64,000 nucleotides of DNA, from contig NZ_JACXZA010000001.1 in assembly GCF_014779765.1 (NCBI RefSeq), positions 372,001 to 436,000 of the forward strand, in the 5' to 3' direction. This DNA is from Paenibacillus terricola. Its GTDB lineage: Bacteria > Bacillota > Bacilli > Paenibacillales > Paenibacillaceae. The notes under the pieces are model-generated. The model was not told the DNA's origin. It saw only the letters and a program-made list of their open reading frames with translations, and made no database searches. The position numbers and the translations under genes are program-made. Positions 1-64,000 of this stretch are shown here, piece after piece (position 1 is the stretch's first letter; every line of letters begins with the position of its first letter).

Positions 1-633
1 CATCGTGAGGTGTTGTCGTATACGGAGCAGCTTGGCATGATGAATGCACCGATGGTAACGGTCAATGGCGGAGAGATTTGGACGAGGCCGCATGTGCTGC
101 ACAGGCGCGAACTGCTCGACCCGAATACCATTCGCAATCTGCATAAGCTGGCGATGAAGTACGATGTATGGTTCTGGGCGTATTCAACGAACGGAGAGAC
201 CTATAACAAATCCAAGTGGCTAGTGCCTGCGGACTCGTATGCGGCGTATCATTGGCTGAAGTTCGGCTACCATACAGAGGATGACGAGATTCGTGAGGCG
301 ATTCTTCATGAAGCAAGAAGCTGGGGAACGCTGGAGATTACGAACTCATCCCCTTGGAATCTGGAGATGAACCCGCTTGGCGTATCGAAGGCTTCGGCGC
401 TTCGGGAGCTGTGTGCAATGCTAGGCATCGACATATCGCAGACGGTGGCGGTCGGCGACAGCCTTAACGATATTGCGGCGATCCGCGAAGCAGGCCTTGG
501 CGTGGCGATGGGCAATGCGCAGGACGAAGTGAAGCAGGCAGCCGATGTTGTCACCTTCTCGAATAATGAGCATGGTGTGGCCGAGGTGCTGCGTAAATAT
601 GTACTGAAGGCTGAGGTGCCTTTATGGTCCTAG
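1..633 (+). CDS. Cof-type HAD-IIB phosphatase, 5' end outside the window
   Basis: This is the C-terminal part of a haloacid-dehalogenase-type phosphatase of the Cof/HAD-IIB group, which usually act on small sugar phosphates or similar metabolites in the cytoplasm. The reading frame is open to base 1, so the catalytic first motif (DxD) and the true start lie to the left. Visible are the early segment with NGGEIW, which matches the 'NGA.I' stretch of Cof proteins, an alpha/beta cap region, and near the end motif IV, GDSLNDIAAI, whose acidic residues bind magnesium, followed by GVAMGNAQDEVKQAAD, very typical of the family. The last 10 bases overlap the next gene, so the two are probably co-transcribed. 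Substrate unknown. Confidence 0.9.
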   Translation, partial: HREVLSYTEQLGMMNAPMVTVNGGEIWTRPHVLHRRELLDPNTIRNLHKLAMKYDVWFWAYSTNGETYNKSKWLVPADSYAAYHWLKFGYHTEDDEIREAILHEARSWGTLEITNSSPWNLEMNPLGVSKASALRELCAMLGIDISQTVAVGDSLNDIAAIREAGLGVAMGNAQDEVKQAADVVTFSNNEHGVAEVLRKYVLKAEVPLWS

Positions 634-1109
634 AGACAATTGGCTGGATCGTCGTCATTGCGCTGTTCCTCGTTGGTATGGCAGGCGCCATCTTCCCGAT
701 ATTGCCGGGGGTAGTCGCGATATATGCTGCGTTCTTCGTGTATGGGCTGTGCATTAGCTTCTCGCCATTTGGCGTATGGTTCTGGATTATCCAGACGGTC
801 ATCTTAATCGTGTTGTTCATCGCTGACTATGCGGTCAATGCGTGGGGCGTCAAGAAGTTCGGCGGCTCCCGCGCGTCTGTCGTCGGCAGTACGATCGGCG
901 TCATTATCGGACCGTTCGTCATTCCGGCGTTCGGTCTTATCCTTGGGCCGTTCCTCGGCGCGCTGCTCGGCGAGTTATATGCGGGCTCTGACATGAACAA
1001 GTCCCTCAAAGTCGGTTACGGCTCCGTCGTCGGATTGTTCACAAGCACCGTCGCCAAGTTTATCCTTCAGCTGCTCATGATCATCCTGTTCTTCATTTGG
1101 CTCATATAA
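624..1109 (+). CDS. DUF456 family membrane protein
   Basis: A 161-residue integral membrane protein of the DUF456 family, with no known biochemical function. It has about four to five hydrophobic segments, including an N-terminal one (residues 3-25) and Gly/Pro-rich stretches such as GAIFPILPG and IIGPFVIPAFG that are typical of the family. It begins inside the end of the HAD phosphatase gene (10-base overlap), which suggests translational coupling. The ATG is preceded by a GAGG-containing stretch about 8 bases upstream. Length fits the family. Confidence 0.85.
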   Translation: MVLETIGWIVVIALFLVGMAGAIFPILPGVVAIYAAFFVYGLCISFSPFGVWFWIIQTVILIVLFIADYAVNAWGVKKFGGSRASVVGSTIGVIIGPFVIPAFGLILGPFLGALLGELYAGSDMNKSLKVGYGSVVGLFTSTVAKFILQLLMIILFFIWLI

Positions 1110-1152
1110 AATGCAACCTTTTTAACCGATATTGAAGAGGAGTGTTGTCATA

Positions 1153-1878
1153 ATGGTCAAAGTTACGGTATGGAACGAATATTTGCATGAGCATGTTCAC
1201 GAGGAAGTTCGTCAGGTCTATCCGGATGGCATTCACCAAGCGCTGGCGAAGGGCATTCAGAACGAATCGATCGAAGTTCGGACGGCTACACTTGAACAGC
1301 CTGAGCATGGTTTGACACAGGAAGTACTGGCAGATACAGATGTATTGATCTGGTGGGGACATATGGGTCATGATCGTGTGGAAGATTACATCGTTGATCG
1401 TGTGCATCAACGCGTTATGGAGGGCATGGGGCTGATCGTTCTGCACTCCGGCCACTTCTCTAAGATTTTCAAAAAACTGATGGGCACAGGCTGCGATCTC
1501 AAATGGCGTGAAGCGGGCGAGAAAGAACGCATCTGGGTCGTTAACCCTGCGCATCCAATTGCAGCTGGACTGCCTGAGTACATCACGCTTGAGCATGAGG
1601 AAATGTACGGCGAGCACTTCGATATTCCTGCGCCGGATGAGCTCGTATTCGTCAGCTGGTTCGAGGGCGGCGAAGTATTCCGAAGCGGCTGCACGTTCCA
1701 TCGCGGTCAGGGCAAAATCTTCTACTTCCGTCCAGGTCATGAGACGTATCCGACCTATTACAACCCGCAAGTGCTGCAAGTGATCCGCAACGCGGTTCAA
1801 TGGGCAGCGCCTTCTTGTGCAGCGGCGCCGGTACGCGGCAATCATCAACCGCTTGAACCAATCGGCGGCAAAGCGTAA
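1153..1878 (+). CDS. ThuA domain-containing protein
   Basis: A 241-residue cytoplasmic protein of the ThuA family (class I glutamine-amidotransferase-like fold), associated in other bacteria with trehalose or related sugar utilisation, with no settled reaction. Supporting stretches are [10 protein letters not shown] at the N-terminus, [12 protein letters not shown] near residue 70, and the late segment [17 protein letters not shown], characteristic of ThuA proteins. The ATG at 1153 is chosen because AAGAGGAG lies at the proper distance; a TTG 21 bases upstream would put that site inside the gene. No sugar-utilisation operon is attached here, so its role is open. Confidence 0.85.
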
Positions 1879-1898
1879 GAAACCCTCTATCGCAGCCT

Positions 1899-1944
1899 AT
1901 AAGAATTTGTTTTTTTCGAGAAACTCGAAACCTTAAATTCTTAT
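1899..1944. repeat. 46-bp imperfect palindrome related to the hairpin inside the 11.6-kb repeat
   Basis: Outer arms ATAAGAATTT (1899-1908) and AAATTCTTAT (1935-1944) enclose an inner TCGAG-aaa-CTCGA hairpin. The same layout occurs as a perfect 21-bp-arm hairpin at 11646-11690. It lies 21 bases after the ThuA stop codon and may be a decayed copy of a dispersed palindromic repeat. A terminator role is less likely because no T-run follows the stem. Confidence 0.7.
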
Positions 1945-1976
1945 GTGGTAAAATAAAATAACGGTTATTTACATGC

Positions 1977-2059
1977 AGAAGCAATGACGGCACTGTTCGT
2001 CCATCGGCTTCCGGCGTTCAATGCCGGAGCTGTGGATGGATAGTGCCGTTGCTGCTTCT
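1977..2059. repeat. Long imperfect stem-loop, 83 nt
   Basis: Nested complementary arms: AGAAGC (1977) with GCTTCT (to 2059), ACGGCACT with AGTGCCGT, TCCATC with GATGGA, and CCGGC with GCCGG around a 7-base loop. As RNA this would fold into one long interrupted hairpin. It stands just upstream of the MITE-like element that precedes the flippase gene. Function unknown: an RNA hairpin or part of the mobile repeat cluster are both possible. Confidence 0.65.
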
Positions 2060-2070
2060 ACGCATGTTCA

Positions 2071-2349
2071 AGAGGTTGTTCAAAAAGTCCGCTTGTGATC
2101 ACGAAGTGAGACAGGAAGGGTATTCGACGTCGCAGCTTGCGTTCACCTTCGGAGTCCGTAGCCTATGCTTCCGATGCAGGTTTCCGCTGGAAACCTTGTA
2201 TCATGTATGTTTTGCCTACACTCCGTTCCTCCTGAAGTTATTTGCGATACTGCAGTGTTACTACCTGCGAGCAAATAACAGCTTCGTAAGCATAAGCTTT
2301 TCAGGTTCTCGCAATCTTCTCGGTGCTGACAACCGAACTTTTTGAACTC
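2071..2349. mobile_element. MITE-like element, copy 1
   Basis: A stretch of about 280 bp bounded by imperfect terminal inverted repeats: GTTCAAAAAGTCCGCTT near 2078 and the complement of AACCGAACTTTTTGAAC at 2331-2347. The same ends, with the conserved segment CTTCTCGGTGCTGA before the right end, bound a second element at 11613-11908. The interior has a hairpin AGGTTTCC-gct-GGAAACCT (2178-2196) inside a longer module that recurs at 48844-48876. No transposase is encoded. The element ends just before the flippase start and may supply or disturb its 5' leader. Confidence 0.7.
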
Positions 2350-2388
2350 GCACTGCAAGCAATGATGGAGAGGACGAAAACTGACGTT

Positions 2389-4023
2389 ATGCTTAAGAAG
2401 GAATCATTAATTAAAGGGACGATTATACTAGCTGCGGCTGCGCTGGTCGCGCGCGTTCTGGGCATCTTCCAGCGGGTTCCGCTCGACTACATGATGGGAA
2501 CAGGCGGCGGTGCAGCGCTTTCTATTGCCAACAATGTGTATATGTGGCTGCTCGTCATTGCAACGGGCGGCATTCCGAGCGCAATCAGCAAGATGGTATC
2601 CGAACGCCATGCGCTCGGCAAGGCAGGGGAGGCGCAGCGAGTTTACAAAGCTGCGTTGTTGTTCGGCGTCATTACTGGCGCTGTGCTTGCGCTTCTGTTG
2701 TATGTGATCGCGCCTTGGTACACGCGCCATGTAGCCAAGCTGCCGATGGCGGATGCATCTGTTCAGGCGATTGCGCCAGCACTGTTGTTGTTCCCGACCA
2801 TTGCGATGATGCGCGGTTACTTCCAGGGTCGGCAGCTGATGGCGGCCGGCGGCATTTCTCAGATCATCGAACAATTTCTGCGGGTGATCGTAGGCGTCGG
2901 TCTTGCAGTTTCCGTTGTGGCAGCAGGCTGGGGAGACCGTTGGATTGCAGCTGCGGCCTCATTCGGCAGCTTCATCGGCGGCATTGGCGCATTGTGCGTC
3001 ATGATCTGGTACGGGCGTAAGCTTGGCAGACAGGATGCGGCGGAGGTTCGTGCAGGGCGTCTGCGGTTCGAACGCTCCAACCTGTCGTTCAAATCGATCT
3101 ATAAAGAAATATTCATGATGTCACTGCCAATTGTCGTAACAGCAATGACTGTCAACCTGGTTTATATGTTCGATACCTCGTTCCTCATTCGATTGAGCGG
3201 AGACTTCTATACCGAATTGACAGCCAAGCATGCGCTCGATGCGTTTGGCTTAAGGGCAATTTCCATTGCGGGTATCCCGCCGATTCTAGCGATCGCGCTT
3301 AGCTCGTCCATTATTCCGGTTATTTCAACAGCCTTTGCGAAGCGGGATATGAATGAGGTGCAGCGTCAATCGTCGCTCGTGATGCGAATTGTAGTCTTCA
3401 CCGGTGTGCCTGCAGCAATCATTCTTTCGGTTGCGGCTTATTCGGTAACAGGACTCCTATTCAAAACAGAATCGGGCAGCGGCATCGTCGCAGCGCTGAC
3501 CGCCGGCACGATATTCCAGATCTCGATGATGACGAGCAACTCGATTCTTTACGGCTTCGGCAAGCCGAGAACGCCGATGTACAATACGCTCATCGGACTC
3601 GCCATCAAGCTTATCGGCAGTATTGCACTTGCGCCTGTTATGGGCTTGTACGGCTTTATCGTTGCATCGACGCTCTGCTTTATCGTTGTTACGCTGCTCA
3701 ATCTTCGCTCCATTCGGCAGGTCGTACCGCTTCAGACGCTGGGCGGACGCTGGGCTGGCTATCTGATCACAGTGATCGTAACTGGAGCTGCAGGATTTGG
3801 CGCGGACTATGGTGTTCGAGCTTTGCTTCTTGACGCATTGCCGGACAAGATCGTTTACTTCCTCGGCTGCTGTGCTGCCGGTGTAGCAGCTGGTGTCCTG
3901 TATGTTGTTCTGCTCGTGCTGCTGCGCGTCGTGCAGCCTGCAGATGTGCGCTCGTTCCCAGGACCGCTTCGCAAGCTCTTCGGACCGCTCATGCGGCTTG
4001 CGCCATCCGCTCAGCGGGGTTAA
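2389..4023 (+). CDS. MOP-superfamily flippase, SpoVB/MurJ-like polysaccharide exporter
   Basis: A 544-residue polytopic membrane protein of the oligosaccharide flippase / putative polysaccharide biosynthesis group (MVF/MATE fold, about 14 membrane segments). Members move lipid-linked cell-wall or spore-cortex precursors across the membrane. The N-terminus MLKKESLIKGTIILAAAALV followed by LGIFQRVPLDYMMG is typical of the Bacillales YtgP/SpoVB-like proteins. The ATG at 2389 is preferred on homology grounds; in-frame ATGs at 2362 and 2365 and a GTG inside the repeat element are alternatives. The only Shine-Dalgarno-like site, GGAGAGGA, sits 14 bases upstream of 2389, which is long, so the start is uncertain. 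It is not clear which lipid-linked substrate is used. Confidence 0.88.
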   Translation: MLKKESLIKGTIILAAAALVARVLGIFQRVPLDYMMGTGGGAALSIANNVYMWLLVIATGGIPSAISKMVSERHALGKAGEAQRVYKAALLFGVITGAVLALLLYVIAPWYTRHVAKLPMADASVQAIAPALLLFPTIAMMRGYFQGRQLMAAGGISQIIEQFLRVIVGVGLAVSVVAAGWGDRWIAAAASFGSFIGGIGALCVMIWYGRKLGRQDAAEVRAGRLRFERSNLSFKSIYKEIFMMSLPIVVTAMTVNLVYMFDTSFLIRLSGDFYTELTAKHALDAFGLRAISIAGIPPILAIALSSSIIPVISTAFAKRDMNEVQRQSSLVMRIVVFTGVPAAIILSVAAYSVTGLLFKTESGSGIVAALTAGTIFQISMMTSNSILYGFGKPRTPMYNTLIGLAIKLIGSIALAPVMGLYGFIVASTLCFIVVTLLNLRSIRQVVPLQTLGGRWAGYLITVIVTGAAGFGADYGVRALLLDALPDKIVYFLGCCAAGVAAGVLYVVLLVLLRVVQPADVRSFPGPLRKLFGPLMRLAPSAQRG

Positions 4024-4050
4024 CGGTCTTCAATAGTAGCTATCTAATAA

Positions 4051-4084
4051 GGTGGGGGTCCAAGTTGGCCTCCATCTTTTTTTA
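4051..4084 (+). terminator. Probable intrinsic terminator after the flippase gene
   Basis: GGGGGTC and GGCCTCC form a G:U-containing stem around a short loop and are followed by ATCTTTTTTT. It lies 28 bases past the flippase stop codon. Confidence 0.5.
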
Positions 4085-4213
4085 CGCTATATTTCAATCA
4101 ATTGTAATAAGAAAATTCGCCTGAGATGGTCAGAATTGTGTATATTATTTTTGCGGCATATTTGCGGTATATTGATACTTAATGCTTATTGCTATGATTG
4201 GGAGGATACAGCA

Positions 4214-5980
4214 GTGAGGAACTGGCTAGGCCGATTGAACACGCTCCGCAATCAAATTTTTCTTGGTTTCATGCTTGTAATGGTTATTGTACTGGCTTCT
4301 GCCGGATTGTTTACCTATGATCAAGTTTCCGTGCTGCTGCGCAACAATGCGGAGAAGCACATTCAACAGACAGCGGTACAGGCATCTGGCAAGCTTGACG
4401 AGCTGCTGCGCCAGATCGAGACTTTTACCGCTCAAGTTACGACGGACGGAACAATCCAACGGCTGATGATGAAGGAGCTTCAAGGGCAGCGGATCAGCTT
4501 CGAGGAACGGCAGTTGATGCAGCAGGTGGTACGCAAGCAGGAGGCCTATTCGACAGGGATACGTTCGGTTGAGCTGTACACGAATGATTATCGGATGTTG
4601 TTCCCGCTTACCGATGTCACGCTGCTCGATCGCGTATCGCCGGATTGGATTGGCCGAGCGAATCGTGATAAGGGACAGCTTATCTGGTATGGCGTGGACC
4701 CCAAATATCCAGGCGTTCTCGTTGCGATGAGGCAGGTTCGGCTGATCGACCGTTCGTTCACAGCATCGGGGTATTTGATGGTGCAGGTTGACAGAAAATA
4801 TTTTGAGCTGACCGATACGGACAAGGATAGCGGCGATAACGATGACTCTCGGGAAGCCATGGGACTTATTGACGATAAAGGGAAGGTCATTGCGTCCGAC
4901 TTCTCGTCCGATGTGGATGTGGATTCCATCCTGCTGCAAAATCAATCATCCGTAGTCATGAATGGGAAACCTTATATTGTTGTGCAGAAGCGATCCGAGC
5001 TGACAGGTTGGCGCATTCTTATTCTGACGCCGTCCGAATATGCGACGGAGGGCATCGCCGTACTGCGAACGGCTGTAATTGTTTCAGGTGCAGTTGGCGG
5101 ACTTCTGTTCCTTGTTTTAACGTTTATTTTATCCATTATGATTACGCGTCCGATTCTCCGACTTATACGTGCGATGAGGGGGGCGAAATTCGGTACGCTT
5201 AAGCCAATCCCCGTCACATCATCAACGATGGAGATCAACGAGCTGAATAATACGTATAACCAAATGGTTGTCTCCTTGAACGAGATGATTGAAGTCGTTT
5301 ATGAGAAGGAGATTATCCAGAGCAAGGCGGAGCTAAAGGCGCTGCAGGCGCAAATCAATCCGCATTTTCTATTCAATACGCTGGAAGCTTTCTATTGGGC
5401 TCTTGAGGATAAGGACGAAGAGGAGTTAGCGCAATTGGTTGTTGCGATGTCAGGCCTATTCCGATATGTCATCTCTCGTGCGGATGAGGATGAATGGGTA
5501 ACGGTCGGGGATGAGTTAGACCATGCGGAACGTTATCTTAAGCTTATGGTTATGCGGATGATGGACAGGCTGTCCTGGTCGATTGAGGTTGACGAATCTT
5601 ACCGGAGGGTGCCGATTCCGAAGCTGCTTATTCAGCCTTTAGTGGAGAATGCGATATTGCATGGCGTCGAGCAGCGGCTTGGCCCGGGTGCAGTCACATT
5701 GCGAGTAGGAGCTTCGGCCCGTGAAGGCTATACGCGGATTGAGGTAATTGATAACGGACCAGGCATGGACGCGGATAAAATCCACTCGCTATATGCGGCA
5801 ATGGAGCAGGGGCGGAACCAAACGTCAGCCAAAGGAACTGGCGTCGGGGTCGCGAATGTACAGAAGCGGCTGAAGCTCTATTACGAGTCGGAGACAGAAG
5901 GCCTAGATATTCGAAGCGAGGTCGGACATGGAACGACAATGGCATTCGAGATTCCAGATGATATATGGGCGTTAAAATGA
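4214..5980 (+). CDS. YesM-type sensor histidine kinase
   Basis: A 588-residue membrane sensor kinase. An N-terminal membrane segment (about residues 14-36) is followed by an extracytoplasmic domain of about 260 residues, a second membrane segment near 290-315, a HAMP linker (ITRPILRLIRAM), the His-kinase box LQAQINPHFLFNTLEAF with the phosphorylated histidine, and a GHKL ATPase with ENAILHGV (N box), DNGPGM (G1) and GTGVGVANVQKRL (G2). Such kinases in Bacillales usually sense carbohydrates or peptides and phosphorylate AraC-type regulators. The GTG at 4214 is chosen because GGGAGGAT stands eight bases upstream. It is followed by its regulator and a solute-binding lipoprotein, likely one operon. 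Confidence 0.92.
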   Translation: MRNWLGRLNTLRNQIFLGFMLVMVIVLASAGLFTYDQVSVLLRNNAEKHIQQTAVQASGKLDELLRQIETFTAQVTTDGTIQRLMMKELQGQRISFEERQLMQQVVRKQEAYSTGIRSVELYTNDYRMLFPLTDVTLLDRVSPDWIGRANRDKGQLIWYGVDPKYPGVLVAMRQVRLIDRSFTASGYLMVQVDRKYFELTDTDKDSGDNDDSREAMGLIDDKGKVIASDFSSDVDVDSILLQNQSSVVMNGKPYIVVQKRSELTGWRILILTPSEYATEGIAVLRTAVIVSGAVGGLLFLVLTFILSIMITRPILRLIRAMRGAKFGTLKPIPVTSSTMEINELNNTYNQMVVSLNEMIEVVYEKEIIQSKAELKALQAQINPHFLFNTLEAFYWALEDKDEEELAQLVVAMSGLFRYVISRADEDEWVTVGDELDHAERYLKLMVMRMMDRLSWSIEVDESYRRVPIPKLLIQPLVENAILHGVEQRLGPGAVTLRVGASAREGYTRIEVIDNGPGMDADKIHSLYAAMEQGRNQTSAKGTGVGVANVQKRLKLYYESETEGLDIRSEVGHGTTMAFEIPDDIWALK

Positions 5981-6007
5981 TGAACGCACTAGACGAGGTG
6001 GAACGAC

Positions 6008-6796
6008 ATGAAGACGATATTGATTGCCGATGACGAGCCAAGAACGAGGGAAGGGATACGCAAGGTACTTGAGGCATGGTCGGCTGGCCGCCACCGTATT
6101 GTAGTGACAGCCAGCGGCGTCGAAGCGCTCGCATGGCTGGAGAATAATGAAGCAAGCCTGCTCATAACAGACATTCGAATGCCGGAGCTCGGCGGACTGG
6201 AGCTGGTTGAGAAACTGAAGGCAATGCCGCATCCGCCGGTTGTAATTATCATCTCAGGCCATCCGGATTTCAATTATGCACAACGCGCGCTGCAATTCGG
6301 CGTTGTGGAATATTTGCTCAAACCGCTGGATAAAGCTAAGCTGGTCGCAGCCGTAGAGATGGCGCTGAAGCGGGAAGAGGAGCTGCACCGGATTGAAAGG
6401 ATGGAGCGGCTGGTCGATGAGAAGCTGCTGGAGACGGTCGGACAGGAAAAACGGTATAACGTGCAAGTGCAAGAAGCTATCCATTATCTGGATGAGCATC
6501 TGCAGGAACCAATTACGATGCGCGATATCGCCGATCATCTTCATCTGAACGCTAGCTACTTCAGCGTGTTGTTCAAGGAACAGACCGGACTTACATTCAG
6601 CGAATATTTGACGCGTAGAAGAGTGCAGCGGGCGAAGGAAATGCTGTCGAACTCAGAGCTGACGATCGCAGAAATTGCTGAACGTGTTGGCTACCAGACA
6701 GCCAAATATTTCGTCAAAGTGTTCCGTACGATGGAGGATACGAGCCCAGGACAATATCGGAAGAGCGTCTCGCATCGCGATGAGACGATCGAATAA
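6008..6796 (+). CDS. YesN-type response regulator with AraC-family DNA-binding domain
   Basis: A 262-residue regulator. The receiver domain (about 1-120) carries DDE near the start, the phospho-acceptor aspartate in LLITDIRMPELGG, and the conserved lysine in YLLKPLDK. After a short linker, a C-terminal AraC/XylS domain (about 160-255) shows both helix-turn-helix units, with the family signature ELTIAEIAERVGYQTAKYF. It is shorter than many YesN proteins because the linker is short. It starts 27 bases after the kinase gene with a GAGGTGGA ribosome site and is presumably the kinase's partner. Confidence 0.92.
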   Translation: MKTILIADDEPRTREGIRKVLEAWSAGRHRIVVTASGVEALAWLENNEASLLITDIRMPELGGLELVEKLKAMPHPPVVIIISGHPDFNYAQRALQFGVVEYLLKPLDKAKLVAAVEMALKREEELHRIERMERLVDEKLLETVGQEKRYNVQVQEAIHYLDEHLQEPITMRDIADHLHLNASYFSVLFKEQTGLTFSEYLTRRRVQRAKEMLSNSELTIAEIAERVGYQTAKYFVKVFRTMEDTSPGQYRKSVSHRDETIE

Positions 6797-6821
6797 GAAC
6801 AGCGGATAAGGGGTTGTGAAC

Positions 6822-8132
6822 GTGTTCAAGAGATGGACGGCATTCTTGTTAACCCTGAGCCTCGTATTGATCGTAGCAAGTTGCAGCAGCACAGGAGGCA
6901 CTGCTGCTAATGTTTCGCCTGAAAACGGTTCCAAGACTACGATCACTTTCATGCACCTATGGCCGAGTGATATTGCGGCAGGCCAGAATCGGATCGTCAA
7001 TCAGATTGTCGATGACTACGAGAAAGAGCATCCGAATGTCAGGATTAAGCAGGATGTGCTTGATAATGAGCAGTACAAGAACAAGCTGAAGGTGTTGTCA
7101 GCCACTAATAAATTGGCGGATGTCGGCGTCACATGGGCGGCTGGATTCTTGCAGCCGTATGTCGACGGAAACCTCTTCACGCCTGTGGATGATCTGCTGA
7201 GCGGCGAGCTGAAGGATAAGTTCGTAGCAGGCACCACGGAAGCCTACGCCATCGACGGAAAGACATATGCGCTGCCTCTGGAGTTCAACATTGCACCCGT
7301 CTATTACAACAAAGCGATCTTCGAGAAATATAATTTGGCAACGCCGCAAACGTATGATGAGCTGAAGCAGGTAGTGAAGACGCTGGCTGACAATGGCGTA
7401 GCACCCATCTCGCTTGGCAACAAGGACCGCTGGATGGGTTCACTCTGGTACATGTACCTGGCAGACCGCTATGCAGGCCAAGAGGCGCTGGCCGACGCTA
7501 TTAATGGGACAGGGTCCTTCATGAACGAAGGTCTCTTGAAAGCGGCAAGCGAAGTGCAATCACTTGTCGACAGCCATGCATTCGTGAAAGGCTTCAATGG
7601 CTTATCGAACGAGGAAGCTAAGACCGAATTTCTGAACGGCAAAGCTGCGATGTTCTTGACAGGGACATGGGAGCTGCCGAACTTCACGACGAACAAGGAT
7701 ATTCCGCAGCAATTCCGTGACAGTGTCGGCTTCTTCAAGTTCCCTGCGGTCGCAGGTGGCAAGGGCAATGAGAACAGTTGGGTAGGCGGACCGGGCGTCG
7801 GATTGTTCGTTGCGGAGAACTCTAGCGTGAAGGCAGAGGCAAAGAAATTCGTAGAATATTTTATTGCCAAATGGGGTGAGCAATCGGTTACGGGAGCTGG
7901 CGTCATTCCGGCGACGAAGGTGGATACCTCGAAGCTTGAGCTGCCTCAGCTGTATATTGATCTGCTGCATGAAACGAACCAAGCCAGCAGCATCACCTTA
8001 TTCGCCGACGTTCAGATGAAAGCGAATGCGGCAGAGAAGCATCTAAATCAGATTCAAGCGCTGTTCGGCAAAGCGACAACGCCGAAGAAATTCTCGCAGG
8101 CACATGACGCAGCGATCAAGCGGGGCGATTAA
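6822..8132 (+). CDS. Carbohydrate-type ABC solute-binding lipoprotein (SBP family 1)
   Basis: A 436-residue extracellular lipoprotein. The signal peptide ends in a lipobox, LIVASC, with the cysteine near residue 20, then comes a Ser/Gly-rich tether and a family-1 solute-binding fold (TTITFMHLWP, WAAGFLQPYVD, ALPLEFNIAPVYYNKAIFEK, FLNGKAAMFLTGTWELP). Such proteins bring sugars or oligosaccharides to an ABC permease. Here no permease or ATPase gene follows; the next gene is on the other strand. The GTG at 6822 is chosen because AAGGGG is eight bases upstream; a GTG at 6816 is too close. It may deliver ligand to the adjacent kinase or use permeases encoded elsewhere. Confidence 0.9.
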   Translation: MFKRWTAFLLTLSLVLIVASCSSTGGTAANVSPENGSKTTITFMHLWPSDIAAGQNRIVNQIVDDYEKEHPNVRIKQDVLDNEQYKNKLKVLSATNKLADVGVTWAAGFLQPYVDGNLFTPVDDLLSGELKDKFVAGTTEAYAIDGKTYALPLEFNIAPVYYNKAIFEKYNLATPQTYDELKQVVKTLADNGVAPISLGNKDRWMGSLWYMYLADRYAGQEALADAINGTGSFMNEGLLKAASEVQSLVDSHAFVKGFNGLSNEEAKTEFLNGKAAMFLTGTWELPNFTTNKDIPQQFRDSVGFFKFPAVAGGKGNENSWVGGPGVGLFVAENSSVKAEAKKFVEYFIAKWGEQSVTGAGVIPATKVDTSKLELPQLYIDLLHETNQASSITLFADVQMKANAAEKHLNQIQALFGKATTPKKFSQAHDAAIKRGD

Positions 8133-8168
8133 TAGATCTAGACAATCGTATGAATGCTGAAGGCAGGA

Positions 8169-8215
8169 AGAGCCGCCCCGACGAGTCAATTGACTGAAGG
8201 GACGGCTCTTTTGTT
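8169..8215 (+). terminator. Intrinsic terminator after the two-component/SBP operon
   Basis: AGAGCCGCCCC and GGGACGGCTCT form a strong stem with one mismatch, followed by TTTTGTT. It ends the operon and faces the convergent SDR gene. Confidence 0.8.
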
Positions 8216-8247
8216 ACTTGCAGATCCGTTTATCGGATTCAATTATG

Positions 8248-8967
8248 CTATTGCGGATTTGTCGTCCAAATGCCTGCTGCTTTCACGAACACGCGCGGCG
8301 GCAGTTTCAAGGTTGCAAGCGCAAGCTCGGCAACATCCTCCGGCTGCATCATACGGTCTTCGTCGCCGATCTTGAGACCGGCGTTGACGGCAAGCTCCGT
8401 GTTAACCGTGCTTGGCGTAAGGGCAGTCACGCGAATGTTGAATTTGCGAACCTCTTGCAGCAGCGATTCCGTGAGGCCGAGAACGGCGAACTTCGATGCG
8501 CAGTAGGCGGAGCCTGTCGCGAAGCCGCGCTCGCCGGCCGTAGAAGCAACGTTGATGATGCTGCCGCTATTTTGCGCAATCATTGTTGGCAGAACGGCAC
8601 GGGATACATGATAAGTACCCATCAGGTTTACTTGAATGATCCGTTCCCACTCTGCAGGGGGCATATCGACGAGCGTGCCGAACTGAGCGATGCCCGCGTT
8701 GTTGATTAGAATATCGATCGATCCTAGCTGCTCTTTAAGCGAAGCAACGGCTGCTTCAACCTCAGAAGCGTTAGAGACATCGGCTGCCGCAATATAAGCG
8801 CGAATGCCATATGTTTGGGTAAGCGATGCTTGAAGCGCTTCTAGATCGCTGCTGCTGCGGGCGATAAGTCCGACATGTACGCCTTCCTTCGCCAGCAGCT
8901 CTGCGATCGCTTTGCCAATGCCTTTGCCAGCCCCAGTTATGATAGCTGTTTGGTTATTAAGTTTCAT
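8248..8967 (-). CDS. SDR-family oxidoreductase (3-oxoacyl-ACP reductase-like)
   Basis: A 239-residue short-chain dehydrogenase/reductase. It has the Rossmann dinucleotide motif TGAGKGIG near residue 12, the NNAG motif near 90, and the catalytic SER/TYR/LYS set with YCASK near 155. The sequence resembles the FabG-like reductases often annotated as 3-ketoacyl-ACP reductases, but the substrate cannot be read from the sequence. It is transcribed divergently from the HxlR regulator gene, with a 144-bp space holding a dyad operator, which suggests the regulator controls it in response to an electrophile or similar signal. Confidence 0.9.
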   Translation of the reverse strand: MKLNNQTAIITGAGKGIGKAIAELLAKEGVHVGLIARSSSDLEALQASLTQTYGIRAYIAAADVSNASEVEAAVASLKEQLGSIDILINNAGIAQFGTLVDMPPAEWERIIQVNLMGTYHVSRAVLPTMIAQNSGSIINVASTAGERGFATGSAYCASKFAVLGLTESLLQEVRKFNIRVTALTPSTVNTELAVNAGLKIGDEDRMMQPEDVAELALATLKLPPRVFVKAAGIWTTNPQ

Positions 8968-9069
8968 GATGATCTCTCCTATTTTGTTTTTTCATTTTTT
9001 ATTTTTGCTGGTTTCGTTTATTCTATAACATAAATGCGCCAAGGATAAGAACGTACTTCATTGTAACAT

Positions 9070-9087
9070 GGTTTCCTACAGGTAACC
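9070..9087. promoter_or_regulatory. Candidate HxlR operator in the SDR/HxlR divergent region
   Basis: An 18-bp dyad: GGTTTCCT and AGGTAACC separated by two bases, complementary at 7 of 8 positions. It lies 25 bases upstream of the HxlR start. HxlR-family dimers bind short palindromes next to their own and the target gene, so this is the most likely site; binding is inferred. Confidence 0.55.
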
Positions 9088-9111
9088 TTGACGTAAGGGA
9101 AGGAGATGCGA

Positions 9112-9474
9112 ATGCGAGATTTAAGACAGGAGATAAAGGCAAAAATCGAGAAACAACAGTTCAATTGCGAGAAAGAGCTGACGTTGTCCATCATCAGCGG
9201 CAAATGGAAGGTTGTCATCATTTATCATCTTGGGGTAGATGGGCCGTTTCGGTTCAATGCGATTCAGAAGCTGTTCCCGCGAATATCCCACAAAGTGCTG
9301 GCGAATCAGCTGCGAGAACTGGAGGAGGACGGCATCGTCCATCGTCAGGTGTATCACGAGGTCGTACCGATTCAAGTAGAATATTCGCTTACTCCGCTCG
9401 GCGAAACGCTGCTGCCGATTGTGCTCATGATGTACGACTGGGGCAAGAAGCGGATGGAGGATTTGAAGGTGTAA
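9112..9474 (+). CDS. HxlR-family transcriptional regulator
   Basis: A 120-residue winged helix regulator of the HxlR/DUF24 family, which often sense reactive aldehydes, quinones or thiol stress. The family signature is present: [15 protein letters not shown] near the N-terminus with a single conserved cysteine, then [20 protein letters not shown] and [12 protein letters not shown] for the recognition helix and wing, and [15 protein letters not shown] near the end. The cysteine near residue 22 matches the redox-sensing position of the family. The ATG at 9112 is chosen over 9106 because AAGGAG directly abuts the latter. Likely represses the divergent SDR gene. Confidence 0.9.
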
Positions 9475-9480
9475 AATAAA

Positions 9481-9515
9481 ATGCCGCAGGCTCGTGCCTG
9501 CGGCATTTGTTGGTG
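9481..9515. terminator. Bidirectional terminator between HxlR and the convergent kinase gene
   Basis: ATGCCGCAGG and CCTGCGGCAT form a perfect 10-bp stem around CTCGTG. T-rich flanks occur on both strands, so it can serve both converging genes. Confidence 0.75.
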
Positions 9516-9525
9516 TTACATACTG

Positions 9526-10860
9526 CTACGCCTTCCGAGGCTGCGAGTCTGCAGGAAGCTGTACGTAGAACGATGTCTTGTCGTTCGGCACGCTCTTGGC
9601 GTAGATACGGCCTTTGGACTGCTCGACGATCGTCTTTGCAATGGCAAGGCCAAGGCCATAGCCGCCATTCTGGCGGGAGCGCGAGGCATCGACTCGGTAG
9701 AATCGGTCGAAGATTCGTGCAAGATGCTCCTGTGGGATCCCTTCCCCCGTATTGGTGACGCTCAGCAGAAGATCGTGGCCCTGCTTCTTCAAAGTCAGGC
9801 TGATGGAGCCAGAAGCATTCGTGTACTTCATGGCATTGTCGAGCAGGATGAGAATGACCTGCTTCATCTGCTCGCTGCTGCCTCTTGTGTATAAGTCCGG
9901 CACGATGTCGTAGCTGAGCTCTATATTTTTCTCGAAAATAACGGCTTCGAGCGTCAGAATAACACTTTCGACTGCCTCGCTCATATTGAAGGACGTGGAG
10001 ATGATGTTCTCGCGTGCGTCCTCCATTTGGGTCAAATAGAGAAGATCGCTCGTCAGCGTCCGCATCCGCTCGGTCTCCGACTTGATATGCTGAAGCCACT
10101 TCTCCTGCGTCCGAATGAGATCATCGCTGTTGGCCAGCAGTACATCTGCATTCGTATTAATGACCGCGAGCGGTGTGCGCAGCTCATGGGAAGCGTCAGC
10201 GATGAAACGCTGCTGCTTATCGAACGCTTCCTTGACGGGTGCAATCGAGCGATTCGCGAAATAGCGGCTTGTAAAGTAAATGACAATAAGCATGATGAGA
10301 CCAACAGCAAGGAACGTATACAACAGATTCCGAAGGAACTTGTACGAGTTCGTTACATCCAGGAACACGATGGAATATCCGTCCATTGTATTGTCCACAT
10401 TATAAGCCCACCGGTTGCCGTCCAGGGTGAAGTTGCCTCGAGTGGCGTCACTGGACGCGGCATGTTGAACGGCAAGCTTGTAGAAATCTTCGTCCATATC
10501 GTAGCGGGAGTCTGTCTTCGTTATGCTCCAATTGGCATCCGTATTGATGGAGAACGATACGGAACGTTCAGGTGGAGGACCGGACTTGACGCCACCTACA
10601 CCAGCGCCAATGCCGCCATTAGGCGCATTCAGCTCACTGCCTTGGTCCTTGGGCCAATGGTTATTGCCGCCGAACTTGCCGCCTTCGTTCATCCCGCCGG
10701 ATTTGCGATAAAATTCAGATACCTGCATCAAATCATCATTAATCGACTTATGGTTGTTCTGATAGGTAATCGTATAAATCGTCGAGAAGGCCACAATCAT
10801 GATGAGGCTAATAATCACCATGTTCACAATAAGCAGCCGGTTGCGCAGCCGATTGAACAT
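9526..10860 (-). CDS. OmpR-class sensor histidine kinase
   Basis: A 444-residue membrane kinase: membrane segment 1 (about 10-32), a roughly 140-residue outer domain rich in Gly/Pro/Asn between residues 54 and 98, membrane segment 2 (about 178-197), a HisKA domain with the phosphorylated His225 in DASHELRTPLAV, and a HATPase domain with NAMKYT, GEGIPQEHL and GGYGLGLAIAK. The start overlaps the stop of the regulator gene by one base (TAATG), so the two are translationally coupled. It is divergent from the VTC/DUF4956/carbohydrate-binding cluster and likely controls it; the signal is unknown. Confidence 0.93.
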   Translation of the reverse strand: MFNRLRNRLLIVNMVIISLIMIVAFSTIYTITYQNNHKSINDDLMQVSEFYRKSGGMNEGGKFGGNNHWPKDQGSELNAPNGGIGAGVGGVKSGPPPERSVSFSINTDANWSITKTDSRYDMDEDFYKLAVQHAASSDATRGNFTLDGNRWAYNVDNTMDGYSIVFLDVTNSYKFLRNLLYTFLAVGLIMLIVIYFTSRYFANRSIAPVKEAFDKQQRFIADASHELRTPLAVINTNADVLLANSDDLIRTQEKWLQHIKSETERMRTLTSDLLYLTQMEDARENIISTSFNMSEAVESVILTLEAVIFEKNIELSYDIVPDLYTRGSSEQMKQVILILLDNAMKYTNASGSISLTLKKQGHDLLLSVTNTGEGIPQEHLARIFDRFYRVDASRSRQNGGYGLGLAIAKTIVEQSKGRIYAKSVPNDKTSFYVQLPADSQPRKA

Positions 10861-11537
10861 TAGGAAGTCTCCTCCAGTACGTAGCCAACGCCTCGGATCG
10901 TCGAAATCCGGACCGAAGATTGCAGGAACGTCAATTTTTTGCGCAGGAATGAAATGTACACCTCTACGTTGTTATGCTCCACCTCTGAATCAAATCCCCA
11001 CAGCTTCTCAATAATGAGCTCCTTGGACGTAATCGCCGTTTTCCTCAGAACGAGCAGTTCCATCAGCTCGCATTCCTTCAGGATCAGCTTCATTTCCTTG
11101 CCGCTGCACGTCAGTTTCAGATTGGCTGTGTTGAGCTCCAGATCGCCGAACTTCAAGCTGTCGTCCGGTACAACTTCGCCTCTTCTTCTTAATACCGCCC
11201 GAATGCGAGCCAGCAGCTCGCCTGTCGAGAATGGCTTGGCCACATAATCGTCTGCCCCATAGTCGAGACCGGAGATTTTATCGTGCTCTTCGCCTTTAGC
11301 AGTCAGCAGGATGACGGGGATGGCAATGCCTTCAGTGCGAAGTTCCTTCAGTACGCTGATGCCATCCATCTTCGGCAGCATAATGTCGAGCAATACCAGA
11401 TCGTAGATGCCGCTGAGCGCGTTATCGAGTCCCGATTGACCGTCGTGGACGATATCAACGGAATAATTATTTTTCTTTAGAATTTGGGACAAGGCTTCGG
11501 CAAGGTTAACCTCATCCTCAACAATTAAAATTCGCAT
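10860..11537 (-). CDS. OmpR/PhoB-type response regulator
   Basis: A 225-residue regulator with a receiver domain (phospho-acceptor Asp51 in LVLLDIMLPKMDG, conserved Lys in YVAKPFSTGELLAR) and a C-terminal winged helix (about 125-222) ending in STIRGVGYVLEE, typical of OmpR regulators. It is the first gene of a two-gene unit with the kinase. The segment upstream carries a MITE-like repeat between this gene and the divergent VTC-domain gene. Confidence 0.94.
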   Translation of the reverse strand: MRILIVEDEVNLAEALSQILKKNNYSVDIVHDGQSGLDNALSGIYDLVLLDIMLPKMDGISVLKELRTEGIAIPVILLTAKGEEHDKISGLDYGADDYVAKPFSTGELLARIRAVLRRRGEVVPDDSLKFGDLELNTANLKLTCSGKEMKLILKECELMELLVLRKTAITSKELIIEKLWGFDSEVEHNNVEVYISFLRKKLTFLQSSVRISTIRGVGYVLEETS

Positions 11538-11612
11538 GAAATTTCCTCTTTTCTTGGTCGTGTAGCTATTTGTGTACCTATTATAAGCAGCGAACCTTTA
11601 ATCAAACTTAAC

Positions 11613-11908
11613 GAGAGGTCGTTCAAAAAGTCCGCTTTTGACCACATAAGAATTTGTTCTTTCGAGTCTCTCGAAAGAACAAATTCTTATTGGCGATAAA
11701 ACCTACCTCTAAAAGCGGTCGCTCATCTTCGAAAGGCCATGATAGAGGTTTTCTCATCACGAAGCATCATCACAAGATGTAGATTCGGCGTCGAATCTTG
11801 GATGAAGCAGAGACTTCCGGTTCTCACGTAGCACTACACTACGCTCCGATCCTCATTCCCTGCTTGCTCCAACCTTCTCGGTGCTGAAAACCGAACTTTT
11901 TGAACTTT
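11613..11908. mobile_element. MITE-like element, copy 2
   Basis: About 295 bp with the same ends as copy 1: GTTCAAAAAGTCCGCTT at 11621 and the complementary AACCGAACTTTTTGAAC ending near 11906. It has no coding capacity for a transposase. The interior differs from copy 1 and carries an extra perfect hairpin at 11646-11690. It sits between the divergent regulator and VTC-domain genes and could affect either promoter. Confidence 0.72.
11646..11690. repeat. Perfect 21-bp inverted repeat nested in MITE-like copy 2
   Basis: The arms at 11646-11666 and 11670-11690 are perfectly complementary around a three-base loop (TCT). Copy 1 of the element lacks it at the same place, while a decayed version stands alone at 1899-1944. 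It therefore looks like a separate small palindromic repeat that inserted into the larger one. Confidence 0.8.
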
Positions 11909-12023
11909 CATTTAACTGAAGTCCGCTCCAAATATTTAAGATTCGTTAAAGGTTACCGTCCTAAGATACAGTCATGAACAGGCGATGCAAGTCAAGATGC
12001 ACGAATGACAGGGGGCAACGAAG

Positions 12024-12767
12024 ATGACTATTGAAGTATTCAATCGGTACGAAAGTAAGTATCTGATGGACAGCCAGTCTTTTCAAGACATTTATAACCG
12101 GCTGCTTCAATATATGGACCTTGATGAGTACAACCAGAACAATCAGTTCTATACCATTAGCAACATTTATTACGATACACCGCAGCACTCCATTATTCGC
12201 AACAGCCTCTCCAAGCCGAAGTACCGCGAGAAGCTGAGAGTTCGGGCTTACGGTGTTCCGAAGCAGGATGCCAAGGTTTATGTGGAGTTGAAGAAAAAAG
12301 TGTATGGCCTCGTCAACAAACGAAGGACGGCAATGAAGCTGAATGAAGCGTATGAGTTCGTGCGGACGGGAGTTGCGCCGGAGTTTATGCCTTATATGAA
12401 CAAGCAGGTCATTCATGAAATTCAATATTTCCTTCAGCGTTATGAGCTGCAGCCGGCTGTGTATCTGGCGTATGACCGAATTGCGATGTTCTGCAGAGGC
12501 AATCGGGATCTACGGATTACGTTCGACACGAATATTCGTTCAAGACGGGAAGATATAAGGCTGGAGGAGGGCGATCATGGGGAAGCGCTCATGGCGCCAG
12601 GCTTGTGGCTGATGGAAGTGAAAGCCGAGAAGACGGTTCCGGTATGGCTGGCTCAGCTGCTGTCCGAGCTGCGCATGTTTCGGACGGGCTTCTCCAAATA
12701 CGGCAACGAATACCGCATGAATATACGCAATGAACAACAAATAAAGGAGCGACTTCAACTATGTTAG
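12024..12767 (+). CDS. VTC-domain protein, polyphosphate-polymerase-like
   Basis: A 247-residue protein with the VTC catalytic fold known from yeast Vtc4, which makes inorganic polyphosphate, and from bacterial homologues annotated as polyphosphate polymerase domain proteins. Supporting motifs are FNRYESKYL near the start, IYYDTPQH, KYREKLRVRAYG with the basic residues lining the tunnel, VYVELKKK, and LWLMEVKAEKTVPVWL with the family's late Glu and Lys. It has no membrane segment and overlaps the DUF4956 gene by seven bases, so it may work with that membrane protein. Known from gene neighbourhoods in Firmicutes; the reaction in this organism is inferred. Confidence 0.85.
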   Translation: MTIEVFNRYESKYLMDSQSFQDIYNRLLQYMDLDEYNQNNQFYTISNIYYDTPQHSIIRNSLSKPKYREKLRVRAYGVPKQDAKVYVELKKKVYGLVNKRRTAMKLNEAYEFVRTGVAPEFMPYMNKQVIHEIQYFLQRYELQPAVYLAYDRIAMFCRGNRDLRITFDTNIRSRREDIRLEEGDHGEALMAPGLWLMEVKAEKTVPVWLAQLLSELRMFRTGFSKYGNEYRMNIRNEQQIKERLQLC

Positions 12768-13444
12768 ATTCACTATTCTCAACAACGGCAGCATCGGTGA
12801 CGGAATTATCGCTGGGCGATGCGCTGCTGACGCTATTTCTATCCTTCGCCCTAGGCGGAATGATTAGCTTCACTTATATGAAGACGCAAGCGACCTATAC
12901 GCAAAATTTTGCGCTCACTATGATTGTGCTGCCTACGATCGTGGCTATTATCATCCTGTTAATCGGCAGTAATATCGCACGAGCGTTCAGCTTAGCGGGG
13001 GCTTTCTCCATTATCCGTTTCCGAAGTGCTCCTGGCGATCCGAAGGATATCGCATTCGTTCTATTCACGATGGCTGCCGGCCTGGCTTGCGGCGTCGGCG
13101 CTTATGGTTATGCTGTATTGTTCACTGTCGTTCTCTGCTTATTAATGTTCTTCCTTAAAGCTATTAGGTTCGGAGCGAAGACATCAACACAGAAACTGCT
13201 GAAAGTAACGATCCCGGAAAACCTCAATTATGAACGTACGTTTGATGAGATCTTTAACATCTTCAGCGTGAAATATGAACTGAAGAAAGTGAAAACGACC
13301 GAGCTGGGCAGCTTGTATGAGCTTGTGTATGCGATCACGATCGATCCGGACACGGATCAGAAAGAGTTTCTCGATGCCATTCGGGTTAGAAACGGCAATC
13401 TGGATATCTCGTTAACGATGACGCCAACCTCCATTGAATATTAA
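12761..13444 (+). CDS. DUF4956 membrane protein
   Basis: A 227-residue protein of the DUF4956 family. It has about three to four membrane segments in the first 140 residues (including LTLFLSFALGGMISFTY and LTMIVLPTIVAIIILLIG), a conserved basic/acidic loop SIIRFRSAPGDPKDIAFVLF, and a soluble C-terminal domain of about 80 residues. The family is regularly found next to VTC-domain genes, as here. AAAGGAG lies upstream of the ATG, inside the end of the preceding gene. Function unknown; a partner or transporter for the VTC product is plausible. Confidence 0.88.
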   Translation: MLDSLFSTTAASVTELSLGDALLTLFLSFALGGMISFTYMKTQATYTQNFALTMIVLPTIVAIIILLIGSNIARAFSLAGAFSIIRFRSAPGDPKDIAFVLFTMAAGLACGVGAYGYAVLFTVVLCLLMFFLKAIRFGAKTSTQKLLKVTIPENLNYERTFDEIFNIFSVKYELKKVKTTELGSLYELVYAITIDPDTDQKEFLDAIRVRNGNLDISLTMTPTSIEY

Positions 13445-13491
13445 ACAAAATCATAACTAGGCTTATTCACCAATAGAAGGGAAGAGATTCT

Positions 13492-15357
13492 ATGTTAAAC
13501 AAGAACAAAAAGAAGTTATCCAAGCTGGCAGTTATAGCACTTTGCACGGCCATGCTAGCTGCTTGCAGCAGCAATCAGACGGCTTCAACGAGTACGGGCA
13601 GCACAAGCACGAGTAACGCGGCGGCAGTAACAACCGCATCCGCTGCTGTCCAGACCGCAAGTTATGATTTGAGCGGCAAGGTGGAATACGACGAGGACGA
13701 TGCGTATACCGATTGGAATGCATCGGAAGCAACAACGATCAAGCTGAATGGTACGACTGCGACTATCGAAGGAACGGGCGCGGAAGCAGCGGGTGGGAAG
13801 ATTTCTATAACAGCAGCCGGTACGTATGTGGTGAGCGGCAAGCTGGATGAAGGGCAGATCGCAGTGAATGTTGCGGATAAAGGCGTCGTTCGATTGGTTC
13901 TGAACGGGGCGGAAATTAATTACAGCAAAAGCTCGCCGATTTACATAGAGGAGGCGGGGAAACTTATTCTGTCGCTGCCTGAAGGCACGAACAATGTCGT
14001 GTCGGACGGTGCGGAATATGAGTTCGCGGACGCTTCGACGGATGAGCCGAATGCAGCTATTTTCAGCAAAGATGATATGACGATTAACGGAACTGGCAAG
14101 CTGACGGTGCAAGCGAACTACAATAACGGAATTACGAGTAAGGATAAGCTGAAGATTACGGGCGGCACGTTCGAGATTCATGCGGCAGATGATGCGGTAA
14201 TGGGACGCGATCTGGTTGCGGTGAAGGATGGACAGTTCGTCATCGACGCGAAGGGTCATGGCATCAAAACAACGAATGATACAGAAGGAGACGAGGGCCT
14301 CATTGCGCTGGATGGCGGCAGCTACAGCATTGAATCGGGTAAAGATGGGCTGCACAGCACCGGCGGCATAGCAATTTCCAATGGCGATTACCATATTGCG
14401 GCTGGCGATGACGGCATCCATTCGGATATCGCTCTACTGATTGCAGGCGGTACGATCGACATTACGCAGAGCTACGAAGGACTTGAAGCAAGCAGCATTA
14501 CGATTGCAGGCGGAGAAACTCATGTCGCAGCAAGCGATGATGGCGTGAATGCTGCGAGCGGCAGCAGCGACACTGAAGGTACGGAAGGCGGCGGAGCGCA
14601 GGGCGGTGCACCGCAAGGAGATATGCCGCAAGATGGAGCAGCACCAGCAGATATGCCTCAGGATGGGACAGCGCCAGCAGATATGGCACAAGGCGGGGGC
14701 GGTGGATCTCGCGGCGGCGGTATGCCTGGAGGAGAAGGATCTTCGAACAACACGCTCACCATTACCGGCGGTTATCTGAGTGTGGATGCACAAGGCGACG
14801 GTCTGGATGCGAACGGCAGCATCACGATGTCAGGCGGTACGGTTGTCGTTAACGGTCCAACGATGAATGGCAATGGCGCGCTTGATTACGACAGCACCTT
14901 CAATATGACAGGCGGCGTGCTCATTGCGGCAGGAAGCTCAGGCATGGTACAGGCAGCGTCCGACAGCTCGACGCAGGCGGGAATTCTGATGACGTATCCG
15001 CAGACGCAGCAGGCAGGGACACTCATTCATCTGGAAGATGATGCTGGTAACGCGATCGCCACGTTTGCCCCTTCGAAAAACTATCAGGCGGTCTACATTA
15101 GCTCGCCGGATATGAAGAAAGATACTGCTTATACCCTTTACTCGGGCGGCACTTCGAATGGTGCCGAGACGGACGGCCTCTATGACGGCGGCGTATACAG
15201 CGGCGGAACGAAAGTCGTATCGTTCACAGCCTCCTCAACCATTACGTGGGTCAATGAATCGGGCGTAACCGAAGCTTCCAGCGGATTCGGCGGCGGATTT
15301 GGCGGAGGCGGCAGAGGTCGCGGCGGAGATCGTCAAACAACTGGAACACAATCCTAG
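13492..15357 (+). CDS. Carbohydrate-binding-domain lipoprotein with beta-helix-like repeats
   Basis: A 621-residue secreted lipoprotein. The signal peptide ends at a lipobox LAAC (cysteine near residue 25). The body has many repeats of the type 'xxITGGTxxIxAxDDGxxS' that suggest a right-handed beta-helix, as in the carbohydrate-binding domain-containing (DUF4353) family. Between residues about 365 and 415 lies a Gly/Pro/Met/Gln-rich low-complexity stretch with repeated QDGAAPADMP-like units, and the C-terminus is Gly/Arg-rich (GFGGGFGGGGRGRGGD). It follows the VTC and DUF4956 genes by 47 bases and probably belongs to the same operon. The ligand is not known. Confidence 0.85.
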   Translation: MLNKNKKKLSKLAVIALCTAMLAACSSNQTASTSTGSTSTSNAAAVTTASAAVQTASYDLSGKVEYDEDDAYTDWNASEATTIKLNGTTATIEGTGAEAAGGKISITAAGTYVVSGKLDEGQIAVNVADKGVVRLVLNGAEINYSKSSPIYIEEAGKLILSLPEGTNNVVSDGAEYEFADASTDEPNAAIFSKDDMTINGTGKLTVQANYNNGITSKDKLKITGGTFEIHAADDAVMGRDLVAVKDGQFVIDAKGHGIKTTNDTEGDEGLIALDGGSYSIESGKDGLHSTGGIAISNGDYHIAAGDDGIHSDIALLIAGGTIDITQSYEGLEASSITIAGGETHVAASDDGVNAASGSSDTEGTEGGGAQGGAPQGDMPQDGAAPADMPQDGTAPADMAQGGGGGSRGGGMPGGEGSSNNTLTITGGYLSVDAQGDGLDANGSITMSGGTVVVNGPTMNGNGALDYDSTFNMTGGVLIAAGSSGMVQAASDSSTQAGILMTYPQTQQAGTLIHLEDDAGNAIATFAPSKNYQAVYISSPDMKKDTAYTLYSGGTSNGAETDGLYDGGVYSGGTKVVSFTASSTITWVNESGVTEASSGFGGGFGGGGRGRGGDRQTTGTQS

Positions 15358-15432
15358 ATTCCTACCATATGCTTCCTTCCTATGATAGAATGATAGAGCA
15401 ATCTATTTCTATCATTTGGAAGGGGCATATTT

Positions 15433-17049
15433 GTGCATAAGTGGAAGTTGTTCTCGATGAAACGCTTATCGGTTGTTCTGCTTGCAGCAGTCGTCGTTAT
15501 TATCGCAGGCTGCCAGGCCGTCTCCGGCATCGATCTGAACCGTGTGCTGTTGAACAGCCTGAAGGTGCAGACGATGGAAAGCAAGAGTTCGATTTCGTTC
15601 CAGCTGCTTCGTAATGAAACGGCGGACATCGAAGATGATTTTTCGGATGAATCCGATGAGCTGCTATCGCTCTTATCGAATATGACGCTGCAAGTCGATG
15701 AGGCGAAGCAGCAGGATAGCGAACATATGTCGATGAAAGGAGCCCTGAAGTTCGACGATCTGTCGATCGGTTATTCGCTTATCGTTGATGGTGATACTGC
15801 ACTGATGACGATAGAGGGTGCCAGCCGTCCGTTCCTGTTTGATATGACGGGAGAGGATATTATGGACTCCTACCTATATGGCACGGAGGTGGAAGACTTA
15901 GGCCCGGATACGGCTGCTGCCTCTTGGTCTGATGAGCCATCGCTGATGGATTTCGGATACAAGGTGCTGGACCAGGTTGGCGGTTACTTCATCGATAAAA
16001 TGCCGAATCCAAAGGACTTGTCGGTTGATCCGCTCGTAACGGAGAAGGTTAATGGGGAGTCGCTAACGCTTGCGCATTTGAATGTGAAGCTTGATGCTGT
16101 GCAGGCGTGGGGATGGGTTCAATCGTACCTGGATGCGCTGACGAGTGATCGCGAAGGCCTGCGTACGATGATGAAAGGGGTCGTTGACCTTGTTCTCGCC
16201 GATCCTGTGCTGCGGGAAACTATCGCGCTGGACGAGAATGGCGAGGTATACGAGCCAACGGCAGAGGAAATTGATACAACCGTTGATGAGATGATTGATG
16301 AACTGACTCAGCTGAACCAGTCCATGGCTGAGTTGGCGAAGGAAGACGAATTCAGCGATATCATTAATAAAAACAGCAGCGTAAAAGCGGATGTGTATGT
16401 GGATGCGAAGCTTGATATTCGCAAGCTGTCGCTGGAAGCATCATATAAGCCAGATCCAAGCATGATGGATGAAGAAGAAATGCCGTTTGAAGGCTTTGTA
16501 CTTCGCTTCAACCAAGAGCGCTGGAATGTGAATGGCGATGTTGTCGCAGACAAAGTGTCGGATAAGCAGAAGCAATCGGCGATCTCGCTGGATACGCTGG
16601 AGAGCCAGCAAGGTTACCAAACGCTTCGCCTGTTTAATCCAACATCGGATGCCTACTCCCTGCTGCGCAACAAGCTCCACATCGGCAAGCAGACAGCAGT
16701 ATGGTCCGTATGGGATGATGACTCACCAGTCATTGTGACAGCCTCGGGCGTAACCATTATTCCGCTTCGCGACGCTGCGACGCAGTTTGGATTGAATCTG
16801 TCGGTTGAACGCGACGGCATTCACCTGTTTGACCCGGCAACGAACGCTTCATTGAAAGTGAACAAGGGAAGCAAGAAAGCGATCGTGAATGGTAAAGCAG
16901 TCAACTGGTCGTATCCTGTTACAGTCGTTGACGGCATTACTTATGTGCCGGCTCGTGATTTTGCTAAAGCATTTGGTGCATCTGTGAAGTGGTATACTTA
17001 CGGTGATAACATCAAATATAGTTTTACAATCGAACGCGAAGTCGGATAA
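15433..17049 (+). CDS. Lipoprotein with C-terminal copper-amine-oxidase-like (stalk) domain
   Basis: A 538-residue secreted lipoprotein. The N-terminus has a hydrophobic signal with lipobox IAGC (cysteine near residue 27). The long middle part is acidic and has no family I recognise. The last 110 residues form a copper amine oxidase N-terminal-like 'stalk' domain, with GVTIIPLRDAATQFGLNL, KAIVNGKAVNWSYPV and GITYVPARDFAKAFGASVKW. This domain is abundant in surface proteins of Paenibacillus and is not an enzyme by itself. The GTG at 15433 is taken because AAGGGG is about eight bases upstream; ATG at 15457 is possible. May be wall-associated. Confidence 0.8.
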   Translation: MHKWKLFSMKRLSVVLLAAVVVIIAGCQAVSGIDLNRVLLNSLKVQTMESKSSISFQLLRNETADIEDDFSDESDELLSLLSNMTLQVDEAKQQDSEHMSMKGALKFDDLSIGYSLIVDGDTALMTIEGASRPFLFDMTGEDIMDSYLYGTEVEDLGPDTAAASWSDEPSLMDFGYKVLDQVGGYFIDKMPNPKDLSVDPLVTEKVNGESLTLAHLNVKLDAVQAWGWVQSYLDALTSDREGLRTMMKGVVDLVLADPVLRETIALDENGEVYEPTAEEIDTTVDEMIDELTQLNQSMAELAKEDEFSDIINKNSSVKADVYVDAKLDIRKLSLEASYKPDPSMMDEEEMPFEGFVLRFNQERWNVNGDVVADKVSDKQKQSAISLDTLESQQGYQTLRLFNPTSDAYSLLRNKLHIGKQTAVWSVWDDDSPVIVTASGVTIIPLRDAATQFGLNLSVERDGIHLFDPATNASLKVNKGSKKAIVNGKAVNWSYPVTVVDGITYVPARDFAKAFGASVKWYTYGDNIKYSFTIEREVG

Positions 17050-17093
17050 ACTTAAGGACATATTCGAATTATGTTTTGTAGGAGGACAACGCC

Positions 17094-17438
17094 ATGCACA
17101 TGATTACAACCGATGAAGCATTCCGCGAAGCCGTTGCAGGCGAACTTACCGTAGCCGTGTTCAAGACGACATGGTGCGGGGACTGTCACTTCATCGATCC
17201 ATTCATGCCTGATGTCGAGCAAGCCTATGCGGGCCGCATCAAGTTCGTACAGATCGATCGTGACGATCTTCCTGACCTGTGCAGCGAGCTTAACATCCTT
17301 GGCATACCAAGCTTTATTGCCTTCAAGAATGGCCAAGAGCTTGTCCGCTTCGTCAGCAAGCTGCGCAAGACGCGCGACGAGATCGAGCAATTCCTCGACC
17401 GCGCCGTATCCGTCGCATCAGCATTGCCACAAGCGTAA
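17094..17438 (+). CDS. Thioredoxin-family protein with a WCGDC active site
   Basis: A 114-residue thioredoxin-fold protein. The active site reads TTWCGDCHFI instead of the usual WCGPC; the conserved cis-proline is in GIPSFIAFKNG. The family includes B. subtilis YdfQ-like proteins and may reduce or sense cytoplasmic disulfides; the aspartate between the cysteines should shift the redox potential. AGGAGG is eight bases upstream of the ATG. It is followed by an intrinsic terminator. Confidence 0.88.
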   Translation: MHMITTDEAFREAVAGELTVAVFKTTWCGDCHFIDPFMPDVEQAYAGRIKFVQIDRDDLPDLCSELNILGIPSFIAFKNGQELVRFVSKLRKTRDEIEQFLDRAVSVASALPQA

Positions 17439-17461
17439 CCTTATTATCTTTCTTCTCTCGA

Positions 17462-17515
17462 AAGTCCGTGCCGAACCAAGGCTCCATGCCTTGTCTCCGG
17501 CACGGACTTTTTATA
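17462..17515 (+). terminator. Intrinsic terminator after the thioredoxin gene
   Basis: AAGTCCGTGCCG and CGGCACGGACTT form a 12-bp stem with an inner loop, followed by TTTTTAT. Confidence 0.85.
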
Positions 17516-17599
17516 TTTTCAACAATTAACACGCACAATAAATAAGACACTCCAGAACAGCTCAGGGAAAGTAGTCCTTTGGCATCCCTCGTAGAGGGA

Positions 17600-18290
17600 T
17601 GAATTTTTCAAGCTCGAACAAAAGCTGTGCCCCACAGGGGCATGCGACTCCTAGCACGCAGTATCTACCGCACGTCGCTGTCTCGCCACCGGAGTCCAGG
17701 CTCGAACGAAAGCTGTGTCCTACAGGGACACGCGACTCCTAGCACGCAGTATCTGCCGCACGCCTCTGTCTCGCCACCAGCCCCTTCCGGGGTCCAGGGG
17801 ACGGGAGCCCCATGGGGCCCTCCCTTGCAGGGAGGGTTTGGGTGGTAGAGAAAAATGGTTTTCAAGGGGACGGAGTCGAGGGTTTGGATCGAACAGATTG
17901 AAAATTAAGGGGTTCAGGGACGAAGTCCCATAAAAGTTAGGTAGAAAAATGGGGTCCAAGGGGTCAGCCCCTTGCGTCCAAGCTCGAACGAAAGTTGTGC
18001 CCCGCAGGGGCACGCGACTCCCAGCACGCAGTATCTACAGCACGCCTCTGTCTCGCCACAAGCCCCTTCCGGGGTCCAGGGGACGGGAGTCCCATGGGGC
18101 CCTCCCTTGCAGGGAGGGTTTGGGTGGGTAGAGAAAAAACGTTATTCAAGGGGACGGAGTCGAAGTTAAGTATCAAATAACTAATTTAAGGGTTCAAGGG
18201 ACGAAGTCCCTTAATAATGAATGTTCGGGGGTCCAAGGGGCCAGCCCCTTGAGTCCTCCTTAGGGGAGGATTTCGGAGGGTCCCCACGAA
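17600..18290. repeat. Cluster of GC-rich palindromic intergenic repeats
   Basis: No gene is supported here. The stretch holds repeated modules: GTGCCCC-nnn-GGGGCAC type hairpins followed by GCGACTCC and AGCACGCAGTATCT (near 17629, 17714 and 17996), and a block with CCTTCCGGGGTCCAGGGGAC, then CCATGGGG, CCCTCCCTTGCAGGGAGGG and TTTGGGTGG (17780-17846 and 18061-18127). The two larger units are direct repeats about 281 bp apart. The same blocks recur at 20985-21150 and, in variant form, at 29634-29700 and 62471-63870. They look like dispersed non-coding repeats. Confidence 0.85.
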
Positions 18291-18392
18291 GTGTCCCATT
18301 TTCGACATAGCATTCAATAAATCATAAGGCTATAATGAACATATTGTTGACATGTCATAGGTTTCACAATTATTAGAAATTGGGTGATAGTA

Positions 18393-19313
18393 GTGATTAC
18401 GGGACGTTATCGTGCGGTTGCTACCGCTTCCTGTATCGTTATGCTTCTTGTTCTGCTCGCGGGCGCGCTAGTCACGAATACCGATTCCGGCAGAGGCTGC
18501 GGAGACGACTGGCCGCTGTGTAACGGAAAATTCGTACCGGCTTATACGCTGGAGTCATTAATTGAATATTCTCATCGTGCCATTAGTGGACTTGCGGGCA
18601 TACTTACTTTATTGACATTCCTAATGACGATGAAAAGCTACAGACAGTACGGAGAGGCTGTCTTGTACGCAAGCGGAGCGCTTGCGCTGACGATTGTTCA
18701 AGCCCTGATGGGTGCGGCAGCGGTTATGTGGCCGCAATCCGATCCGGTGCTGGCTATCCACTTCGGTATCTCGCTGCTCGCTTTCGCTTCAACGATGCTG
18801 CTCGTCATTTGGGCTGGGCGAATGAAACGTACGGGTAGAGCGAGCAGATGGGTAACGCCGCTGCCTCGCAAATTTTATGGCATTATGTTGTTTACCGTCA
18901 TCTACAGTTATGGTGTCGTGTACTTAGGTGCTTTCATACGGCATACAGAGTCTTCGGGCGGTTGTGTCGGATGGCCGTTATGCAACGGAGAGATCGTTCC
19001 TACGCTTGAAGGGGCTACGCTGCCGGTGTTCTTGCATCGGATTGCAGCAGTTATTCTGTTCTTCATTCTGTTGTTCGTGTTTATTGCGGTACGCCGCAGT
19101 GGAGCAAAGGGAGAGGTGCTGCGTGCAACGAGCGCTTGGTCACTCGTACTCGTTATCGCACAGATCGGCAGCGGCGCATGGTTGACGCATGAACTGACGA
19201 ATGAGAATATGTTTGTTTTCACAAGCTTGGTCCATAATTTAATTATTTCAGGGCTGTTCACGATCATGCTCGATATGCTCATTCGAAGCCGAATACATCG
19301 GGATATCCGATAA
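18393..19313 (+). CDS. ctaA: Heme A synthase (COX15/CtaA family)
   Basis: A 306-residue integral membrane protein with about eight membrane segments, which converts heme O to heme A for cytochrome aa3 oxidase. The two halves show the matching family motifs: GCGDDWPLCNG and, later, GGCVGWPLCNG, each with a cysteine pair as in B. subtilis CtaA, and the heme-ligand histidines in YSHRAISG, LAIHFGIS, FLHRIAAV and LVHNLIIS. The GTG at 18393 is preferred because GGGTGAT, a good match to the anti-Shine-Dalgarno, sits just upstream; GTG 18384 is the alternative. It stands alone between repeats and a HEPN-like gene. The heme O synthase gene is not in the window. Confidence 0.92.
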   Translation: MITGRYRAVATASCIVMLLVLLAGALVTNTDSGRGCGDDWPLCNGKFVPAYTLESLIEYSHRAISGLAGILTLLTFLMTMKSYRQYGEAVLYASGALALTIVQALMGAAAVMWPQSDPVLAIHFGISLLAFASTMLLVIWAGRMKRTGRASRWVTPLPRKFYGIMLFTVIYSYGVVYLGAFIRHTESSGGCVGWPLCNGEIVPTLEGATLPVFLHRIAAVILFFILLFVFIAVRRSGAKGEVLRATSAWSLVLVIAQIGSGAWLTHELTNENMFVFTSLVHNLIISGLFTIMLDMLIRSRIHRDIR

Positions 19314-19338
19314 TTTGCGCACGTATGAGCGAACAACG

Positions 19339-19371
19339 AACGCCGCCGGCACACCATGTGACGGCGGCGTT
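19339..19371 (+). terminator. Hairpin after ctaA, without a clear U-tract
   Basis: AACGCCGCCG and CGGCGGCGTT form a perfect 10-bp stem. The following bases GTCGCAAT lack a T-run, so termination is uncertain. Confidence 0.4.
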
Positions 19372-19403
19372 GTCGCAATCTGATCAGTAAAGGGGCTATG
19401 CCG

Positions 19404-20111
19404 ATGCTGCGTGCGATGTTCGGAGAACCGCCGTTAGTGCCGACGGGGAGACTGGCGGATGCAATTAACGAGATGTGGAATTTCTCCCGATTGATGAATG
19501 AGCGGATTCAGACGGGTACTCCGTCCGAAGGGAAGCTGCGCAAATATCATATTGGGACGCGAGGATTGATCGGCTCGCTCGATGAATTGGAGCAGAGCTG
19601 CTATGCAGCTGCGCAATTCGCCTCCCGCATATCCAGCACTGCAGTGGGTCAGATGTCGGCTGAGGAGCAGCTTGATTATCATCGGTATGTGTATTTTGAC
19701 AAAAACGGCTTTATCCGCATGTTCTCGCTGCTCGATAAACTTGGTACGCTGCTTAACGATGTGCTGGAGCTGGAGACGGAGCGGATGAAGCCGCATTTCT
19801 CATACTTTACAGTGCTCCGCAATATGCGGTTGAATCGGAAGCACCCCGCGCTTGGACAAGCGCTGGATGAACTTAAGGAACGGTATAAGAGCCCGATGAA
19901 TCGGCTCCGGCGCAGACGCAATGTAGAGATACATCTGATGAACTCGGAGCTGCAGGATGATCTGCAGCAAAGCCTTCAGCGGCATGGGGAAGAGCCAGTG
20001 CTTGAGAATGTTGCGATGCAGGCGGATGATATGAGGCAGGGGCTGGAGCTTGTCATCGAATCGCTCGTGTTGTCTTACCAGTATTGCTATCGACACTGGA
20101 ATGACCGTTAG
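19404..20111 (+). CDS. HEPN-domain protein, Cthe_2314-like (probable)
   Basis: A 235-residue, mostly helical cytoplasmic protein. I place it with the Cthe_2314-type HEPN family on overall character and on the stretch RRRRNVEIHLMN near residue 170, which contains R-x4-H, the catalytic pattern of HEPN ribonucleases. Other stretches, MWNFSRLMNERIQTG and FDKNGFIRMFSLLDKLG, do not point to another family. No antitoxin (MNT/nucleotidyltransferase) gene is beside it, so it is not a usual HEPN-MNT pair. The ATG at 19404 is preferred to 19398 because AAGGGG is eight bases upstream. The function here is unknown; nuclease activity is inferred from the motif only. Confidence 0.55.
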   Translation: MLRAMFGEPPLVPTGRLADAINEMWNFSRLMNERIQTGTPSEGKLRKYHIGTRGLIGSLDELEQSCYAAAQFASRISSTAVGQMSAEEQLDYHRYVYFDKNGFIRMFSLLDKLGTLLNDVLELETERMKPHFSYFTVLRNMRLNRKHPALGQALDELKERYKSPMNRLRRRRNVEIHLMNSELQDDLQQSLQRHGEEPVLENVAMQADDMRQGLELVIESLVLSYQYCYRHWNDR

Positions 20112-20146
20112 TCGGCGGGAATCAGGTATAACTTGGTATACGACAA

Positions 20147-20193
20147 AAAGAGTCTTGCCGAAGCAGACGAGAAGTCTGCGGGCAAGACTCTTT
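20147..20193. terminator. Bidirectional terminator between the HEPN-like and NifU genes
   Basis: AAAGAGTCTTGCC and GGCAAGACTCTTT form a long stem with an inner AGCAGACgagaaGTCTGC hairpin. T-rich and A-rich flanks suit both converging genes. Confidence 0.8.
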
Positions 20194-20222
20194 GCATCGT
20201 ATCAGGCTCGTTTAAAGGCTGA

Positions 20223-20468
20223 TTAGAATACTTGTACAACCTCTTCGATACCTTCTACTTCTTCAAGCAGTGCGCGTTCGATACCGGCCTTCAGCGTGAT
20301 GGTCGAGCTTGGGCAGCTGCCGCAAGCGCCTACCAGACGAAGCTTTACAATGCCGTCCTCAACGTCTACCAGCTCAACGTCACCGCCGTCGCGCTGCAAG
20401 AACGGGCGCAGTTTATCCAGTACGTCCAATACTTCGTCGTACGTCGTCGATTGGTTTGTTTCGCTCAT
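20223..20468 (-). CDS. NifU C-terminal-domain Fe-S scaffold protein
   Basis: An 81-residue protein of the NifU C-terminal (Nfu) family, which carries or hands on Fe-S clusters. It has [21 protein letters not shown] and the cluster-binding GACGSCPSS with the CxxC pair, followed by [14 protein letters not shown]. Homologue of B. subtilis YutI. The ATG at 20468 is chosen because AGAAAGGAG lies nine bases upstream; a TTG nine bases further would overlap that site. Several other Fe-S and respiratory genes are nearby. Confidence 0.93.
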
Positions 20469-20629
20469 TGCAATCAACTCCTTTCTCCCCTATTATAGTA
20501 CAAAGCGCTTGAAATGAAAATGGATTCGAGGCTGAATGGAGTCAATTGATCGCGCGGATTTGTCCGCAACGATTGTTAGCATTCGAGAATTTATATCTTC
20601 TCATACATGTGCAGTACGGAGGTAAAACT

Positions 20630-20902
20630 ATGCTGAAACCGATCGTTGAGTTTTGCGCCAGCAACATGCATCATGGCACTGACGCCATTATGCAGCGGCT
20701 GGAGCGGGATCCCGATTACGAAGTGATCGAATACGGCTGTCTGGGCAACTGCGGGGAATGCTACCTATTCCCATTCGCACTCGTGGACGGTGAGATTGTC
20801 GCGGCCGAGACGGCTGATAAGCTATACGATGAGATCGTAAAAAGCACAGAGGAACAGCGCGCCCACCAAGCAGCGCTGGATAAGCTGTTGGACGATATGT
20901 AG
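20630..20902 (+). CDS. YuzB-family (DUF1450) protein
   Basis: A 90-residue protein of the YuzB/DUF1450 family. The signature IVEFCASN at the start and EYGCLGNCGECYLFPFALVDGE in the middle, with CxxCxxC-like cysteines, is typical and suggests metal or Fe-S binding. CGGAGGT stands eight bases upstream of the ATG. In B. subtilis the family member is also near yutI and yutJ, so this neighbourhood is conserved. Function unknown. Confidence 0.88.
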   Translation: MLKPIVEFCASNMHHGTDAIMQRLERDPDYEVIEYGCLGNCGECYLFPFALVDGEIVAAETADKLYDEIVKSTEEQRAHQAALDKLLDDM

Positions 20903-20907
20903 AACAC

Positions 20908-20957
20908 AAAACGCCTGTGGCAAGCGAGCATCCATGCTCCTGCCACAGGCGTTTTGT
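20908..20957 (+). terminator. Intrinsic terminator after the YuzB gene
   Basis: AAAACGCCTGTGGCA and TGCCACAGGCGTTTT form a perfect long stem around a short loop, followed by GTT. Confidence 0.85.
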
Positions 20958-20984
20958 TAATTCTCTTTTTTAGCGAGCTCTACC

Positions 20985-21150
20985 AAAAGTTGTGCCCCGC
21001 AGGGGCACACGACTCCATGCACAACGTATGCAAACTCGTCTCTGTCGATCCACCATCCCATTCCGGGGTCCAGGGGACGGGAGTCCCATGGGGCCCTCCC
21101 TTGCAGGGAGGGTTTGGGTGGGTAGAGCTCCTGAGGGTTTGGGTGGGTAG
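20985..21150. repeat. Single GC-rich palindromic repeat unit
   Basis: The order GTGCCCC-GCA-GGGGCAC, then CCATTCCGGGGTCCAGGGGA, CCATGGGG, a CCCTCCCTTGCAGGGAGGG hairpin and GGGTTTGGGTGGGTAGAG matches the units at 17.6-18.3 kb. The last 20 bases are partly duplicated (GAGGGTTTGGGTGGGTAGAG). It separates yuzB from the convergent flavoprotein gene. Confidence 0.85.
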
Positions 21151-21177
21151 AGCGCCTAAGATTTAGGTCGGGTTGAA

Positions 21178-22245
21178 TCACCCGATATGATGTTTCGATT
21201 TCCAGAGGACACCCGTTTTCAACAGACGCGGAACGCGCCCCATAAGTGCAGTTTTGCCCATCAAGCCGAAACCGGCTTTTTTGCCAAGGGAGCCGAGGGT
21301 CCCTTTCAGCTTGATTTTGCCAAGCTTAGGTGTTTGTCCGTTCCAGATAGCATGAATAACTTCAGCGACCTGCTTGCCTTGTGCGCCCGCCGCTTGACCG
21401 CTCGGTGCGAAAGGCATCGAAGCGCAGTCGCCGACGATGTACACATTTGTATAGGCTGGCAGCTGGTGAAGCTCGTTAATTACGAGACGGCCGGACGGAT
21501 CCTTGGGCAGATCCATTCGCTGTACCAGTTCAACGGGCTGAATACCCGCCGTCCATACCGTAACATCGGTATAGATCGGCTTATCGGAGTGGCTATCATG
21601 CAGAATGCCAGGCTCGATCTGGCTAAGCGCAACGTGACCCATCATATCGACGCTATGTTCACGGAACCAGTCAGCGACGTAATTCTGCAATTTTTCCGGG
21701 AATGCTGACATTACGCTTGGTCCTCGGTCGATAATACGAATGTTCAAATCGGGCCGGCTCTCGCGCAGCTCTGCTGCAACCTCAACGCCGCTTAATCCAC
21801 CGCCAACGATCGACACTTGTCCGTATGCCTTCAAATCATTCAACTGTTGGTACGTATTGCGAGCGGCGCTAAAGGTTTGAATCGTACATGCGTACTCTTC
21901 AGCGCCATTTATGCCGTGAAATTTATCGGTACAGCCGAGCGCAATAACAAGACTGTCATATTCCAGCTCGTTCTGGTCCTCCATTACAACAACTTGCCGT
22001 TCCATATCGACATCCAGCACTTCGCCGTACATCAGCAGTAATTTCGGATCGCTTGGGAAAGCAACCCGCAGCTGGTGATCGCTGACCGTACCTGCCGCTA
22101 ACGCGTAGTATTCCGTCTTAAGGCCTTGAAACGGCATGCGATCGATAAGGGTAACGATCGTGTCGCTTGGAATGCCTCGTTCGATTAATTCATTGGCTAC
22201 GGATTGCCCGCCGTAGCCGCCGCCCAAAATAATGACTCGTTTCAT
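21178..22245 (-). CDS. NDH-2-like FAD-dependent oxidoreductase (YutJ-like)
   Basis: A 355-residue flavoprotein of the type II NADH dehydrogenase / pyridine nucleotide-disulfide reductase group. The N-terminal FAD-binding motif is ILGGGYGGQSVANEL, the NAD-binding motif VSIVGGGLSGVEVAAEL lies near residue 155, and the third FAD segment is NVYIVGDCASMPFA. The C-terminal KIKLKGTLGSLGKKAGFGL resembles the membrane-binding part of NDH-2 enzymes. It is shorter than the Ndh at 31.2 kb and closest to B. subtilis YutJ, whose role is not settled. The neighbouring yuzB and yutI homologues repeat the B. subtilis arrangement. Confidence 0.88.
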   Translation of the reverse strand: MKRVIILGGGYGGQSVANELIERGIPSDTIVTLIDRMPFQGLKTEYYALAAGTVSDHQLRVAFPSDPKLLLMYGEVLDVDMERQVVVMEDQNELEYDSLVIALGCTDKFHGINGAEEYACTIQTFSAARNTYQQLNDLKAYGQVSIVGGGLSGVEVAAELRESRPDLNIRIIDRGPSVMSAFPEKLQNYVADWFREHSVDMMGHVALSQIEPGILHDSHSDKPIYTDVTVWTAGIQPVELVQRMDLPKDPSGRLVINELHQLPAYTNVYIVGDCASMPFAPSGQAAGAQGKQVAEVIHAIWNGQTPKLGKIKLKGTLGSLGKKAGFGLMGKTALMGRVPRLLKTGVLWKSKHHIG

Positions 22246-22321
22246 TGTTTAGCACCCATTCCATGTTCCGATTTATAGCTTTAGTGTGTCCTTGCGTTCA
22301 GGACAGCATGAATTCAGCTTA

Positions 22322-23425
22322 CTATTCGTATACTTTAATTTCGTTGTACAACGTGTCGCGTTCAACCGCAACGCGGCCTGCGCCTTTGACCAGCCAGATG
22401 AGCTCGTCGCGCGTAATGCCTTCTGGCGTCAATGCGCCGGCCGAGTGACTGATTCGTTCTTTAACCATCGTACCGTGCACGTCGTTCGCGCCCATCGTAA
22501 GCGAAACCTGCGTCAACTGCAGACCGATGTTAATGAAGTAAGCCTTAATATGCTGGAAGTTATCCAACATCAGACGGCTGATCGCGATCGTCTTCAAATC
22601 CTCGAACGCGGAGTTACGGCGCTTGATGCTTGCCTTAGGACTAATCGGCTGCATCGACAGCGGAATAAAGACGAGGAAGCCGTTCGTCTCGTCTTGCAGC
22701 TCACGGATTTGCATCATGTGGCGGATGCGGTCTTCCTTGCTTTCAACCGAACCGTACAGCATCGTCGTATGTGTCTTGAGGCCGAGGTTATGCGCAGCGC
22801 GGTGCACTTGAAGGTACTGGCTTACATCGGCTTTCGTTACTTTCATTTTCTTCCGGTATTGATCGGACAGAATTTCAGCGCCGCCGCCAGTTAGCGATGC
22901 GAGGCCAACCTTCATGAGCTCCTGCAATACTTCGGTATACGTCAGACCGCTGATGCGGGAGAAGAAATCGATCTCCGCTGCCGTGTAGGCTTTCAGCGTA
23001 ACGTCCGGATAACGATCCTTCAGCGCTTTGAGCGAGTCGACATAATATTGGAACGGTACATTAGGATTATGTCCGCCTACAATGTGGAATTCGCGTACGC
23101 CTGGATGATAGTGCTGGTCGACGTATTCGATCATTTGCTCGCCAGACAGCGTATATGCGCCTTCTTGACCTTCATCTTTGCGGAAGTTGCAGAACGCGCA
23201 ATGCGCTTCGCAGACGTTCGTGAAGTAGAGGCTCATGTTCTCGATAAAATAGACCTTGCGGCCGTTCTTGCGCAGATTGACTTCATTCGCGAGCTGGCCA
23301 ATGGTCAGCAAGTCATCCGATTGGTACAGAAAAACGCCGTCTTCGAGCGACAGACGTTCGCCATTGCGTACTTTGTCTGCAATCTCTTGCATGCGTGATT
23401 GATCAGTCGGTAAAATGACGTTCAT
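22322..23425 (-). CDS. mqnE: Aminodeoxyfutalosine synthase MqnE
   Basis: A 367-residue radical-SAM enzyme of the futalosine route to menaquinone; it joins 3-[(1-carboxyvinyl)oxy]benzoate with SAM to give 6-amino-6-deoxyfutalosine. The radical-SAM cluster motif CEAHCAFC lies near residue 72, followed by FRKDEGQEGAY typical of MqnE rather than MqnC. GGGAEILSD and MLYGSVESKEDR are also family stretches. Its presence indicates menaquinone is made by the futalosine route and not the classical Men pathway, as is known in many Paenibacillus. The other mqn genes are not in the window. Confidence 0.94.
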   Translation of the reverse strand: MNVILPTDQSRMQEIADKVRNGERLSLEDGVFLYQSDDLLTIGQLANEVNLRKNGRKVYFIENMSLYFTNVCEAHCAFCNFRKDEGQEGAYTLSGEQMIEYVDQHYHPGVREFHIVGGHNPNVPFQYYVDSLKALKDRYPDVTLKAYTAAEIDFFSRISGLTYTEVLQELMKVGLASLTGGGAEILSDQYRKKMKVTKADVSQYLQVHRAAHNLGLKTHTTMLYGSVESKEDRIRHMMQIRELQDETNGFLVFIPLSMQPISPKASIKRRNSAFEDLKTIAISRLMLDNFQHIKAYFINIGLQLTQVSLTMGANDVHGTMVKERISHSAGALTPEGITRDELIWLVKGAGRVAVERDTLYNEIKVYE

Positions 23426-23685
23426 ACGGTTTCCCTCGCTTTCATTGCTGTGTTCTCGCAGTCCCTGTCATCGACAGAGGCTGCTAAGTTGATAAGTTTG
23501 TGAAAAAAGGAACTTGCTATTCCCTTGAAAAATAACTGTACTCATTATAAACCTCACGATGAAGGGCGGCAACAAGAAAAGTCAGCAAGGTGACATGAAT
23601 GTGCCATGGGTAAATAATAGGTTGGATGACTGAAGCAAAGTGACAAGCTTCACAAACGCCTGTCCGAAGCGGGATAATCGTACCC
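23426..23685. other. Intergenic stretch without a recognised feature
   Basis: About 260 bases between mqnE and the promoter of the IscA-type gene. The mqnE promoter must lie in this region on the minus strand, but I cannot pick a convincing -35/-10 pair. No open frame with a ribosome site was found. Confidence 0.4.
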
Positions 23686-23714
23686 TTGAGCACACGGTGC
23701 AAACGGAGTATACT
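23686..23714 (+). promoter_or_regulatory. Probable sigma-A promoter of the IscA-type gene
   Basis: TTGAGC (23686-23691), a 17-base spacer, and TATACT (23709-23714). It stands 47 bases upstream of the GTG start. Confidence 0.6.
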
Positions 23715-23727
23715 AAAGGCAAATCCA

Positions 23728-23742
23728 TAATAATGATTCTAA
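23728..23742. promoter_or_regulatory. Candidate Fur/PerR-type box
   Basis: TAATAATGATTCTAA matches the 7-1-7 Fur consensus TGATAATnATTATCA at 11 of 14 defined positions. It overlaps the expected transcription start of the IscA-type gene, a place suited to repression. Confidence 0.4.
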
Positions 23743-23760
23743 TCTTGAGGAGGGATTGCC

Positions 23761-24120
23761 GTGATTAATGTATCCGATGCGGCTATCGATAAAATAAAAG
23801 AAATGCTCGAAGCGGAGGAAACGCCGAATCTCTTCCTGCGCGTCGGCGTGAAGGAAGGCGGCTGCAGCGGCTTCTCCTATGGTATGGGCTTCGACGATGA
23901 GCGTCATGAGGACGATCAGGAGTTGGACGCGAATGGTCTGAAGGTTGTCGTGGATAACAACAGCATCAAATATCTGAATGGTCTCGAGATCGACTGGAAA
24001 GAAGAAGGCATGAGCGGCGGCTTCACCATCTTCAATCCGAACGCATCCGCAACATGCGGTTGTGGTTCAAGCTTCCGTACAGCGAAGGAAGCGGGCAACC
24101 CTGCGGCAGATCCTTGCTAA
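23761..24120 (+). CDS. HesB/IscA-type Fe-S cluster assembly protein
   Basis: A 119-residue A-type carrier (HesB/IscA/ErpA family) that moves Fe-S clusters to target enzymes. The three conserved cysteines are in GGCSGFSY and in CGCGSSF near the C-terminus. AGGAGGGATTGCC precedes the GTG start. It is followed by an intrinsic terminator and preceded by a promoter with a Fur-like site, which would fit iron-linked regulation. Which apo-proteins it serves is not known; sdhB and mqnE in this window both need clusters. Confidence 0.93.
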   Translation: MINVSDAAIDKIKEMLEAEETPNLFLRVGVKEGGCSGFSYGMGFDDERHEDDQELDANGLKVVVDNNSIKYLNGLEIDWKEEGMSGGFTIFNPNASATCGCGSSFRTAKEAGNPAADPC

Positions 24121-24145
24121 TGATTAAATAAACAATGTCAGCAAT

Positions 24146-24201
24146 AAAGCTCCTGCGTTTCTTGTACGGGTCCGTACATGAGGCGCAGGAGCTTTTGTTT
24201 G
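24146..24201 (+). terminator. Intrinsic terminator after the IscA-type gene
   Basis: AAAGCTCCTGCG and CGCAGGAGCTTTTG form the stem, with an inner TGTACGGgtCCGTACA hairpin. Confidence 0.85.
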
Positions 24202-24291
24202 TTCTGAGTCTATCATTTTATACGTTGGCCTGGTTCAACTCTATTAGCTGCTACATATAATAGAATAGTTTAGCAGCAAGGAGGGGTTAGC

Positions 24292-24747
24292 TTGGCTATA
24301 CAGTTTCTGGACGAGCGTCTGTCTGTGCATCGAAATAACAGCGCTGGGGCAGAGCCAATTACGACGACGCCGTTATTGATTGGCGACATCGGACTTCAGA
24401 CGGTTGCAGCGGCTCCAGCGGGTAATAGCGGTCTTGTTCGTATTGCGTTAACAGGAGTAGCTGGGGTCGACATAGGGGCTGAAAACACCGCCAATGTCAC
24501 ATTGACTATTGAACGTAACGGAACGGGCACGGCAGGTACAGGGATCGTCATTTATACGGATACGCTCTTTCTCGGGGGCGGTTCGTTTGACAATCCCCCA
24601 ATTAGCGTTGTTGCAGGAGATTTTCCGCCAGCAAGCGTGGTTGAAGTCGGACAAATCCGCTACAGCTTATTTATCAGTTCAGATTCAGATATTTTGTTGA
24701 TGGGACCTGCAGTGTTCAACGGCTCAGCATCGGCTGGCACGACCTAA
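24292..24747 (+). CDS. Hypothetical protein, Gly/Thr/Val-rich
   Basis: A 151-residue protein I do not recognise. It has no clear signal peptide; the composition is high in Gly, Ala, Thr and Val, with alternating hydrophobic residues that suggest a beta-sandwich (SGLVRIALTGVAGVDIG, NVTLTIERNGTGTAGTG). This resembles the C-terminal trimerising domains of exosporium or phage-tail-like surface proteins, but only in general character. A very strong ribosome site (AAGGAGGGG) stands six bases before a TTG start. It has its own terminator and no operon partners; it lies next to the tandem RNA-like units. Confidence 0.65.
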   Translation: MAIQFLDERLSVHRNNSAGAEPITTTPLLIGDIGLQTVAAAPAGNSGLVRIALTGVAGVDIGAENTANVTLTIERNGTGTAGTGIVIYTDTLFLGGGSFDNPPISVVAGDFPPASVVEVGQIRYSLFISSDSDILLMGPAVFNGSASAGTT

Positions 24748-24761
24748 ATTCATACGTATAC

Positions 24762-24787
24762 AAAAGTCGCTTTAATGCGGCTTTTTG
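24762..24787 (+). terminator. Intrinsic terminator after the Gly/Thr-rich gene
   Basis: AAAGTCGC and GCGGCTTT pair (one G:U) around TTTAAT, followed by TTG and T-rich sequence. Confidence 0.65.
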
Positions 24788-24800
24788 TTTGTTATACAAC

Positions 24801-24832
24801 GTTAAAAGGAAGCCCTTTTTACAGGCTTCCTT
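24801..24832 (-). terminator. Intrinsic terminator of structured RNA unit A (minus strand)
   Basis: Read on the minus strand, AAGGAAGCC and GGCTTCCTT form a nine-bp stem followed by TTAACG, directly after the conserved RNA unit. Its stem sequence differs entirely from that of unit B while the position is the same. Confidence 0.65.
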
Positions 24833-25048
24833 CCGACGGTGGTTAGAAATTGAGTTCATTCTCATCAACACTTTGCGTTGTTACTCGGGTAACGCTTGTT
24901 AAAGCGTGTGTGAAATCAGAGAAACTCTGCGACACAACCCCTCGCTTCCTAGGCTTCGTGATCAACTAAATGTCTCCTGCAGTCCTTGTACCATTAATGG
25001 GTCCAATGGAGCCACACCTCTCATTCGCACCGTCGTTTAGTATTATGG
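24833..25048 (-). ncRNA. Candidate structured RNA, unit A
   Basis: A 214-nt unit almost identical to unit B (25183-25395). Read on the minus strand it begins at CCATAATACTAAACGACGG, where CATAAT can be a -10 element. The whole is closed by GACGGTG (25028-25034) pairing with CACCGTC (24835-24841). Inside are ACGCTT-TAAC-AAGCGT, GTTAC-CCGA-GTAAC, AACGC-AAA-GTGTT, CCATT-n9-AATGG, and GTGT-CAGAG-TTT-CTCTG-ACAC hairpins. ACTAAA near the 5' end can also pair with TTTAGT at 24965-24970, which would make a pseudoknot with the closing stem. A terminator hairpin follows. There is no ribosome site or conserved open frame. I cannot name the Rfam class from memory. Confidence 0.6.
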
Positions 25049-25155
25049 ACTGAAGGCGATTGATCTATTCATCATTTCTTAACATCGTTGCGAGAAATTC
25101 GCGGTGATCGCTTATATATTGTTGCGAGTTCGTAAATTGGCAAGTTATATCGAAT

Positions 25156-25180
25156 AGAAAAGAGGCCCTCTCGGGCCTCT
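25156..25180 (-). terminator. Intrinsic terminator of structured RNA unit B (minus strand)
   Basis: On the minus strand, AGAGGCCC-GAGA-GGGCCTCT is a perfect eight-bp stem with a tetraloop, followed by TTTCTATT. It directly follows the 3' end of unit B. Confidence 0.7.
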
Positions 25181-25182
25181 CT

Positions 25183-25395
25183 GACGGTGGTTAGAAATTG
25201 AGTTCATTCTCATCAACACTTTGCGTTGTTACTCGGGTAACGCTTGTTAAAGCGTGTGTGAATCAGAGATACTCTGCGACACAACCCCTCGCTTCCTAGG
25301 CTTCGTGATCAACTAAATGTCTCCTGCAGTCCTTGTACCATTAATGGGTCCAATGGAGCCACACCTCTCATTCGCACCGTCGTTTAGTATTATGG
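25183..25395 (-). ncRNA. Candidate structured RNA, unit B
   Basis: A 213-nt second copy, 348 bp from unit A. It differs from A at only a few positions: a loop base in the CAGAG-TTT/TAT-CTCTG hairpin and one base lost in the neighbouring internal loop. Both changes leave the stems intact. The sequences flanking the two units are unrelated, so conservation stops at the unit edges. It has its own terminator (25156-25180). A -35 element is not clear; TTGACG occurs upstream but at a poor distance. Confidence 0.6.
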
Positions 25396-25586
25396 TTCGC
25401 AGGGACGTCAATTATTCATGGTCAATCCATAAAAATATTGAAGTGCTATTACCCAATCAGCATCCATCAGATGATCCGATTATTCCCGCTAAATAGCAAT
25501 CCGAGGGGGATTGGCGAATTGAAGGAAGCATCCAGGCTTATTTTACGTTATAATAGACGTTTGTAAGGAAAGAAGTTAGGAGTGAA

Positions 25587-26129
25587 TTGGAATTGATTCA
25601 AGTATCGAACAAGATTGGACGCAATGAAAGCTGTCCATGCGGCAGCGGTCTTAAGTATAAGCGCTGTTGTCTGGATAAGGATCAGCAACAAGGACGGCAG
25701 ACGGTAGAAGGGAATAAGAAGGCTGCTTCTTCGGCAGGTCAGAATGCAGTACCTGTTACGGCAGAAAGCATGATCAAATGGATTCGTGAGCTTCCATGGA
25801 AGCGTACGGAAGACCAGCAACTTGCGGAACTGCTCGTTGAGCATATGCACGGAACGGAACCATCGATTATCGTTCGAGCAGTATGGGTATGGCACTGTTA
25901 CGCAGATGAGACGGCGCCAGCGTATACGAAGCCGGAAGTTTATTGCGCGGCCATCGAGTATTTGATGAGCGAAGCACACGGTCTGTCTGCTACCCAGAAG
26001 GGGCTTGCAGCCAAATACGGTGTCTCCCCCACGACGTTGTCCAAGCGCTACCGTGAACTTGCGGCATTCTTCGAAGATCGTGCTGCAGACGCTGCCACAC
26101 CGAAGATCCCGGAAGTCGCATTGGCATAG
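25587..26129 (+). CDS. SEC-C motif protein with helix-turn-helix-like C-terminus
   Basis: A 180-residue protein. The N-terminus has the zinc-binding SEC-C motif NESCPCGSGLKYKRCC, known from the SecA tail and many small proteins. The C-terminal part, SATQKGLAAKYGVSPTTLSKRYREL, is a predicted helix-turn-helix of Psq/RpiR-like form. The middle has no family I recognise. The start is uncertain: TTG at 25587 has AGGAG four bases upstream, TTG at 25593 ten bases. It could be a DNA-binding or ribosome-related protein; the sequence does not decide. Confidence 0.8.
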   Translation: MELIQVSNKIGRNESCPCGSGLKYKRCCLDKDQQQGRQTVEGNKKAASSAGQNAVPVTAESMIKWIRELPWKRTEDQQLAELLVEHMHGTEPSIIVRAVWVWHCYADETAPAYTKPEVYCAAIEYLMSEAHGLSATQKGLAAKYGVSPTTLSKRYRELAAFFEDRAADAATPKIPEVALA

Positions 26130-26214
26130 AATAGCAATAGGCAAAGTGGCGCATCAACCTGCCGTATGGTAGTGACGGACGATGGACATGATGAGAAACG
26201 GGTGGCGATGAATC

Positions 26215-27303
26215 ATGGATCTACAGTCAGATGTATGTATCGTAGGCGCAGGACCTGGCGGCGCCCTGCTTGCCGTACTGTTAGCGGAAGCGGGCTTATC
26301 AGTCGTTGTGCTTGAGCGGCACGCCAGTGTGTTCAAGGAGTTTCGGGGCGAGCTGGTCAATGAAGATGGAGAGCGCATATTGAACAAACATCATGTGCTG
26401 GAGGAAGTAGCGCGGCTCGGCATGCTGCTTCTGGAGCGCATTGAGTATATGGAGAACGGAGAGTTGATTCGAACCGTCATCCCTGATGAAGGCCATGTGC
26501 ATGTTGGCATTCATATGCCGCAGAAACATTTGCTGCAGGTGCTGTTCGATCGGCTGGAGGCTAACCCTAATGCCAAGCTGCTTACGGGCGTGACTGTTAC
26601 TCAACTGCTGAAGGATGATCACGGCACTGTCCAAGGTGTCAGCGGACGCCATGGCAGTGAGACCATTACGGTCCGCAGCCGCATCACGGTAGGCGCAGAT
26701 GGACGTTATTCCACCGTACGCAAGCTCGCGGGTATTCCGACAGATGTGCTAAGTCACGGTTATGATCTGCTCTGGGCACGCATTCCATCACCTGAGGGCT
26801 GGGAGCCGATCATTCGAATGACGCTGGCGCAGGATGCTCAGCTCGCTTTATTCACTCAGCAGGGCGGCTATATTCAGATCGGTTGGAGCATTCCTGAAGG
26901 GATGTACGCAGAGATGAAGAAGAAGCCGATCGATGATCTGATCGATGCGCTAGTTGAGGCTTATCCTGACTTGGAAACGACGGCACGAGCGAATCTTCAA
27001 TCATGGAGCGATTTTGTCCTGCTCAAGGTACACAGCAGCAGAGCGGACAGCTGGGTGCGGGATGGCTTCGTCATTATGGGAGATGCGGCGCATACGATGA
27101 GCCCGACAGGCGCTTTCGGACTGAACTGCGCGCTCAATGATGCGGATACACTAGCGAATGTATTGGGTGAAGCGCTGGCTGAAGGAAATACGAGCGCGGC
27201 TCGGCTTGCGGAATTCGAGCGTACGAATCGGCAGCCAACCGAAGCGCTGCAGGATAAGCAGCTCGAGATGGAGCGAACGTTCTCTGGGCAGTTCGGCCTA
27301 TAA
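26215..27303 (+). CDS. FAD-dependent monooxygenase (PHBH-like)
   Basis: A 362-residue flavoprotein of the p-hydroxybenzoate hydroxylase / UbiH-like group. The three diagnostic motifs are seen: GxGxxG in DVCIVGAGPGGALLAVLLAE, the DG motif in VGADGRYSTVRKLAG, and the GD motif in FVIMGDAAHTMSPTGAFG. No membrane segment. Enzymes of this group hydroxylate aromatic compounds or make polyketide-like or carotenoid-like modifications; the substrate is not evident. It stands alone, followed by an intrinsic terminator. Confidence 0.88.
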   Translation: MDLQSDVCIVGAGPGGALLAVLLAEAGLSVVVLERHASVFKEFRGELVNEDGERILNKHHVLEEVARLGMLLLERIEYMENGELIRTVIPDEGHVHVGIHMPQKHLLQVLFDRLEANPNAKLLTGVTVTQLLKDDHGTVQGVSGRHGSETITVRSRITVGADGRYSTVRKLAGIPTDVLSHGYDLLWARIPSPEGWEPIIRMTLAQDAQLALFTQQGGYIQIGWSIPEGMYAEMKKKPIDDLIDALVEAYPDLETTARANLQSWSDFVLLKVHSSRADSWVRDGFVIMGDAAHTMSPTGAFGLNCALNDADTLANVLGEALAEGNTSAARLAEFERTNRQPTEALQDKQLEMERTFSGQFGL

Positions 27304-27320
27304 TGGAATGAAATAAGCGT

Positions 27321-27350
27321 AACCGGCAGCCTAGTGCTTGCCGGTTTTAT
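27321..27350 (+). terminator. Intrinsic terminator after the monooxygenase gene
   Basis: AACCGGCA and TGCCGGTT form an eight-bp stem, followed by TTATTATG. Confidence 0.75.
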
Positions 27351-27495
27351 TATGTCCAGCGTATGTCATTATCCTTCTATTGTCCCGTTCTATCAACTAG
27401 TAAAACAGGCTCTTCTCGAGCGTCATTCATCCAAGAGACTCCTATCTATCCGACATATGATAGTGTATAACGTTTGGAAGAGGGAGAAGAGTGCC

Positions 27496-28167
27496 ATGGT
27501 AGAGTCGCATAGCAGACAGCTGGCTAGCAAATGGGTCAAAACAGCTGCACTTCTCAGCAACACCCTTCTGGCAGCACATGTTCCGCCAACACGGATTTAC
27601 TCGGCTGAAAATTTGAAGTCGATGCTTAATGAGCATGAGATGGTCGTTATTAAGCCGGTTTGCGGAGCGGGCGGTCATGGTGTGATTAAGGTACAGAAGG
27701 AAGGAAGCGGTTATACCTATACGTATTACTCCAAAAGAAGCTACGCTTCTTCGTTCGATAGACTGTACTCGGCTCTGAGCCGAGCGAAGAAGAAACGCTC
27801 GTATTTGATCCAGAAAGGGATTCGGCTTGCAACGATCGGCGGGCGTCCTATCGACTATCGGGTGAAATATGTGAAGACAGATACAGGATGGGTGTATCGT
27901 TCGATGGTTGGACGACTTGCAAAACCGGGGTTGTTCGTCACGAATCTGTGTAGAGGCGGTACGATGATGACGGCAGCGCAAGGGATTAGCCGCTCGTTGT
28001 CGTCTAGTGCGGTAGCAAGCAAGAAACAAGAAATGCGTACGCTGACGGTGACGGCAACGCGGGTGCTTGAGACGAAATTCCCGGGCATCGGACACCTTGG
28101 CTTCGATTATGGCATTGATAAGAACGGCAAAATCTGGATCTTCGAGGTGAATACGCGCCCGCAATAA
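27496..28167 (+). CDS. YheC/YheD-family ATP-grasp protein
   Basis: A 223-residue protein of the YheC/YheD group, ATP-grasp-type proteins linked to the spore coat in Bacillus. The conserved parts are MVVIKPVCGAGGHGVIKV (nucleotide-binding), YLIQKGIRL, PIDYRVKYVK and GKIWIFEVNTRPQ at the C-terminus, which holds the metal-binding Glu/Asn. It is shorter than the 360-450-residue YheC/D proteins, as many Paenibacillus paralogs are. The ATG at 27496 follows AGGGAGAAGAG. Reaction unknown. Confidence 0.87.
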   Translation: MVESHSRQLASKWVKTAALLSNTLLAAHVPPTRIYSAENLKSMLNEHEMVVIKPVCGAGGHGVIKVQKEGSGYTYTYYSKRSYASSFDRLYSALSRAKKKRSYLIQKGIRLATIGGRPIDYRVKYVKTDTGWVYRSMVGRLAKPGLFVTNLCRGGTMMTAAQGISRSLSSSAVASKKQEMRTLTVTATRVLETKFPGIGHLGFDYGIDKNGKIWIFEVNTRPQ

Positions 28168-28296
28168 GCGGGTGCGCGTTTCCTGCTTCATTTTGGAGCA
28201 CAAACCATTATTCTATGATACAAAACGTTAATTATACCAATTGGCGATGATTAAAGTTTTTTATCTAAAATGGCTGTCCCAAGGCTGTGAATAATA

Positions 28297-28384
28297 GTAT
28301 CCACATATTAGCCTTGGCTACTGCTTGTAATTTGCTGTTTTCCCACATCTTGTACACACGCTGTCCACACGATATTGTGGATAT
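28297..28384. promoter_or_regulatory. Group of DnaA-box-like sites upstream of sda
   Basis: Against the box TTATCCACA: GTATCCACA (28297-28305, 8/9), TTTCCCACA (28339-28347, 7/9), CTGTCCACA (28361-28369, 7/9) and, on the minus strand, ATATCCACA (28376-28384, 8/9). In B. subtilis the sda promoter is activated by DnaA through such boxes, which fits the sda homologue 80 bases downstream. Confidence 0.6.
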
Positions 28385-28463
28385 TCGGAACGCTTGTTCC
28401 GTTAATAGGCCCATGCTAAGATGGGTTAGGAAAAACGGAAACAAGTGGAAAGGAGTGTGGGAC

Positions 28464-28607
28464 ATGGAGCTGCTGTCTGATGACCTGTTGGTTGATTCAT
28501 ATTATATGGCGGTACAATTACATCTCGAATCCGAGTTTATACGATTGCTCCTCAATGAGATGGAACGCAGAGGGATCAACCCAGACAGCTACCGCATAGG
28601 AGCGTAG
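28464..28607 (+). CDS. sda: Sporulation histidine kinase inhibitor Sda
   Basis: A 47-residue protein matching Sda, the checkpoint protein that binds the phosphorelay kinase KinA and blocks sporulation when DNA replication is perturbed. The helical hairpin is recognisable: LLSDDLLVDSYYMAVQLHLE, then EFIRLLLNEMERRGI. The ATG at 28464 follows AAAGGAG at nine bases; a longer in-frame reading upstream passes through the DnaA-box region and is not coding. Length equals that of B. subtilis Sda (46-52). Confidence 0.9.
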   Translation: MELLSDDLLVDSYYMAVQLHLESEFIRLLLNEMERRGINPDSYRIGA

Positions 28608-28638
28608 AGCGGCCAGAAGGAAAGCTTCGCTTGAAGAA

Positions 28639-28884
28639 TCACTCCATCACGACATCAACGACGAACGAATAGGAGCAATGCGAGCAATAAGCTGAATGAC
28701 GGCATACAAGTACGTCCTCTGTTTGAGTAGCTGCTGCATATTCTTCTTCGATTTGAATCGGTTCATAGGGCGCGTAAGGTCCGTTCCAATCACTAACTCT
28801 GCCGTAGTCTTCAGCAGCGTCGGAACAAGCAGGGCAGACGAGATCAAGCACTCGGATGCCATTGCATACTGCGCACAATAACAT
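28639..28884 (-). CDS. Small zinc-ribbon-like conserved protein
   Basis: An 81-residue protein with two CxxC pairs, CAVC/CPAC at the N-terminus and a CRHSAYCSHC set near the C-terminus, suggesting a zinc site. The middle is acidic (IQIEEEYAAATQTED). AAGGAGGGT precedes the ATG. I believe it is conserved in Paenibacillus, without known function. It is convergent with sda and its promoter lies next to the 62-bp tandem array. Confidence 0.75.
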   Translation of the reverse strand: MLLCAVCNGIRVLDLVCPACSDAAEDYGRVSDWNGPYAPYEPIQIEEEYAAATQTEDVLVCRHSAYCSHCSYSFVVDVVME

Positions 28885-28978
28885 AAGGGTACCCTCCTTG
28901 AGTACTTACACCCGTCTGGCGTGCAAGGTTCATTTTCAAGGTAGGATACCCTATTTTCTTACATACGATTAGAATAAC

Positions 28979-29372
28979 GTTCCCGCAGGGAACCATCGTC
29001 TCTTCGCCAGTCATCGCTCTCACGCTTTTCGACGATGGCCGTTCCCACAGGGAACCATCGTCCACTTCGTCAGCGCTACTCTCACGCTCTTCGACGATGG
29101 CTGTTCCAGCAGGGAACCATCGTCGACTTCGTCAGCGCTACTCTCACGCTCTTCGACGATGGCCGTTCCCGTAGGGAACCATCGTCGACTTCGTCAGCGC
29201 TACTCTCACGCTCTTCGACGATGGCTGTTCCCGCAGGGAACCATCGTCCACTTCGTCAGCGCTACTCTCACGCTCTTCGACGATGGCCGTTCCCGCAGGG
29301 AACCATCGTCCACTTCGTCAGCGCTACTCTCACGCTCTTCGACGATGGCCGTTCCCGCAGGGAACCATCGTC
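28979..29372. repeat. 62-bp tandem repeat with palindromic cores, about 6.4 units
   Basis: Units start at 28979, 29041, 29103, 29165, 29227, 29289 and 29351, with exact 62-bp spacing. Each full unit has a 32-nt palindrome (for example 29031-29062: GACGATG, GTTCCC, ACA, GGGAAC, CATCGTC) followed by a nearly identical 30-nt linker with CTTCGTCAGCGCTACTCTCA. Variation falls mainly in the three-base loop (ACA, GCA, GTA) and the GCC/GCT bulge. Because 62 is not a multiple of three, it does not code for a repeat protein. The linkers are all alike, so it is not CRISPR. Confidence 0.9.
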
Positions 29373-29520
29373 GACTACGGAGCATACACTCCAAATCCTA
29401 AATTGCACGTGCCTTGCGAGTGCCCAATCCCAATCTTGCGCAAACACGTCAGCACGCACCGACGCCATACGTTCGAACTCGCCCAATATTAACGGCACTC
29501 ACATCCGCCAACGTAGAGCG

Positions 29521-29580
29521 TGTCCAATCTCTTACATTCCCATTCCTATTCCGAGGAATGGGAATGTAAGAGATTGGACA
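29521..29580. repeat. Perfect 27-bp inverted repeat with a 6-base loop
   Basis: Arms 29521-29547 and 29554-29580 are perfectly complementary around ATTCCG. The left arm holds CATTCCCATTCCTATTCCG-type ATTCC repeats. It is not followed by a T-run. Possibly the end structure of a decayed mobile element or a cruciform-forming site. Confidence 0.9.
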
Positions 29581-29633
29581 AAAGCGACTCCCTACTCTCT
29601 GTCCACCCGGGCGCGCATATGCGAAAACTTCCG

Positions 29634-29700
29634 GTGTCCAGAGGGCGGGAGCCCTTTGGGGTCCCCCTTCCTTGGGGAAGGGGGATTTAGGGGGATGCGG
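29634..29700. repeat. Variant GC-rich palindromic repeat unit
   Basis: GGTGTCCAGAGGGCGGGAGC, CCCTTTGGGG and CCCCCTTCCTTGGGGAAGGGGG follow the same order as the units at 17.6-18.3 kb and 63.78-63.86 kb. It abuts the 3' end of the minus-strand YumC gene. Confidence 0.75.
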
Positions 29701-29705
29701 GAAAT

Positions 29706-30716
29706 CTATAATTTCATGTTGCTGCTATGACCCGGCGACAGCTTCGCGTTCGGGTCGATATATACTTTAGCATTGTTCACCGCTGTGGGGGCTTCGCCGA
29801 AACCAACAGCAATCAGCTTCAACTTGCCGGGATAGGTCGCAATGTCGCCTGCTGCAAATATACCAGGGACGCTCGTCTCCATCCGGGAGTCGACCACAAT
29901 CGAACCGCCTTCGATTTCAAGTCCCCACTCTGCAATAGGACCTAGCGAAGAGATGAAGCCGAAGTTGATGATGACGGCGTCGACGTCTAGCTCTTGTTGT
30001 TCCTTTGTTTTGACGTGCTCGAGTGTAATGCGTTCAATGGCATCTGTCCCTTGAAGGGAAACAATCTCATTGGAGGTTGCAAGCCGAACGCTTGATTTAT
30101 ATAAATTGTCTACACTATGTTCATGAGCTCTGAATTTATCGCGCCGATGGACAAGCGTAACGCTTGCGGCGATCGGCTCCAGCATGAGCGCCCAATCGAC
30201 TGCGGAATCACCGCCGCCGCTTATGACGACGTTCTTGCCAGCGAATTGCTGGAGGTCACTCACAAAGTAGTGAAGATTGCGCTTCTCGTATTGCGCTGCT
30301 TCAGGCAACTCCAGTCTTCTTGGCTCGAATGCGCCGACACCGGCTGTAATGATGACGGACTTGGCGAAGTGGACCGTTGTATCGGTCTGTACTTCGAACA
30401 ATCGCTCGTCGTGTTTGATTACCTGCGTCACTTTCTCTTCCAGGCATACTTCAGCATCGAACAGCTTCATCTGTTCCTGCAGCTGATGAACGAGCTCGCC
30501 TGCTGTTACCTTTGGGAATCCGGCTACATCATAAATATACTTTTCCGGATAAAGTGCTGCCAGTTGACCGCCAAGTTGGGGCATACTTTCAATAATCTTG
30601 ACCGAGGCTTGACGCATCCCGCAGTAGAACGCGGCGAACATCCCTGTAGGACCGCCTCCGATCACGATAATATCCGTTACTGACGCGTCGGGTTGCAGTT
30701 GTGATGGATTGGACAT
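29706..30716 (-). CDS. yumC: Ferredoxin/flavodoxin--NADP+ reductase (YumC-like)
   Basis: A 336-residue thioredoxin-reductase-like flavoprotein without the CxxC active site, as in B. subtilis YumC, which reduces ferredoxin or flavodoxin with NADPH. It has the FAD motif [20 protein letters not shown] near residue 14, the NADPH motif [17 protein letters not shown] near 160 with [11 protein letters not shown] after it, and [17 protein letters not shown] near the C-terminus. AGGAGGTG precedes the ATG at 30716; a longer reading upstream overlaps that site. It is divergent from the Ndh gene across 456 bases. Confidence 0.92.
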
Positions 30717-31072
30717 GGTGCACCTCCTGAAATTTGAATGCATACAGCGATAAGGCAAGAAGATTCAAGATCAACATGGGCAAAAGACGCTGCTTGAGCA
30801 TACGCTTAAGTAAAGGGATTCAGCCGTCCTGCCATTAAGAAATGGAGGCCGATTATGGCCGACATTATGTTCTCATTATAGCGCTTCAATGCTTTATCAG
30901 GAACCAGCCGATTGGAACTTATGACGAACATTTTCGTATATTTAACCATTGAACTTTTAATGAAAACTATGTATCATTCTTCATGAATATTACGTTCGAC
31001 ATTCTCTGTCGACTAAGCAACGGACAACTTTTTTAGAAGAGACGGGGCTTACAGTATCTTTTCATTTTAGCC

Positions 31073-31090
31073 TTGTGTAATTTTTCACAT
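31073..31090. promoter_or_regulatory. Candidate Rex operator upstream of ndh
   Basis: TTGTGTAATTTTTCACAT matches the Rex box TTGTGAAnnnnTTCACAA at 12 of 14 defined positions. Rex represses NADH dehydrogenase genes in B. subtilis when NADH is low, so its presence 83 bases before an Ndh start is fitting. The rest of 30717-31172 shows no gene. Confidence 0.6.
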
Positions 31091-31172
31091 AGAATAAGGT
31101 TATCGATCACCTACAAGTGGATGAGACTTCTATAAATACACATATAAACAAACGGATAGGATGGGACAAATC

Positions 31173-32378
31173 ATGAGCAATATTCCGAAAATCGTCATTT
31201 TAGGCGCTGGCTATGGTGGCGTACTGACGGCACTTCGTCTGCAGAAGCAGCTTAATTATAATGAAGCAGACGTGACGCTCGTGAATAAGCACGATTATCA
31301 TTACATTACTACGCATTTGCATATGCCAGCCGCTGGTACGGACAATCCAGAGAATGCCCGCGTCAGCATTTCGAAGCTGATCGATGAATTCAAAATTGAT
31401 TTCGTCAAATCTACGGTTGTTCAAATCCGCCCTCAAGATAAGAAAGTCATTCTCGAGGATGGCACATTGTCGTATGACTACTTGGTTATTGGCCTTGGCG
31501 GGGAGCCGGAAACATTCGGTATTCCAGGCCTGCTTGAGCATGCCATGAATATTCGCAGCATTAACTCCGTTCGCCTGATCCGCGAGCATATTGAATATCA
31601 ATTCGCGCGCTTCAAGCGCGAGCCGCATCGCACGGACTATTTGACGTTCGTTATTGGCGGCGCAGGCTTCACGGGCATCGAGTTCGTTGGCGAGCTTGCA
31701 GACCGTATTCCGGAGCTGTGCAAAGAGTTTGACGTCGACCCGAACCTGGTGAAGATTTACAACGTCGAGGCGGGCCCGTCTGCGCTTCCGGGCTTCGATC
31801 CGGAGCTTGTCGAGTACGCGATGAACGTCCTGACGAAGAAGGGCGTTACGTTCAAGATCGGTACGGCGATCAAGTCGTGCTCCCAAGACGGCGTTGTCGT
31901 TCAGAAGGGCGAAGATCCACAAGAAGAGATCCGTTCGCAGACCGTTATCTGGTCCGGCGGCGTTCGCGGCAACCGCTTGATTGAGGAAGCGGGCTTCGAA
32001 ACGATGCGCGGCCGCGTGAAGGTTGACGACCAGCTGCGCGTGCCAGGCAGCGATCATGTCTATGTAGTAGGCGATAACTCGCTTATGTTCAATCCTGAAG
32101 GTCGCCCATATCCGCCAACGGCCCAAATTGCGATGCAGCAAGGCGTAGTGTGCGCACACAACTTGGTTGCCTCCATTCGTAATCAGCCGTTGAAAAACTT
32201 CGCGTTCAGCAACAAAGGGACGGTTGCATCGCTTGGTAAGGGCGAAGCTGTCGGCATTGCTTTCGGCAAGAAATACAAAGGCCGCGTTGCAGCATGGCTG
32301 AAGAAGTTGATCGATATCCGTTACCTGTTCATTATCGGCGGTTTGCCGCTTGTGTTCCGTAAAGGCAAATTCCTATAA
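31173..32378 (+). CDS. ndh: Type II NADH dehydrogenase (NAD(P)/FAD-dependent)
   Basis: A 401-residue membrane-associated flavoprotein that passes electrons from NADH to menaquinone without proton pumping. FAD motif VILGAGYGGVLTALRLQ at the start; NADH motif FVIGGAGFTGIEFVGELADR near 155; VYVVGDNSLMF with the third FAD motif, followed by PPTAQIAMQQG, the quinone-site AQxAxQ motif. The C-terminal helix AAWLKKLIDIRYLFIIGGLP is membrane-binding. The ATG at 31173 is preferred; an ATG at 31161 directly abuts the ribosome site. The next gene overlaps the stop by one base. Confidence 0.93.
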   Translation: MSNIPKIVILGAGYGGVLTALRLQKQLNYNEADVTLVNKHDYHYITTHLHMPAAGTDNPENARVSISKLIDEFKIDFVKSTVVQIRPQDKKVILEDGTLSYDYLVIGLGGEPETFGIPGLLEHAMNIRSINSVRLIREHIEYQFARFKREPHRTDYLTFVIGGAGFTGIEFVGELADRIPELCKEFDVDPNLVKIYNVEAGPSALPGFDPELVEYAMNVLTKKGVTFKIGTAIKSCSQDGVVVQKGEDPQEEIRSQTVIWSGGVRGNRLIEEAGFETMRGRVKVDDQLRVPGSDHVYVVGDNSLMFNPEGRPYPPTAQIAMQQGVVCAHNLVASIRNQPLKNFAFSNKGTVASLGKGEAVGIAFGKKYKGRVAAWLKKLIDIRYLFIIGGLPLVFRKGKFL

Positions 32379-32659
32379 TGCGGCATTGCAGTGTGCAAGT
32401 TCGAGGTTTATTGACAAGAGACGAGCTCGATCGATATAATTCGCTTATGGAAGTTGGTTCCTTTCTTGAATCCAATGATCGCTACGATCTGGCCTATCAT
32501 GTCCAGAAGGAAGTGGATCTGCTCATTATGCCTGCCATCGAACGGCTGAAGGATAAAGGCCGCGAGCGAGACCGGGCAACAGCCGAGTATTTGGAAGAGA
32601 AGCGCCGTCAGCAGCTTGCTGCGGAGCTTGCGGAACTCGATAACGAAGACGATGACTGA
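32378..32659 (+). CDS. Small conserved hypothetical protein coupled to ndh
   Basis: A 93-residue, highly charged, helical protein I cannot assign to a family. It starts LTRDELDRYNSLMEVGSFLE after a short lead and ends in a long charged helix with acidic tail ELAELDNEDDD. It overlaps the ndh stop by one base (TAATG), so it is translationally coupled. It could support or regulate Ndh, but nothing in the sequence proves it. In B. subtilis the partner gene yjlC precedes ndh; this one follows and is not obviously related. Confidence 0.8.
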   Translation: MRHCSVQVRGLLTRDELDRYNSLMEVGSFLESNDRYDLAYHVQKEVDLLIMPAIERLKDKGRERDRATAEYLEEKRRQQLAAELAELDNEDDD

Positions 32660-32706
32660 CGATCATAACAACCTGTAATGATCACAACAACTTGTAACGA
32701 TACATC

Positions 32707-32762
32707 AAGAGCGCTCGCCTACAGCATGACTTTGTTATGTTGTAGGGCGAGCGCTCTTTTTG
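32707..32762 (+). terminator. Intrinsic terminator after the ndh operon
   Basis: AAGAGCGCTCGCC and GGCGAGCGCTCTT form the main stem, extended by TACA/TGTA, followed by TTTTG. Confidence 0.88.
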
Positions 32763-32792
32763 TGCGCACATACCTTGGAAGGGGTTTCATGG

Positions 32793-34511
32793 ATGAACAG
32801 CTTACAGACACGCATCGTACTTGTATTCTCCGTTATTATTACGATTTCCGCCGCGGTGCTAGGATTCACCATTGTGAATGATGCGCAGCGGCTTGTTGTG
32901 CATTCGCTTGGAACACAAGCACAGACCATTGCCGAGCATGCTGCCAGTATAATTGATACAACGAAGTACGAGGCGCTGACGCCGGAGAGCGGCACAGATG
33001 GGTATTATGCGGAGCTTCGTGTGAAGTTAGATGAAATGAAGCAGGCATACGGACTGAAATATCTATACACAATGGGCAGAAATGTGAAGGATGGACAATC
33101 AGAATATTATTACATGGTGGACGGAGCGCCACTTGATCGGACGGAGGATGTATCTGCGCTTGGCGAGGTGGAAGAGGAGCAGTTCCAAGGTCTTGTTCAG
33201 GCATTTGATGATAAGCGGTCAATCGTTGGTGAGCTGACCGATGATGAAGAGTATGGGGCAACCGTTACGGCCTATATTCCGATTCGTAACGAAGCAGGCG
33301 ATATGATTGGCGTAGTTGGGGCGGACTTTGATGCGACGGATGTGTATGCGCTTATGAAGCGCAACCGGGCGACGGCGCTTATTATAGGAATCGGCGTTCT
33401 GGTCATCTCGCTCACCTTCACGATGCTATTCGCGAAGCGTCTTGTTGGCCCTTTGAAACGGCTGACGCATGAGATGTCGCGCGTGCAGCAGGGGGATCTG
33501 ACCGTGCGTGTAACAGCAGGCGGCAACGACGAGACAGGCAGGCTGGCAGGCGCCTTCCAATCGATGGTGGACGATCTAAGGGTAATGATATCCCGCTTGA
33601 ACGATAATGCTACACAGCTGCACTCTGCGTCGCAGGAGCTGACGGCAAGCGCAGAGCATACGCAGTATAATGCGGATCAGATTGCAGACTTAATCCGCGT
33701 AACCGAAGCCGAGAGCGTTAGACAGACCAGTCGCTCGGAGGAGGTCATGTCGGCGATCATGGAGACGGACAACTCCGTGCAGCGGATCGCAAGCGCTGCG
33801 AATGTAGTGGCAGCAGCATCCCATGACACAGCAGCAGAGGCAGCAGCAGGTGGTCAGTCGGTTCAACAGGCGCTCACACAGATGGAGTCGATTCATCGCA
33901 ACACTGCGTTGATGAAGGAAGATGTAGAGAAGCTGTCGGAGCGCTCGGATCAAATCCGCTCGGTCATGGAGATGATCGGGTCGATCGCTTCACAGACGAA
34001 TCTGCTGTCACTCAACGCTGCGATTGAGGCGGCTAGAGCAGGAGAGGAAGGCCGCGGCTTCGCCGTTGTCGCCGAGCAAGTGCGCAAGCTGGCTGTGCAA
34101 TCGGAAGAATCGTCACGCGTTGTTGCGGAGCTGATTACCGAGATGCTGGGACGCATTGAGCGTATCGTTGAATCGGTCAACACTGGGAATCAAGAGGCAG
34201 AGCAAGGGCTAATCATTGCACGCCGGGCGGAGCTGTCGTTTGAATCCATTATAGAAGAGATTGGCAAGGTGTCGTTGCAGATGGACGAGCTGTCTAGCGT
34301 AGCTGCGCGAATGGCAGCAGGCTCGAAGGAGGCTAATGCTGCTGGAGCGGAGCTTGCGAGCAGCATACAGCATGCATCGCAGCAATTTGCCCGCGTCACG
34401 GCATCGGCAGAGGAGCAGTCTGCGTCGATGCGCCAGATTTTCGCCTCATCGGAATCGCTCTCTGGCATGGCGAATCAGGTGACGGATATGATAGCGAAGT
34501 TCAAAGCATAA
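32793..34511 (+). CDS. Methyl-accepting chemotaxis protein
   Basis: A 572-residue membrane chemoreceptor: membrane segment 1 (about 7-27), an extracytoplasmic sensor of about 160 residues (single-Cache-like by layout), segment 2 (about 190-212), a HAMP domain ([20 protein letters not shown]), and a long coiled-coil signalling domain with the conserved hairpin tip [20 protein letters not shown] and [10 protein letters not shown]. It signals to CheA/CheW at cell poles. The ATG at 32793 follows GGAAGGGG at eight bases. It is a single gene; the ligand is unknown. Confidence 0.93.
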
Positions 34512-34540
34512 GGAACAGTTCCGATGAGTCAGCCGTAATA

Positions 34541-34581
34541 AATAAGAGGACGTGGGCAACATGCCCCCGTCCTCTTATCTT
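34541..34581. terminator. Bidirectional terminator between the chemoreceptor and hemQ
   Basis: AATAAGAGGACG and CGTCCTCTTATC form the stem, with inner TGGGCAACATGCCC. It lies between converging genes. Confidence 0.8.
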
Positions 34582-35328
34582 TTATACAGATAGCAGTTTA
34601 GCCAGTTTCTCTGCATCCAGCAGATTGCCGACGTAGAAGTCGCCGAATTCACCGAAACGTGCGCTTACTTCGTCGAAACGCATTTCGTACACGAGCTTCT
34701 TGAATTGAAGCGCATCGTCTGCGAACAGCGTAACGCCCCATTCCCAGTTGTCGAAGCCAACGGAACCGGTAATGATCTGTTTCACTTTGCCAGCGTATTG
34801 ACGGCCGATCATGCCGTGGCTGCGCATCATGCCTTTGCGGTCGTCCATGCTGAGCATGTACCAGTTGTCGCCGCCGTCGCGGCGCTTGTTCATCGGGTAG
34901 AAGCAAATATGCTTCGACTTCGGCAGCGCTGGCTTCAGACGTGCAACAACTTCAGGAATTTGCAGAGGGTCGACGCCAGGTTGTCCCATGTAGTTGCTAA
35001 GCTCTACGATGCTGACGTACGAGTACGTTGACTTCGTGAAAGCGGCGAACGCCGACTTGTTGAATACCGTTTCCAGCTCGTTGAGCTCTTCAAGCGTCTC
35101 GCGCAGATGCATAATAACGAAATCGGCTTTCTGGCCGACGATCGAATAGAATGCAGTACTGCCTTGCTTCTGCTCGCCTGTTTGCTCCCAAGCGGCGAGG
35201 AACGATTGGAACTCGTCCGCTGCTGCAGCGCGCTCCGCAGCGCTTGCTGCTTTCCAAGCCTGCCAGTCGATAGAACGAAAATCGTGAAGGGCGTACCAGC
35301 CCTCTAATGTTTGTGCTGCTTCACTCAT
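34582..35328 (-). CDS. hemQ: Coproheme decarboxylase (HemQ/ChdC)
   Basis: A 248-residue enzyme of the Gram-positive coproporphyrin-dependent heme pathway; it oxidatively removes two carboxylates from coproheme to give heme b, using peroxide. Family stretches: [14 protein letters not shown] at the N-terminus, [15 protein letters not shown] with the catalytic tyrosine, [20 protein letters not shown], and [20 protein letters not shown] with the proximal heme-ligand histidine. Length is as usual (about 250). It has its own promoter region and a shared terminator with the chemoreceptor. Confidence 0.95.
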
Positions 35329-35462
35329 TGTTCATAACCTCCGCTGCTATCTATTTGTTGCAATCGCATGATTCATCTTCGCATTGCCTTTCATTGTTTT
35401 CATTGTAGCGTAACGAATAGTCGACGGCAAATGGCGGACTTGTGACATTTGATCATAGTAAA

Positions 35463-35491
35463 TTGACTTAAGGACACGCTTTCATTAGAAT
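35463..35491 (+). promoter_or_regulatory. Probable sigma-A promoter of yuiB
   Basis: TTGACT (35463-35468), 17-base spacer, TAGAAT (35486-35491), 71 bases before the yuiB start. Confidence 0.65.
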
Positions 35492-35562
35492 AAAAACGAT
35501 ATGTACTAGAATATGGACGTTACGTACGTCCGTTCACGGAGAGTAAAGGAGTTAGACGGCAT

Positions 35563-35850
35563 ATGGTTCAATTGATTGTGGCAATGGTGCTGTTCTTTAT
35601 AATGATGTTCGGCATCGGGTTCATTCTGAATATGCTTATGAAGACGACCTGGTTCCCTATTTATTTGTTCATTATCGTGCTGCTGCCGCTTATGATCTGG
35701 GGAACATGGGATAAGAGCATTTCGTTCAGCGACAACTTCACATCCTTCACATTCGTAGATGTGCTGCCTGCGATTACGGCACTTGTAGGTGCGTATGTGA
35801 GCGGTTGGACGATTCAAGCGCTTCGCCGCGGCGGGTACAAAATGTTCTAA
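35563..35850 (+). CDS. yuiB: YuiB-family membrane protein
   Basis: A 95-residue membrane protein with three hydrophobic segments (about 2-25, 30-48, 60-85), matching B. subtilis YuiB, of unknown function. AAAGGAG is 11 bases upstream of the ATG. In B. subtilis yuiB lies near the NADH dehydrogenase-like and yumC genes, and the same genes are close by in this window. Confidence 0.85.
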   Translation: MVQLIVAMVLFFIMMFGIGFILNMLMKTTWFPIYLFIIVLLPLMIWGTWDKSISFSDNFTSFTFVDVLPAITALVGAYVSGWTIQALRRGGYKMF

Positions 35851-35869
35851 ATCATTACAAATGCTTATG

Positions 35870-35906
35870 GATTCCCCTGATGTGTACATCGGGGGAATTT
35901 TTTTTA
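35870..35906 (+). terminator. Intrinsic terminator after yuiB
   Basis: GATTCCCCTGATG and CATCGGGGGAATT form the stem around TGTA, followed by eight T residues. Confidence 0.88.
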
Positions 35907-36013
35907 CCTATCGTGAGGTCATGATGGAGGTTTTTTCATTTTTCGACATCTGCCAAGCGGCACATCATTTGTGATAGAATGAGAGGAAACATAGAACGGA
36001 TGGGGTGGATGCA

Positions 36014-37552
36014 ATGCGCATCGGTCATTTGATGCAGTTTACGGAACACCACCGATACTACACATTTCGCGGCTTTTCGCTAAGTCCGCTGGATATGCGG
36101 ATGCTCTCGCTTATTTATCAGCCAATGATTGGCGCTTCAGCGATCGGTCTCTATCAATTGCTGTACCACGGCGTTATGGAAGGACGGACTGGCTATTCGT
36201 CGGTTGAGCCGCATCGGATGCTGTTTCTGGCGCTTGGACTGCAGATGAATGAGGACGGACGGAAGAGACTGCTGAACGATACGTCTCGGTTGGAAGCGGT
36301 AGGTCTGCTGCAGACATCTCGCCTTGCTGTGCCGGACAATGATGATTATGTTTATGAATACGAGCTGCTGGCACCGCTGTCTCCGGAAGAATTTTTCCGC
36401 AATCAGCATCTGGCGCTGCTGCTTCGGGATCAGATCGGCAAATATGCCGTTATCGCGCTTCGTGAATCGTTTAACAGCAAGGAACCGGACGAGCTGGCAG
36501 AAGCGCGTTGGAATAAGGAAAATGTTTCGGTGCCATTCTACGAGCTGTTCCGTCTTAACACTTCAAAGGTCGATGATGAGTTGGAGCAGGCGCTCAGCGA
36601 GGTAGCGCCATCTCGACAGCCATCGGTACCGAAGCCGCCGCCGTCCGAAACGGCAGGCCTCACCGTTGGCGAGCTGTTGATGCGATTCCCGCGCGGGGCG
36701 GCCAATCGCAAGTATGTCGAGCGGCTGCGCGGCGACGACGATACGATGGCACAACTTAATTATGTTGCTTACAAATACAATATCGGAGCGGCGGATATTT
36801 GCCGGTTGCTCGATGAGGATGGCGTATTCACCTCGCAAGGGGAACTGCTGGTGGACGAGCTTCAGCTGCGAGCGAACCAGATGTACCGACAAGATAAGAA
36901 ACGCGAAGCGGACCGACAGCGCATAACGGCTAGATCGAACATGATGTCTGCTTCAGACGAATCGGTCGATCAGGATGAAGAAGATGAGTTCGGCGTGCCG
37001 GAGGAGTTGTTTATGCCGGTGCCGAAGCAGCTCGAAGGGCGTTGTGATGTGCCTCAGTACAATATGCTTATGCGCAATGAGCCGCATACCCGGTTCTTAC
37101 AGCGCTATTTCCCTGGGGCCGTTCCTGAATGGATCGATCGGACTTTCGAGCGAATCGATCTGAATTATAAGCTTCCTCCTTCTGTTATTAACGTACTTAT
37201 TCATTATGTTATTGGAACGAATGATTCACAGCGCGTTACCAAAACATTCATCGAGGCGGTTGCCTCCAACATGTTGTTGAAAGGTATCGATACGTTCGAG
37301 AAGGCAGTCGGTTATGTGCGTGAACAGCAGCAATTGGAAGCGGACAAGGCACGCCAGCAGCAGGTTGGCGCAGCGGCGCCTTCGCGCGCAGGCGGAGCTG
37401 GGGGCGGACGCGGAAGAGGCCGAGCCGGGGCAGGAGCGGCGCGGAAACCGGCGATTCCGATTGTACAAGCGCAAGAGCAGAGCGGCGCACCGTCAGCTGA
37501 GAAGCTGGAGGAGCTGCGGCGGTTAGCGCGAAAGCTGGATGGTAAGAAATAA
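36014..37552 (+). CDS. dnaB: Replication initiation and membrane attachment protein DnaB (Firmicutes type)
   Basis: A 512-residue helicase-loading protein of the Bacillus DnaB/DnaD family (not the helicase of the same name). It works with DnaD and DnaI to load the replicative helicase at oriC. The N-terminal winged-helix part begins RYYTFRGFSLSPLDMRMLSL; the C-terminal DnaB/DnaD domain includes INVLIHYVIGTNDSQRVTKTF. Between residues about 450 and 485 is a Gly/Ala/Arg-rich linker (RAGGAGGGRGRGRAGAGAAR) longer than usual. The ATG at 36014 follows GGGGTGG; the GTG at 36005 overlaps it. dnaI follows by 36 bases, as in Bacillus. Confidence 0.93.
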   Translation: MRIGHLMQFTEHHRYYTFRGFSLSPLDMRMLSLIYQPMIGASAIGLYQLLYHGVMEGRTGYSSVEPHRMLFLALGLQMNEDGRKRLLNDTSRLEAVGLLQTSRLAVPDNDDYVYEYELLAPLSPEEFFRNQHLALLLRDQIGKYAVIALRESFNSKEPDELAEARWNKENVSVPFYELFRLNTSKVDDELEQALSEVAPSRQPSVPKPPPSETAGLTVGELLMRFPRGAANRKYVERLRGDDDTMAQLNYVAYKYNIGAADICRLLDEDGVFTSQGELLVDELQLRANQMYRQDKKREADRQRITARSNMMSASDESVDQDEEDEFGVPEELFMPVPKQLEGRCDVPQYNMLMRNEPHTRFLQRYFPGAVPEWIDRTFERIDLNYKLPPSVINVLIHYVIGTNDSQRVTKTFIEAVASNMLLKGIDTFEKAVGYVREQQQLEADKARQQQVGAAAPSRAGGAGGGRGRGRAGAGAARKPAIPIVQAQEQSGAPSAEKLEELRRLARKLDGKK

Positions 37553-37588
37553 GAACATTGACGGCGACGATGGAGATGATGAATCAGT

Positions 37589-38542
37589 ATGGAATCGCTT
37601 GGCGAATTGCTAAAAAGAACGCCAATGGGGAACGAAGCCCTGCGGCGTTCCGCTGAATTAATGGACGAGCTGCTTGCGGACCCGCTCGTGGAGCGGTTCC
37701 GGGCGAAGAACCCAGAGCTGGACACCAATACGATCCGTCTTAATCTGAATCGGTTCTATCAATATGTGAAGGAATACCGCAATTGCGAGCGGTGTCCAGG
37801 GCTTGATCTGTGCCCCAATGATTTCGAGGGCCATTATACGATGCTTTCTTGTGACAACGTGAACGGCGAAGTGCGTCTATATGATCGTAAGGTTTCCTGC
37901 AAGAAGTTTATTGCCCGTCAGAATGAAGAGCAAATCCGCAGCCGTGTCCGAAGCTTCTACATCGACGAGACGGCGCTGCGTAACGGCTATTCGGCCGATG
38001 AGATTCTAACGAATGACTTAGGCCGAATGGAAGCTGTCGGACATCTGCTGGAGTATATCGACCGGACCAAAGAGCAGGGGCTGCAGACTTCCGGTTTATA
38101 TCTGGAAGGCCATTTCGGCACCGGGAAGACATTCCTTATGTGCTATCTGCTGCATGAGCTTGCGAAGGCGGGCTATTCCGGCGTGATCGTGTACATGCCG
38201 GACTTCGTAGAAGATTTGAAGGCGATGATGCATGAGCCAGGCAAGCTGAAGGAAACGGTCGACATGATGAAGGAGACCGACCTGCTTATTTTCGACGATA
38301 TCGGGGCCGAGAATTTAAGTCCTTGGGTGCGCGATCATGTGATGGGCGGCATTCTGAACTATCGGATGCAGCGGAAGCCTACGTTCTACACATCGAACCT
38401 TGATCTCGAAGCACTGGAGCAGCATTTTAGCTTTACGAGCAAGGAAGGCGACGACCGTCATAAGGGCGAGCGGATTATGGAGCGAATTCGATCTTATGTG
38501 GACGTCGTTCGTGTGACAGGTACCAATAAGCGGAAACGCTAA
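37589..38542 (+). CDS. dnaI: Primosomal helicase loader DnaI
   Basis: A 317-residue AAA+ ATPase that loads the replicative helicase. N-terminal zinc-binding part with CERCPGLDLCPND and a later CDN...CKKF cysteine set; the Walker A motif is GHFGTGKTFLM near residue 175 and Walker B is LLIFDDIGAE near 235; the arginine-finger segment is in the C-terminal GERIMERIRSY. Length and order (dnaB then dnaI) match the conserved Bacillales operon. Confidence 0.95.
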   Translation: MESLGELLKRTPMGNEALRRSAELMDELLADPLVERFRAKNPELDTNTIRLNLNRFYQYVKEYRNCERCPGLDLCPNDFEGHYTMLSCDNVNGEVRLYDRKVSCKKFIARQNEEQIRSRVRSFYIDETALRNGYSADEILTNDLGRMEAVGHLLEYIDRTKEQGLQTSGLYLEGHFGTGKTFLMCYLLHELAKAGYSGVIVYMPDFVEDLKAMMHEPGKLKETVDMMKETDLLIFDDIGAENLSPWVRDHVMGGILNYRMQRKPTFYTSNLDLEALEQHFSFTSKEGDDRHKGERIMERIRSYVDVVRVTGTNKRKR

Positions 38543-38561
38543 TAAAGTTATTCCTATAATC

Positions 38562-38606
38562 GAGCCAGGCGAGGGACACTGATATGTTCTTCGCCTGGCT
38601 TTTTTG
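38562..38606 (+). terminator. Intrinsic terminator after dnaB-dnaI
   Basis: AGCCAGGCGA and TCGCCTGGCT form a perfect 10-bp stem followed by TTTTT. Confidence 0.88.
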
Positions 38607-38713
38607 GTGTCTGCTGGCAGCAACCGACATTGCGAATCGTGAGGGAAACGGTTCAATTATGTTCATACTAAGGACGGGTTACGCATAACAAATGCGATAA
38701 AGGAGCCGGTCCA

Positions 38714-39469
38714 ATGCAGGTACATCGTATAAGCAAACATAAGATTGTGAAGACGGCTGTGGCAGCGTCGGTCGCACTAATGCTATCGGCATGCGGTGAG
38801 AACGTAAAGCCTAATGAGCCGCAGAAGCATTCCACGGCGCAGTCGATCAAAGGGCCAAGTCCAAATACGGTTCATTCCAAGGGGAAAACAGCGCATCGGA
38901 TTAATATGAATGCGTATCAGTCGACTCCGCCTACGAATATCGTCAGCCGAAGCCGCAGCTATCAAACGAGCGAACCGACGAATAAGCAAATTCACCATCA
39001 GTTCATTGAACGGATCAGCGAGCTTGCGAAGCAGGGGCAGATGGTGAACGCGGACAATTTTGCGGTGGGAAAAACGAAAATTGATGAAGTGCATAAGGCT
39101 TGGGGCGAGCCTAACCGCAAGGAAGGCGGATTTCATCAGTACATGCCAGGCATGATGAAAGGGACGATCGCATTCAGCCCCGGCCGAGGCGGCGTGCTGA
39201 AGGAGATCCGTATTTCGGAGACGGGCCTTGACCCGATCAAGGATGGCGCGAAGATTACATCATCAGAGGTACGCTCGACGCTCGGCAAACCATTCTCGAT
39301 GCGCAAATCGGGCAAGAAGACGATTCTCTTGTACAAAAGAGGACCATATCAGCTGAAATTCGCTTATACGACGCCGAAGCCAACACGTACGAATAATGCG
39401 ATTCCGCTTGATTATGTCAGCGTCGTATCACCGAAGGCTGATAAGCCGCTAAGCGTAAAAAGCCGCTAG
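38714..39469 (+). CDS. YjgB-family (DUF4309) lipoprotein
   Basis: A 251-residue lipoprotein: signal peptide with lipobox LSAC (cysteine near residue 33), a 60-residue Ser/Thr/Asn-rich tether, and a C-terminal YjgB/DUF4309 domain. The tell-tale parts are FAVGKTKIDEVHKAWGEPNR, PGRGGVLKEIRISE and VRSTLGKPFSMRKSG. The domain occurs in secreted or cell-wall-bound proteins of Bacillales; its function is not known. It stands alone with its own terminator. Confidence 0.85.
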   Translation: MQVHRISKHKIVKTAVAASVALMLSACGENVKPNEPQKHSTAQSIKGPSPNTVHSKGKTAHRINMNAYQSTPPTNIVSRSRSYQTSEPTNKQIHHQFIERISELAKQGQMVNADNFAVGKTKIDEVHKAWGEPNRKEGGFHQYMPGMMKGTIAFSPGRGGVLKEIRISETGLDPIKDGAKITSSEVRSTLGKPFSMRKSGKKTILLYKRGPYQLKFAYTTPKPTRTNNAIPLDYVSVVSPKADKPLSVKSR

Positions 39470-39490
39470 CAGCGAGCATTTAAACACTTA

Positions 39491-39540
39491 CAAGCAGACC
39501 TTCACGGCAGTGGTAAAGCCGCTTGAAGGCCTGCTTTTTG
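39491..39540 (+). terminator. Intrinsic terminator after the YjgB-family gene
   Basis: AAGCAGaCCTTCA and TGAAGGCCTGCTT form the stem, followed by TTTG. Confidence 0.8.
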
Positions 39541-39604
39541 CATGCCTTGAATCGTCTGAATAATTAAATCTTATAATCCTTATCAGATTTATTGAAATTA
39601 ATCG

Positions 39605-39634
39605 TTGACACTGGCATTTGTTCCCTGATAGAAT
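39605..39634 (+). promoter_or_regulatory. Sigma-A promoter of the sulfate transport operon
   Basis: TTGACA (39605-39610), an 18-base spacer, TAGAAT (39629-39634). It lies 71 bases before the first gene. Confidence 0.75.
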
Positions 39635-39652
39635 CAGAACATCAAATCATAA

Positions 39653-39679
39653 CCAACTAAACAGGTAGGGATTAGTTGG
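39653..39679. promoter_or_regulatory. Inverted repeat in the sulfate operon leader
   Basis: CCAACTAA and TTAGTTGG form a perfect 8-bp dyad with 11 bases between, beginning about a dozen bases after the expected transcription start. It is a candidate operator for a sulfur regulator (CymR-type or CysL-like); which one is not shown by the sequence. Confidence 0.5.
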
Positions 39680-39704
39680 AATCTTCTTAAGGGGTGCATG
39701 ATCT

Positions 39705-40814
39705 ATGGCAAAACGGTCTACTTTGAAATGGTTCTCGATTATTCTCGCAGTATCACTGGTGCTGACAGCTTGCGGATCGAAAGATAAAGAAGATAAAGCA
39801 AGCACGGATAAATCGACATCGACAGGTTCGACGACTACAGAGCAAACGACAGATACGGAGAAGAAAGAGCCGCTTAAGCCGGTCGAACTCCTGAACGTAT
39901 CGTATGATCCAACTCGTGAGCTGTATGAAGCTTATAACAAAGCGTTCGCTGCGCATTGGAAGCAAGAGACGGGCCAAGAGGTGACGATCAAGCAGTCGCA
40001 CGGCGGTTCGGGCAAACAAAGCTTGGCTGTTATCGATGGATTGAAGGCTGACGTCGTAACGCTTGCGCTAGGTTATGATATCGATGCGATTCAGAACAAA
40101 GGCCTGATCAATCAAGGCTGGCAGAGCAAGTTCGAGAGCAACAGCTCGCCGTACACGTCGACGATCGTCTTCCTCGTTCGCAAAGGCAATCCGAAGGGCA
40201 TCAAGGACTGGGATGATCTGGTGAAGGATGGCGTAGAGGTTATTACACCGAATCCGAAGACGTCCGGCGGTGCACGTTGGAACTATCTCGCAGCTTGGGG
40301 TTATGCACTGAAGCATAACAACAACGATGAAACGAAGGCGCAAGAGTTCGTACAGAAGCTGTATAAAAACGTTCCGGTGCTCGACTCCGGCGCACGCGGC
40401 TCCACGACGACGTTCGTAGAGCGCGGAATTGGCGACGTGCTGCTTGCTTGGGAGAACGAAGCGTTCCTGTCCATCAATGAGCTCGGCCCGGACAAATTCG
40501 AAATCGTATACCCATCGCTCAGCATCTTGGCTGAACCGCCAGTCGCTGTTGTCGATAAAGTTGCGGACTCCCGCGGTACACGCGAAGTATCGGAAGCGTA
40601 TCTGAAATACTTGTATTCGGAAGAAGGCCAACGCATTGCGGCTCAGAACTACTACCGTCCGCGTCTGCAATCGGTAGCGGATGAGTTCAAGGATCAATTC
40701 AAATCGCTTGAGCTGTTGACGATCGATAAGGATTTCGGCGGCTGGCAGGAAGCACAGAAGAAGCATTTTGCTGATAACGGCATTTTCGATAAAATCTACG
40801 TTCCAGGGAAATAA
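39705..40814 (+). CDS. sbp: Sulfate ABC transporter, solute-binding lipoprotein
   Basis: A 369-residue extracellular lipoprotein that captures sulfate or thiosulfate for import. Lipobox LTAC (cysteine near residue 23), a Ser/Thr/Lys-rich tether, then the sulfate-binding family: [38 protein letters not shown] with the anion-binding loop, [35 protein letters not shown], and [13 protein letters not shown]. It is the first gene of sbp-cysT-cysW-yezD. Confidence 0.94.
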
Positions 40815-40857
40815 GCATGACATTGATCTTACAGATTTTGCAAGGAGCTGACTTCAC

Positions 40858-41691
40858 ATGAAAGGTTCCGCTATCCGCCGGGTTCTTCCGGGATTCGGTT
40901 TATCACTCGGCTATACGATCTTCTACTTGAGCGTCATCGTCCTCATCCCGCTCTCCGGCGTGTTCATCAAGACCGCCGGAATGGGATGGTCGGACTTCTG
41001 GCATACGATCTGGAATACGCGTGTTATTGCGGCGTACAAGATTAGTTTCCTCACTGCATTGTCCGCAGCAGGCATTAACGCCGTGTTCGGACTGTTGATC
41101 GCTTGGGTGCTTGTACGTTATAAGTTCCCGGGCAAGTCCATCGTCGACAGCCTCGTTGATTTGCCTTTTGCACTGCCAACAGCGGTTGCGGGTATCGCAT
41201 TGACGACGATCTATGCGCAGAATGGCTTGATTGGTTCAAAGCTGGAACCGCTCGGGATTAAGGTTGCGTTCACGCCGCTAGGGATTACGATCGCACTTGT
41301 TTTCATCGGACTTCCCTTCGTCGTTAGGACGGTACAGCCGATTCTACAGGATCTTGAGAAGGATACGGAGGAAGCGGCCGTCATGTTGGGCGCTCACCGC
41401 TGGCGGACGTTCAGCCGCATTATCCTGCCGGAGATTGCGCCGGCGCTGCTGACGGGCTTCGCGCTTGCGTTTGCTCGTGGTATCGGCGAATATGGCTCGG
41501 TTGTGTTTATCTCCGGCAACATGCCGCTGAGGACAGAGATTACGCCGCTGCTCATTATGACGAAGCTGGAACAGTTCGACTACGCTGGTGCGACAGCAAT
41601 TGCCCTTGTCATGCTCGTCTTCTCCTTTATTGCGCTGCTGATCATTAACGTCCTGCAGTCGAGAATTAGTAAACGGACGACATCAGCTTAA
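40858..41691 (+). CDS. cysT: Sulfate ABC transporter permease CysT
   Basis: A 277-residue inner-membrane permease with about six membrane segments and the EAA loop ([20 protein letters not shown]) that contacts the ATPase. The N-terminus [21 protein letters not shown] and the stretch [19 protein letters not shown] are typical of CysT/CysU. It forms the channel with CysW. Confidence 0.95.
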
Positions 41692-41720
41692 ACCAATAGG
41701 AGAAGGGGAGGGATTGTACA

Positions 41721-42593
41721 ATGGCTGGAGCGATTACTGCACATCTGTCGGAAGAAGCATCGGTAAGGCCGAAGCATATTAATGAGTCTGGTTTTGTTCG
41801 TTTCGTGTTAATAGGCATTGCGCTCTTATTTCTGACCTTGATGGTCGTATTGCCTCTCGTCACCGTGTTCTACGAGGGGCTGAAGAAAGGGTGGGATGTT
41901 TACGTTGCCGCGTTGACCGATTCGGATGCGAAGTCGGCGCTCAAGCTGACGCTCATCGTGTCGCTGATCGCGATTCCGCTCAACACCGTATTCGGTATAA
42001 TGGCAGCTTGGGCCATTACGAAATTCAAGTTCCGCGGCCGTAATTTTCTTATTACGCTGATCGATTTGCCTTTTGCGGTATCGCCGGTTATATCAGGTCT
42101 TATCTATGTGCTCTTATTTGGCGCTCAAGGGTTTCTCGGTCCATGGCTCGATGAGCATGGCATTCAGATCGTATTCGCACTGCCGGGTATCGTTCTGGCG
42201 ACGATATTCGTCACTTTCCCATTCGTGGCGCGCGAGCTTATTCCGCTGATGGATGCTCAAGGCGTACAGGAGGAAGAAGCTGCAGTCAGTTTGGGAGCTA
42301 AAGGCTTTAAGCTGTTCTGGCATGTAACGCTGCCGAATATTAAGTGGGGCTTGCTCTACGGTATTATCTTGTGCAACGCGAGGGCAATGGGCGAATTCGG
42401 TGCGGTGTCGGTCATCTCCGGCCACATCCGCGGCGAGACGAACACTCTCCCGCTGCATATTGAAATTTTGTATAACGAATATCAGTTTTCCGCGTCGTTC
42501 GCTGTTGCGTCACTGCTTGTCATGCTGGCGCTCATAACATTGGTAGCTAAAAAATTGATTGAGTGGAGGGGATCGAAATGGCAAAGCAAGTAG
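41721..42593 (+). CDS. cysW: Sulfate ABC transporter permease CysW
   Basis: A 290-residue permease with about six membrane segments and EAA loop ([20 protein letters not shown]). [20 protein letters not shown] and [20 protein letters not shown] are CysW hallmarks. The last 16 bases overlap the yezD-like gene. No CysA ATPase gene follows in this window. Confidence 0.95.
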
Positions 42594-42832
42594 AACTGAA
42601 TGAATGGTGGCAGGAGCGCATCTCGGATCAATTAGAAGGAATGGAATACGGTTCTGTGCTCATCACCGTACATGACGGGCGCATCGTCCAGATCGACCGG
42701 ACGGAGCGCAAACGTTTCGACCCTTCCGCAGGCGTGACGCCTGCAGTGGCGAAACCGGATGCAACATCTGAGAAGAAAGCGGCTCAACCGCTTAAAGCCG
42801 CGTCGCGTAACAACAAAGTTGCGAACGGTTAA
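42578..42832 (+). CDS. YezD-family (DUF2292) protein
   Basis: An 84-residue protein of the YezD/DUF2292 family. The core [20 protein letters not shown] followed by [17 protein letters not shown] is diagnostic; the C-terminal 30 residues are an Ala/Lys-rich tail. The family is often found in operons for sulfate uptake or assimilation in Firmicutes, as here; its function is not known. The ATG at 42578 follows GGAGGGG and lies inside the end of cysW. Confidence 0.88.
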
Positions 42833-42860
42833 GAATTACAGCAGCGGTAGATAAACAACT

Positions 42861-42914
42861 TGCCCGGAACGGAAATAACGCAATTGCTGCGTTTGCCGTA
42901 GCCGGGCTTTTTAA
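42861..42914 (+). terminator. Intrinsic terminator after the sulfate operon
   Basis: GCCCGG and CCGGGC form the outer stem and AACGCAattgcTGCGTT the inner one, followed by TTTTTAA. Confidence 0.78.
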
Positions 42915-43010
42915 TGAAGGTTTATGGAAGATTTAACAAAAATTAAGTTTACATTCCAATTTCAAGAATGGTAATCTTTATTTAATAATGAATCCTTAAG
43001 GGGATTAATT

Positions 43011-43050
43011 ACACAAAGGGAGCGGGGTGCTTACTCGCTTCCTATTGTGT
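43011..43050 (+). repeat. Leader hairpin before the EF-hand-like lipoprotein gene
   Basis: ACACAA and TTGTGT, then AGGGAGCG and CGCTTCCT, pair around an 11-base loop. It ends 13 bases before the start codon, close to the AGGAGGAAG ribosome site, and could influence translation. No T-run follows. Confidence 0.5.
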
Positions 43051-43063
43051 TTAGGAGGAAGAA

Positions 43064-43987
43064 ATGAAGCGTTTTTCGATACTTTTGACTGCAGTTTTGC
43101 CGTTGCTCCTATTAACGGCTTGTGGTGAGTCGCATTCGGATAAGAATGCAGCTCGGCATGGATCTGCCGTTTCTGAATCTGTCTTACCTGTCTCTACTGA
43201 GACGAAGGATCCCGATCTAGAGAAGATCGACCCATATACTCTAGTAGAAGAAACCTCGGCTGATCTAAATCATGATGGCAGTAAGGAGGAGGTAAGTACT
43301 TATACGATGTGGGACGATGCGAATCAGAAATTATCGTTGAAAATCCGCATCGATGAGGGAGAGCAGCATTTCGAGATCCATAATCCGAGAAAACTAACGA
43401 GCATTGCCCCAATCAAATCTGTAAATCTGAATAATGGCAACAAAGGTCTGTTGATTCTTTTTTACAGTGAGGAAGAGGAACAGAATCGAAATAAAAACGA
43501 TTTATACAGCGGGGATTTCTCAGGTGTGGTCGTTACTTACCTCGATAAGAAAATCGAACTTGCGTTAAATTTGTTCGAGGCGCCATATCGTAATGAGAAT
43601 AATTATGAACTGAAGTATGTAGGTGATAGTAACATTCATCTGGTGGATCATGCTACCGGCTTTACCTCTGATTATAAGGCCTATGTCTCCGAGGTGGACA
43701 AAGATGAATCGGAGAAATTGTTCCAGATTCTGGATAGCTTGAATATACCGAGCGCAATGGCGAATAAACAGTTTTATAAAATCGTTGCGGAAGATACGGA
43801 TAAGGACGGTGTCGATGAAATCATTGCATCTACGAATATTCCAGGTGTCAAGGGAAACGACGTACTTGGTGTCATCGACTATCATTATCGGTACGAAGCA
43901 CCTTCCTATCGTATAGCGAAGGAGGAGTTGTGGCATAACAAAGTGCTTGATGAGCCTCTAATACAAGAGCAAACATTTGATTCATAA
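43064..43987 (+). CDS. Hypothetical lipoprotein with EF-hand-like DxDxDG motifs
   Basis: A 307-residue secreted lipoprotein: signal with lipobox LTAC (cysteine near residue 20). I do not recognise a family. It contains DLNHDGSKEE near residue 75 and DTDKDGVDEI near 250, of the DxDxDG type that binds calcium in VCBS/FG-GAP- or EF-hand-like repeats. The gene is more A+T-rich than its neighbours (about 42% G+C by inspection) and is rich in Asn, Asp, Glu and Lys, which may indicate later acquisition. It follows a hairpin and stands alone. Confidence 0.75.
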   Translation: MKRFSILLTAVLPLLLLTACGESHSDKNAARHGSAVSESVLPVSTETKDPDLEKIDPYTLVEETSADLNHDGSKEEVSTYTMWDDANQKLSLKIRIDEGEQHFEIHNPRKLTSIAPIKSVNLNNGNKGLLILFYSEEEEQNRNKNDLYSGDFSGVVVTYLDKKIELALNLFEAPYRNENNYELKYVGDSNIHLVDHATGFTSDYKAYVSEVDKDESEKLFQILDSLNIPSAMANKQFYKIVAEDTDKDGVDEIIASTNIPGVKGNDVLGVIDYHYRYEAPSYRIAKEELWHNKVLDEPLIQEQTFDS

Positions 43988-43993
43988 GGGCAT

Positions 43994-44045
43994 AGAGCCA
44001 TTCTGTCCATCCAGCGGCATGCTGATGGGCGGAGTGGCTCTTTGT
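43994..44045 (+). terminator. Intrinsic terminator after the EF-hand-like lipoprotein gene
   Basis: AGAGCCA and TGGCTCT form the outer stem with an inner CCAT/ATGG plus CAGC/GCTG hairpin, followed by TTGTG. Confidence 0.65.
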
Positions 44046-44115
44046 GTTCGTTTGTTTCTTGAATCGGGTACAATATGGGTGATGAGACATGCATGGAGGC
44101 TTGGAGGCGTACCAG

Positions 44116-44724
44116 ATGAAAGAGAATCAGTTGAGCATAGACCAATCGCAGCTGCAGGAACAGGAGCGTTTGTTTATCGCGTTGGCGCTGCCTGAGTCCA
44201 TGAAGCAGGCGTTCGGGGAGAAGATGGAGCGGATTAAGGAGCAGCTGCCATTCAAGCGTTGGGTGCATCCGATGGATATGCATGTGACGCTGCAGTTTCT
44301 CGGCGATGTGCCGAAGGAGCGTATCAGGGACATTGATGCTGCTCTGCGCGCGCGTGCCTCTCGAATTAGCTGGCCAGGGCTGAATGTAGGGGTCAAGGGG
44401 CTGGGAGTGTTCGGGCGACCGGAAAGGCCTTCAGTGCTGTGGGCAGGCATTGAGGCGGATCGGACCGTGCTTGACGGATTGTACCAAGCAGTTGTTGAGT
44501 CGATGATAACGGTAGGTTTTGAGCCAGAGCAGCGGCCTTACAGTCCGCACCTGACACTCGCTCGCAACTATGCGGGGGCCATGCCTTTTGAACAGGAGAC
44601 ATTATCGATTGGGGAAGATGTGTCTAGCACAGAGTGGAACTGGCGGGCAGATTCGATTACGTTATATAAAAGTAATACACGGGTGAAGCCTTCGTACGAG
44701 GCGATTGGTGTATATCCGCTATAA
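44116..44724 (+). CDS. thpR: RNA 2',3'-cyclic phosphodiesterase (ThpR/LigT family)
   Basis: A 202-residue 2H phosphoesterase that opens RNA 2',3'-cyclic phosphate ends. The two catalytic HxTx motifs are seen as MHVTLQFLGDV near residue 55 and SPHLTLARNY near 145, with the family's ERLFIALALPESMK near the start. The ATG at 44116 follows GGAGGCG. The gene is alone and shares a terminator with the small gene on the other strand. Confidence 0.92.
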   Translation: MKENQLSIDQSQLQEQERLFIALALPESMKQAFGEKMERIKEQLPFKRWVHPMDMHVTLQFLGDVPKERIRDIDAALRARASRISWPGLNVGVKGLGVFGRPERPSVLWAGIEADRTVLDGLYQAVVESMITVGFEPEQRPYSPHLTLARNYAGAMPFEQETLSIGEDVSSTEWNWRADSITLYKSNTRVKPSYEAIGVYPL

Positions 44725-44728
44725 ATGC

Positions 44729-44767
44729 AAAAGGCTCCGCACCGGCGTAAGCCGATCGGAGCCTTCA
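44729..44767. terminator. Bidirectional terminator between thpR and the YqzM-like gene
   Basis: AAGGCTCCG and CGGAGCCTT form a nine-bp stem with inner CGGCgtaaGCCG. The minus-strand side has TTTTG. Confidence 0.8.
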
Positions 44768-44777
44768 CATTCATCAA

Positions 44778-44936
44778 CTAGGATTGAACGAACTTGATGA
44801 TGACCATACCGAAGAATACGATGGTCATGAATGCAAGCATACCGCCAAAGCCGAATACGACGTCCTTCAGGTCATCGCGCGGCTCTTGGTTCACGTGTGC
44901 GCGCGGGTCTTCCGCTGCATATTGCGTGTTGTTCAT
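44778..44936 (-). CDS. YqzM-like small membrane protein
   Basis: A 52-residue protein with an acidic, Asn-rich N-terminus and one membrane helix (DVVFGFGGMLAFMTIVFFGM then VIIKFV) ending near the C-terminus. This resembles YqzM of Bacillus, a small sporulation-linked membrane protein. The ATG at 44936 has GAGGGGGAT about nine bases upstream; a GTG 30 bases further would include that site. Function unknown. Confidence 0.65.
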   Translation of the reverse strand: MNNTQYAAEDPRAHVNQEPRDDLKDVVFGFGGMLAFMTIVFFGMVIIKFVQS

Positions 44937-45009
44937 CGCTTTCAAATCCCCCTCGTACGTTACCATAAATATATAGTTGTAGTATAACCAACCACGTAAA
45001 CAATTGTAA

Positions 45010-45041
45010 AGAGGTGGTTCAAAAAGTACGAAAACCGTACT
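45010..45041. repeat. Solo end of the MITE-like repeat with a short hairpin
   Basis: AGAGGTGGTTCAAAAAGT repeats the left end of both MITE-like elements (with one or two changes), and is followed by AAGTACG-aaaac-CGTACTT, a perfect seven-bp hairpin. The other end is missing. It lies 110 bases before uvrC. Confidence 0.65.
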
Positions 45042-45154
45042 TGCTAAACATGAAGCAAAAACCAGACAAACCTTCGGTCAATCGTATGCTACAATAGACA
45101 GGATGGCGCATTGCGCCCGAATTCATGCATGATTACATGTTCGGAGGGAGACCG

Positions 45155-47179
45155 ATGGATCGGCGAGGAAATAGTGGGGAACGGGATGCGGCTGCGGAAT
45201 TGATCCGGAGCAAACTGGCGCTGCTGCCAGATGCACCGGGCTGTTATCTAATGAAGAACGGCGAAGGGACGATCATCTACGTCGGCAAGGCGAAGGTGTT
45301 GAAGAACCGGGTTCGCTCCTACTTCAACGGCTCGCATAATGGCAAGACGCAGCGACTCGTCTCCGAAATCCGCGATTTTGAATATATTGTGGTTGGCAGC
45401 AACATGGAGTCACTCATTCTCGAGTGCAATCTGATTAAACAGTATCATCCGCGTTACAACGTATTGCTTAAGGACGACAAGACATTTCCTTATATCAAAA
45501 TAACAAGCGAGCGCCATCCGAAGCTGGAAGTTACGCGCAGAGTGCTGAAGGACAAAGCTAAATATTTTGGCCCGTATCCGAATGCGTTCGCGGCCCAGCA
45601 GACCAAGAAGCTGCTTGATCGCCTATATCCGCTTCGCAAATGTAACACGCTGCCGGACAAGGTCTGTCTGTATTATCATATCGGCCAATGCATTGCGCCG
45701 TGCGAATATCCAGTAGAGACATCCGAGTATGATCGAATGGTGCAGGCAATTACGAAGTTTCTCAATGGCGGGCAGGACGAGGTTAAGGCGGAGCTTCAAC
45801 GCAAAATGGAAGAAGCGGCCGAATCGCTTGAGTTCGAACGTGCGAAGGAGTACCGCGATCAGATTATGGCGATCGACGCCATCGTCGAGAAGCAGAAGAT
45901 TACGCTGGCAGATGCGGTCGATCGCGATGTATTCGGCTATTCGACCGATAAGGGCTGGATGAGCGTGCAGATTCTGTACATGCGTTCGGGCAAAATGGTA
46001 GAGCGCCGCTCCTCGTCCTTCCCGTATTACGGTGAAGCGTATGACGACTTCGTTACGTTCGTGGCGCAGTATTACAGCGACAACCCGGCGCTGCCGCGTG
46101 AGATTCTACTGCCTTCGCCACCGGAAGAGCAGGTTGAGGAAGCAACGATAACATCAGATGCTTCTGCTGTGGAAGATGCCGCTGCACAGACCGAGGCAGG
46201 TGTAGACGAGCAAGCAGAGGATGCAGTCCCTGTGGAGGGAGTCTCCGCTGTTGTAGAAGCCGAGGAAGGCGAGGATCAGGCTCCTGTAGGTTCTCGGGCG
46301 AATGAGATCCGTGAATCGCTGCAGAAGTGGCTGAACGTCAAAGTATTCGTACCGCAGCGCGGCAAGAAGCGGGATGTTGTACGGATGGCTTGCAACAATG
46401 CCAAGGTATCGCTGGACGAGAAGTTCAAGCTGATCGAGCGGGATGAGGAGCGCAGCGTGAAAGCAACCGAATCGCTTGCAGGCTGGCTTGGCCTTGAATC
46501 CGTTCACCGCATTGAAGCATTCGATAACTCGAACATTCAAGGTACGAACCCGGTATCGGCGATGGTCGTCTTCACGGACGGCAAGCCGGATCGGAAGGAG
46601 TACCGCAAATATAAAGTGCGCACCGTCGTTGGCGCAGACGATTATGAGACGATGCGAGAAGTTATCCGTCGTCGATACGAACGGGTGCTTAAGGAAGATT
46701 TGCAGCGGCCGGATCTTATCGTTGTCGACGGTGGCCGAGGCCAGATTGCTGTAGCGCTTGACGTATTGGAGAACGAGCTTGGTCTATCCATTCCGGTATG
46801 CGGTCTCGTCAAGGATGCGAAGCACCGCACGGCGCAGCTCATGACCGGCGATCCGCCAGAGGTCGTGCCGCTGCCGCGCGACAGCCAAGAGTTCTACCTG
46901 CTGCAGCGCATCCAGGACGAGGTTCACCGCTTCGCGATCACGTTCCACCGCGAGCAACGCGGCAAGTCGATGGTCGCTTCGCGTCTCGACTCGATTCCGG
47001 GGATTGGCGAGAAGCGTCGTAAAGCGCTGCTTAAACATTTTGGCTCGCTGAAGAAAATCCGCGAGGCTTCCGTCGAGGACTTCAAGACGCTCTCGATCGG
47101 CGAGAAGCTTGCGACACAAATTCTGCAGGCGCTGCGAGAGGAAGATGAATCGAATGACGATCCAAGCGGTACTCTTTGA
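45155..47179 (+). CDS. uvrC: Excinuclease ABC subunit C
   Basis: A 674-residue nucleotide excision repair endonuclease that makes both incisions beside the lesion held by UvrB. N-terminal GIY-YIG domain ([20 protein letters not shown]), UVR domain (about 195-235, [20 protein letters not shown]), RNase H-like domain ([20 protein letters not shown], ... [12 protein letters not shown]) and C-terminal helix-hairpin-helix pair ([20 protein letters not shown]). Residues about 325-380 are an unusual acidic Ala/Glu/Val-rich insert, making the protein some 70 residues longer than usual. The ATG at 45155 follows GGAGGGAG. The HAD phosphatase gene overlaps its end. Confidence 0.96.
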
Positions 47180-47813
47180 TCTAGATGGAACATTGCTTGA
47201 TCGGGATTCATCTCTGCTTGCATTTGTGAGTCATCAGCATGATCGAATTCCGGCTTTTCAGGTTGTAGAGAAGGAACGGTTTGTTCAGCGGTTTATTGAG
47301 CTCGATAATCACGGTTATGTATGGAAAGACAAAGTGTATCAGCAGTTGATCGAGGAGTTTGGGATTGCAGACTTGGATTGGGAGGATTGCTTGCACGACT
47401 ATGTGAGCGGCTTTCAACAGCACTGCATCGGCTTCGCGAATCTGCACAGCATGCTGACGAAGCTGAAGGAGCAAGACATTAAGGTAGCGCTCATTTCCAA
47501 TGGGTTCGGACAGTTCCAACACGATAACTTCATGGCTCTTGATATAGCGCATCTATTTGATGAAGTGCTCATATCGGAGTGGGAGGGACTGCGGAAACCG
47601 GATCCGGCGATCTTCAACCGTGCGTTAACGAAGCTAGGCGTCGCTGCAGAGCGTGCGTTGTTCGTAGGCGATCATCCGGACTACGATGTCCGGGCAAGCC
47701 GTGAGGTTGGTATGAGAGCGGTCTGGAAGCGATCCCCTCATTATGAATCCGCCGAGCATGCCGTTGCTATCATCGATGATCTAGAGGAACTCATTGCGAT
47801 TGTACTTCCATAA
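47154..47813 (+). CDS. HAD-superfamily phosphatase (HAD-IA)
   Basis: A 219-residue hydrolase with the four HAD motifs: DLDGTLLD near the start (nucleophile Asp), LISNGFG (motif II), [10 protein letters not shown] (motif III lysine) and [16 protein letters not shown] (motif IV). A helical cap lies between. It resembles YjjG-like or phosphoglycolate-phosphatase-like enzymes; the substrate is unknown. The ATG at 47154 is preferred because GAGAGGA is about 11 bases upstream; 47145 abuts it. It overlaps uvrC by 26 bases, indicating one operon. Confidence 0.9.
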
Positions 47814-47821
47814 TAATGACG

Positions 47822-47868
47822 AAAGAAGCTGGTGGCCTTGTATAAACAGGGCAACCAGCTTCTTTTTA
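47822..47868 (+). terminator. Intrinsic terminator after uvrC-HAD
   Basis: AAGAAGCTGGTtGCC-type arms AAAGAAGCTGG and CCAGCTTCTTT pair around a 21-base loop, followed by TTAAA. Confidence 0.8.
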
Positions 47869-47880
47869 AATGAAGAAAAC

Positions 47881-48633
47881 CTATTGTTTCAACGCCGCAT
47901 AAGCTCCCGCCGCTGCAGACAGATAATAAGCTAATCCCGTCTGCTGACCTTCGAGCATGGACAAGTGAAAATCATCCTGCAGGAAGAACTGTGTCTGAGC
48001 GGCGAAGTCTTGTGGCGATGCTGCATGCCCATGCGAATTCAGAAACGCAAGATGGCGTTCGATCCGGTTGATGATAACGTCATCGTTATGCTTCACGCCT
48101 TCCTTAAGCGAAGCGCTCATTTCATTCATGAAAGCCATCGCTTCAATTGCCTGCTCATTCATCTGTGACACCTGGTCTGCAGTTACCTCTGAGGGTTCCA
48201 TTCCGTACTTATCTGCCAGATGCTGATTGTGCTCCGTTAACGCTTTGCTCCACTCTTCCTCATTGTTGAAGCCTTTGAACATTTCCTTATCATCCATCGT
48301 TGCACCCTCCTGAATTGAAGTAATCGACTTCTGCAGCGTATGTGCGATTGTGTCTAGTCTCCGCTGACGGTCTGCGATCAGCTTCTGCTGCTCCGATAGA
48401 ATGGAGTGTCGATCCGTAAGGTTCGCGAATAACTCCTTAATCCGATCCAGGGAGAAGTCCAGCTCTCTGTAAAATAAAATTTCCTGCAGCCGTTCCAGCT
48501 CCCGGGCTCCATACAACCGATACCCAGCTTCACTCACCTTGCTCGGATATTACAGCCCAATCTTGTGATAATGATGCAGCGTCTTAATCGTCACATTCGA
48601 GAGCTCCGACACTTCCTTCACCGTGTACAGCAT
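47881..48633 (-). pseudogene. MerR-family (TipA-like) regulator with in-frame stop at codon 28
   Basis: Read from the ATG at 48633, which has a strong GGAGGTG site, the frame gives a typical MerR start (MLYTVKEVSELSNVTIKTLH, then HYHKIGL), then a TAA at 48552-48550, then resumes in the same frame with YPSKVSEAGYRLYGARELE, the second half of the MerR DNA-binding domain. The C-terminal part is a TipA-S-like ligand-binding domain (NEEEWSKALTEHNQHLADKYG). MerR proteins have Leu where the stop stands (GLLxP), so a single TTA/TAA change explains it. A shorter product from 48537 would lack half the helix-turn-helix. I treat it as a pseudogene unless the base is a sequencing error. Confidence 0.8.
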
Positions 48634-48814
48634 CGCATGTTCACCTCCGCACAAGTAGCATAAAGTCTCTCCTAACAGGAGAGTCAACCTTATTTTCCAA
48701 TAAAAAAAGCGACGCAGAATTCCCGCATCACTGTGTATGTGTAGTAGCTTTTAGGACAGCCCACTAGCCCAACTCGATGGGACTCAACTTATACGCAGCG
48801 ATACGGAACGGAGT

Positions 48815-48891
48815 GGGTGAATTGTTCTGAAGAAGCAGAGTGAATGCTTCCGATGTAGCTTTCCTCCGGAAAGCTTTTAGAACATTCACCC
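48815..48891. repeat. Palindromic repeat with a hairpin module shared with the 2.1-kb element
   Basis: Outer arms GGGTGAATTGTTCT (48815-48828) and AGAACATTCACCC (48879-48891) pair with one bulge. The interior holds ATGCTTCCGATG followed by AGCTTTCC-tcc-GGAAAGCT (48857-48875), a close relative of the AGGTTTCC-gct-GGAAACCT module at 2178-2196. The rest of 48634-48994 holds no gene that I can support. Confidence 0.7.
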
Positions 48892-48994
48892 GCGGAGCGA
48901 CCGCACGCACCAGCAATTTATCTCATAAGCCGTTAAGTCCTTTAAGTTTTATATTCTGCTTAAGCCTTCGTCCTTAAGCCCTTAAACACATTCC

Positions 48995-50623
48995 TCAACC
49001 CACAGCCTCACGCCGTCCCGCCACCTTCATGATTACCCAAGCGACCGCCACCGGCAGCGCCAGATATACAAGCGCGGCGATTATATTAATAGCCGTTCCC
49101 ATCATCAACAGATCGAACGACATCAGCACCGTGTCCAATATCGCATGCGTGAAAACCGCCGTAATAAAGCCGAAGCGTATAAAAATCCAACAGAAGAGGA
49201 GACCCACAATCGTCAGCTCAATCAACCGGCTGTACGCCGGAAACACCGGATACGATACGTGCCCGAGCGCCCAGATGACCGTCGGCACCAGACACGCCAG
49301 GAAACGGCGGCGGAACAGCCGCTCGAATACGGCTATACCAAACAACCGGTACAGCGCTTCCTCCGATATCGCTGCGCACCATGCGAGAAGCGGGAACAGC
49401 AACGGCAGCGCCATATTATACGTCGATGAGTCCACGCTTGTGGTCGACCAAGAGCCGATGAACTGATCGAGCCCAAGCAGCAGAATCGTCTGCGCACCAA
49501 GCAGAGCGAAGGAGAGCGGATACGAAATTTTCATCGAACTCCACACGTGGTTTCCATAAGCAGGTTCGCCGAATCGGAGCCACAGCGGCTTGCCGATCCT
49601 ACGCCATAGTCCGTCCCCGCTGACGAGGCTGAACCAGATGGCAAGACCCATGAACACGGTGAAAATGTTCGAGATAATGACGCCGCCAGCCGTCAAACTG
49701 TCTGTATTCGAACGTACGCCAAGCGTCGCGCGGATGCCGTCTGCCATGTTGTAGTTGTTAACAATATAGAAGCCGAGGAACAGCAGGCACAGGACGAGGC
49801 CGCGCCGGAACAACGCGATTTTGCGAATACGTATCGCGTAAACAATGGCAAGCAGGAACAACAGGGCATTCATCAGCATGCTGCCGTACAATGATAAGGT
49901 GCTCGCCAAGTTCTTCTGCTTCTGTACATAAGTCGTGTAGCTGTCGGGAGCATTGAATTTGGGCTCATATTTCAAAATAACCGGATTGGAAGCAGAGGCG
50001 GGCCAATCGACCGTAATTTTGATCGTTAATGCGGCATCCCCGATTGCATAACCTTTGGGCCGAATGGTCACAACATTGCCTGCTACGCTTGCATCTTTCA
50101 GATCCGACAGACGGAAGCCGCTCGCTGAAACAGCCGCCTGTCTGGCGGCCATCAATCGTGACCAGTCGGACATGTAATTGTTTCTCGTCTTCTCTCCGGT
50201 ATTGGCAGGCAAGTAGATCCAGCTTGTTACTTGTCCGTTCTCCATATGAACCTGCACGAATAACGTGCCGGATTTCATCCTGACTTCAGTCTGGAACGTA
50301 TCTGTCGGAAATTTGGAATCGTACGTTTTCGAGTAGACGTTTAGCTTGTGTTCTTTCGACAGATAGCCATACAGCATACTATCAGACTGATGAACGGTAT
50401 GCGTTGCGCTAATCGGTTCTTTAAACCGAGATTTGGCGAAAGCGGCTGCCTTGGCTGCTGCCTCCTCGCGTGTAATAACAGAAGATGACTCCGCGCTGCC
50501 GCTCTCGGAAGGGGAGATAAAGATCGGCACGATTTGCAGCAGCAAGAAGATAATGAGGCCGAGCAGGCCAACGAACATAATGGAGCGCGGGATGCGCTGA
50601 GGCAGCAGCGGATAATCAGACAT
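48995..50623 (-). CDS. CPBP-family intramembrane glutamic protease-like protein
   Basis: A 542-residue membrane protein. After an N-terminal membrane segment (about 10-32) comes a soluble domain of some 200 residues (exported, by topology), then seven or eight membrane segments. The C-terminal CPBP/Rce1-like domain carries EEALYRLFG (the EExxxR motif), the histidine in ALGHVSYPVFPAY and HAILDTVL. Such proteases cleave inside membranes; some mature or resist bacteriocins. The extra N-terminal domain is not one I recognise. The ATG at 50623 follows AAGGAGGG. Confidence 0.88.
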   Translation of the reverse strand: MSDYPLLPQRIPRSIMFVGLLGLIIFLLLQIVPIFISPSESGSAESSSVITREEAAAKAAAFAKSRFKEPISATHTVHQSDSMLYGYLSKEHKLNVYSKTYDSKFPTDTFQTEVRMKSGTLFVQVHMENGQVTSWIYLPANTGEKTRNNYMSDWSRLMAARQAAVSASGFRLSDLKDASVAGNVVTIRPKGYAIGDAALTIKITVDWPASASNPVILKYEPKFNAPDSYTTYVQKQKNLASTLSLYGSMLMNALLFLLAIVYAIRIRKIALFRRGLVLCLLFLGFYIVNNYNMADGIRATLGVRSNTDSLTAGGVIISNIFTVFMGLAIWFSLVSGDGLWRRIGKPLWLRFGEPAYGNHVWSSMKISYPLSFALLGAQTILLLGLDQFIGSWSTTSVDSSTYNMALPLLFPLLAWCAAISEEALYRLFGIAVFERLFRRRFLACLVPTVIWALGHVSYPVFPAYSRLIELTIVGLLFCWIFIRFGFITAVFTHAILDTVLMSFDLLMMGTAINIIAALVYLALPVAVAWVIMKVAGRREAVG

Positions 50624-50860
50624 AAGGCCCTCCTTGTATGCCGAACGCGGCAACAGCTTGTTCTTCAATATAAGTTTGTACCTCTGCTACTTTAGCATAT
50701 GATCGCTTGGCCGAGCCAATGTCTCGATCGCGACCTTACAAAAAGGTAGAGAATAGTCGCAAGCGCGTAAAATAACGATCAGCGTCCAGCTAATGACAAG
50801 CTTGCCACATAGATTCGATATTTTTCGGTTTAAATCGTCTCAATTGGAGACAAATCCTTG

Positions 50861-50890
50861 TTGGTGTCGTTCTCCTTTTCGCTATATAAT
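50861..50890 (+). promoter_or_regulatory. Probable promoter of the ktrB-ktrA leader
   Basis: TTGGTG (50861-50866), 18-base spacer, TATAAT (50885-50890), 35 bases upstream of the riboswitch aptamer. Confidence 0.6.
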
Positions 50891-50924
50891 TTGATGAGTT
50901 GCTGGACAATAACCGAATATTCAA

Positions 50925-51102
50925 CAGCCGAATTTCCGAAGGAAAACGGGGGAACCATATTGTTGCCGTCTATGCAGACGCTGCCGATCGCATCGGCCGT
51001 ACGCGGCAACTTGGGGTGAATTCAGCAAGATGGGGGATGCCTCCCCTGCGCTGATAGGGCGATCTATCCGGGCCCGAATCCGACAGCTAACCTCGTAGGC
51101 TG
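50925..51102 (+). promoter_or_regulatory. c-di-AMP riboswitch (ydaO/yuaA leader)
   Basis: The aptamer is closed by CAGCC (50925-50929) and GGCTG (51098-51102). Conserved elements are in the right order: CCGAAGGAAAACGGGGGAAC, then GGGGTGAATTC near 51010, and CCGAATCCGACAGCTAACCT with CGTAGGC near the 3' end. An intrinsic terminator follows, so high c-di-AMP should stop transcription of the potassium-uptake genes, as known for ktrAB in Bacillus. Confidence 0.93.
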
Positions 51103-51121
51103 CATGGACAGAACTCATCGC

Positions 51122-51152
51122 AGACGGCATTGGGTTTCCAATGTCTTTTTTT
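51122..51152 (+). terminator. Terminator of the c-di-AMP riboswitch
   Basis: CATTGG and CCAATG form the stem around GTTT, followed by TCTTTTTTTG. It lies between the aptamer and ktrB. Confidence 0.8.
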
Positions 51153-51198
51153 GTGCGTTTAGACGAGTCTGTACAATGGATATGGAGAGGGACATACG

Positions 51199-52545
51199 AT
51201 GATCAATGTTAACAAACGAAAACTGTTCAGCTGGTCGCCGCCGCGAATTCTGGTGTCAGGATTTGGACTCATTATTTTGCTAGGAGGCTTGCTGCTTTCG
51301 CTTCCGATCTCGAATACGGACGGTCAATATCTACGTTATATAGACGCCGTATTCACCGCAACGTCCGCGACCTGTGTGACAGGTCTCGTCGTTGTAGATA
51401 CCGGAACTCATTTTACGACATTCGGTCAGCTTGTTCTAATGGTATTAATCCAAATCGGCGGTTTAGGCTTCATGACGATGGCGACGCTGATCGCGCTTGT
51501 TCTGCGCAAGCGGATATCGCTTAAGGAACGACTTGTTCTCCAAGAAGCGATGAATCAAACGAACATGGAAGGCATCGTTAGGCTGATTCGCAAAGTTATC
51601 GTTTATTCACTTGCGATTGAGGGTACAGGTGCGCTGCTGTTCGCGAGTCGCTTTACCTTTGACATGCCGCTTGGCCAAGCCATTTATTTCGGTATCTGGC
51701 ATGCTGTTTCCATGTTCAACAACGCTGGCTTCGACTTATTCGGCGGGTTCCGCAGCTTAACAACCTATGTTGGGGATCCGATTGTGAATATAACCGCAAT
51801 GGGACTTATTATTCTTGGTGGTCTTGGCTTTATTGTAATGTCTGACCTAATTGAATTCCGGAAGCACAGAAAGCTGTCGCTTCATTCCAAGGTTGTACTG
51901 ACGATGACGGGGTTTCTGCTCGTCATTGGGACGATTGTTATCTTTATCTTCGAGTTCTCGAATAAGCAGACGTTAGGATCGCTCGATTGGGGGGCCAAAA
52001 TATGGGCGGCTATGTTCCAGTCGGTGACGCCGCGTACAGCAGGCGCCAATACGATCGATATCGGTATGATGCGGCAAGCAACGCTTTTCTTCATGGTCAT
52101 TCTGATGTTTATCGGCGCATCGCCTGGCTCGACCGGCGGCGGCATTAAGACGACGACATTTATGACGCTTATCGGAGCAGTTATTGCGATGATTCGGGGC
52201 AAAGAGGATATCGTAATGTTCAAATACCGTCTACCCCGGGAAAGGATTTTCAAAGCGTTAACCATTACGATGCTGTCGCTAGTGCTTGTCATAGTCGTTA
52301 CGATGATACTCTCCGCTACTGAAGATCGTGAATTCCTAAGGCTGCTGTTCGAGGCGACTTCGGCTTTTGGCACGGTAGGCTTGTCTACGGGCATTACGCC
52401 TTCGCTCACCGATTTCGGCAAAATCATCCTATGCTTCACGATGTTTGCCGGACGGCTTGGGCCGCTCACCCTTGCATACGCGCTTGGTCCGAAGGCGGAG
52501 AAGGATCTATATCGGTACCCTGAAGGCAAAATCATTATTGGATAA
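51199..52545 (+). CDS. ktrB: TrkH/KtrB-type potassium uptake membrane subunit
   Basis: A 448-residue potassium (or Na+-coupled K+) channel subunit of the Trk/Ktr/HKT family with four membrane-pore-membrane repeats. The first selectivity-loop segment is TSATCVTGLVVVDTG and others are WHAVSMFNNAGFDLFG, SVTPRTAGANTIDIG and ATSAFGTVGLSTGIT, each with the key glycine. It works with the KtrA-type RCK subunit encoded next. Which of KtrB or KtrD of B. subtilis it equals cannot be told here. Expression is under the c-di-AMP riboswitch. Confidence 0.94.
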   Translation: MINVNKRKLFSWSPPRILVSGFGLIILLGGLLLSLPISNTDGQYLRYIDAVFTATSATCVTGLVVVDTGTHFTTFGQLVLMVLIQIGGLGFMTMATLIALVLRKRISLKERLVLQEAMNQTNMEGIVRLIRKVIVYSLAIEGTGALLFASRFTFDMPLGQAIYFGIWHAVSMFNNAGFDLFGGFRSLTTYVGDPIVNITAMGLIILGGLGFIVMSDLIEFRKHRKLSLHSKVVLTMTGFLLVIGTIVIFIFEFSNKQTLGSLDWGAKIWAAMFQSVTPRTAGANTIDIGMMRQATLFFMVILMFIGASPGSTGGGIKTTTFMTLIGAVIAMIRGKEDIVMFKYRLPRERIFKALTITMLSLVLVIVVTMILSATEDREFLRLLFEATSAFGTVGLSTGITPSLTDFGKIILCFTMFAGRLGPLTLAYALGPKAEKDLYRYPEGKIIIG

Positions 52546-52577
52546 TAAATAGAGAAGATAAGAGGTAGGAGAAACCA

Positions 52578-53237
52578 ATGAAACAATTCGTCATTATCGG
52601 TCTGGGCCGTTTCGGCTCCAGCCTTGGCAAGGAGCTTGTCCAGCTTGGCTATGAGGTGCTTGGCATCGACAAGAATGAAGAAACGGTCGACGATATGAGC
52701 CGCGTATTGACGCATGTGGTTGCAGCGGATGCAACAGACGAAGAAACGCTGCGCGCACTGGGCGTTCGCAACTTCGACTGTGGCATCGTTGCGATTGGCG
52801 ATGATATTCAATCGAGTATTCTAGCCACCATTCAATTGAAGGACATTGGCGTGAAATCGGTCGTCGCGAAGGCGCTTAGCGAGCTGCACGGACGCGTATT
52901 GGAGAAGCTGGGCGTTGATCGCGTTATATATCCAGAGCGGGATATGGGTATTCGCGTAGCGCATCAGCTGGTGTCACCGAACCTGCTTGATTACATTGAG
53001 TTATCCAAAGATTATACGATTGCAGAACTTGCAGTACCGAACTGCCTGAACGGTAAATCACTGCAGGATATCAACACAAGGGCAAGATATGGCTGCAGCA
53101 TTGTAGCGATAAATAAGCCAAAGGGCGGCGTTATTATTGCCCCTACTGCCAACGAAGTGCTGGCGGAGAAGGATGTAATGGTCGTTATCGGCACGAACAA
53201 ACAAATCGAACAATTCGAAGAGGCAATTGTACGATAG
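52578..53237 (+). CDS. ktrA: KtrA-type RCK regulator of potassium uptake
   Basis: A 219-residue cytoplasmic RCK protein. The N-terminal Rossmann domain has VIIGLGRFGSSLGKELVQLG, binds ATP/ADP or NAD, and is followed by the C-terminal TrkA-C domain (about 135-217), where c-di-AMP binds in KtrA/KtrC. It gates the KtrB channel as a ring. It lies 32 bases after ktrB, with AGGTAGGAG upstream. Confidence 0.94.
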   Translation: MKQFVIIGLGRFGSSLGKELVQLGYEVLGIDKNEETVDDMSRVLTHVVAADATDEETLRALGVRNFDCGIVAIGDDIQSSILATIQLKDIGVKSVVAKALSELHGRVLEKLGVDRVIYPERDMGIRVAHQLVSPNLLDYIELSKDYTIAELAVPNCLNGKSLQDINTRARYGCSIVAINKPKGGVIIAPTANEVLAEKDVMVVIGTNKQIEQFEEAIVR

Positions 53238-53282
53238 CCATATTTTGCGCAATCACTGGCACATATGCTTCTGGGGGTAATT

Positions 53283-54563
53283 ATGTCGCATCAAGCATTG
53301 CTTGCAATTGCAATCTTTCTATTCGCATACGGCTTTATTATTTCGGAAAAAATTCATCGGACGATTCTCGCCATGATCGGCGGATTATTGATGGTTGCTT
53401 GTGGCATTGTCGACCAAGAGACGGCGATTCATCATATCGACTTTAACACGCTGGGGCTTCTTATCGGAATGATGATAATCGTCTCTATTACCGCTGATAC
53501 CGGTCTGTTCAGATATGTTGCGATCAAGGCTGCGAAGAGAGCGCAGGGCAGTCCGGTTCGAATAATGATTTCGCTTGCGGTCATCACTGCGATTGCATCC
53601 GCTTTTCTTGATAACGTGACGACTGTATTGTTAATCGTTCCGGTAACCTTTAGCATTACGCGCCAGCTTGGCGTATCTCCTTTTCCGTTTCTCATCAGTC
53701 AGATCGTGGCTTCCAATGTAGGCGGGACGGCTACGCTTATTGGCGATCCGCCGAATATTATGATTGGCAGCGCTGTGAAAGAACTGACGTTTATGGCATT
53801 CATAACGAATTTGGCGCCAATCGTTGTGATCGTTATGGCAAGTTATATTCCTTTATTCGTGTTTATGTTCAGAAAGCAACTGCAAACGTCAGAGGAACGT
53901 AAACGATCCATCATGGAACTGAATGTTAACGGACTCATTACCGATAGCCGCCTGCTTGTCAAATGTTTATCCGTGCTAGCGGTTACGATTATTGGTTTCT
54001 TCCTGCATCAAGCATTTCATTTCGAATCCGCGACAGTTGCGCTTGCCGGTGCGTTCATCTTGCTGTTGATTTCGGGTGAACATCAGATGGAGCATGCGAT
54101 CAGCAAGGTGGAATGGACGACGATTTTCTTCTTTATCGGGTTGTTCGTGCTCGTATCCGGGCTTGTTGAGACAGGTGTCATCGCTGATTTAGCGGCTCGC
54201 GCCATCGATTTGACGGGCGGAGATCCAGTCGCCGCATCCATGCTGATCATGTGGATGAGCGCAATTGCTTCGGCCTTCGTCGACAACATCCCATTCGTCG
54301 CTACGATGATTCCGATGATCCAGGAAATGGGCAGCATGGGCGTTGCGAATCTGGAGCCGCTCTGGTGGAGTTTAGCGCTCGGCGCTTGCTTAGGAGGCAA
54401 CGGGACCCTGATTGGTGCTAGCGCCAATCTGATAACAGCGGGCTTGGCGGCCAAAGAGGGACATCCGATTCGGTTCTTGCAGTACTTGAAATATGGGTTG
54501 CCGCTTATGCTCGTTTCTGTCGCATTATCAAGCATCTACGTTTATTTGCGCTATCTTGCGTAA
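53283..54563 (+). CDS. ArsB/NhaD-family transporter, copy 1
   Basis: A 426-residue membrane transporter of the ion transporter superfamily, with about 11-12 membrane segments. Members include NhaD Na+/H+ antiporters and ArsB/P-protein relatives. FNTLGLLIGMMIIVSITADTG, AFLDNVTTVLLIVPVTFSIT, ASNVGGTATLIGDPPNIMIG, VDNIPFVATMIPMIQEMG and GACLGGNGTLIGASANLI are typical of both. The ATG at 53283 follows GGGGG. The gene follows ktrA by 45 bases and may be in the same transcript. It is 75-80% like the next gene by inspection; the ion is not certain. Confidence 0.9.
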   Translation: MSHQALLAIAIFLFAYGFIISEKIHRTILAMIGGLLMVACGIVDQETAIHHIDFNTLGLLIGMMIIVSITADTGLFRYVAIKAAKRAQGSPVRIMISLAVITAIASAFLDNVTTVLLIVPVTFSITRQLGVSPFPFLISQIVASNVGGTATLIGDPPNIMIGSAVKELTFMAFITNLAPIVVIVMASYIPLFVFMFRKQLQTSEERKRSIMELNVNGLITDSRLLVKCLSVLAVTIIGFFLHQAFHFESATVALAGAFILLLISGEHQMEHAISKVEWTTIFFFIGLFVLVSGLVETGVIADLAARAIDLTGGDPVAASMLIMWMSAIASAFVDNIPFVATMIPMIQEMGSMGVANLEPLWWSLALGACLGGNGTLIGASANLITAGLAAKEGHPIRFLQYLKYGLPLMLVSVALSSIYVYLRYLA

Positions 54564-54644
54564 GCTTGCTAAGGCTTTACATAACCAAGATAGCTGAAGT
54601 ACAATGAATAATGAACATAGGGTTTTCACATAATTTCGTTTTAT

Positions 54645-54686
54645 TGGGGGAGTCTGTCACTTGACGGGCTCTCTTTGTCTTTTTTC
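54645..54686 (+). terminator. Possible terminator between the two ArsB/NhaD genes
   Basis: GAGTCTGTCA and TGACGGGCTC pair (G:U included) around a two-base loop, followed by TCTTTGTCTTTTTT. Confidence 0.5.
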
Positions 54687-54732
54687 CGGCAAGTGACGAT
54701 TCGCCCGGTCAAAAATGAACGGGGGGCAATCG

Positions 54733-56013
54733 ATGGAATCTCAAGCAATTGCTGCAATCGCGATCTTTCTTGTCATCTATGCACTTATTATTTCGGAGAA
54801 AATACACCGAACCATCATAGCGATGGTTGGCGGCATCATTATGGTCGCCGTAGGGATTGTCGATCAGGAGGCGGCGCTTCACCACATCGATTTCAATACG
54901 CTCGGGCTGCTGATCGGCATGATGATCATCGTCTCCGTAACGGCGGAGACAGGGTTGTTCAAGTATATCGCCGTTTGGGCAGCGAAGAAAGCCAAGGGCA
55001 GTCCGGTAAATATACTCATCGTGTTAATGCTTATTACCGCGATTGGCTCTGCTTTTCTGGATAACGTAACAACGATCTTATTGATGGTCCCAGTGACCTT
55101 CAGCATTACAAGACAGTTGAAGGTATCGCCGTTGCCTTATATCATGACGCAAATTATCGCTTCGAACGTTGGCGGTACTGCGACGCTGATCGGGGATCCG
55201 CCGAACATTATGATCGGCAGCGCGGTCAGCGAGCTGACGTTCATGGCCTTTATCAACAACCTAGCTCCCATTGCTGCTATTGTGCTGATCGTCTACATTC
55301 CGTTGTTTATTCTCATTTTTCGGAAGCAGCTTAAGACGACACCGGAGCTTCGCAGCAGCATTATGAGAATGGATGAACGGGAACTCATCACCGACCGCAA
55401 GCTGATGTACAAGAGTTTGACTGCCCTTGGTCTTACGATAATAGGCTTCTTCTTGCATCAAGCGCTCCATCTAGAGTCGGCGACCGTAGCGCTCGCCGGT
55501 GCGTTTCTGCTGCTCGTATTAACAGGCGAGCATACAATGGAGGAAGCGTTCCGCAAGGTGGAATGGACGACGATCTTCTTCTTCGTAGGTCTGTTCGTGC
55601 TCGTTGCAGGCCTCGTCGAAACGGACGTGATTGCAAAACTTGCGGCGCAGGCAATAGAGTGGACGGGAGGCAATGTGACGGCTGCCTCCATGCTCATTCT
55701 ATGGATGAGCGCAATCGCTTCTGCGTTCCTGGATAATATCCCGTTCGTTGCTACGATGATTCCGATGATCCAAGAGATGGGAAATATGGGCATCGATAAT
55801 CTGGAGCCGTTATGGTGGAGCCTCGCCCTTGGTGCATGCTTGGGAGGCAACGGTACGCTTATTGGCGCAAGCGCGAACCTGATTGCTGCAGGAATGGCAG
55901 GGAAAGAAGGGCATCCAATCAGTTTCGTGAAGTTTATGAAGGTTGCTTTTCCGCTCATGCTGCTTTCCATCGTTCTGTCCAGCGCGTACATTTATTTGAG
56001 ATATTTGATTTAA
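54733..56013 (+). CDS. ArsB/NhaD-family transporter, copy 2
   Basis: A 426-residue paralog of the gene before it, equal in length and colinear throughout, with the same signature stretches (SNVGGTATLIGDPPNIMIG; DNIPFVATMIPMIQEMGNMG; LGGNGTLIGASANLIAAGMA). It has its own leader with a possible terminator upstream and GGGGGG before the ATG, so it can be expressed apart from copy 1. Recent duplication with retained synteny seems likely; the two may differ in ion or pH range. Confidence 0.9.
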   Translation: MESQAIAAIAIFLVIYALIISEKIHRTIIAMVGGIIMVAVGIVDQEAALHHIDFNTLGLLIGMMIIVSVTAETGLFKYIAVWAAKKAKGSPVNILIVLMLITAIGSAFLDNVTTILLMVPVTFSITRQLKVSPLPYIMTQIIASNVGGTATLIGDPPNIMIGSAVSELTFMAFINNLAPIAAIVLIVYIPLFILIFRKQLKTTPELRSSIMRMDERELITDRKLMYKSLTALGLTIIGFFLHQALHLESATVALAGAFLLLVLTGEHTMEEAFRKVEWTTIFFFVGLFVLVAGLVETDVIAKLAAQAIEWTGGNVTAASMLILWMSAIASAFLDNIPFVATMIPMIQEMGNMGIDNLEPLWWSLALGACLGGNGTLIGASANLIAAGMAGKEGHPISFVKFMKVAFPLMLLSIVLSSAYIYLRYLI

Positions 56014-56064
56014 AGAAAGGTCCAAAAGATGTAAGAACAATTACGAGGCTGGAGGCGGTTTGCC

Positions 56065-56346
56065 ATGCTGACATATGCATTTAATCCGGATATCATCTAC
56101 ATTACGGAATCGAATAACGATGGAGATGTTGAATTTTTCATTCGCTTTGTTGTAGAAGCGCCGCATTTGGAGAAATTCAAAGAGGTTCAGCATTATTTTG
56201 AAGACAATGAGGTTTATACGGACGCTCTGTTCTATGCTTATGAGAATCATGAATATCGGGTTATCGTACGTTCGGATTATTATGTCGAGTTCGTGCTTCA
56301 ACTGATGAAGCATCGGCTCGTCGAGCAGGTGCAATGGAAGGAGTAG
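56065..56346 (+). CDS. Small conserved hypothetical protein
   Basis: A 93-residue protein rich in aromatic and acidic residues, without a family I can name. It includes FNPDIIYITESNNDGDVEFF, FVVEAPHLEKFKEVQHYFED and DYYVEFVLQLMKHRLVEQVQ. Predicted alpha/beta, cytoplasmic. GGAGGCGG is about eight bases before the ATG. It shares a terminator with the convergent gene. Confidence 0.75.
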   Translation: MLTYAFNPDIIYITESNNDGDVEFFIRFVVEAPHLEKFKEVQHYFEDNEVYTDALFYAYENHEYRVIVRSDYYVEFVLQLMKHRLVEQVQWKE

Positions 56347-56373
56347 CAGGCTAGACGTTCGTTTGGGGCAAAG

Positions 56374-56410
56374 AATAACGGGAAGGGCCGATGAGCCGCT
56401 TCCCGTTATT
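56374..56410. terminator. Bidirectional terminator between convergent genes
   Basis: AATAACGGGAAG and CTTCCCGTTATT form a perfect 12-bp stem; it overlaps the last codons of the minus-strand gene. Confidence 0.75.
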
Positions 56411-57107
56411 TGGATGGCTGGGCAATGACTCGGCCCGATAAGCTGTGGATGAGCGTGTAAGACGGATTGTGCGGGCCGCTGTCGCATAAGGATACAGCGT
56501 AAATAAGCGGGACGCCTGGTTGCCTCGGATTATAGTAGGCTTGTACCTCCGGCTGTAAAGTGCAGGCAACAGGAAGTTCTTGCTTCATTGCGATCGAGAG
56601 CGCTTGTTGCGGCGAAACGGCGGCATGATGGGCCCGATGAAACAGACGCTTCTCGAGCTTCGGATGGATGGTTCCTTCCGCTCGTCGTACGATACCGGTT
56701 GAATCAATGGTTATAGTGAGTATATCCCCCCATACTGGTGTTCCGAATAGAAGATGTTTGAACTCGACAATCGATTCGCCGGCATCAGACTTTGTCGCAT
56801 GGACGATAACTAGGTTTTGTTTGGGGTTTCGCAGACCGTATAATTTCTTGTGGGCTATAACGAACTCGTAGGCAATCCATCCTGGCGAATGCTTCGATGG
56901 TTTGGACAACGTTCCTGTCATCAAGGAAGGCGTTCCAGTTGCCTCGTTCATCCTGATGATTGACCCTTTGAATCTTTCTTTAGCGGGAGAGACTGCTTGC
57001 CCAACAGCGCGTTGAGCCGTTGCTGTTTCATTCGGCAAAATAAATGAAAGCAGCATAGCGGTAAATAGGGAGAGGAATCGGTAATGGTATGCAATCGTCA
57101 TTCTCAT
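56406..57107 (-). CDS. Secreted M4-propeptide-like (FTP/PepSY) protein without protease domain
   Basis: A 233-residue exported protein with a signal peptide (about 1-32, ending near NETATAQ). The middle and C-terminal parts resemble the FTP and PepSY propeptide domains of thermolysin-type proteases: LVIVHATKSDAGESIVEFKH, GTPVWGDILTITIDSTGIVR, and SPQQALSIAMKQELP. There is no HExxH catalytic domain and the frame ends cleanly, so it is a stand-alone propeptide-like protein, perhaps an inhibitor or chaperone of a protease encoded elsewhere. The start (57107 or 57101) is uncertain; AGGAGG precedes both. Confidence 0.65.
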   Translation of the reverse strand: MRMTIAYHYRFLSLFTAMLLSFILPNETATAQRAVGQAVSPAKERFKGSIIRMNEATGTPSLMTGTLSKPSKHSPGWIAYEFVIAHKKLYGLRNPKQNLVIVHATKSDAGESIVEFKHLLFGTPVWGDILTITIDSTGIVRRAEGTIHPKLEKRLFHRAHHAAVSPQQALSIAMKQELPVACTLQPEVQAYYNPRQPGVPLIYAVSLCDSGPHNPSYTLIHSLSGRVIAQPSK

Positions 57108-57276
57108 CAATCCTCCTGTTCTTAATTATCCAGTATGAGGAAGATGTTTGCGGTTTATTCCTTGCATGATCGGATAACGACAACATTGCAGTGCTATACT
57201 ATATGCATATAAAAATCGCGGCTCGGTGCGTTGCAGCCGCGATTTCTTATCTTTAAAAATTTCTTTTCAGGGATAA

Positions 57277-58173
57277 TCAAATCCGAGTCGGGTAAGTCGC
57301 TGCAAGATTATCGATCCATAGTCGGACGGCTGGGCTTAGACCAGATGGAGCAGCGTATATAAGCGATGTTGTCCGCTTCGTTTCTGCAAGCTCGCGTACC
57401 GGAACGATGGTAAGCTCGTTGGCGTCAAGCATTTGCGGGCGTACATAAGACTGCGGCAGCAGGGTGGCCGCTCTACAAGTAACGAGAAGCCGCAAGATCG
57501 CTTCGAAGGAATCGATCTCCATGCGGACGTCCGGCTCCAGCTTATACTTCTCGAACACTTCATCGGTAAGCGAGCGGTACCATGTGCCTTTGGTAAACAA
57601 AATGATGGGCAGTCCGTTCAACTGTTCGATTGTAAGCGGCCACCGGTCCGTTACAATCTGATTGCGCGGAGCGACGAGGACAAGATGGTCATCGAACAGC
57701 GGTACGCAGTGAAGCTGCGGGTCCTGGATGCGGGAGGCGACTATGCCGAAGTCTACCTTGCGCTCTCGAACGAGGGATACGATCTCGTGCGTCTTGCCGG
57801 TTACCGCCTTGATGTCGAGGTCAGGACGCTCCTCATTCATTAACCGGATGAAATCGGGCAGCGTTGTTTGAAGTGTTGTTAAACTCGCGCCGATCGTCAC
57901 TTCCGTTACGCCTTCCGAACGAAACCCGGATACGGTGTGCAAATAACGCTGGTGCAGGGTGCGAAGCTCCAAGGCGTATTCGTAAGTCAGTTGGCCGACA
58001 CGCGTCAGTTCCAGGCGTTTGCCGATCCGGCGGAACAGCTCAACGCCAAGCTCTTCTTCTAATTTGGCGATTCGGCGAGACAGCGCGGGCTGTGACAAAT
58101 TTAATTGTACAGACGCTTTATTCATGCTCGATTGTTCAACGACAATGGCGAATGCAAGCATATCTTCGAGCAA
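57277..58173 (-). CDS. LysR-family transcriptional regulator
   Basis: A 298-residue LysR regulator. N-terminal winged helix (AFAIVVEQSSMNKASVQLNL, SQPALSRRIAKLEEELGVEL) and a C-terminal periplasmic-binding-like co-inducer domain (VTIGASLTTLQTTLPDFI, then PLFDDHLVLVAPRNQIVTD). It starts at a TTG with GAGGGG upstream, and is divergent from sdhCAB. It resembles CcpC-like regulators of TCA cycle genes in position, but the ligand is unknown. Confidence 0.93.
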   Translation of the reverse strand: MLEDMLAFAIVVEQSSMNKASVQLNLSQPALSRRIAKLEEELGVELFRRIGKRLELTRVGQLTYEYALELRTLHQRYLHTVSGFRSEGVTEVTIGASLTTLQTTLPDFIRLMNEERPDLDIKAVTGKTHEIVSLVRERKVDFGIVASRIQDPQLHCVPLFDDHLVLVAPRNQIVTDRWPLTIEQLNGLPIILFTKGTWYRSLTDEVFEKYKLEPDVRMEIDSFEAILRLLVTCRAATLLPQSYVRPQMLDANELTIVPVRELAETKRTTSLIYAAPSGLSPAVRLWIDNLAATYPTRI

Positions 58174-58213
58174 TTGAACCCCTCAATTCTGGTGAAATCA
58201 ATGGTAGGTGAGG

Positions 58214-58236
58214 CCTTATGCAATATTGTTATAAGG
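58214..58236. promoter_or_regulatory. Candidate LysR operator between the regulator and sdhCAB
   Basis: CCTTAT (58214-58219), 11 bases, ATAAGG (58231-58236): a perfect dyad of the T-N11-A form typical of LysR sites. It lies 41 bases from the LysR start and about 100 bases from the sdh promoter. TATTGTT (58224-58230) and AACAATA (58244-58250) make a second overlapping dyad. Confidence 0.6.
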
Positions 58237-58315
58237 AATTATCAACAATACGCAATTCCATTATAAGCTCAAAAGGAGTAGGATTGAAAGTGTGGCTAAG
58301 TTGTGTCGACTTTTG

Positions 58316-58344
58316 TTGACGCTGTACGGGCTCAGGAGTACAAT
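58316..58344 (+). promoter_or_regulatory. Sigma-A promoter of sdhCAB
   Basis: TTGACG (58316-58321), 17-base spacer, TACAAT (58339-58344), 61 bases before sdhC. Confidence 0.75.
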
Positions 58345-58404
58345 GGAAAATGTTTTGTTAACCGTAATCCACAAGGGAAGTTATGAAAGGAGAACGCACC
58401 ACTT

Positions 58405-59079
58405 ATGAAAGCAAATTCGTACCATTGGCGGAAGCTGCATTCCCTGCTTGGGGTCATTCCGCTCGGCTTGTTCATCATTGAGCATGCCATCACGAACTAT
58501 TCCGCGTTCGAGAGCGGGGCAGAGGGCTTCAACAAGAGCGTCAAATTCCTGAACGATCTGCCGCTCGTGTACTTCTTGGAGATCTTCGGCATCTTCTTGC
58601 CGATATTGTTCCATGGCGTATACGGCCTCTACATGGCTTATCAATCGAACATGAATGCAGGCCGCTTCAGCTACGGCCGCAACTGGGCATTCGTTGCACA
58701 ACGTGTAACGGGTGTGATTACGTTCATCTTCATTATCTGGCATCTGTACGAGACGCGTTTCCAAGTAGCGGTCGGTAACTTGACGCACGAAGAGCTTGGC
58801 GCGCATATGCATGATATTTTCACGCATCCGGTCAGCTTGATCCTATACGTAATTGGCGTATTGGCAGCTGTATTCCACTTCAGCAACGGTCTGTGGGCAT
58901 TCCTGATTAGCTGGGGCATTACGGTCGGCCCACGTGCGCAGCGTGTATCGTCTGCGATTTGCATGGGTATTTTCGTCATTATCTCGGTGCTCTTCCTGTT
59001 GTCGATCGTAGCATTCACGGGCGACGAATTTAAGGAAGCGGCAGCAGCGGTAACGACTACTTGGAATCCGATCGGCTAG
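58405..59079 (+). CDS. sdhC: Succinate dehydrogenase cytochrome b558 subunit
   Basis: A 224-residue diheme membrane anchor of the Bacillus-type succinate:menaquinone reductase (SQR type B). Five membrane helices hold conserved histidines (WRKLHSLLGVIPLGLFIIEH near 10-28; LFHGVYGLYM; IIWHLYETRFQV; VFHFSNGLW). It brings electrons from SdhA/SdhB to menaquinone. Family length is about 200-220. It is first in the sdhCAB operon, and has its promoter and LysR site upstream. Confidence 0.95.
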   Translation: MKANSYHWRKLHSLLGVIPLGLFIIEHAITNYSAFESGAEGFNKSVKFLNDLPLVYFLEIFGIFLPILFHGVYGLYMAYQSNMNAGRFSYGRNWAFVAQRVTGVITFIFIIWHLYETRFQVAVGNLTHEELGAHMHDIFTHPVSLILYVIGVLAAVFHFSNGLWAFLISWGITVGPRAQRVSSAICMGIFVIISVLFLLSIVAFTGDEFKEAAAAVTTTWNPIG

Positions 59080-59105
59080 GAACACGATAAGGAGAGCGAT
59101 TCGAT

Positions 59106-60854
59106 ATGGCTAAAAATAAAATCATTGTCGTCGGCGGCGGTCTCGCTGGCCTCATGGCGACGATTAAAGCAGCAGAGGCCGGCGTTCACGTCGACCTGTT
59201 CTCGCTCGTGCCTGTTAAGCGTTCGCACTCGGTGTGCGCGCAAGGCGGCATCAACGGCGCGGTTAATACGAAGGGTGAAGGCGACTCCCCATGGGAGCAC
59301 TTTGACGATACGGTATACGGCGGCGACTTCTTGGCGAACCAACCGCCAGTTAAAGCAATGTGCGATGCAGCACCTGGCATCATTCACTTGATGGACCGTA
59401 TGGGCGTTATGTTCAGCCGTACGCCAGAGGGTCTGCTTGACTTCCGCCGCTTCGGCGGCACGCAATACCACCGTACGGCTTTTGCAGGCGCTACGACAGG
59501 CCAACAGCTGCTGTACGCTTTGGACGAGCAAGTCCGCCGCTGGGAAACAGCGGGCCTCGTAACGAAGTACGAGCACTGGGAATTCCTCGGTGCGGTGCTG
59601 GACGACGACGGCGTATGCCGCGGCGTATCGGCGCAGGACCTGCGTACGATGGAAGTCGTTACGATGCGCGCGGATGCAGTTATTCTTGCAACGGGCGGCC
59701 CTGGTATTATTTTCGGCAAAACGACGAACTCGGTTATCAATACAGGTACGGCAGCAAGCGCTGTGTACCAACAAGGCGTTAACTACGCGAACGGTGAGAT
59801 GATTCAGATTCACCCTACGGCTATTCCGGGCGATGACAAAAACCGTCTGATGTCGGAATCGGCACGTGGCGAGGGCGGACGGATCTGGACGTACAAAGAC
59901 GGTAAGCCTTGGTACTTCCTCGAGGAGAAATATCCTGCATACGGTAACCTCGTGCCGCGGGATATCGCTACGCGCGAGATCTTCAGCGTCTGCGTTGACC
60001 AGAAGCTCGGCATCAACGGCGAGAACATGGTATACCTTGACCTGTCTCATAAGGATCCGAAGGAGCTGGACGTTAAGCTCGGCGGCATCATCGAGATTTA
60101 TGAGAAGTTCGTTGGCGATGATCCACGCAAACTGCCAATGAAGATTTTCCCGGCTGTACACTACTCGATGGGCGGTCTGTGGGTTGACTACAACCAGATG
60201 ACGAACATTCCGGGTCTGTTCGCTTGCGGCGAATGCGAATACCAGTACCACGGCGCGAACCGTCTGGGCGCGAACTCGCTGTTGTCGGCAATCTTCGGAG
60301 GTATGGTTACGGGACCTAAAGCGGTCGAGTACATTAAAGGTCTGAAGAAGTCGGCAGAAGATATTGCATCGTCCGTCTTCGATCGCGCGAAGAATGAGCA
60401 AGCTGCTAAGTACGAGAGCATCCTCAAGATGGATGGCACGGAGAATAGCTACGTTCTGCACAAAGAGCTCGGCGAATGGATGACGAACAACATGACCGTT
60501 GTTCGCTACAACGACCGTCTGCAGCAAACGATCGATAAGATCAAAGAACTGAAGCAGCGTTACACAAAAATCAACATCAACGATACGGCGCGTTGGAACA
60601 ACGCAGGCGTTGCGTTCACGCGTCAGCTGTGGAACATGCTCGAGCTTGCTGAGTCGATGACGCTTGGCGCATTGCTGCGCAACGAAAGCCGCGGCGCTCA
60701 CTACAAGCCAGAATTCCCGGAACGCGACGACGAGCAGTTCTTGAAGACGACGATCGCGTCCTGGACAGCGGAAGGTCCGAAGATCTCATACGAAGATGTC
60801 GATACTTCGCTGATCAAGCCGCGTAAACGCGACTATTCGAGCAACAAGCACTAA
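59106..60854 (+). CDS. sdhA: Succinate dehydrogenase flavoprotein subunit
   Basis: A 582-residue flavoprotein that oxidises succinate to fumarate. FAD-binding IIVVGGGLAGLMATIKAAE at the start; VPVKRSHSVCAQGGINGAVN contains the histidine to which FAD is covalently bound; HPTAIPGDDKNRLMSESARG contains active-site residues; FPAVHYSMGGLWVDYNQMTN and ECEYQYHGANRLGANSLLSA are family signatures. Its start lies 26 bases after sdhC. Codon use is biased to a few preferred codons, as expected for a strongly expressed gene. Confidence 0.97.
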   Translation: MAKNKIIVVGGGLAGLMATIKAAEAGVHVDLFSLVPVKRSHSVCAQGGINGAVNTKGEGDSPWEHFDDTVYGGDFLANQPPVKAMCDAAPGIIHLMDRMGVMFSRTPEGLLDFRRFGGTQYHRTAFAGATTGQQLLYALDEQVRRWETAGLVTKYEHWEFLGAVLDDDGVCRGVSAQDLRTMEVVTMRADAVILATGGPGIIFGKTTNSVINTGTAASAVYQQGVNYANGEMIQIHPTAIPGDDKNRLMSESARGEGGRIWTYKDGKPWYFLEEKYPAYGNLVPRDIATREIFSVCVDQKLGINGENMVYLDLSHKDPKELDVKLGGIIEIYEKFVGDDPRKLPMKIFPAVHYSMGGLWVDYNQMTNIPGLFACGECEYQYHGANRLGANSLLSAIFGGMVTGPKAVEYIKGLKKSAEDIASSVFDRAKNEQAAKYESILKMDGTENSYVLHKELGEWMTNNMTVVRYNDRLQQTIDKIKELKQRYTKININDTARWNNAGVAFTRQLWNMLELAESMTLGALLRNESRGAHYKPEFPERDDEQFLKTTIASWTAEGPKISYEDVDTSLIKPRKRDYSSNKH

Positions 60855-60895
60855 GTCAAGCGAATGCTTGCGAAGCATTTTAGGAGGGGATAACG

Positions 60896-61660
60896 ATGGC
60901 GGAAACATCTGTTGCAGCCAAAACGGTAAAACTTATCATCTCCCGTCAGGACGGTCCGGATGCGGCACCGTACACGGAAGAGTTCGAAGTGCCATACCGT
61001 AACAATATGAACGTCATAAGCGCGCTGATGGAAATTCAGCGTAATCCGACGAAAGCGGACGGTTCCGGCACGGCGCCGGTATGCTGGGAATCGAACTGTC
61101 TCGAGGAAGTGTGCGGCGCTTGCTCGATGGTTATCAACGGCAAACCGCGCCAAGCATGCAGTGCGCTGATCGATAAGCTCGAGCAGCCAATCCGTCTGGA
61201 ACCAATGCGCACGTTCCCAGTTGTACGTGACTTGGTTATTAACCGCGAGCGTATGTTTAACGCCCTTAAACGTGTGAAAGCTTGGATTCCAATCGACGGT
61301 ACGTACGATCTGGGTCCTGGTCCTCGTATGGCAGAGACGAAACGTCAATGGGCATACGAGTTGTCCAAATGCATGACTTGCGGCGTTTGCCTTGAGTCTT
61401 GCCCGAACGTGAATGACCGCAGCAGCTTTATCGGCCCAGCTGCGATCTCGCAGGCTCGCTTGTTCAATACGCACCCAACGGGTGAGATGCACAAGGAAGA
61501 GCGTCTGGATGCACTGATGGAGGATGGCGGCATCGAAGGTTGCGGTAACTCGCAGAACTGTGTACGCGCATGTCCGAAGGGCATTCCGCTGACGACTTCC
61601 ATCGCTGCAATCAACAAGGATACGACGAAGCATCTGTTCAAAAAATGGCTCGGCATGTAA
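60896..61660 (+). CDS. sdhB: Succinate dehydrogenase iron-sulfur subunit
   Basis: A 254-residue protein with three Fe-S clusters: [2Fe-2S] in CWESNCLEEVCGACSMV, [4Fe-4S] in CMTCGVCLESCP, and [3Fe-4S] in GCGNSQNCVRACPKGIPLT. It passes electrons from SdhA to the heme-bearing SdhC. It is preceded by AGGAGGGG and is the last gene of the operon, followed by a terminator. Confidence 0.97.
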   Translation: MAETSVAAKTVKLIISRQDGPDAAPYTEEFEVPYRNNMNVISALMEIQRNPTKADGSGTAPVCWESNCLEEVCGACSMVINGKPRQACSALIDKLEQPIRLEPMRTFPVVRDLVINRERMFNALKRVKAWIPIDGTYDLGPGPRMAETKRQWAYELSKCMTCGVCLESCPNVNDRSSFIGPAAISQARLFNTHPTGEMHKEERLDALMEDGGIEGCGNSQNCVRACPKGIPLTTSIAAINKDTTKHLFKKWLGM

Positions 61661-61691
61661 TGCACAATTGCACATGCGCATAAGCCTTGAA

Positions 61692-61721
61692 GCGCCGGCA
61701 GAATAACTGCCGGCGTTTTTG
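61692..61721 (+). terminator. Intrinsic terminator after sdhCAB
   Basis: CGCCGGCAG and CTGCCGGCG form a perfect nine-bp stem around AATAA, followed by TTTTTG. Confidence 0.9.
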
Positions 61722-61798
61722 CACACCTAAGAGTCGATGTACGTTCGACAAATATTTCCCGGGAAAAGATAGTCATGTCGTTCACGAGGAGAGGCAAT

Positions 61799-62155
61799 AT
61801 GATCGATTATGAGCTTGTGAAGACGTACGGTTTGTCAAAGCCGTATACAGAGGAAACATATCCGTTTGGTCCCGAACCGCTTGTGGTAAAGGTCGGGGGC
61901 AAAATGTTTGCGCTGATCTCGCCGGATTCCATCTCACTGAAGTGTGATCCAGCGATTGCACTGAACCTTCGGGAACAGAATCCAGAGGCGATCAAGCCGG
62001 GGTACCATTTGAACAAAAAGCATTGGAATACCGTGATGTTTGGCCCGAATATCTCAGAAGAAGAGATTCAAGATATGATTGACCACTCGTACGATCTCGT
62101 CGTACGCGGCTTGACGAAGTCGCAGCGGGAGCAGATGGGATTGCTTGCGAAGTAA
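61799..62155 (+). CDS. MmcQ/YjbR-family protein
   Basis: A 118-residue protein of the MmcQ/YjbR (CyaY-like fold) family, with FGPEPLVVKVGGKMFALISP near the start, SLKCDPAIALNLREQNPEAI, PGYHLNKKHWNTV in the middle, and MIDHSYDLVVRGLTKSQRE near the end; these are typical of the family. Possibly DNA-binding; no known reaction. The ATG at 61799 follows GAGGAGAGG. Confidence 0.88.
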   Translation: MIDYELVKTYGLSKPYTEETYPFGPEPLVVKVGGKMFALISPDSISLKCDPAIALNLREQNPEAIKPGYHLNKKHWNTVMFGPNISEEEIQDMIDHSYDLVVRGLTKSQREQMGLLAK

Positions 62156-62212
62156 GGCTTGCCAGACTTGAATTAACCCTGGGGAGTGCAAAGGGAAGGA
62201 GAGGATACACGA

Positions 62213-62470
62213 ATGAAGAAGCAGCAGAGACAGCAAAACAATCAACAACAGCAGTCGGATAAGCCGGCAACACTGAAGGATTTGCTCGGAGCTGACGTAC
62301 TCAGCAAGCTGAAACAGCAGCAGGACCAGCTGAAGGCTGATGAGGATAAACGCAAGGAAGACGAGCGTATTCGAGTAGAGGAAGCGCGTAAAGCTGAGCA
62401 GAAGCGTCTGGATAATGATTTCGAGTACTTGCTGAACAACAGCAAGCTCGACTGGAAGAAGCATAAGTAG
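62213..62470 (+). CDS. YqkE-family protein
   Basis: An 85-residue, very charged coiled-coil protein of the YqkE family: KPATLKDLLGADVLSKLKQQ near residue 18 and FEYLLNNSKLDWKKHK at the C-terminus match B. subtilis YqkE. Between them is a long helix rich in Lys, Glu and Arg. AAGGAGAGG precedes the ATG. Function unknown. Confidence 0.85.
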   Translation: MKKQQRQQNNQQQQSDKPATLKDLLGADVLSKLKQQQDQLKADEDKRKEDERIRVEEARKAEQKRLDNDFEYLLNNSKLDWKKHK

Positions 62471-63475
62471 GGGCTTCGCCCCTTCTAACCCCAGTGTTAT
62501 TGGGGCTTCGCCCCTTTAAGAACCCTCTAATTTAATTGCTTACTTCTTTTTCGCACACCCACCCAAACCCTCCCTCTCCCGAGAGGGAGGGCTCCAAGGG
62601 TTGCACCCTTTGGAATCCCGCAGGACTGGTCTAGAGATGTTGGAGCGTGTGCTCGCTTTTCGTCCCTGGTCGGGACACGCTTTACGTCGAATGTACCTAG
62701 GTACGGTTGATGATAGAGTGGGGGATTCTCAGCTCGACAATCATTGTGTGCAATTAAGCCGCTTGTCGTCCCCTGCGGGACACGCTCTTGGTCGATGCTC
62801 GACCGGATAAAGGGGCTGGCCCCTTCTGACCCCAGTGTTATTGGAGCTGCGCCCCTTTAAGAACCCCTAATTTTATTGCTTACATTGTTTACTTGCTTTT
62901 CGCACACCCACCCAAACCCTCCCTCTCCCGAGAGGGAGGGCTCCAAGGGTTGCACCCTTTGGAATCCCGCAGGACTGGTCTAGATACGTTGGAGCGAGGG
63001 ATCGCTTTCGTCTGATCGGGACACGCTTAACGCCGAATGTACCTAGGTACGGTTGATGATAGAGTGGGGGATTCTCAGCTCGACCATCATTGTGTGCAAT
63101 TAAGCCGCTTGTCGTCCCCTGCGGGACACGCTCTTGGTCGATGCTCGACCGGATAAAGGGGCTGTGCCCCTTAAGAACCCCTTGTTTTTTACACCTTTTT
63201 CGCACACCCACCCAAACCCTCCCTCTCCCGAGAGGGAGGGCTCCAAGGGTTGCACCCTTTGGAATCCCGCAGGACAGGTATAGATGCATTGGAGCGTGTG
63301 CTCGCTTTTCGTCCCTGATCGGGACACGCTTTACGTCGAATGTACCTAGGTACGGTTGATGACAGAGTGGGGATTCTCAGCTCGACCATCATTGTGTGCA
63401 ATTAAGCCGTTTGTCGTCCCCTTCGGGACACGCTCTTGGTTGATGCTCGACCATATAAAGGGGCTACGCCCCTTA
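62471..63475. repeat. Three direct copies of a 300-350-bp GC-rich repeat
   Basis: Copies begin near 62471, 62815 and 63164, anchored by CGCACACCCACCCAAACCCT at 62552, 62901 and 63201 (spacing 349 and 300). Each has GGGGCT-nCGCCCC-type hairpins, CCCTCTCCCGAGAGGGAGGG, CCAAGGGTTGCACCCTTTGG, GTACCTAGGTAC and GTCCCCTGCGGGAC palindromes in the same order. No gene is supported. Confidence 0.9.
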
Positions 63476-63483
63476 GGGATACT

Positions 63484-63720
63484 TTTTCTAGGGGGGGCTA
63501 CGCCCCTTGGTGGTTTGTAACGACAGATAAATAGTCACTATGGTTCAGTGACTATGTCAGGGCTCCGTTATAAAATGGCGAGTCGAGCTTGCTATGAGGA
63601 GACTCATGGTCGAGCGCTAAATAAGAGCGTGTCCCGGAGGGACGACAAGCGGCTAAATTACACATACCTAGGGACGAGCATCGATACATTAACTCCATAA
63701 ATAATCCGTAATTAGATACA
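63484..63720. repeat. Partial inverted copies of the 62.5-63.4-kb repeat
   Basis: A short GGGGGGGCTACGCCCC copy at about 63490, then 63622-63685 is an inverted copy of the 3' part of the unit (ATAAGAGCGTGTCCCGGAGG, GACGACAAGCGGCT, CCTAGGGACGAGCATCGAT). No gene. Confidence 0.75.
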
Positions 63721-63724
63721 CTCG

Positions 63725-63870
63725 AAGTAAAGCGTGTCCCGAGGAGGGACGAAAGCGACTCTTACCACCAGCCGTAACTAGACTGCGTATCCAGGAGTCC
63801 AGAGGGCGGAGGCCTTTGGGGCCCTCCCTCTTTGGAGAGGGAGGGTTTGGGAGGGTGTGGTTATCTGAGG
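63725..63870. repeat. Inverted variant repeat unit
   Basis: AAAGCGTGTCCCGAGGAGGG, then GGAGTCCAGAGGGCGGAGGC, CTTTGGGG, and CCCTCCCTCTTTGGAGAGGG with AGGGTTTGGGAGGG: the reverse orientation of the units to the left, and close to the form at 29634-29700. Confidence 0.8.
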
Positions 63871-63910
63871 GTGTGGTCATTAAAATATTCGGGTAAGTGT
63901 CGTGTTACAC

Positions 63911-63957
63911 AACAAAAGCCATCATCCCCACACAGTGGGTGATGATGGCTTTTGTTC
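63911..63957. terminator. Bidirectional terminator near the right edge
   Basis: AACAAAAGCCATCATC and GATGATGGCTTTTGTT form a 16-bp stem with a CCCACaCAGTGGG-like loop region. It lies just downstream of the probable minus-strand stop codon at 63981-63979. Confidence 0.85.
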
Positions 63958-63978
63958 ATTTTGAGCTGTGAGCTGGCC

Positions 63979-64000
63979 TTACATCCATTTCTCGCCCCAG
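63979..64000 (-). CDS. Probable C-terminal codons of a minus-strand gene beyond the edge
   Basis: On the minus strand the frame reads WGEKWM and then TAA (63981-63979). The strong terminator that follows 20 bases downstream suggests the end of a real gene. Only about seven codons are inside the window, so no function can be given. Confidence 0.35.

Follow-up and report, generated by a model that had tools for sequence, protein, structure and literature searches.

The window, a 64,000-nucleotide stretch of the Paenibacillus terricola genome (6.78 Mb), carries two tandem units on the minus strand. Their bodies, measured from P1 to P1 and refined by a covariance model, span 25183-25381 (unit 1, 199 nt) and 24835-25034 (unit 2, 200 nt), with 347 nt from start to start. 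The bodies are identical at 198 of 200 positions; the flanks are dissimilar, with 38/63 matches in the upstream 60 nt and 25/45 in the downstream 40 nt. Both units are closed by GACGGTG/CACCGTC, and a terminator with a different stem stands directly 3' of each. A description made earlier from the letters alone (the earlier note) is confirmed as to the near-identical units, the unrelated flanks, the closing stem and the differing terminators. A third, diverged copy is found on contig 12 (12:27823-28069). Unit 1 together with its terminator folds with a z-score of -2.78, and equally good folding was obtained in 1 of 200 shuffles. The features of the two units are as follows.

25413-25418, minus strand: unit 1, predicted -35 element TGAATA, with an 18-nt spacer to the -10 element (sequence; pattern in 200 of 222 distinct units)
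25388-25394, minus strand: unit 1, predicted -10 element CATAATA of the forespore sigma type (sequence pattern)
25183-25381, minus strand: unit 1, RNA body, P1 to P1, 199 nt (model R1 198.9 bits, E 2e-60, in the R1 seed; model R2 98.9 bits, outside the R2 seed)
25375-25381, minus strand: unit 1, P1 5' arm GACGGTG (P1 covariation, 38 double-changed cells against 5.7 shuffled)
25362-25367, minus strand: unit 1, Shine-Dalgarno-like GAGGTG (present in 111 of 115 distinct A3 units)
25309-25353, minus strand: unit 1, short open reading frame (ORF) with TTG start, 14 codons and TGA, MDPLMVQGLQETFS (ORF analysis)
25183-25189, minus strand: unit 1, P1 3' arm CACCGTC (P1 covariation)
25155-25182, minus strand: unit 1, intrinsic terminator AGAGAGGCCC/GGGCCTCTTTT, a 10-bp stem directly after P1
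25066-25071, minus strand: unit 2, predicted -35 element TGAATA (sequence pattern)
25041-25047, minus strand: unit 2, predicted -10 element CATAATA (sequence pattern)
24835-25034, minus strand: unit 2, RNA body, P1 to P1, 200 nt (R1 192.5 bits, in the R1 seed; R2 97.4 bits, outside the R2 seed)
25028-25034 and 24835-24841, minus strand: unit 2, P1 arms (closing helix)
25015-25020, minus strand: unit 2, Shine-Dalgarno-like GAGGTG (sequence)
24962-25006, minus strand: unit 2, short ORF with TTG start, its 14-codon peptide identical to that of unit 1 (ORF analysis)
24804-24834, minus strand: unit 2, intrinsic terminator GGAAGGAAGCCT/GGGCTTCCTTTT, a 12-position stem directly after P1

Repeats of other kinds also occur in the window. 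A 62-bp unit with the self-complementary core CGTTCCCGCAGGGAACC forms a tandem array at 28978-29376 (6.4 copies, 93% matches). A similar short intergenic repeat is present at two places in the genome, 20954-21181 of the window and L097:8758-9271, with parallel spurious ORF translations around PKPSLQGRAP.

The units are members of an uncatalogued family of structured small RNAs, without a match in Rfam 15, that is present in most sampled genomes of the order. A blastn search with unit 1 found matches in 6 of 6 genomes of the genus (its own included) and in 108 of 394 genomes of the family. Model R1, built from 31 sequences, detected the RNA in 253 of 344 genomes of the order, and model R2, built from 60 diverse sequences with P1 as its sole structure, in 313 of 344, with one to five matches per positive genome. 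Thus, the covariance-model search that the earlier note had proposed shows that the RNA is not confined to its own genome. In a class sample 25 of 348 genomes gave matches, all in the host's family and none elsewhere at E 0.001. In a phylum sample the six of 398 genomes with matches at E <=0.001 all fell in that family, and five others at E 0.03-0.09 were regarded as chance; both samples were scored with stricter filters, so that weak homologues could be missed. In a named collection, a signature pattern occurred in at least 120 stretches, and the 80 listed belong to Paenibacillus or Cohnella with the exception of one 'Bacillus sp. FJAT-28004'.

The earlier note could assign no known class and thought the RNA possibly undescribed. 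The Rfam 15 scan that it suggested bears this out, as the units had no match at the gathering cut-off, and a scan at E up to 10 gave three chance matches to eukaryotic snoRNAs or microRNAs (best E 0.22), far under the cut-offs. The window's sole Rfam match at gathering is a c-di-AMP riboswitch (RF00379, 88.9 bits) on the plus strand at 50916-51116. Among the papers listed in searches on Paenibacillus small RNAs, sporulation, structured RNAs and RNA-seq, no title or opening of an abstract describes the RNA, and full-text searches did not return its signature sequence. An RNA-seq study of P. riograndensis reports 27 intergenic small RNAs, three with Rfam annotation (PMC5670726), and one of the 27 may be the RNA described here.

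The closing helix P1 covaries strongly. Over 60 diverse units it pairs in 99.8% of cells, six of its seven pairs are changed on both sides, and the 38 double-changed cells compare with 5.7 (sd 2.0) in shuffles. When the partner is slid by -3 to +2 positions, pairing falls to 21-58%; a +3 slide, with four countable pairs, still pairs in 95.4% of cells because the arm is partly self-similar, but it yields 3 double-changed cells. Against a tree-based null (60 simulated alignments, 115 units), two P1 pairs were unequalled and one P2 pair reached E 0.017, whereas P4, P5 and an extra P1 pair remained at E 0.2-0.4 and some high scores in the P4 region came from neighbouring, non-pairing columns. RNAalifold on the A2 alignment gave 20 pairs, three of them double-changed. 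The 38-pair structure of R1 contains 5 double-changed pairs, equalled or bettered in 58 of 500 shuffles, and 12 double-changed cells, equalled in 0 of 500. The covariation analysis, also proposed earlier, is therefore positive for P1 and for the one P2 pair. Of the at least five hairpins that had been described, these have support at E <0.05, and P4, P5 and the rest are unproven. The suggested pseudoknot between ACTAAA and TTTAGT is not supported: of 115 distinct units 11 contain TTTAGT, both motifs occur together only in the two units of the window, and ACTAAA overlaps or follows the -10 box and so lies mostly upstream of the expected transcript start.

The search models themselves include P1 and the core letters, which biases the pairing and start-codon counts. 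A held-out set was drawn from outside both models: of 44 matches in 40 genomes where R1 had given either no match or a marginal one, 30 loci were used, and all 30 pair at least six of the seven P1 positions. The promoter and the terminator lie outside the models and constitute independent support. Directly behind P1, a strict terminator is present in 107 of 115 units as compared with 42 of 2300 shuffles; a looser test was undiscriminating (113 of 115 units, 388 of 575 shuffles).

The promoter pattern, G[ACT]AT[AG]-N17/18-CANNHTA, is absent from both R1 and R2 and lies at a fixed distance upstream of the start codon in the 200 matching units of the 222. By comparison, 8 of 4440 shuffled sequences carry the pattern, as do 15 of 4440 windows placed at random in these loci. 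It is also present in 107 of the 115 model-found units and, in its strict form, in 18 of the 30 held-out loci, the other 12 missing it. Among the first 25 rows examined, 23 have T/C-G-N-A-T-A followed after 17 or 18 nt by CATAATA, or a sequence close to it, which ends 5-6 nt upstream of P1; the true upstream sequences of the remaining two (L012 and L013), read by eye, contain TGCATA and CATCATA. Upstream regions of small acid-soluble spore protein (SASP) genes in the same genome (5 of 7 matches) included two with the strict pattern, one GCATA-N18-CATAATA and one weak with a poor -10, and three with none. According to one report, a G upstream of the -10 element marks sigma-F promoters in B. subtilis, and an A downstream of it marks those of sigma-G (PMC3789822). 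The units had previously been taken to start at CATAAT. The motif is indeed shared, and the start is misplaced, as CATAAT is the predicted -10 element upstream of P1 and transcription would be expected to begin at about GACGGTG. The forespore-type promoter was overlooked in the earlier note. Judged by its promoter, the RNA is suggested to be made inside the developing spore, and each unit is very probably a forespore RNA gene. Promoter, structure and distribution, as predicted from sequence, are well supported.

Genes for sigma-G were sought with TIGR02850 at a cut-off of 457 bits in 55 genomes of the order, 35 taken from the 313 with the RNA and 20 from the 31 in which it was not detected. 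All 35 scanned RNA-positive genomes have sigG above the cut-off. Besides the promoter type and its distance, the absence of the RNA together with sigG fits membership of the sigma-G regulon in 16 of 16 scanned genomes, all of a single genus (g17), with a best TIGR02850 score of <=138 bits; these absences perhaps reflect one ancestral loss, and would then count as one event and not sixteen. Second-best matches in other genomes score 280-300 bits and are taken to be sigma-F; g17 has nothing near these scores. Four RNA-negative genomes (G394, G395, G397 and G398) carry sigG and have no detectable RNA. As a separate observation, the 16 g17 genomes (G375-G390) are all without sigG or anything sigma-F-like, an apparent loss of sporulation in this genus, and one of them, G381, has no match to RF00516 (CsfG).

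Among 279 locus matches, a redundant set in which many have a flank of 1.5 kb only, 131 adjoin yjzC, 38 lie near a HesB or SEC-C gene (one of these also adjoining yjzC), and 106 have none of 15 reference proteins nearby. A typical yjzC locus has rpsF-ssb on one strand, yjzC and the RNA on the other, and then DUF951 or mscS, and the yjzC site probably represents the ancestral location of the RNA. The window units occupy a second site, between a gene for a SEC-C protein and an ORF of 151 amino acids (orf151), near HesB and MqnC. Both the SEC-C gene and orf151 are on the plus strand, so the window RNAs are not leaders of a gene; a cis-acting leader or riboswitch was ruled out by the units' own terminators and the opposite strand of the flanking genes. 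The earlier suggestion of duplicated stand-alone structured RNA genes is thus upheld by the terminators and by the homologues in other genomes. Nothing was seen that speaks for the catalytic-like RNAs also considered there.

Another genome of the genus, G001, carries the same tandem pair, with bodies identical at 173 of 200 positions as compared with 198 of 200 in the window genome (G000). Unit 2 of G000 matches unit 1 of G001 at 193 of 200 positions and its own G001 orthologue at 173 of 201. Its flanks show the reverse, with 48/60 upstream and 36/41 downstream matches to the orthologue as against 38/63 and 25/45 to unit 1. Because the body of unit 2 resembles unit 1 and its flanks resemble the orthologue, the duplication appears to predate the split of G000 and G001, the transcribed body of unit 2 presumably having been converted by unit 1. 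The homogenised stretch coincides with the RNA and ends at P1. As an observation on 24835-25381, gene conversion is apparently limited to the transcribed RNA body of the tandem copies when the same-genus genome is compared.

Near-identical tandem copies and one to five matches per positive genome could also be expected of a mobile or repetitive element. This is most improbable, since 131 of the 279 redundant locus matches adjoin yjzC, homogenisation stops at P1, and the flanks are nearer to their orthologues. A phage collection contained no match to the units, and the sole match in a plasmid collection was a single Paenibacillus cellulosilyticus megaplasmid record (99% of the query, 90.6% identity), which also argue against mobility. 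Viral contigs had no exact match to a 21-base pattern, a weak test as the pattern lies outside the most conserved element.

Near the 5' end of the RNA, the near-invariant element GAGAGGTGTGGTTCCRTTG can be read as GAGGTG, 8 nt and TTG. GAGGTG is complementary to CACCTC of the 16S rRNA tail, and in two SASP genes of the same genome the ATG is preceded by AAGGAGGTG and GAGGAGGTG. The start codon was sought solely 13-15 nt after GAGG, where it is found in all 115 distinct A3 units (113 TTG, one ATG and one GTG). These 115 units do not include any from a TTG-containing pattern search, unlike the sets of 222 and 59 units used below. Behind NTG no A3 unit has a stop within 8 codons, as compared with 81 and 17 in the +1 and +2 frames. 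In the 33 units whose sequences after the start are less than 55% alike, the corresponding counts are 0 as compared with 26 and 10 for the two alternative frames, and 31 of the 33 stop after 8-23 codons. A wider set of 59 dissimilar units gave 0, 42 and 18 (shuffle log10 P -11.1), with 56 of 59 stopping after 8-23 codons as against 40% expected. Across 222 distinct units the ORF has 9-22 codons in 209 and more than 23 in 11. Of the 30 held-out loci, 23 keep GAGG and NTG, and in 22 of the 23 the ORF runs for 8-23 codons. Of the seven that remain, six combine an AAGG-type site with TTG and have ORFs 14-19 codons long, and L300 lacks a start codon where one would be expected. These results contradict the statements of the earlier note that the RNA has no ribosome site and no conserved frame: GAGGTG and an NTG start are near-invariant in the A3 units, and the frame, mostly short, is free of stops over at least 8 codons in each of the 115. 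The short ORF is probably initiated by ribosomes, to judge from these signals.

The ORF start and its short length are kept across units, and the peptide is not. In 65 disjoint pairs the synonymous fraction was 0.253 as compared with 0.223 for random placement (95% range 0.179-0.267), and changes at codon positions 1, 2 and 3 numbered 83, 95 and 109; a conserved peptide is not supported by this test. The lack of a significant synonymous excess weighs against the RNA being a small mRNA for fast-evolving forespore micropeptides of about 9-22 residues, with a structure that merely protects the message. Such an mRNA would account for the start signals and the short open frame, and peptide groups are recognisable within clades, for example MDNEADHSLLEIHHVI, or MNSLVQQPQEEQIHSA and its likes. 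However, peptides of different clades look unrelated, and compensating indels within the genus alter the peptide and not its length (MDPIMVQGLQEEIR as compared with MDLITGTRTAGGIN), so that this alternative is considered improbable.

The spacer UGUGGUUCC is conserved far beyond the needs of a Shine-Dalgarno spacer, and the element may therefore serve something other than the start of translation. A forespore trans-acting small RNA could pair with target mRNAs through the conserved GAGAGGUGUGGUUCC, the likeness to a Shine-Dalgarno sequence and UUG being incidental. The near-invariance of the linear sequence in 60 diverse units would fit such a role, as would a P2 helix that, by eye, is variable on its 3' side and invariant on its 5' side, and forespore small RNAs (CsfG and Bvs196) are already known. 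Pairing with targets leaves unexplained, however, why the frame behind NTG, unlike the other frames, is open in every dissimilar unit and why UUG is exchanged for AUG or GUG; nor was there excess complementarity to the CsfG region of the same genome. This alternative is rather unlikely. Pairing through the invariant element is a serious rival to a role in translation, with which it could coexist. CsfG itself is not supported as a pairing partner in the one genome analysed, where the duplex had -74.1 kcal/mol and shuffles averaged -78.2 (sd 6.5); on the other strand the values were -79.1 and -77.5. Separately, the CsfG region (G000:C1:1251750-1251844, L294) is CU-rich over CTCCTCTCCC, a segment able in principle to bind ribosome sites of the GAGAGG type; a duplex test on the whole sequences gave a negative result.

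Taken together, the best explanation is, with fair likelihood, a gene for a forespore small RNA, which would engage ribosomes on a short ORF with an unconserved product. Each unit would be a gene in its own right, encoding a small structured RNA some 200-250 nt long that occurs in the host's order (Paenibacillus, Cohnella and their kin). RNA polymerase with a forespore sigma factor, sigma-G and perhaps also sigma-F, would transcribe it in the developing spore, from about GACGGTG to the terminator directly after P1, as the sequence suggests. The 5' element would act as a ribosome-binding site (GAGGUG, 8-nt spacer, UUG) opening an ORF of usually 9-22 codons, which is presumably translated. Selection acts on start and length but not on the residues encoded, so that the step most likely to be functional is translation, or the binding of ribosomes as such. 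A function exerted by translating the ORF, and not by the peptide made, is quite possible, if somewhat short of an even chance. This step may capture ribosomes, or it may refold the P2 structure in which the start codon is held; the body closed by P1 might provide stability and a platform for partners, which is speculative. In the most specific form of this mechanism, the RNA would function by being initiated on, capturing ribosomes of the maturing forespore on a short ORF whose start and stop, unlike its product, are under selection, and so parking or gating translation before dormancy, a proposal that is tentative and itself unlikely. The two window copies would have lasted as a tandem pair whose transcribed bodies gene conversion keeps alike.

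To the few known forespore small RNAs this RNA adds a highly conserved family that is missing from Rfam 15 and extends over most of the host's order. The predictions are dependence on sigma-G, the transcript ends given above and a ribosome footprint on an ORF with a seemingly unimportant product, and translational control in the developing spore would become directly testable in Paenibacillus.

Among known systems, SR1 is described as a small RNA with a short ORF and a link to sporulation (PMC8501984), both of which the new RNA shares as a candidate dual-function RNA. The SR1 product, SR1P, is a defined functional protein, whereas the peptide of the new RNA is not conserved, having no significant synonymous excess. 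Bvs196/S547 is described as a structured forespore small RNA of 294 nt, mainly controlled by sigma-G, located between hinT and ecsA and reported from 253 Bacillus genomes (PMC9147052). By that description it is set apart from the window units, which do not share its location; the hinT-ecsA context was also not seen among the nameable contexts of the family. CsfG (ylbG-ylbH, Rfam RF00516 ylbH) is described as forespore-restricted, controlled by sigma-F and sigma-G, and conserved in endospore formers (PMC3574147, PMC9147052), and the promoter sequence of the new units would fit such control. The new RNA might be an RNA already catalogued or described, in diverged form, with CsfG and Bvs196/S547 as the foremost candidates; the predicted forespore sigma type and the similar length class would agree with this. 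It is very unlikely, as the Rfam scans came nowhere near a cut-off and no genome outside the family matched at E 0.001 in the class and phylum samples with their stricter filters. Identity with CsfG was rejected, since the units have no RF00516 match and RF00516 has a locus of its own in 20 of 21 relatives (18 above the cut-off), including the window genome, where it matches at C1:1251750-1251844. CsfG is located between ylbG and ylbH; the new RNA lies beside SEC-C, orf151, HesB and MqnC or beside YjzC-RpsF.
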